A stretch of DNA of 20,204 nucleotides, taken from IMG/VR virus record IMGVR_UViG_3300044675_002201, positions 1 through 20,204 of that record; one strand, written 5' to 3'. The position numbers were made by a program, and so were the translations under genes. Origin of the DNA: a virus. Below, in pieces: positions 1 through 20,204 of this stretch (the stretch's first letter is position 1; each line of letters opens with the position of its first letter). Under the pieces are notes generated by a model. It saw only the letters and a program-made list of their open reading frames with translations, was not told the origin of the DNA and searched no databases.

Positions 1-60
1 GCTCTTTTCACACCGCCGCGAAATGCGCACCTTTTCTGCAGCGCGGGAATCTGACTGATC

Positions 61-531
61 ATGGCTGTCGCTGGACGCAAACCGAAGCCGCTGGAGCAGA
101 AGAAAAGATTGGGCAATCCGGGGAAGCGCGCCCTTCCGGAGCCGACGACGACGTTGGCGCGCGCGATGAGTGTTCCGGAGCCGCTCCGGAATCTCGGCAC
201 GCCGGGCAGGGATTTTTGGGATCGGTTGTGGTCGGGCGGCTTGACGTGGATCGCGCCGCAGACTGATATCGAGTTGGTCCAGATGTTGTGCGAGCAGATT
301 GATGAGCGACAGCTGTTGCGTTACCGTGTGATGACGGAGGGGGATTGGCGTGAGCGTAATGGGCTGCGTCAGTTGGATTCGCAAATCATGACCGGCTTGT
401 CTATGCTGGGCTTTACGCCTACGGATCGTGCGAGGCTAGGGCTGGCCGAAGTCAAATACGAAACGAAGCTAGATGACTATCGCAAGCGCAAGGCCAAAAT
501 ACTCGACGCCGAAGTTGTATCCGAGGAGTGA
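61..531 (+). CDS. Terminase small subunit, P27-like
   Basis: Small terminase subunit (156 aa), which recognises phage DNA and loads it onto the packaging motor. The basic N-terminus, GRKPKPLEQKKRLGNPGKRALP at residues 5-26, matches the usual opening of P27-family small terminases. The rest is predicted helical and ends in a charged Lys/Arg/Glu segment. Length is typical. The ATG at 61 has only a weak purine stretch (GGGAA, about 45-49) upstream, so initiation may depend on an upstream gene outside the window. Its 3' end overlaps the large terminase start by 59 nt, a normal small/large terminase pairing. Family assignment is from sequence recognition; function follows from the family and the neighbour. 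Confidence 0.85.
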   Translation: MAVAGRKPKPLEQKKRLGNPGKRALPEPTTTLARAMSVPEPLRNLGTPGRDFWDRLWSGGLTWIAPQTDIELVQMLCEQIDERQLLRYRVMTEGDWRERNGLRQLDSQIMTGLSMLGFTPTDRARLGLAEVKYETKLDDYRKRKAKILDAEVVSEE

Positions 532-1927
532 GGGTGCCGCGGTCGCATTGTTCGGCAGCACGTTCCTGACGATCAGTAAGGGCGTGCAGGCTGGGCATCC
601 GCTACATGTCACTGATTGGCAGGCGGATTTGTTGGACAGTATTTATGAGCGGCGTGATGATGGCTTGTATCGGTACAAGCGAACGCTGATTGGGTTGTCG
701 CGGAAAGCTGGCAAGTCTTTGCTCGGTTCGCTGATTGGCTTGTATGGCCTTGTGGAGGGCGAACCGGGCGCTGAAGTGTATTCGGCTGCAGGCGACAGGC
801 AGCAGGCTCGCATCGTGTTCGGTGAGGCTCGTCGCCAAGTCCTTGAGTCTGATGCGTTGAGTAAAACTTGTCGCGTCTACCGGGATGCGATTGAGGTACC
901 AGAAACCGGCGCTATCTATCGTGTGTTGGCTGCCGACTCGAAACTTGTGCAGGGCTTGAACCCTTCCACCGTTGTCTGTGATGAGCTGCACGTTGTCCAC
1001 GAGGATTTGTGGGATGCGTTGACGCTCGGGTCGGGCGCGCGTCGCGATCCGATGGTCGTGGCGATTACGACGGCCGGCTATGATTTGGAGAGTATCTGCG
1101 GACGCCTCTACCAATATGGCAAGCGCGTCGCGGAGGGCGAGATTGAGGATGAGGCGTTCGGATTCTTCTGGTGGGAAGCGCCCGAGGCTTGTGATGTAAA
1201 TGATGAGGCGGCGTGGGCAGCTGCCAATCCGAACCTTCCGCTCGGCTTGATCAGTGCAGAGGATTTCGCTGTCGCCGCCCGCCAGACTGCCGAGGTGGCG
1301 TTCCGCCGTTACCGGCTCAATCAGTGGGTACGTTCGCAGGAATCGTGGCTGCCTTCGGGCGCTTGGCAAGCTTGTACGGATTCGACGCTGCAGCTCGTCG
1401 ATGATGCGCCGACGTTCGTCGGGATTGACATGGCCCTGAAGCATGACTCCATCGCCGTCGTGCTAGTGCAGACGCAAGGCGATCGCGCCGTTGTCCGCGC
1501 CCAGATTTGGCTTCAGGATGGTAACGCCGTGGATGTGCAGGCGGTGGAGCAATACCTCCGTAAGATTGCTGTGCAATACAACCTGATCGAGGTGGCGTAC
1601 GATCCTGCCTACATGCAGCGCTCCGCTGAGATCTTGGCGGATGATGGCTTGCCGATGGTCGAGTTTCCGCAGAGCAGCTCGCGAATGGTTCCGGCGTGCG
1701 GCCACCTCTACGAGATGATCGTCAACGGCTTGATCGCTCACGAGGATAATCCAGTGTTCACGGATCAGGTGCTCAGTGCCACTCCGCGATCAACGGATGC
1801 GGGTTGGCGCTTGTCGAAGGGTAAGAGCAAACGTAAGATAGATGCAGCCATCGCGCTGGCGATGGCGGTTGATCGTGCGACTCGTAAACAGGAGGTGGAG
1901 AGTGCTCCGGGATTCTATGCGTTTTAG
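473..1927 (+). CDS. Terminase large subunit (ATPase/nuclease)
   Basis: Large terminase subunit (484 aa): the ATP-driven motor that pumps DNA through the portal and the nuclease that cuts concatemers. Visible motifs are a Walker A variant SRKAGKS (residues 76-82), Walker B VVCDE (167-171) and a coupling motif AITTAG (197-202). The C-terminal RNase H-like nuclease has acidic residues at FVGID (D319), YDP (D377) and KIDAAIALAMA (D457). Length is usual for the family. The ATG at 473 lies inside the small subunit gene, giving a 59-nt overlap. A TTG at 515 is an alternative start, but the residues before it (RPKYSTP) resemble normal large-terminase N-termini, so the longer form is preferred. All key residues appear intact. 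Confidence 0.93.
   Translation: MTIASARPKYSTPKLYPRSEGAAVALFGSTFLTISKGVQAGHPLHVTDWQADLLDSIYERRDDGLYRYKRTLIGLSRKAGKSLLGSLIGLYGLVEGEPGAEVYSAAGDRQQARIVFGEARRQVLESDALSKTCRVYRDAIEVPETGAIYRVLAADSKLVQGLNPSTVVCDELHVVHEDLWDALTLGSGARRDPMVVAITTAGYDLESICGRLYQYGKRVAEGEIEDEAFGFFWWEAPEACDVNDEAAWAAANPNLPLGLISAEDFAVAARQTAEVAFRRYRLNQWVRSQESWLPSGAWQACTDSTLQLVDDAPTFVGIDMALKHDSIAVVLVQTQGDRAVVRAQIWLQDGNAVDVQAVEQYLRKIAVQYNLIEVAYDPAYMQRSAEILADDGLPMVEFPQSSSRMVPACGHLYEMIVNGLIAHEDNPVFTDQVLSATPRSTDAGWRLSKGKSKRKIDAAIALAMAVDRATRKQEVESAPGFYAF
1890..1896 (+). promoter_or_regulatory. Ribosome binding site for GTG start at 1902
   Basis: AGGAGGT lies 5-6 nt before a GTG at 1902, inside the 3' end of the large terminase gene. 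It is a near-perfect Shine-Dalgarno sequence. It favours GTG 1902 over the in-frame ATG at 1917 as the start of the small membrane protein. Confidence 0.6.
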
Positions 1928-2063
1928 GGCGGCTATCATATGTCTACAGGTGTTAGGTGCGGTTATTGTCTCGGCGGGTTTAGGGCTGATCTTCGCACCG
2001 GCAGGAATCATCCTAGTTGGAGTGTTCATGATCGCATTCGCCGTAGCCCTTGAGAGGAACTGA
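1902..2063 (+). CDS. Small hydrophobic membrane protein
   Basis: Unassigned protein of about 53 aa. A short basic N-terminus (LRDSMRFR) is followed by a nearly continuous hydrophobic stretch with a central Ala-Pro-Ala-Gly break (IFAPAGII), consistent with two short transmembrane helices in a hairpin. It starts inside the terminase gene and ends just before the portal start, so it is probably co-transcribed and coupled to both. The GTG at 1902 is chosen for its strong Shine-Dalgarno; ATG 1917 is the alternative. No family is recognised. A membrane role is read directly from composition. A holin-like role is possible but the lysis genes lie elsewhere (18004-19087). Confidence 0.6.
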   Translation: MLRDSMRFRAAIICLQVLGAVIVSAGLGLIFAPAGIILVGVFMIAFAVALERN

Positions 2064-2067
2064 TCTG

Positions 2068-2877
2068 ATGTTAGGTGGACTTTTCAGGCGCGAAGTTGAG
2101 GAGCGTTCCATTTCCTTCCAGACCCTTTTCGCGTCTGGGGATAGCCTGAGCCTGACCACGCCTGCCGGTGTCTCCATGAACCAAGATGAGGCGCTGAAGC
2201 TGGGCACCGTTTACGCTTGTGTCCGCCTGATCGCTGATTCTATTTCGACGCTGCCGATGGATACGTTCCGTCGCGTCGATGATCAGCGCGTCGCGTACCC
2301 GCGCCCTGTCTGGCTCGACTCGCCCGAGGTTGGCATCTCACGGACAACGCACTTCTCGCAGGTACTGATCAGCCTACTGATGAACGGCAACGCCTTCATT
2401 CGTATCCTTCGTGATGATCAAGGCATTGCCGGTCTCGTCGTGCTGAACCCGCGTCTCGTCGAAGTGAAACGCAACCGCGTCACACTCCGACCCGAGTATC
2501 ACGTTGATCAGGGCCGCGTCATCATTCCGAATGATGAGATGATGCACCTGACCGAGCTGCTCTTGCCGGGAGAGTTGCGCGGACGGAGCCGCTCGACACT
2601 TTCGCGCAACTCTTTTTCGGTCAGGGCAGCACCCTCGGCGGCATCATCGAGTTCCCCGGATCGCTCACCCGTGAGCAGGCGAAAGACCTCGCTGATTCCT
2701 TCGAGGAGCAGCATCGTTCTGTCCGCAGGTCGCACCGGCCCGGCGTTCTTTTCGGTGGCGCAAAATATAGTCAGACATCCGCTGCGCCGAACGAAGCGCA
2801 GATGCTTGAGTCGCGTCAATACAGCACGGAAGAGATTGCGCGTGCGTTCCGATGCCCGCCCGCCCTGCTCGGCGTGA
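2068..2877 (+). CDS. Portal protein, N-terminal part (frame disrupted)
   Basis: First part of an HK97-family portal, the ring at the head vertex through which DNA passes. The ATG at 2068 follows AGAGGA (2053-2058) at good spacing. Family-like segments are LGTVYACVRLIADSISTLP, LISLLMNGNAFIRI and HLTELLLPGELRG, up to about position 2583. After that this frame yields a low-complexity Ser/Arg-rich tail with no portal character and stops at 2877. The genuine continuation lies in the -1 frame (TEPLDTFAQLFFGQGSTLGG, from about 2583). No canonical slippery heptamer is present at the crossover, and the family's usual helix between the LRG-S motif and the FFGQGS motif is missing. The gene is therefore probably broken by a small deletion, natural or artefactual. 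Confidence 0.8.
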   Translation: MLGGLFRREVEERSISFQTLFASGDSLSLTTPAGVSMNQDEALKLGTVYACVRLIADSISTLPMDTFRRVDDQRVAYPRPVWLDSPEVGISRTTHFSQVLISLLMNGNAFIRILRDDQGIAGLVVLNPRLVEVKRNRVTLRPEYHVDQGRVIIPNDEMMHLTELLLPGELRGRSRSTLSRNSFSVRAAPSAASSSSPDRSPVSRRKTSLIPSRSSIVLSAGRTGPAFFSVAQNIVRHPLRRTKRRCLSRVNTARKRLRVRSDARPPCSA

Positions 2878-3380
2878 CGACCCCCGGAGCGATGTCCTAC
2901 GCCAGCGTCGAAATGAACGGCATCCACTTCGTCACGTATTGTCTCCGGCCTTACATCGTCAAAATTGAGGATGCCTACAGTGCCCTCATCACCGGTGATG
3001 GCTACCTCAAGATCAACGTCGATGGCCTGCTACGCGGCGATCAACAGTCACGCTACGCCAGCTTCTCGACCGGCATCCAGTCCGGCTTCCTCTCCATCAA
3101 CGACATCCATCGCCTTGAGGACATGGCCCCCACGGAAGGCGGCGACGTCTACCGCGTGCCGCTCGCGAATGTTGATCTGGCCGCTGCGAACCTGAAAGAG
3201 ATGGAGATCAAGTCTGCGATTGCCGTCAAGCTTGTGCAGGCGGGCTTCGACCCGGCGGCGACGCTGCAGTCACTGGGCCTTGACGAGTTGCCGCACACTG
3301 GCCTCCCGTCCGTGCAGCTGCAGAACATCGCGCAGGTCGAACCGGAAGATCCGCAGGCAGCCTACCCGGTGGCATCGTGA
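2802..3380 (+). CDS. Portal protein, C-terminal part (out of frame with N-terminal part)
   Basis: Downstream part of the portal. The frame is open from 2538. Portal homology begins near 2583 (EPLDTFAQLFFGQGST, then GGIIEFPGSLTREQAKDLAD) but there is no start codon until ATG 2802. Typical features are the MLESRQYSTEEIARAFRCPP segment, FVTYCLRPYIVKIEDA and a C-terminal region ending in acidic and Pro residues. Expressed alone from 2802 it would lack the clip and wing region and should not assemble. A functional portal would need the two parts joined, giving about 437 aa or about 450 with the missing helix. The stop overlaps the next gene's GTG by 4 nt (GTGA), which suggests translational coupling. 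Confidence 0.8.
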   Translation: MLESRQYSTEEIARAFRCPPALLGVTTPGAMSYASVEMNGIHFVTYCLRPYIVKIEDAYSALITGDGYLKINVDGLLRGDQQSRYASFSTGIQSGFLSINDIHRLEDMAPTEGGDVYRVPLANVDLAAANLKEMEIKSAIAVKLVQAGFDPAATLQSLGLDELPHTGLPSVQLQNIAQVEPEDPQAAYPVAS

Positions 3381-3640
3381 CCATCTCCACCGCGCAAATC
3401 ACAGTCGGCACCGCGAGAGTGCTATTGGCTGCAGCGGATGATTCTGGTCAGAGAGTGACCGTGCATAACGATGATTCGGCCCAGCAGGTTTTCCTCGGTG
3501 GCAGCGATGTCACCACGTCGAACGGTATTCACCTCGATGGTAAAGAAGAGCGACAGATCACGCTCAATCCGGGAGAGTCGCTCTATGGCATCGCGAGTAA
3601 CTCGCACGTCGTGAGCGTCATGATTCAGAAGCAGGATTAG
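3377..3640 (+). CDS. Small beta-rich virion protein
   Basis: Protein of 87 aa starting at a GTG that overlaps the portal stop (GTGA). The pattern of short alternating hydrophobic strands (ITVGTARVLLAAA, QRVTVHND, QQVFLGG), a Gly-Ser turn and LNPGESLYGIASNS near the end matches a small beta-sandwich domain common in phage head decoration or fibre-base proteins. It lies between portal and protease, so a capsid decoration or head accessory role is plausible. No signal peptide or cysteine is present. The structural character is visible; the exact role is inferred from fold type and location. Confidence 0.6.
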   Translation: MTISTAQITVGTARVLLAAADDSGQRVTVHNDDSAQQVFLGGSDVTTSNGIHLDGKEERQITLNPGESLYGIASNSHVVSVMIQKQD

Positions 3641-3641
3641 G

Positions 3642-5144
3642 TTGCCTTATTTTATTTCTGATACGGAGCCGGACTGTTCTGGGTGGGCGACCGTGAAGCT
3701 TGACGAGGGTGGTGAACCAATCACGATTCATTGTCACGCGACGAAGCAGGAGGCGATTGACCAGATGGTCGCGATCAGCCTGAAAGAAGGATTGGAGCCG
3801 GGCGGCGAGCGCGCACTACCTGATAACTATCGGCCCGCATTGGCTGACAACGTCCCGGAAGGCCGCGCCTGTGGGAATTGTTATTTCTACGACGAGTCCA
3901 ACGTCGAAGGCGACAAGGCATGGTGCGAACGCTGGGATGATTACGTCGATGGCGGCTACTACTGCAACGCATGGCGCGCCGATGAGGTAGATGATAATGA
4001 TCAGGAAGATACCGAAGATGACACGGATGACGAGCGACAGGTCAACCTCGAGCTGCCAGAGTATATCCGCGATGCTGCAGCGCGAGGATTGGAATACTAC
4101 GCTGATGGCTTGGCCGGGGATGGCGTAGTCGCCCGCACAATCCGTGAGGCTCGATTGTTGGCTGATGGGCAAGTGTCGGAAGACAAGGTGATCCGCGCGA
4201 GCGCGTGGGCCGCGCGCCACCTAGTTGACCTTGATGCGGAAGATAATCGTGACCCTGATGCGGATGGGTTCCCCGGTGCCGGGGCGGTTGCGTTCTACCT
4301 GTGGGGCATCAACCCGCTTGCGCCGCAGGCCGCCATCGAATGGTATGCGCGTAAGGCGGAGCAGATTCGCGAGGAGGAGCGTAGCGTGATTGTCGTGTCT
4401 GAACGGGCCGGTGCTACGATTGAGCATATGAACAGCACCGTCGAAACGCGCCGCATCACCGTCAACGAGTTCGAGATTCGCGAAGACGTTGCCACCGAGG
4501 GGATGCGTTTCGCCGGTTACGCCGCCGTGTTCGACTCGCCGTCGGAGCCGTTGCCATTCATCGAGCAGATCCGTCCGGGCGCATTCGCGACGAGTCTCAG
4601 CTCGCGGAATGAGATCAAGATGTTCGTGAACCATGATACGACGAGAGTGCTCGCGTCGAAGCGCGCCGGGACGCTGCGGTTGTCGGAGGATAGTCACGGG
4701 CTACGGGTCGAGGCTGACCTGCCGCCGACGACGGATGGTAAGGATCTGGCCATCCTGATGCGCCGCGGTGATGTTGATTCGATGTCGTTCGGTTTCAGTG
4801 TGCCGAAGGGCGGCGATGCGTGGTCGCCGGATGGTGCGACGCGCGAGCTTCGCGAAGTGCGGTTGCATGAAGTGTCCATCGTCACGGCATTCCCCGCATA
4901 CGCGGCGACGAGTGCGGGCGTCAGGAGCCTTGAGAATCTTGCGGCAGCGACGGGCGCGGATGCGTCCCTGTTGGATGCGGCGATCACGAAACTTGAGGCC
5001 GGCGAGATGCTTGATGATGAGGCCGCAATGCTGATTGAGAGTGTCGTGCAGAAGTTGCGTGCCGATACGACCATCGGGTCGGATGCGAAGGCGTCGCTTG
5101 AGATGAAGCGTAAGCAGCTTGATCTCCTCTTCGCGCGCGTCTAA
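3642..5144 (+). CDS. Multidomain head protein with HK97-type prohead protease (S78)
   Basis: Large head-maturation protein of 500 aa; simple S78 proteases are usually about 180-250 aa. Residues 1-57 form a small domain (PYFISD, DCSGWATV, TKQEAIDQMVAIS). Residues 75-112 are a four-cysteine domain (C77, C80, C95, C108) resembling HiPIP-like Fe-S modules. Residues 115-132 are an acidic linker. Residues 135-243 are helical (YIRDAAARGLEYY, WAARHLVDLDAE). Residues 265-430 are the protease, with H331 (VNHD), S382 in MSFGF and E410 before VSIVTAFPA. The tail (435-500) is helical and scaffold-like. The TTG at 3642 follows GCAGGA at 5-nt spacing and begins the first domain, so it is preferred. ATG 4428 (M263) may be a second start giving the protease alone. 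Confidence 0.85.
   Translation: MPYFISDTEPDCSGWATVKLDEGGEPITIHCHATKQEAIDQMVAISLKEGLEPGGERALPDNYRPALADNVPEGRACGNCYFYDESNVEGDKAWCERWDDYVDGGYYCNAWRADEVDDNDQEDTEDDTDDERQVNLELPEYIRDAAARGLEYYADGLAGDGVVARTIREARLLADGQVSEDKVIRASAWAARHLVDLDAEDNRDPDADGFPGAGAVAFYLWGINPLAPQAAIEWYARKAEQIREEERSVIVVSERAGATIEHMNSTVETRRITVNEFEIREDVATEGMRFAGYAAVFDSPSEPLPFIEQIRPGAFATSLSSRNEIKMFVNHDTTRVLASKRAGTLRLSEDSHGLRVEADLPPTTDGKDLAILMRRGDVDSMSFGFSVPKGGDAWSPDGATRELREVRLHEVSIVTAFPAYAATSAGVRSLENLAAATGADASLLDAAITKLEAGEMLDDEAAMLIESVVQKLRADTTIGSDAKASLEMKRKQLDLLFARV
4415..4420 (+). promoter_or_regulatory. Possible internal leaderless promoter before protease domain
   Basis: TACGAT lies 7 nt before an in-frame ATG (4428) at the exact boundary between the helical domain and the protease domain. 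TTGTCG at 4390-4395 could be a -35, although its 19-nt spacing is long. The arrangement matches the other candidate leaderless starts in this window. It could make a separate short protease of 238 aa. The evidence is a motif match only. Confidence 0.35.
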
Positions 5145-5268
5145 TCACACTTCTGGCCTGATACTATTTGGGTTGTCTGATCTGCGGAGCCGCGTCAGGC
5201 GTGCCGGGTGCGGAGCCGCGCCGGAATCCGTTAGGCCAACCCTTGATTCTTGAAAGGATCAGACACTC
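5145..5268 (+). promoter_or_regulatory. Capsid leader region with -10-like box and repeats
   Basis: A 124-nt gap before the capsid gene. TGATACTAT at 5160-5167 resembles an extended -10 (TG then TACTAT) and would start an RNA near 5174; no good -35 is seen. The leader contains a perfect 12-bp direct repeat, TGCGGAGCCGCG, at 5183-5194 and 5209-5220. Each copy contains GCGG and CCGC, so the two copies can pair with each other in RNA. GAAAGGA at 5252-5258 is the capsid ribosome binding site, about 10 nt before the ATG at 5269. Confidence 0.4.
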
Positions 5269-6453
5269 ATGAACGAGTATCTCAAGCGACAGACCGATCT
5301 CCGCGCATCCGCGTGGGAAGAGGCGAAGAACCTGCTCGACGCAGCTGCGGCTGAGTCGCGCGACCTGACCGCCGAGGAGAACGTGATTTATGATCGCATC
5401 TCCGAGGACATGGACAACCGCGCCCGCGTCATCGAGCAGATGACGAAGGACGAAGAGCGCGCGCAGCGCCTTGACGCCGTGGCCGCCAACGTCCGCACCG
5501 ACGAGGTCGCTCCGGCTTCCGAGGCCGACGACACCGAGATGGTGCGTGCCCTCACCCGTGGCGAGATCCGCAGCGCCAACTTCGAGAAGCGCGACGTCCT
5601 CACGTCAAGCACAGGGGCTCCCGTTCCTACGAGCTTCTACGATCAGATCATCCTCAAGGCCCGACTCGTCGGCCCGATGCTTGCCACCTCGACCATCATC
5701 GAGACGGCTGGCGGCGAGAATCTTCAGATTCCGCGAATCAACACGTACAGCGGTGCGACGGTCGCAAGTCAGGCCGGAACCATCGGTGAGTCCGATCCGG
5801 CATTCTCCGCGTTCATCACGATGAGTGCCTTCAAGTTCTCGTACATCACGCAGGTCTCGCGTGAGATGATCGAGGATTCTGGCGTCGACATCCTCGGCTT
5901 CCTTGCCGATCAGGTCGGTCAGGGCATCGGGTTCAACGTGAACTCGAAGCTGACGGTCGGCACGGGTACCGTCGAGCCGCAGGGCATCGTCGGCGCGTCG
6001 ACGCTGGGCATCACCGGCGCGACGGCCACGAGTGGCCTGTTCACCGCCGACAACCTGATCGATCTCGTCTACAGCGTGGACGGTGCGGCTCGGATGCTTC
6101 CGGGCGCAGGCTTCATGATGAACGGCGCTTCGATCGGCAAGACTCGCAAGCTGAAGGACACGGCTGGTCAGTACGTCTTCCAGCCGTCGCTCGCCGTCGG
6201 CACTCCGGATACCCTCCTCGGGTACCCGCTGTACGAGAATCCCGCCATCGCGGACGCTGGAACGGCTGCCAAGTCTGTCCTCTTCGGACACCTGCCGTCG
6301 TACTACGTGCGCACGGTAGGCGGCATCCGCGTGGATCGGTCGGACGACTTCGCGTTCTCCACTGATCTCGTTACGCTGCGCGTGATCTACCGCCTCGACG
6401 GCAACCTGCCGCAGGCGACGCACGTCAATCACTTCATCGGTGGCGCGTCCTAA
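5269..6453 (+). CDS. Major capsid protein, HK97 fold
   Basis: Major head subunit (394 aa). Residues 1-100 are charged and helical (scaffold-like delta domain) with heptad-like Leu/Asp/Glu spacing. From about residue 110 the mature HK97 fold follows: DVLTSSTGAPVPTSFYDQII, then NLQIPRI, FITQVSREMIEDS-like E-loop/P-domain segments, then MMNGASIGKTRKLKD, LLGYPLYENP and a closing DGNLPQATHVNHFIGG. The protease just upstream probably removes the N-terminal region at about residue 100-110; the exact site is not visible. The ATG at 5269 has a good ribosome site. A strong hairpin follows 16 nt after the stop, consistent with a highly expressed gene that ends a transcription unit. Confidence 0.93.
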   Translation: MNEYLKRQTDLRASAWEEAKNLLDAAAAESRDLTAEENVIYDRISEDMDNRARVIEQMTKDEERAQRLDAVAANVRTDEVAPASEADDTEMVRALTRGEIRSANFEKRDVLTSSTGAPVPTSFYDQIILKARLVGPMLATSTIIETAGGENLQIPRINTYSGATVASQAGTIGESDPAFSAFITMSAFKFSYITQVSREMIEDSGVDILGFLADQVGQGIGFNVNSKLTVGTGTVEPQGIVGASTLGITGATATSGLFTADNLIDLVYSVDGAARMLPGAGFMMNGASIGKTRKLKDTAGQYVFQPSLAVGTPDTLLGYPLYENPAIADAGTAAKSVLFGHLPSYYVRTVGGIRVDRSDDFAFSTDLVTLRVIYRLDGNLPQATHVNHFIGGAS

Positions 6454-6461
6454 CCGGTAGG

Positions 6462-6467
6462 TACAAT
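6462..6467 (+). promoter_or_regulatory. Candidate -10 element before the sugar cassette
   Basis: TACAAT directly after the capsid stop and just before the hairpin arm. It resembles an actinobacterial -10 and would place a start near 6474, upstream of the GT-B gene. No -35 is seen. It could let the cassette be transcribed independently of the capsid. Confidence 0.35.
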
Positions 6468-6469
6468 CG

Positions 6470-6501
6470 GTGGCTACCCGGCGGTGATGCCGGGTAGCCA
6501 C
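6470..6501 (+). terminator. Strong hairpin after capsid gene
   Basis: GTGGCTACCCGG at 6470-6481 and CCGGGTAGCCAC at 6490-6501 form a perfect 12-bp stem with an 8-nt loop. No U-tract follows, so it is not a classic intrinsic terminator. Partial terminators and mRNA-stabilising hairpins of this type are common after phage capsid genes. It separates the capsid gene from the sugar cassette. Confidence 0.6.
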
Positions 6502-6521
6502 TACGTTGATCGGGAGGGATC

Positions 6522-7781
6522 ATGACGAACAGGGCAACTCGCCGCAAGCTTGCGAAAGGCGGCGGCTCTCCGCCCGAGGCGGGTTCTGAGCCGCCGAGTG
6601 TGACGAGGCAGCGTATCCTCTTCAGCTCGAATGCGCCGTTCGCCCCTACGGGCTACGGCGTGCAGACTGCGCAGGTTGTGTCGCGGATGGCTGCTGATAC
6701 GCACGAGGTCGCCATCGCGTGTAACTACGGGTTGCAGGGTGCGGAGACTTCTTGGATGGGCGGCGTGAAGCTGTACCCGACTGGATCGAGCGGGTATTCC
6801 GATGACATCCTCAAGGCCCACTCTCAGCATTGGGCGCATGGCAGTGACCTGCCGAGCCTCGTCGTCGTCCTGTTCGATGTGTGGGCGCTTGAGAATCCCG
6901 GCATCCGCGACATCCCGAAGATTGCGGCGTGGGCACCCGTCGACCATCAGCCTGCACCGCCGAAGGTTGCCGCGTGGGTGAGCCGTCCGAACGTCAAGGC
7001 GTTGGCGATGAGTCGCTTCGCCGAGCGGATGTTTGCAGACGGCGGCGTCGAATCGATTTACATTCCGCACGCAGTCGAACCCGTGTTCCGACCGACGCCA
7101 TCATTCGCCGACGCTGAAGGCCGTTCCGTCACAGGCCGCGAACTGATCGGCGTTGACGAGGATCGTTTCGTCGTGATGATGAACTCAGCCAATAAGGGCC
7201 GCACCCCGGTTCGTAAATGCTTCGGCGAGAACCTGCTGGCGTTCGGCATCTTCGCGAAGAATCATCCTGATGCGGTGCTGTATCTGCATACGGAACTATC
7301 CGCAATCTCAACGGGCGTTGATTTGCCAGCACTGATCAAAGCTTGTGGCATCGCGCCGGATCAGGTGCGCTTCGTTGATCAGTACCTCTACAAGATGAAC
7401 CTTCCCCAGCAGGCGCTCGCCGCGCTGTACACCGCCGCGGATGTGCTGCTTGCTGTATCAGCAGGTGAGGGCTTCGGCGTTCCCGTGATCGAGGCGCAGG
7501 CGTGCGGAACCCGCGTGATCGTCAGTGATTGGACAGCCCAGACAGAACTCGTCGGTGATGGGTGGGCAGTCGAGGTACAGCCGTTGTGGGATCCTTTTCA
7601 GGAAGCGTGGTTCGCGACTCCGATGATTCCACGCATCGTGGACTCGCTGGAAAATGCGTACGCGGCCCAGCGCGGCACAAGCCAAAAGGCAGTGGCGTTC
7701 GCTGCTGACTATGACGCCGATCTTGTGTATGCGAAGTATTGGCGTCCGGCGCTTGAGCAGCTGGCGGCGTGGCAGCCATGA
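6522..7781 (+). CDS. GT4-type (GT-B) glycosyltransferase
   Basis: Retaining-type glycosyltransferase of 419 aa, expected to move a sugar from a nucleotide-sugar donor to an unknown acceptor. From residue 31 there is an N-terminal Rossmann-like domain with the acceptor-side motif APTGYGVQT (41-49). The C-terminal domain has ADVLLAVSAGEGFGVPVIEA, whose E316-x7-E324 pair binds the donor nucleotide-sugar in GT4 enzymes, then GTRVIVSD. Residues 1-30 are a separate basic and Pro/Gly-rich tail (NRATRRKLAK then GGGSPPEAGSEPP). The ATG at 6522 follows GGGAGGG (6512-6518). It is the first gene of a six-gene overlapping operon, with its stop sharing ATGA with the next start. Donor and acceptor cannot be read from sequence. 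Confidence 0.88.
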   Translation: MTNRATRRKLAKGGGSPPEAGSEPPSVTRQRILFSSNAPFAPTGYGVQTAQVVSRMAADTHEVAIACNYGLQGAETSWMGGVKLYPTGSSGYSDDILKAHSQHWAHGSDLPSLVVVLFDVWALENPGIRDIPKIAAWAPVDHQPAPPKVAAWVSRPNVKALAMSRFAERMFADGGVESIYIPHAVEPVFRPTPSFADAEGRSVTGRELIGVDEDRFVVMMNSANKGRTPVRKCFGENLLAFGIFAKNHPDAVLYLHTELSAISTGVDLPALIKACGIAPDQVRFVDQYLYKMNLPQQALAALYTAADVLLAVSAGEGFGVPVIEAQACGTRVIVSDWTAQTELVGDGWAVEVQPLWDPFQEAWFATPMIPRIVDSLENAYAAQRGTSQKAVAFAADYDADLVYAKYWRPALEQLAAWQP

Positions 7782-8458
7782 TCGAAACGGTCATCATCCC
7801 GGTGCTGAACCGCTACGACCTACTTGAGCGCGCCGTGCGCAGCCTCGGCAGCGTTGACACGTTGATCGTTATCGACAATGGTGGGAAACTATCGGATGAT
7901 GACGTCAGGGCTTGGTCAGCAAATGGCGCAATCCAGAATGTAGGGCGCGTATACGTTTGGCCGATGCCTTCCAACCTCGGTGTCGCGACGAGTTGGAATC
8001 TTGGAATCAAGGCAACCGCGCACGCGAACGGCTGGTTGCTACTCAACTCTGATGCGTGGTTCACGGATGGTGCTTACGAAGCTTTCAGTGCCGACACGGA
8101 AGGCGCGGAAGTTGTGCAGGCAGGCGTTCCGCCGTGGTGCTGCACTTGGATCAGCGCAGAAGCGATCAGCCGTGTCGGTTTATTCTGCGAACGATTCTAC
8201 CCTGCCTACATGGAGGATGTTGATTGGCAGGCCCGCGCAATCAACCGGGGTATTGAGTTCCGCTCGTCTGGCGCGCACGTTCAGCACGAGAACTCCAGCA
8301 CGATCAACTCGTCAGAACATTACCTGCAAGGCAATAAGCGCACGCATCGCGCAAATAACGCGATCTTCAGGGATCGGTGGGAAGGCGTCAGCGAGGATGG
8401 CGTACCCGTTGATGCTGACTGGGATCTCAAGATCAGGCTAGCGAACTCGTGGGCGTAA
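7778..8458 (+). CDS. GT2-type glycosyltransferase
   Basis: Inverting GT-A glycosyltransferase of 226 aa from ATG 7778. The N-terminus TVIIPVLNRYDLLERAVRSL is a standard GT2 opening. IVIDNGG and NLGVATSWNLGI follow, and NSD at 90-92 stands in for the metal-binding DXD, as in rhamnosyltransferase-like GT2 enzymes. MEDVDW (145-150) supplies the usual catalytic acidic ED motif. The ATG overlaps the previous stop (ATGA), so it is preferred over GTG 7769. No transmembrane segment is visible, so the protein is cytoplasmic. The last residues overlap the next gene by 10 nt. The sugar is not identifiable; the family is clear. Confidence 0.85.
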   Translation: MIETVIIPVLNRYDLLERAVRSLGSVDTLIVIDNGGKLSDDDVRAWSANGAIQNVGRVYVWPMPSNLGVATSWNLGIKATAHANGWLLLNSDAWFTDGAYEAFSADTEGAEVVQAGVPPWCCTWISAEAISRVGLFCERFYPAYMEDVDWQARAINRGIEFRSSGAHVQHENSSTINSSEHYLQGNKRTHRANNAIFRDRWEGVSEDGVPVDADWDLKIRLANSWA

Positions 8459-9276
8459 TCCGCACCATCGTCTCGGGCTACGGTTATTGGGGCGAAGTGT
8501 TGACGCGCAACCTGCTCGCCGATCCAGCATACTTCGTCGCCGGAGTGCATGACCCATCCGCTAGTCGGCGCGAAGCTGCACGCTCCGCCAACCTGTATAC
8601 GTTCCGCACCCTTCAGGATGCTCTAGATTTTGTGCCGCCCGATCTGGTCGTGATCGCTTCGCCAATCGGAACGCAGTATGAGGCCGCGCTGATGGCTCTT
8701 TCCCGCCACGCGAACGTCATGATGGCCAAGCCGGGCGTGATGCGTATAGCGGATCTGGAAAGCATTGATGCGCTCGCGCGCAGGAAGCGCCGCGTCGCAG
8801 TGATTGATTACACGATGCGGCACGCTGCACCCTTCCAGCGGATGCTCGACGCCTCTGACAAGCGCGGCAACATCATGAGCGTGGAGGCGGAACGGTTCGC
8901 GGTCGGGACGCGATCAACCGCTTCAATCCTTTCCGACGTGATGGTTCACGACATCGCGCTACTGCACGCGCTCAGTCCACAAGCTTGGCGCGTTGCCAGC
9001 GTCGACGCCGGCGACCACCACCTGTTCGTCCATCTTGAAACGGATGATGCAGCAGCGATACTGAAAGCGCGTACGGACGCGACAGAGCCGCGCCGATGGT
9101 TGCGCGTCACCGGAACTTGTGACTCCGGCGAGTGGAATCAACTCGTTACCACTTCCGATCAGACGCCGCTGCAGCTTAGTCTCAAGGATATGTCGCGACG
9201 CATCACAAGCGGCGATCACGATATGAACCTAGAGCACCGAGTGACGGCAACCCTACAGGAGATTTCAGCAGCATGA
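8449..9276 (+). CDS. Gfo/Idh/MocA-family oxidoreductase
   Basis: NAD(P)-dependent oxidoreductase of 275 aa. The Rossmann fingerprint GYGYWG is at residues 10-15, then LVVIASPIGTQYEAALMAL, the family Lys-Pro motif as AKPG (K94), and a DVMVHDIALLHAL segment (D163, H167, D168) that carries catalytic or substrate residues. It is shorter than the usual 320-360 aa, with a reduced C-terminal beta domain, but the core motifs are present. Members oxidise or reduce sugar nucleotides, for example the UDP-GlcNAc 3-dehydrogenases of WlbA/GnnA type. The GTG at 8449 overlaps the upstream gene, and the stop shares ATGA with the acyltransferase start. Adjacency suggests consecutive steps on one sugar, which is an inference. 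Confidence 0.82.
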   Translation: MGVIRTIVSGYGYWGEVLTRNLLADPAYFVAGVHDPSASRREAARSANLYTFRTLQDALDFVPPDLVVIASPIGTQYEAALMALSRHANVMMAKPGVMRIADLESIDALARRKRRVAVIDYTMRHAAPFQRMLDASDKRGNIMSVEAERFAVGTRSTASILSDVMVHDIALLHALSPQAWRVASVDAGDHHLFVHLETDDAAAILKARTDATEPRRWLRVTGTCDSGEWNQLVTTSDQTPLQLSLKDMSRRITSGDHDMNLEHRVTATLQEISAA

Positions 9277-9935
9277 TTGACGCGACCGTAAAGATTCGTG
9301 GAGATGTCAAGATCGGCAACAATGTCAAGATCGAGCCGTACGCAGTTCTCACCGGACCACTCTGCATCGGCGATGACGTCTACATTGGCGCGCACGCGGT
9401 CATCGGCGCGCCAGCACAGCATCGCGGATCGTATCCGTGCAGCCTCAACTCTCCCGACCGATCCGTCGGAGTGCGTATCAAAAATCGTGCATGTATTCGA
9501 GAATTCGTACAAGTCCATCAAGGCCTCACCTGCGAAACAATGATCGGCGAAGATGTGCTGCTGATGGCTGGCGCGCATATCGCCCACGACTCGCAGATTG
9601 GTGATGGGGCGACGCTCGGTAGTTTCAGCATCCTCGGAGGATTCACAATCATCGATGAGGAAGCGACGTTCGGGCAGGGCGTCGTAACTCATCCATGGAC
9701 TATCATCGGCGAACGCGCGATGGTCGGATTCAACTCAAGCGTCGTCAAGGATGTCATGCCGTTCGCCAAGGTCGCAGGCGCGCCCGCCCGCCTGCTCGGG
9801 TCGAATCAGCACCGCGACGATTCGCTGCCAGCTGCTTATCATGCGACGATGCTAGGCGCTGACGTCTGGGAACGCTGGGGCAGATTATTGGGGCAGCGCG
9901 AAAATATGCGTAAGCGGTGGGCCATCATTGCCTAA
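9273..9935 (+). CDS. LpxA-like left-handed beta-helix acyltransferase
   Basis: Acyltransferase of 220 aa with hexapeptide repeats (IG-D/N-x-V-x-I type, residues 5-45 and 88-160) forming a left-handed beta-helix. The middle follows LpxA: RIKNRACIREFVQVHQG (68-84) then LLMAGAHIAHDSQIGDG (96-112), with H102 and H105 at the place of LpxA's catalytic His pair. PARLLGSN is followed by a short helical C-terminus that is smaller than LpxA's. LpxA moves acyl groups to UDP-GlcNAc; related LbH enzymes acetylate amino sugars. Next to an oxidoreductase and glycosyltransferases, sugar acylation is likelier than lipid A synthesis. It overlaps its neighbours by 4 and 8 nt. Substrate unknown. Confidence 0.82.
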   Translation: MIDATVKIRGDVKIGNNVKIEPYAVLTGPLCIGDDVYIGAHAVIGAPAQHRGSYPCSLNSPDRSVGVRIKNRACIREFVQVHQGLTCETMIGEDVLLMAGAHIAHDSQIGDGATLGSFSILGGFTIIDEEATFGQGVVTHPWTIIGERAMVGFNSSVVKDVMPFAKVAGAPARLLGSNQHRDDSLPAAYHATMLGADVWERWGRLLGQRENMRKRWAIIA

Positions 9936-10587
9936 GCCACTACTGATCGTGATGAACCCGCGACGCATCACAGAATGTGTCGACGCTATCTCAGCGCTCA
10001 AGATCGATAAGGTCTGGGCGAAGAACTACACCGAGCGCCAACTCGTTGACGTCATCGCCGGCATCGTTGCCGAATCCGAGCACGACCTCATCGGAATCAT
10101 CTCGGATGATGCTCGGCCCGACCAAGCTGCGCTCAATCTAATACTCGACGCGCACGAGCCGGGCGCTGTCTACACGGGGTACTGCAACCTCAGTGAGCAG
10201 GATTATCGCGTGAACCTAAGCACGCATCCGCTGAAGGTTCAACACGAGGCGACAATGGATTGTTACTCCTTCATCACGAAGGCAGACCTCGAGGCGTGCC
10301 CAGAGCCGCTGATTCGTTCGTGGTTCGCCGGGCATTGTCTTACGTTCATGAGCCGCGACTTGTGGACTAGGTTCCCGTTCGGAATCGTTGATGTCGGCAA
10401 CGGAACACAATCCGACTATCACCTGTGCTGCAGGTTGCAAGAATCAGAAGTACCGATTTGGGCTGTCCGTGGCGCATTCATTGAGCACGTCAAGCGCTAT
10501 TCCAATACGGGTGATGATACGGCTGGCCGCGCGCTACTCGTTGGCGTCGAACCTGCGGAGGTCGTGTGGGATCTGCTGCCCGAATAG
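9928..10587 (+). CDS. Probable GT-A-fold glycosyltransferase, divergent
   Basis: Protein of 219 aa with no confident family match. LLIVMNPRR opens a short strand, DLIGIISDDARPDQAALNLIL (53-73) contains SDDA (59-62), which could be a DXD-like metal site after a hydrophobic strand, and FMSRDLWTRFPFG with SDYHLCCRL later mimics the acceptor-side and acidic segment of GT2-like enzymes. FIEHVKRYS near the end also resembles GT2 C-termini. The TTG at 9928 overlaps the previous stop by 8 nt; GTG 9949 or ATG 9952 are alternatives. Its place between an acyltransferase and a GT2 gene supports a sugar-transfer role, but the activity is inferred. Confidence 0.55.
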   Translation: MPKPLLIVMNPRRITECVDAISALKIDKVWAKNYTERQLVDVIAGIVAESEHDLIGIISDDARPDQAALNLILDAHEPGAVYTGYCNLSEQDYRVNLSTHPLKVQHEATMDCYSFITKADLEACPEPLIRSWFAGHCLTFMSRDLWTRFPFGIVDVGNGTQSDYHLCCRLQESEVPIWAVRGAFIEHVKRYSNTGDDTAGRALLVGVEPAEVVWDLLPE

Positions 10588-11120
10588 TCGTCGTGACGCC
10601 TAGCCTGCCGGAGCGTTCCGAGCTGCGCGCTGAGTGCGTGAACAGTGTTTCCGAGCAAACGCTCAAGCCTGTAGCGCACTTGATTCACATTGATCACGAG
10701 CGGAGAGGCCCGGCGGCGTGCCTGAACACTCTCGCCCGCGCAGCCGTTGACGCCGGCGCCGAATGGGTAGCACAGATCGCTGATGATGACATCATGCTGC
10801 CTCATCATCTTGAAACGCTCGTGACGCGGCTCGACGCTGACATCATCTACACGTATTGTGAAGTGGAAGGCCGCGGCGCGTGGAACCCGAATGCGCCATT
10901 CGACGCGGAACGCTTGCGTCAAGGCAACTACATACCGGCCACCACACTTATCCGCTCCGAGTTGTGCGCCGAGCTGGGCTGGCGAGCCGACGCGCAGCAT
11001 GGCTTCGAGGATTGGGATTTCTGGCTACGCGCCCTCGATGCGGGTGCCAGCTTCGCGTGTATTCCCGAGGTCACTTGGCTCTACAGGTTCCACGGCGAGA
11101 ACCTGTCGACGACGCTGTAG
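10566..11120 (+). CDS. Short GT2-type glycosyltransferase
   Basis: GT2 glycosyltransferase of 184 aa. VVVTPSLPERSELRAECVNSV is the opening, WVAQIADDDIMLPHHLETL carries a DDD metal site (73-75), and GFEDWDFWLRALDAG (147-160) carries the acidic ED motif. It is shorter than most GT2 proteins and ends soon after the catalytic domain (YRFHGENLS). The GTG at 10566 has GGAGG at 10557-10561 and overlaps the previous gene by 22 nt; GTG 10593 is an alternative. It is the last gene of the cassette. Its TAG stop (11118-11120) lies inside the candidate -10 of the next gene. Confidence 0.82.
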   Translation: MGSAARIVVVTPSLPERSELRAECVNSVSEQTLKPVAHLIHIDHERRGPAACLNTLARAAVDAGAEWVAQIADDDIMLPHHLETLVTRLDADIIYTYCEVEGRGAWNPNAPFDAERLRQGNYIPATTLIRSELCAELGWRADAQHGFEDWDFWLRALDAGASFACIPEVTWLYRFHGENLSTTL

Positions 11121-11123
11121 ACT
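11118..11123 (+). promoter_or_regulatory. Leaderless -10 (TAGACT) before connector gene
   Basis: TAGACT, then exactly 6 nt, then ATG (11130). No Shine-Dalgarno is visible. The TAG is also the stop codon of the upstream GT2 gene. It fits the TANNNT-N6-7-RTG layout of leaderless actinobacterial genes. No convincing -35 is seen. Confidence 0.5.
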
Positions 11124-11129
11124 GTACCT

Positions 11130-11747
11130 ATGGCGATCACGAATGGATACTGCACGCTCGCACAAGTGAAGGCCGCGCTGCGGATCACCGACTCCACCGA
11201 TGACACCCTGATCGAGGGCAGCATCGAAGCGGCATCGCGCCTGATCGATGGTTACACGGCCCGCAACTTTTATCAGTCCGGCACCGTCGCGCGCCTTTTC
11301 ACAGCGCCCGATCCGCTCTACTGCCCCGTCGATGATCTCGCAGGCACGGCAATCACGATCCAGACAAGTACGCAAGCGGACGGAGTGTTCGACGTCACGT
11401 TCGCCATTACGGATTATCAGCTGGAGCCGCTGAACGGTGTCCTTGACGGCATCATCTTCCCTTACAGCCGCATCCGAGCCGTCGGTGATTATGCTTTCCC
11501 GGTGCTGAGTGCGGCACTCGGTGAGCAGGCACTCGTGAAAGTCACGGGCGTTTATGGTTGGCCCGCCGTCCCGGATGCCATCGAGCAGGCCACCATCCTG
11601 CAAGCTGCGCGACACTTCAAGAGGTATGACAGTCCCCTCGGCGTCGCCGGCTTCGGCGACTTCGGAGTAGTCCGCGTATCGCGTTTCCTTGACGCTGATG
11701 TGCAGATGCTCGTTGATCCGTATAAGAAGATGCGGCTGTTCCGGTGA
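11130..11747 (+). CDS. Head-tail connector, gp6-like
   Basis: Head-tail connector (205 aa), expected to form a ring below the portal. The N-terminus YCTLAQVKAALRITDSTDDTLIEGSIEAASRLIDGYTAR is the typical helical opening of gp6/gp15-like adaptors. A beta-rich middle follows (LYCPVDDLAGTAITIQT), then VTGVYGWPAVPDAIEQATILQAARHFKRYDSP, the family's usual GWP and helix pair. The ATG at 11130 has no ribosome site and seems to be translated from a leaderless RNA. The stop overlaps the next GTG (GTGA). It is the first morphogenesis gene after the sugar cassette, which interrupts the usual capsid-connector order. Confidence 0.8.
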   Translation: MAITNGYCTLAQVKAALRITDSTDDTLIEGSIEAASRLIDGYTARNFYQSGTVARLFTAPDPLYCPVDDLAGTAITIQTSTQADGVFDVTFAITDYQLEPLNGVLDGIIFPYSRIRAVGDYAFPVLSAALGEQALVKVTGVYGWPAVPDAIEQATILQAARHFKRYDSPLGVAGFGDFGVVRVSRFLDADVQMLVDPYKKMRLFR

Positions 11748-12148
11748 CGGCTACCGTTGGTCAGGTCAAGACCGCCCTCGCAGCTGCAGTCGGTACCATC
11801 ACGGGCCTCAGAACCTATGATCGTCAACCCGATAACCTGAACGCACCCTTCGCGTTCCCATCCCTGCAGAGCGTGACGTATCACGGAGCGATGGGAAGCG
11901 GATCAATCTTGCAGACGTATGACCTCACGGTCGTCGTCGGTCGCGCTTCCGAGCGTTCCGCCGAAGACAAGCTCGACACGTTCCTATCCTACGGTGACGG
12001 AAGCATCCGCGCAGCCATCGAGGCTGACCGTACGCTCGGTGGAGTTTGCGATACGTGCATCGTGGAATCAGCGAACGGAATCGGAACCGTCGATGGTAAC
12101 GACACGTTGTATCTCAGCGTGGATTTCCGCGTCCTCGTCTACACGTAA
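11744..12148 (+). CDS. Tail terminator / head-tail joining protein
   Basis: Protein of 134 aa with an N-terminal helix (VGQVKTALAAAVGTI), a TYDRQPD/NAPFAFPSLQSVTYHGAMG segment, a beta strand TYDLTVVVGRASERSAEDKLDTFLSY and a C-terminal region with DRTLGGVCDTCIVESANGIG. This pattern is common in phage tail terminator or neck proteins of similar length in this gene position, before the tail tube gene. The GTG at 11744 overlaps the connector stop. Family recognition is from pattern and synteny. A closing role at the tail top is inferred. Confidence 0.6.
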   Translation: MTATVGQVKTALAAAVGTITGLRTYDRQPDNLNAPFAFPSLQSVTYHGAMGSGSILQTYDLTVVVGRASERSAEDKLDTFLSYGDGSIRAAIEADRTLGGVCDTCIVESANGIGTVDGNDTLYLSVDFRVLVYT

Positions 12149-12159
12149 GGAGATTTGTA

Positions 12160-12345
12160 ATGGCAAAGTATTTTGTAGCACCCGGCTTCACGGTCGCTGG
12201 GAAAACAGGCGGCGAAGAGGTCAAGCCTCGCGACGTGGAACGTATGGACATCCTTGTCGAGTCTGGGCGCGTTATCGTCAAGCGCGCAGAATCGTCGGCT
12301 ATGATGAAGGAACAACCCGCCGCTACGCACTCCGAGGAGGAGTAA
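12160..12345 (+). CDS. Small hypothetical protein
   Basis: Protein of 61 aa with a basic and Gly-rich first half (FVAPGFTVAGKTGGEEVKPR) and a Lys/Glu-rich tail ending SEEE. A strong Shine-Dalgarno (AAGGAGA, 12147-12153) precedes the ATG, so it is likely expressed. No family is recognised. It lies between the tail terminator and tail tube genes, where small tail accessory proteins often sit. Function unknown. Confidence 0.65.
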   Translation: MAKYFVAPGFTVAGKTGGEEVKPRDVERMDILVESGRVIVKRAESSAMMKEQPAATHSEEE

Positions 12346-12351
12346 AACCCT

Positions 12352-12753
12352 ATGGCTAAGCTCGTCCTGACAAATGCATCCATCAGTATCGGTGGAACTG
12401 ACGTATCGACCTCGGTCGCCTCCGTGCAGATCGAGACGAGTGCCGAGGAGGTCGAGACGACTGCGTTCGGTTCGGTTGGCAAGACTCGCGTCGGCGGCCT
12501 GCTCGACACGACCGTGAACCTGTCGATGCACAACGACTACTCCGCCATCGAGGGGCTCGTCTACCCGCTGATCGGAAGCACCACCACCGTCGTCATCAAG
12601 CCGAACGGCACCGCCGTCGGCACTGCGAACCCCTCGTACACGATGACTGCACTGGTGACCGGCTGGAATCCGATCAACGGAGCCGTCGGCGAGCTCAACA
12701 CGGTGGACGTGTCGTGGCCCGTGTCGGGCACGATCACGAAGGCTGTCGCATAA
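12352..12753 (+). CDS. Major tail tube protein
   Basis: Tail tube subunit (133 aa) that stacks to form the siphovirus tail. LTNASISIGGTDVSTSVASVQIETSAEEVETTAFG is the usual first half of actinophage major tail proteins. LYPLIGS-like (VYPLIGSTTTVVIKP) and YTMTALVTGWNPINGAVGELNTVDVSWPVSG complete the beta-rich fold. GAGGAGGAG at 12334-12342 gives a strong ribosome site before the ATG at 12352. Next to the chaperone genes and the tape measure, its identity is well supported. Confidence 0.85.
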   Translation: MAKLVLTNASISIGGTDVSTSVASVQIETSAEEVETTAFGSVGKTRVGGLLDTTVNLSMHNDYSAIEGLVYPLIGSTTTVVIKPNGTAVGTANPSYTMTALVTGWNPINGAVGELNTVDVSWPVSGTITKAVA

Positions 12754-12791
12754 GTCAGCTGTAAACCTTACGCCCACGGGAGGGCAGGCGC

Positions 12792-13094
12792 ATGGAACTA
12801 CAGTTCCGAATCAAAGAGGTCGGCAAGGACAGCATCACCGTTCGGGCTGCGCTCGTTGACATCGTCGCGTGGGAGCAGCACTTCGAGCGCCCATCCTCGA
12901 CGCTCGCCAGCGACTCGATCTACGCGCGCGATTTGGTCTGGCTCGCGTGGCACGCGCAACACCGCACAAGTGCGACGGGCCTCGACTTTATGGATTGGGT
13001 CGCCACGCTCGAAGAGATCGACAACGTGGAGGAAACTCCGCTCGTCCCTTTGGAGAGCAGTCCAGTCACTGGCTCATCGCCAGTCTCGCCGTAG
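12792..13094 (+). CDS. Tail assembly chaperone (short, gpG-like)
   Basis: Tail assembly chaperone of 100 aa, expected to bind the tape measure and tail tube during assembly. It is mainly helical (IVAWEQHFERPSST, YARDLVWLAWHAQHRTSATGLDFMDWVATLEEI). GGGAGGG (about 12779-12785) precedes the ATG at 12792. A small acidic C-terminus carries the slippery site CCCTTTG (13046-13052). Most ribosomes should make this short form. The pair position before the tape measure is standard for siphoviruses. Confidence 0.8.
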   Translation: MELQFRIKEVGKDSITVRAALVDIVAWEQHFERPSSTLASDSIYARDLVWLAWHAQHRTSATGLDFMDWVATLEEIDNVEETPLVPLESSPVTGSSPVSP

Positions 13095-13195
13095 AGACAG
13101 GCATCGCACCGAGCGTGCTGATGATGGAATCAGAGCGGATGCTATGGACGATGTGCGGCTACTTACGTTGGCGTAGCGTTCACGCCGGGGGATAG
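12792..13195 (+). CDS. Tail assembly chaperone, -1 frameshift product (gpGT-like)
   Basis: Longer chaperone of about 134 aa: the first 87 residues of the short form, then, after a -1 shift at 13046-13052, GEQSSHWLIASLAVETGIA and further to HAGG, stopping at TAG 13193-13195. The extension has a hydrophobic helical T domain (IAPSVLMMESERMLWTMCGYL), typical of the second chaperone. It has no independent start with a ribosome site. Its TAG stop is also part of the next gene's -10-like TAGACT. Confidence 0.75.
13046..13052 (+). promoter_or_regulatory. Slippery heptamer CCCTTTG for -1 frameshift
   Basis: C CCT TTG in the zero frame fits the canonical X XXY YYZ pattern. After the slip the reading continues GGA GAG CAG in the -1 frame, which is open to 13195. 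This joins the two tail chaperone parts, the best-conserved phage frameshift. The site was read directly from the frame. Confidence 0.8.
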
Positions 13196-13198
13196 ACT
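13193..13198 (+). promoter_or_regulatory. Leaderless -10 (TAGACT) before gp10-like gene
   Basis: TAGACT, 6 nt, then ATG (13205). The TAG is also the stop of the frameshifted chaperone. TTGGCG at 13168-13173 could act as a -35, with a 19-nt spacer. GGGGGA just before the -10 is too far from the ATG for a normal ribosome site. Confidence 0.5.
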
Positions 13199-13204
13199 AC
13201 GTTC

Positions 13205-13747
13205 ATGGCTACCAAAAAAATCCGCGGCCTCGATGATGCTCTGAAAACCCTTGGCAAGATGGACCCGGTTCTGAGGCGTCAGGCAGTGAAGCGGCTCAAG
13301 GGTGATGTCCAACCTATTGTCGCGGCAGTCAAGAGTGGAATGCCGACATTACCGTTGTCGAACTGGGTTGCGCCTAAGCAGTCGAGCGCCCGACGCGGCA
13401 AGGTTGAGGCCGGCCGTAGTGGCAAGGCTGGCACGCCTTACTGGAACGCTGGTAAGGCAAAGGGTGGAGTACGGTCGAGCGTCAAGAAGCAGAGCGTTCG
13501 ACAGATGAAAGGCAAGCAGATCCTCGTCAGCATTCGACAGAACAATGCAGCCGGCGTAGTCTTCGACATGGCGGGCAGGGCAACGTCGAACAATAAGCTT
13601 GATCGTAGCCTGCGAATCGCAGGTTATGGCACAGCTTCGCGCACGATGTGGCCGACGGTTGAGCGGCACAAGCCGCGCGTCCTCGCGTCAATTGATCGTA
13701 GCGTCGCGGATATGGAAAACGAAATCAACCGGCTACTGCGCCGGTAG
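13205..13747 (+). CDS. Basic structural protein, HK97 gp10-like
   Basis: Protein of 180 aa, very rich in Lys/Arg. It opens KKIRGLDDALKTLGKMDPVLRR (a helical N-terminus), has a middle Gly/Lys/Ser-rich segment and ends GTASRTMWPTVERHKPRVLASI, where the RTMWPTVE part resembles the C-terminal helix of HK97 gp10-type tail completion proteins. Unlike the usual order, it follows the chaperones and directly precedes the tape measure. Its start looks leaderless and its TAG stop lies inside the next gene's -10. Tail completion or tape-associated role is inferred. Confidence 0.5.
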   Translation: MATKKIRGLDDALKTLGKMDPVLRRQAVKRLKGDVQPIVAAVKSGMPTLPLSNWVAPKQSSARRGKVEAGRSGKAGTPYWNAGKAKGGVRSSVKKQSVRQMKGKQILVSIRQNNAAGVVFDMAGRATSNNKLDRSLRIAGYGTASRTMWPTVERHKPRVLASIDRSVADMENEINRLLRR

Positions 13748-13750
13748 AAT
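13745..13750 (+). promoter_or_regulatory. Leaderless -10 (TAGAAT) before tape measure
   Basis: TAGAAT, 6 nt, then ATG (13757). The TAG is also the stop codon of the upstream gp10-like gene. No Shine-Dalgarno or clear -35 is seen. Confidence 0.5.
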
Positions 13751-13756
13751 ACTCTT

Positions 13757-16138
13757 ATGGCCCCAATCATTATTCCCATCGGCGTCGACACGTCGGGCCT
13801 CACTCGCGGCTTGTCGCAGGGCACGAGCGGTCTTCGCAAGTTCGGCAAGATGGCGGCAATCGTTGGCGGTGCAGCTGCGCTCGGCGGTCTCGTTGCGACT
13901 GTGAAGGTCGGCATTGACGAGTTCATGGCGGCGCAGAAAGTTGTAGCGCAGACCGGAGCCGTACTGAAGTCAACGGGCCGCGTCGCCAACGTCACGGCAG
14001 AAAACATCGCTGAGATGTCGAGCAGCCTGATGGAGTTGACTGGAATCGATGATGAGGCAATCGCTTCGGGCCAGAATCTCCTACTGACGTTCACGAAAAT
14101 CCGGAACGAGACTGGCAAGGGAAATAACATCTTCGATCAGGCGACGCTCGCCATGACGAACCTGAGCGTCGCGATGGGGAAGGATCTAAGCTCAAGCGCC
14201 ATCCTTGTCGGTAAGGCGCTGAACGATCCCGTGAAGGGCGTCGGCGCATTGTCGAAGGCGGGCGTCCAGTTCACCGCTGATCAGAAGGAAATGATCAAGG
14301 GACTCGTCGAGTCTGGCGATGTGATGGGCGCTCAGAAACTGATCTTGAAGGAGTTGGAGACTCAGTTCGGAGGTAGTGCCGAGGCCGCCGGTAAGACACT
14401 GCCGGGCCAGCTGAACATCTTGAAGGAGACGTTCCGTAACACGGCAGCGGATCTGATTGCAAGATTCATTCCGGCCCTGACAACCGCATCGCAGAAGCTT
14501 CTCAACTTCGTCCGCGAGTTTGCGGCGCGCCCGACGTTCATCGGAAAAGTCAGCTTCATCGTTGAGTCGATCAAGGATGCGGCTGGTAAGAGTTACGCTT
14601 CCTTGCGTGATTGGTGGACTGAGAGTAAGACGATGGTCGGCCCGACGGGAGTTGTCCGTGTCGAGTTGAGCGGCAGCGCTGAGGTTCGTAAGGGCTTCCG
14701 CGAGTTGCGCGAACTCGCTGTGACTAACGGTGGGAATGCCGGTAAGGATTTTGCTGACTCGTTTTTTGAGCGCGGCATTGGCGGCAATGCTAAGGCATTG
14801 TTCGGCGGTCTCGGTGAGGTCGTCGTCGGTGTGTTCCGATTCACGGGACTTGAGGCAGCTTTGAGTTTCACTGGATCATTCGTGAACGAGTTTGCAATCC
14901 GCCTTTACGAACGGCGCGGTGAAATTGGTGACGCCATCAAGCGCGTCTTCTCTAACATTGATTTCTCTGGCGCTGCGAAAACTCTTGCGAAGGCTATCTT
15001 CGTAGGCCCGAAGGCCGAAGAGCGAAGTAATGTCAATCAGTTTGTCGGGAAGGTAACGAAGGCTGTCCGTCAGGCTGTGACGGCTGCTCGGGCAGGTATG
15101 GCGGGCCTCGGGTCTGCGCTTGGCGGGATGCTGGCAACTATCACGGGTACGTCCTCGCCGGATGCGAAGCGTGCTGCCGAGATTCGCGCGCAGCAGAAGG
15201 CTGAAGCGACTACGCGCGAGCGTGCGCGCCTGACGCTACTCAGGGATTCCGCTGCCACCGATGAGGATCTCGCGCAGGCGAAGCAGGACCTCGCCGATTT
15301 TGAGTTGGATGTTGAGGCTACTGCCGCTGAGGATCGCGTTGCTATCGCGCAGTCTGCGAATCAGCGCGCCATTGATGATCTTATTGCTTCTTTCAATCGT
15401 GGCGAGGTTGGTGCTAAAGACTTCTCCACGAAGCTTGATGCGATCATTGGCGCGAATCGTGGCGCAGAGCTGGGCATCGCGTTTGCTGATGCGTTCACTG
15501 GGGCATTGTCGGCACTGACTGGTGCCGCGACTGACATTCAGGACGTCGTCACTGCCAGCGGTAAGCCTCTCACGCAGCCCGTCAAGGGCACGCCTGCAGC
15601 TGATGCGGCTCGTAAGGCTCACGCTGATTGGAAAGCTGATCGTGCTGCTCGCCTGAAGGCGGCGCGTGACTTCCGACTCAAGAAGGAGCCGGGAGAAAAA
15701 ACAGGGAGGATCACGAAGGCCGAGCAGGATGAGATTGACGACATCATGCGGAAGTGGGATAAGGCGCATCCTGAGCCTGTCCGGATGGCGATGGGTGGCA
15801 TCCTGAAGCGACAAGTGTTCACGGCAGGCGAGGCCGGCCCGGAAGCTGTGATTCCGCTTGGGTCGAATAGTGCGATGAGTATGCTGCGCGATGCCATCGG
15901 TGGCGGTGGTGGTGGGGGCGCAGCGCCGACGTATAACATCGTCATCAACGCTGGCCTCGGCACTGATCCTGACGAGCTGGGTCGCACGATTGTCGAGACG
16001 ATCAAGCGTTATGAGAAGCGGAATGGTGCTGTCTTTCAGGGGCCGATTGTTACTACGCTTGCGAATGCTGCGGGTAAGACTTCAACGGCGAGTGCGGCTA
16101 CGGACTTCAATCGTGCGAAGACGCTCAGGAGTGGCTAG
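13757..16138 (+). CDS. Tape measure protein
   Basis: Tape measure of 793 aa, which sets tail length and is ejected with the DNA. At about 1.5 angstrom per residue this corresponds to a tail of roughly 120 nm. Residues 10-60 include a hydrophobic Ala/Gly-rich stretch (IVGGAAALGGLVATV), and residues 80-250 are a helical domain with tail-protein segments (LLTFTKIRNETGKGNNIFDQA, GKALNDPVKGVGALSKAGVQ, LPGQLNILKETFRNTAADLI). Long helical and Lys/Asp-rich regions follow. Residues from 679 have the frequent MGGI/FTAGEAGPEAVIPLGS motif, then a Gly run (about 715-721). No lysozyme-like domain is obvious. Confidence 0.92.
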   Translation: MAPIIIPIGVDTSGLTRGLSQGTSGLRKFGKMAAIVGGAAALGGLVATVKVGIDEFMAAQKVVAQTGAVLKSTGRVANVTAENIAEMSSSLMELTGIDDEAIASGQNLLLTFTKIRNETGKGNNIFDQATLAMTNLSVAMGKDLSSSAILVGKALNDPVKGVGALSKAGVQFTADQKEMIKGLVESGDVMGAQKLILKELETQFGGSAEAAGKTLPGQLNILKETFRNTAADLIARFIPALTTASQKLLNFVREFAARPTFIGKVSFIVESIKDAAGKSYASLRDWWTESKTMVGPTGVVRVELSGSAEVRKGFRELRELAVTNGGNAGKDFADSFFERGIGGNAKALFGGLGEVVVGVFRFTGLEAALSFTGSFVNEFAIRLYERRGEIGDAIKRVFSNIDFSGAAKTLAKAIFVGPKAEERSNVNQFVGKVTKAVRQAVTAARAGMAGLGSALGGMLATITGTSSPDAKRAAEIRAQQKAEATTRERARLTLLRDSAATDEDLAQAKQDLADFELDVEATAAEDRVAIAQSANQRAIDDLIASFNRGEVGAKDFSTKLDAIIGANRGAELGIAFADAFTGALSALTGAATDIQDVVTASGKPLTQPVKGTPAADAARKAHADWKADRAARLKAARDFRLKKEPGEKTGRITKAEQDEIDDIMRKWDKAHPEPVRMAMGGILKRQVFTAGEAGPEAVIPLGSNSAMSMLRDAIGGGGGGGAAPTYNIVINAGLGTDPDELGRTIVETIKRYEKRNGAVFQGPIVTTLANAAGKTSTASAATDFNRAKTLRSG

Positions 16139-17457
16139 TGCCAGCGCCGAGTAGCCTAGTTGAGATTGGTTTTGATACGTCGAGTCAGGGTGGCCCGTTC
16201 TTTCTGTTCGGGTCGGGGACGGAGACGAGTACGCCGGCGGCGATCAGTGCTAATCCGCAAAGCATCTTCGACAATGAGGAGTACCGCCTCGGTGGCGATC
16301 TCTTCTATGACGTGACGAGTCGTGTGAAGTCGTACTCGATCAGTCGAGGATTGTCGCGCGAGCTTGACCGCTTCGTCGCGGGTGGGGCTAGCATCACGTT
16401 CACGAATCAGGATCGCGCGTTCGATCCGTTCTACGAATCCTCTCCGTACTATCCGGATGTCAAGCCGCGCCGTGACGTGAAGATCAGTACGATCGTGGCG
16501 GGGTCGACGGCGGTCCAGTTCACGGGCCTCGTTGAGGATTGGGATGTGAAGTATGACGTGCGAGGGTTGGCCGATGCTGATGCTTCGTGCGTGGATGCGT
16601 TCATCCTGTTCGGTGGTCAGCAGCTGGAAACGCATACGGCGACGAGTCAGTCCACGGGGGCGCGCCTGAACGCTGTCCTGAGCCGTACAGAGGTGGATTG
16701 GCCGGTCGCGCTGCGAGCGATTGACACGGGCGCGCAGACGTTGCAGGCCGACGTGGTGGATCAGGGCCGTGACGTCCTTGAGTATCTGCAGCTTGTCGCG
16801 GCTTCCGAGCCGGGCCTGCTCTACATGTCGAAGGCGAATCAGGTCACGTTCCAAGACAGGAACAGTGGCGCTAGCGTCGGAACCGTCGTCTTCTCTGATG
16901 CGGGCACGGCGATCCCTTACGTGGATATCTCTATCTCGTACGGAACCGAGCTTCTCTATAATCGCGTGACGATCACACCCCTCGGCCTTGACCCGCAGAC
17001 GTCTGAGAACACGGCATCGCAGAACGAGTATGGCATCCAATCCCTCGACCTGTCCGGCCTCCTAATTCAGACCGGCGCCGCCGGCACGACTGACGCTCGA
17101 GCACTCGCTGATTATCTTGTGTCGAAGTATGCGGAGCCTGACTTGCGTTTCGAGCAGATCAGTGTGGAACTCGCTGCACTAGGTACCGCGGATCAGGCGA
17201 AGGTGCTCGGCCTTGAGATCTCGGACATTGTTCAGGTCGACTTCCGGCCGAATAACATCGGGACGCGCGTCTCGCGTAACGTGCAGATCATTGGCATTCG
17301 TCACAACGTCGCACCGGATAGGCACGCTGTCGCGTTCACACTAGCGTCGACAGACCTCGCCGCGTTCGTCTTCGCCGCTGGCACGGTGTCTAGTGGCACG
17401 GCTGTCGCGGCAGCCTATCCGTACAGTATCTTTGACTCGTCGCCCTTCGGCCTATAA
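16138..17457 (+). CDS. Minor tail protein (tail tip)
   Basis: Beta-rich tail-tip protein of 439 aa. Segments VTSRVKSYSISRGLSRELDRF, ASITFTNQDRAFDPFYE and PRRDVKISTIVAGSTAVQFTGLVEDWDV match minor tail proteins of actinophages placed after the tape measure. The later part (DVLEYLQLVAASEPGLLYM, VTFQDRN, YNRVTITP) is also typical of tail-tip hubs. The GTG at 16138 overlaps the tape-measure stop by one base (TAGTG). It probably forms part of the distal tail platform that carries the receptor-binding protein encoded next. The exact tail-tip subunit cannot be named. Confidence 0.75.
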   Translation: MPAPSSLVEIGFDTSSQGGPFFLFGSGTETSTPAAISANPQSIFDNEEYRLGGDLFYDVTSRVKSYSISRGLSRELDRFVAGGASITFTNQDRAFDPFYESSPYYPDVKPRRDVKISTIVAGSTAVQFTGLVEDWDVKYDVRGLADADASCVDAFILFGGQQLETHTATSQSTGARLNAVLSRTEVDWPVALRAIDTGAQTLQADVVDQGRDVLEYLQLVAASEPGLLYMSKANQVTFQDRNSGASVGTVVFSDAGTAIPYVDISISYGTELLYNRVTITPLGLDPQTSENTASQNEYGIQSLDLSGLLIQTGAAGTTDARALADYLVSKYAEPDLRFEQISVELAALGTADQAKVLGLEISDIVQVDFRPNNIGTRVSRNVQIIGIRHNVAPDRHAVAFTLASTDLAAFVFAAGTVSSGTAVAAAYPYSIFDSSPFGL

Positions 17458-17471
17458 AGGACAGGTAGAAT
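17432..17471 (+). promoter_or_regulatory. Promoter region before fibre gene (TAGAAT-N6-ATG)
   Basis: TAGAAT at 17466-17471 is followed by 6 nt and the ATG at 17478, as in the other leaderless starts; here the TAG is not a stop codon. A second possibility is TTGACT (17432-17437) with TATAAA (17453-17458) at a 15-nt spacer, close to the housekeeping consensus. Only a start-site map could choose between them. Confidence 0.45.
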
Positions 17472-17477
17472 AGACTC

Positions 17478-17999
17478 ATGCCCAAGACCTACACAGCTGC
17501 AGGCACCGTTAGCGCCGGCGACGTCTATACAGCGGCGGCGCATAACATCATCGCCACAGACGTCAACAACTTTATCGTGCCGCCTGCGGCTCGCGTGGGC
17601 AATACGGCGAATATCACTTCTTATACGAACAACACGGATATTACGTGGAACACGGAGACATATGACACGGACGAAATGCATAGTACGTCTACCAATACTG
17701 CGCGTATCACTATCAATACTCCGGGTATCTATAGCGTGCTGCTTCAGATCCGAGGTACTTGGTTGTCAACACTGACAAACATGGGATGCGCGATCTATGT
17801 TGATGGAGTTGAACGAGCAGTAACAGAGGTATACGGTATTTCAACAACTATTGGGGGATTGTGGGTTCAAGCAAATCACGTTGCCGAACTTACCGCTGGT
17901 CAGTATCTCACAAGTAGACTCTATTTTGGTGGTGCCACATCAATGATTATTGCAACTCCTTCGTATATGAGCGCAACATGGCTGGGCCGGACGTCGTAG
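17478..17999 (+). CDS. Probable receptor-binding fibre protein, C1q-like
   Basis: Tail fibre or receptor-binding protein of 173 aa. The N-terminus (YTAAGTVSAGDVYTAAAHNIIATDVNNFI) is a short attachment segment common to such phage proteins. The rest, PPAARVGNTANI to the end, has TWNTETYDTDEMHSTSTNTARITINTPGIYSV, the typical opening of C1q/TNF-like jelly-roll domains of phage fibres, then IYVDG and further strands. Base composition from about 17600 to 17980 is clearly lower in G+C than the neighbours: 17821-17880 has 25/60 G+C versus 38/60 at 18421-18480. This suggests recent acquisition or domain exchange, as often seen in host-range genes. Confidence 0.65.
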   Translation: MPKTYTAAGTVSAGDVYTAAAHNIIATDVNNFIVPPAARVGNTANITSYTNNTDITWNTETYDTDEMHSTSTNTARITINTPGIYSVLLQIRGTWLSTLTNMGCAIYVDGVERAVTEVYGISTTIGGLWVQANHVAELTAGQYLTSRLYFGGATSMIIATPSYMSATWLGRTS

Positions 18000-18003
18000 C
18001 GCT

Positions 18004-18192
18004 ATGTCCGATGCTGAGATCGACCGGATCTTCCGATCCCTTGACAGGATCGAAGCACGCTTGCTGAAGTTGGAGGAGCGTGAGGCGATGCGGCGCGGGT
18101 CGGATATGACGAAGACGCAACTCGTCGGTATCATCGCTACCATTAGTGCCGTTACTGGTTGCGTTACGGCTGTCGTGTCGCAACTCATCTAG
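18004..18192 (+). CDS. Small membrane protein with helical N-terminus (holin-like)
   Basis: Protein of 62 aa with a charged helical N-terminus (IDRIFRSLDRIEARLLKLEEREAMRR, heptad-like) followed by one transmembrane segment (LVGIIATISAVTGCVTAVVSQLI). This resembles XhlA-type phage lysis accessory proteins. It begins 4 nt after the fibre stop and directly precedes a second membrane protein and the endolysin, so a role in holin function is likely. No ribosome site is obvious, so it may rely on coupling. Confidence 0.65.
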   Translation: MSDAEIDRIFRSLDRIEARLLKLEEREAMRRGSDMTKTQLVGIIATISAVTGCVTAVVSQLI

Positions 18193-18203
18193 AGGAGGAA
18201 AGA

Positions 18204-18380
18204 ATGTCTAGCATCTCGCCAAAGGTTACGGCCGCCGCCGTCGCTGCCGCACTCGTCACCATCATCGTGTGGGGAGCCGGCATCGCTGGGCTTGAGATTC
18301 CCGATGTCGTGCAGGGCGCGCTCATCACGATCATCGTCGCCGCCGCTGGGTACCTCGTCACTGATCCGCGCCGCTCGTGA
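18204..18380 (+). CDS. Holin, two transmembrane segments
   Basis: Protein of 58 aa. It has one hydrophobic helix (VTAAAVAAALVTIIVWGAGIAGL), a short turn (EIPDVV) and a second hydrophobic helix (GALITIIVAAAGYLV), then a basic C-terminus (TDPRRS). That is a two-helix holin topology. AGGAGGA (18193-18199) sits 5 nt before the ATG at 18204 and overlaps the stop of the previous gene. The GTG of the endolysin overlaps this stop (GTGA), which strongly links the two genes. An upstream GTG/ATG at 18159 overlaps too much of the previous gene to be likely. Confidence 0.7.
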   Translation: MSSISPKVTAAAVAAALVTIIVWGAGIAGLEIPDVVQGALITIIVAAAGYLVTDPRRS

Positions 18381-19087
18381 CTCATCGTCAGGCAGCCAAG
18401 ATCGCCCTCCGCGACTACGCGAAGCAGGCAGGCATCCCAATCCCGAACGGCTTCAACACGAGCGACACGTACGGCGCGTCGGCTCGCGAACTATGCAAGC
18501 GCGTACAGCGCAAGAACCGCATCAAGCAGACCGGCGACCTCACACCGAAGACGATCCTCGTGATTGGCAAGCACCTGCCCGGCCAGCTGGGTGAGCGTGC
18601 AGCGTGGGCCATGCGCATCATCGAAGGGCCGCTCGAGGTGTGGGGCAATAATCGTGGCCCGTACGTTGAGGAGATCCAGAAGCTCGGCACGCAACTCTCG
18701 CCGGGCGCGTGGCCGTGGTGCGCCGCCACTACTAGCTGGGCTTACCGTTGCGCCGGTTGGAAGAGCTGGGCCGCGTTCTGCAAAGGCATGAACGAAGCGT
18801 ACGTGCCCGATTGGGTAGCCGCGGCTGAGGCGAAGCGTTACGGCATGAACATCATCGGTTGGCGTTCGAGCCGGACGGGTGACGCGATCACGTTTCAGTT
18901 CGATGATGACCGTCAGCAGGATCACATCGGTCTGCTCATTGCTCGACCGAATCTCGCGACTGGCGCGTGCCGATCCGTGGAAGGCAACACCTCTTCAGGG
19001 GACTACGGGTCGCAAGCCGACGGCTCCGGATTGTGGACGCGGACGCGGAATGCGAAGCCGCCGCAGATCCTGATCCGCATCACGTAG
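18377..19087 (+). CDS. Endolysin, CHAP domain
   Basis: Peptidoglycan hydrolase of 236 aa. Residues 1-68 resemble a small peptidoglycan-binding module (QTGDLTPKTILVIGK). Residues 75-236 are CHAP/NlpC-like with catalytic C115 (WPWCAATTSW), H183 (QDHIGLL) and E202/N204 (VEGNTSSGD); GDAITFQFDDD and GLWTRTR are typical for such lysins. CHAP domains cleave the peptide stem or cross-bridge, or act as amidases; which bond is cut cannot be read here. The protein has no signal peptide, so holin-dependent export is expected. The GTG at 18377 overlaps the holin stop. Confidence 0.85.
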   Translation: MTHRQAAKIALRDYAKQAGIPIPNGFNTSDTYGASARELCKRVQRKNRIKQTGDLTPKTILVIGKHLPGQLGERAAWAMRIIEGPLEVWGNNRGPYVEEIQKLGTQLSPGAWPWCAATTSWAYRCAGWKSWAAFCKGMNEAYVPDWVAAAEAKRYGMNIIGWRSSRTGDAITFQFDDDRQQDHIGLLIARPNLATGACRSVEGNTSSGDYGSQADGSGLWTRTRNAKPPQILIRIT

Positions 19088-19111
19088 GCAGGACTCCGCG
19101 CGCCAATGGCG

Positions 19112-19136
19112 TACGATTACTTATGACCTAGGAGGG
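19112..19136 (+). promoter_or_regulatory. Promoter and ribosome site before small Zn/HTH gene
   Basis: TACGAT at 19112-19117 resembles a -10 and predicts an RNA start near 19123. ATG ACC TAG at 19123-19131 would be a two-codon mini-frame at the 5' end, and AGGAGGG (19130-19136) is the ribosome site for ATG 19140. It marks a probable start of a new transcription unit after the lysis genes. Confidence 0.45.
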
Positions 19137-19139
19137 TGT

Positions 19140-19370
19140 ATGAGTATTCGCGAAGAAATCATGAAAGAGAATCGGCCGCGAGGCGTCGAGTGCATGGTCT
19201 GCTTCACACTCCGCGACATGAACGAAGCGGACGCCGCCGAGCTAGCCGAGTGCCTAGCCGACTCGACGATCAACGCGACAGCCATCGCGCGCGTCCTCGG
19301 CGAACGCGGCTACCCCATCCATGCCGAAGGCAAGCAGATCCGCCGGCATCGCAAAAGCTGCAACTCGTGA
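19140..19370 (+). CDS. Small Zn-finger/HTH-like protein
   Basis: Protein of 76 aa. C18 and C21 (VECMVC) together with H70 and C74 (RRHRKSC) could bind a metal, and a helix-turn-helix-like region (INATAIARVLGERGYPI, 44-60) precedes the basic tail. Proteins of this type are frequent in actinophages and resemble small DNA-binding proteins, but no function is established here. It has a strong ribosome site and its stop overlaps the next start (GTGA). Confidence 0.65.
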   Translation: MSIREEIMKENRPRGVECMVCFTLRDMNEADAAELAECLADSTINATAIARVLGERGYPIHAEGKQIRRHRKSCNS

Positions 19371-20204
19371 GTATCCGCAAAGAAGTCGAACAGGCCGAGA
19401 AGGATGAGGATCTCGCCAAGACGTGCCAACGCCTGCAGCGACAACTCTCCAACGCGAAGGCCAAGAATGCGGATCTCGTCGAGGCCGTCGAACGGGCCGC
19501 GCATGACGCTGCTCTGATCGCCGGATACCCCGACCCTGTCCCGTCCCCTAAGAAGGACAAGCGTCCCCGGTCGGAGACGGCGTTGCTGCACTTGACGGAT
19601 TGGCAGCTGGGGAAAGAAACGGCTTCGTACTCTACACAGATTTGCAAGGAGCGCGTGATGCGCGTCGTCGACAAGACGATCCGCCTGACGGAGATCCAAC
19701 GTGCCGCGCATCCTGTCGATGAGATCATCGTGATGCTGGGCGGCGACATGATCGAGAACATCCAGACCTTCCCCGGCCAACCATTCGAGGTCGACTCCAC
19801 ACTATTCGGCATGATCTTCGAGGCGGCGAACCTGATCGAAGCCGTGCTGCTCCGCCTCCTCGAAGAATACGCCAGTGTCCGCGTGTACGAGGTCGCAGGA
19901 AATCACGGAAGAATCGGAAAGAAGACCGATGGCGTTCCGGATAATTGGGATAGGATTCTCTGTCGCATCGTCCGCGACAAGCTGCGGCAGGATCGCCTCG
20001 TCTGGCATGAGCCGTCGTCGTGGTATGAGATCGTCGAGGCAGGCGCGTATCGCGCGATGCTGGTTCACGGCGACCAGATCAAATCCTTCGGCGGCAACAC
20101 TCCCGCGTTCGGCATCATCCGGAAAACGACAGCTTGGTCATCCGGCGTGACGGAGCCTTTTCAGGATGCGTACCTCGGCCACTACCATCATGTCAGTCAG
20201 TTCC
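19367..20204 (+). CDS. Metallophosphoesterase (partial, runs off window)
   Basis: Incomplete gene (279 codons, no stop before the window end). After an N-terminal coiled-coil-like region (1-50, Lys/Glu/Ala-rich) and a basic linker (58-68), the calcineurin-like metallophosphoesterase motifs appear in order: LTDWQLGK (D78, with Q80 in place of the usual His of D-x-H), GGDMIEN (125-131), GNHGR (178-182), HGDQ (234-237) and GHYHH (271-275). Metals bound by such sites hydrolyse phosphoesters, and phage members may act on nucleic acids or nucleotides. The GTG at 19367 overlaps the previous stop by 4 nt. The domain core appears nearly complete although the C-terminus is missing. Confidence 0.85.
   Translation, partial: MSIRKEVEQAEKDEDLAKTCQRLQRQLSNAKAKNADLVEAVERAAHDAALIAGYPDPVPSPKKDKRPRSETALLHLTDWQLGKETASYSTQICKERVMRVVDKTIRLTEIQRAAHPVDEIIVMLGGDMIENIQTFPGQPFEVDSTLFGMIFEAANLIEAVLLRLLEEYASVRVYEVAGNHGRIGKKTDGVPDNWDRILCRIVRDKLRQDRLVWHEPSSWYEIVEAGAYRAMLVHGDQIKSFGGNTPAFGIIRKTTAWSSGVTEPFQDAYLGHYHHVSQF

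Follow-up and report, generated by a model that had tools for sequence, protein, structure and literature searches.

Genes between the capsid and the connector

The window analysed here is a whole virus record of 20,204 bases. Its head-tail block encodes the small and large terminase subunits, the portal, a prohead protease, the major capsid protein (MCP), a cassette of six genes at positions 6522-11120, the connector and a second adaptor. These are followed by the tail tube, the tape measure, other tail genes and a probable lysin. Several of the gene names are based on the gene order common to the window and Pontimonas phage phiPsal1. The genes of the capsid-connector region, hereafter the slot and its borders, are:

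5269-6453, + strand: MCP, HK97 fold, the proposed glycan acceptor (PF05065, E 8e-52)
6522-7781, + strand: gene 1, GT4 glycosyltransferase, the constant first gene of the slot and proposed primer on MCP Ser/Thr (PF00534, E 1e-9; phrog_2170, E 1e-32)
7769-8458, + strand: gene 2, GT2 glycosyltransferase with an LNSDA motif, the usual second gene and proposed extension enzyme (PF00535, E 8e-8; phrog_29879, E 4e-34)
8449-9276, + strand: gene 3, Gfo/Idh/MocA-type NAD(P)-dependent sugar oxidoreductase (PF01408 Rossmann domain, E 3e-13)
9273-9935, + strand: gene 4, LpxA-like left-handed beta-helix (hexapeptide) acyltransferase with an HIAHD motif, proposed to acylate a sugar (NCBIfam LpxA model, E 9e-37)
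9928-10587, + strand: gene 5, predicted GT-A fold glycosyltransferase without a sequence family (predicted fold)
10566-11120, + strand: gene 6, short GT2 glycosyltransferase with an ADDD motif (phrog_14775, E 3e-15, weak GT2)
11130-11747, + strand: HK97 gp6-type connector, the right border of the slot (PF05135, E 6e-7; phrog_442, E 5e-18)

The predicted model of the MCP matches the RcGTA capsid with Z 21.4 and HK97 with Z 18.6-18.9. The six overlapping genes described in the initial annotation were confirmed as six plus-strand open reading frames running from the MCP to the connector, with successive overlaps of 13, 10, 4, 8 and 22 nt. Four of them are transferases. The family calls made earlier were also borne out, by profile matches for GT4, GT2, Gfo/Idh/MocA, LpxA-like and weak GT2, and by predicted fold for gene 5, which had been called GT-A-like.

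In other cassettes an SDR epimerase takes the place of gene 3, in which the AKP motif is conserved. Gene 4 scores 126.6 bits against the curated LpxA model, under its cut-off of 226, and matches solved LpxA-type chains with E 3e-22. The combination of a Gfo/Idh and an LpxA-like protein is reminiscent of the routes to 3-amino sugars of lipid A. However, we found no aminotransferase alongside this pair.

Gene 5 has no Pfam and no PHROG family. Its predicted fold gives Z 11.0 to BcsA, 10.7 to mannosylglycerate synthase and 10.1 to GalNAc-T2, and Z 9-11 to many GT-A enzymes across most of the protein, from a model of moderate confidence (pLDDT 64). We therefore assign gene 5 to the GT-A fold on the basis of the predicted model. 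Comparing the profiles of genes 5 and 6 was uninformative (probability 3%).

Motifs of the activity type are kept: GEGFG.P..EA in 267 of 290 GT4 proteins, HIAHD in 29 of 36 LpxA-like proteins and LNSDA in most GT2 proteins. This is as expected if these enzymes are active. No transmembrane segment was predicted in any of the six proteins, the top 19-residue hydropathy being 1.49. Phage records gave no match to the cassette at the DNA level, and tblastn with genes 3 and 5 as queries found none among phages either.

Borders of the slot

The features at the two edges of the cassette are:

6462-6467, + strand: TACAAT, -10-like box before the hairpin; relatives of the nearest group carry TAGAAT at the same spot (sequence)
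6469-6502, + strand: hairpin closing the capsid transcription unit, 15 bp including one G-U pair (fold and comparison)
11118-11123, + strand: TAGACT, -10 box of the leaderless promoter of the connector (sequence and relatives)

A hairpin with a 12-bp stem had been noted at the left edge; the stem is somewhat longer, and the relatives whose junctions were inspected likewise have a strong hairpin after the MCP stop codon. Its sequence is unrelated between them and is often followed by a T-run, which the window copy lacks. The leaderless promoter claimed for the right edge was found as TAGACT, 6 nt and the ATG (11118-11132). A TAGAAT-like box lies 5-9 nt upstream of the connector start in 80 of 159 relatives, compared with 0.4% of random ATGs, and none was found at the starts of the portal, protease, second adaptor and tail tube genes. 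Comparison with relatives thus supports both the proposed operon and its edges. Where the slot is empty, the MCP and connector are 41-171 nt apart, and the gap holds little beyond the hairpin and the leaderless promoter.

We suggest that the cassette is flanked by a terminator hairpin of the capsid unit and a leaderless promoter of the connector. With these elements at its edges, the content of the slot could be swapped or lost without harm to the expression of its neighbours.

The slot in related phages

Viral contigs were scanned with the MCP as query, so the scan was unbiased toward the cassette. We counted the 125 MCP loci of the window clade that have enough downstream sequence. GT4 is in the slot of all 125, and it follows the MCP immediately in 121. 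The search of related phages that the initial annotation had proposed thus found the GT4 gene beside the capsid gene throughout the window clade, with a variable gene set behind it.

The 84 complete slots show 21 architectures (gene orders), a number that is somewhat too high because a few of them contain antisense reading frames, probably artefacts of ORF picking. GT4 is always present, GT2 in 73, an MptE-like gene in 45, and an LpxA-like gene and a short GT2 in 21 each. Rarer are the SDR epimerase (15), Gfo/Idh (11) and gene 5 (9). The slots also contain further types of GT4 and GT2, methyltransferases, and homing endonucleases of the HNH or GIY-YIG type. In three loci a GT4-GT2 fusion of approximately 690 residues occupies the whole slot. 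The MptE/Maf-like gene (C2) is a candidate second protein glycosyltransferase; 8 of 8 members match PF01973 (best E 9e-5), and the one score displayed is below the cut-off.

Two isolates, Pontimonas phage phiPsal1 and Microcystis phage Mae-JY09, have a GT4 gene at the same slot position. GT4 distances correlate with MCP distances (r 0.96), and GT4 evolves like a core gene. Its correlations with other genes are in the range r 0.86-0.96, which indicates vertical descent and does not single out the MCP. In Streptomyces prophages, whose MCP is 34-42% identical, the slot has no GT4; in those with a recognisable connector, 281-514 nt separate it from the MCP.

The cassette had been described as inserted cargo. 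This view does not hold, as an occupied slot is the rule in the lineage; the cassette is a standing, swappable module and not a one-off insertion. As in morons and metaviromic islands, its genes are dispensable, lie amid structural genes and are bordered by a promoter and a hairpin. The cassette differs from them in that it is near-universal in its lineage, its first gene never swaps and a structural protein changes in step with it.

Loss of GT4 in the phiPsal1 clade

The phiPsal1 clade, sister of the window clade, has seen three or more losses of GT4. Its GT4-less phages fall into three distinct groups that are nested among carriers, and the branches starred in the MCP tree force three changes. 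An earlier IQ-TREE run with fewer sequences separated the first two of these groups with support. The independence of the losses is thus based on MCP trees. In the records of 15 empty-slot or GT2-only phages, three of them 29-31 kb long, we found no match to PF00534, and PF00535 was matched only in the two GT2-only phages.

An action of the cassette on the capsid would predict that acceptor hydroxyls are kept in carriers and free to go in GT4-less relatives. The columns tested were those conserved by residue class among carriers. In the MCP, only 2 of 262 conserved columns were lost in all three GT4-less groups. Both are Ser/Thr columns, at positions 236 and 319 of phiPsal1. Position 319 corresponds to the following codon in the window:

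6262-6264, + strand: codon of MCP Thr332, candidate O-glycosylation site, equivalent to phiPsal1 Thr319 (conservation, tree test and model)

None of the 38 GT4-less phages in the discovery set, which span three lineages, has Ser or Thr at position 319. When pseudo-loss clades were drawn from carriers, two such Ser/Thr columns arose with P 0.0023, and with pseudo-loss clades of at least two tips they arose 0 times in 20,000 draws. In a likelihood test of dependent versus independent evolution on the tree, the two columns ranked at the top of 148 (LR 22.1 and 21.4, 2 df; the next column 11.8). The nominal p of approximately 2e-5 stays below 0.01 after correction for 263 columns. With two loss lineages, a simple count gave no significance for the linked loss; significance was reached once more loci were added.

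Among held-out loci, all 18 carriers have Ser or Thr at one or both sites. The single held-out phage with an empty slot has Ala and Leu at the sites, and its closest kin are all carriers. Three phages that have GT2 but not GT4 lack both Ser/Thr residues, which suggests that GT4 is the enzyme that primes the glycan.

GT4 is present throughout the window clade, and there the position of Thr332 is Ser or Thr in 137 of 141 unique MCPs and Val in the other four; site 236 is not conserved there. Position 319 is free in the Streptomyces prophages (42%). Five carriers lack Ser/Thr at both sites, namely the divergent clade L309-L311 and L313 (Asp at both) and L306 (broken frames). Given these five carriers and the four MCPs with Val, some lineages are likely to use other acceptor residues. 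The HK97-fold model puts Thr332 in the loop that joins two predicted strands, 319-323 and 335-341.

The glycan might instead sit on another virion protein, such as the tail tube, a fibre or a decoration protein, with the capsid residues co-varying for other reasons, for example because capsid and slot recombine together. In the window clade the MCP and the slot are always physically linked, and known mycobacteriophage systems modify tail tube subunits too (PMC12619734). However, the replacements at position 319 differ between the loss lineages (A, I, G, L and V in one; I, V and L in another; V in the third), which fits relaxed constraint and not one inherited block. Moreover, none of 576 conserved columns in the portal, connector, second adaptor, tail tube and gp16 has the loss pattern of the two MCP columns. 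We consider this alternative quite improbable. Part of the pattern could stem from a host change, or from exchange of the capsid gene and the slot as a linked pair.

The initial annotation proposed virion glycosylation on capsid or tail proteins. The capsid half of this proposal is strengthened by the constant placement of the cassette, by the loss of MCP Ser/Thr residues together with GT4 and by the lack of any sign of rival machinery in the related records searched, whereas the tail half found no support in the proteins tested. The statement that the target is not visible was too pessimistic, as the comparison yields MCP Thr332 as a candidate acceptor.

Proposed role of the cassette

Based on comparative sequence data, we suggest that the cassette is probably a phage-encoded cytoplasmic system for O-glycosylation of the MCP. 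The cytoplasm is proposed since the six proteins have no transmembrane segment. In brief, GT4 would attach the first sugar to Ser/Thr of the MCP (Thr332 in the window), and GT2 and the further transferases would lengthen the glycan. Gfo/Idh and the LpxA-like protein, or elsewhere the epimerase or methyltransferases, would make or trim special sugars. The GtfA enzyme of serine-rich adhesins is of the GT4 type and O-glycosylates Ser/Thr in the cytoplasm. At the level of the GT4 fold family the two are alike, in that a soluble GT4 is the proposed cytoplasmic Ser/Thr primer and other transferases extend the glycan. The acceptor differs, being a capsid loop here and a repeat domain in the case of GtfA.

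A different possibility is that the enzymes alter glycans of the host surface, and thereby block superinfection or keep progeny from adsorbing to debris; the place beside the capsid gene would then be one of convenient late expression. Glycosyltransferases of freshwater actinophages were given a superinfection role by the authors who described them (PMC10202952), the wall of Pontimonas is rich in sugars, with polyrhamnose and many transferases (PMC6106888), and variable host surfaces would suit variable cassettes. However, Gtr-type serotype conversion modules comprise a membrane flippase and membrane-bound transferases, and the cassette has no transmembrane or flippase component. There is also no sign of lysogenic conversion, as a tyrosine integrase (PF00589) was found in 0 of 21 and a serine recombinase (PF07508) in 0 of 13 related records, some of them fragments. 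Nor does an action on the host surface predict the loss of Ser/Thr from the MCP alongside GT4. We regard it as unlikely.

Glycosylation of the phage DNA as a defence against restriction is highly improbable. Protection of DNA was proposed for related freshwater phages (PMC10202952), but the cassette has no link to replication genes, and several transferases plus acylation better fit a protein glycan. A base hydroxymethylase of the thymidylate synthase type (PF00303) was found in 0 of 13 related records, which may be incomplete, and other routes to modified bases exist. The co-loss in the MCP would be left unexplained.

Under capsid glycosylation, the benefit may perhaps be to hide the capsid surface from host immunity that senses capsids, or from other binders. 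More tentatively, and as a possibility that falls short of probable, we speculate that aquatic actinobacterial phages have a system dedicated to the capsid, in which GT4 primes one or two hydroxyls and the swappable set of genes gives a lineage-specific capsid serotype, possibly evading capsid sensors.

Glycosyltransferases are common in phages and are usually assigned vague roles such as DNA protection or superinfection. For this widespread group of aquatic phages a concrete candidate target residue, a putative priming enzyme and natural controls with empty slots are now available. If our suggestion is true, the shells of lake and sea phages bear lineage-specific sugar coats. Antibodies play no part in lakes and seas, so another selective force would be called for. 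One candidate is capsid-sensing immunity like that of CapRel, a bacterial immune protein that senses the capsid protein (PMC9712102).

Comparison with other phages

The slot of phiPsal1 (MG835450), a phage not discussed further in its source paper, has the order MCP, GT4 (42% identical), methyltransferase, GT2 and gp6 neck. These genes occupy the same slot as in the window, but the cassette is smaller: genes 5 and 6 are missing and the methyltransferase replaces the Gfo/LpxA pair.

Virion glycosylation is described for mycobacteriophages Che8, Corndog and Myrna (Freeman et al. 2023, as described in PMC12363180, PMC11256854 and PMC12619734). As in the phages studied here, actinobacterial phages there encode their own glycosyltransferases, and they put glycans on capsid proteins. 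A tblastn search of GT4 and GT2 against the phage collection at 1e-5 gave no match to a mycobacteriophage; a distant kinship with the transferases Che8 gp110 and Corndog gp38 may still exist. The glycans reported in PMC12619734 are C-terminal, whereas the window MCP lacks a Ser/Thr-rich C-terminal tail of the mycobacteriophage style and its candidate site is in an internal loop. In Maravista, a phage of cluster F1, the transferases are near the 3' end of the genome, and here they lie beside the capsid gene. Glycosylation of the capsid is thus known from mycobacteriophages; what is new here is the other transferases, their other place in the genome and the internal candidate site. In the phages of this study, unlike the mycobacteriophage systems, swapping of the gene set is the rule.

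Gene content of the cassette slot

A GT4 gene next to the capsid gene is also found in the cyanobacterial phage Mae-JY09 of Microcystis (locus L004), where it lies one gene after the capsid gene and encodes a protein about 39% identical to the GT4. The major capsid protein of Mae-JY09 has no detectable kinship to that of the window, and thus the placement of a GT4 at the capsid side crosses phage groups.

In three related phage loci, L089, L109 and L110, the only gene in the slot between the capsid and connector genes encodes a single protein of approximately 690 residues, a GT4 fused with a GT2. HNH and GIY-YIG homing endonucleases are located within the slot of five other loci, and may help to move or swap cassette gene sets.

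Homing endonucleases (HNH or GIY-YIG) in the cassette slot of related loci
L019, 3774-4286
L108, 3775-4398
L016, 1868-2341
L100, 10750-11439
L166

Late gene promoters

The leaderless promoter layout of the connector gene, TAGAAT or TAGACT followed by 6 nt and ATG, precedes three further genes in the window (13193-13205, 13745-13757 and 17466-17478), including the tape measure gene, at whose start it is kept in 14 of 18 relatives. The late genes seem to be made up of several leaderless transcription units.

Portal and prohead protease genes

The portal gene (2050-3380) is split over two frames. Sequence comparison showed that it is intact in the near-identical contig L008, and that a few tens of bases are absent from the window near 2587-2596; the break probably reflects either an error in the assembly or variation between strains. 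The prohead protease gene of the window lacks approximately 391 bases present in L008 (at 4026-4029), and encodes 500 residues versus 630 in L008.
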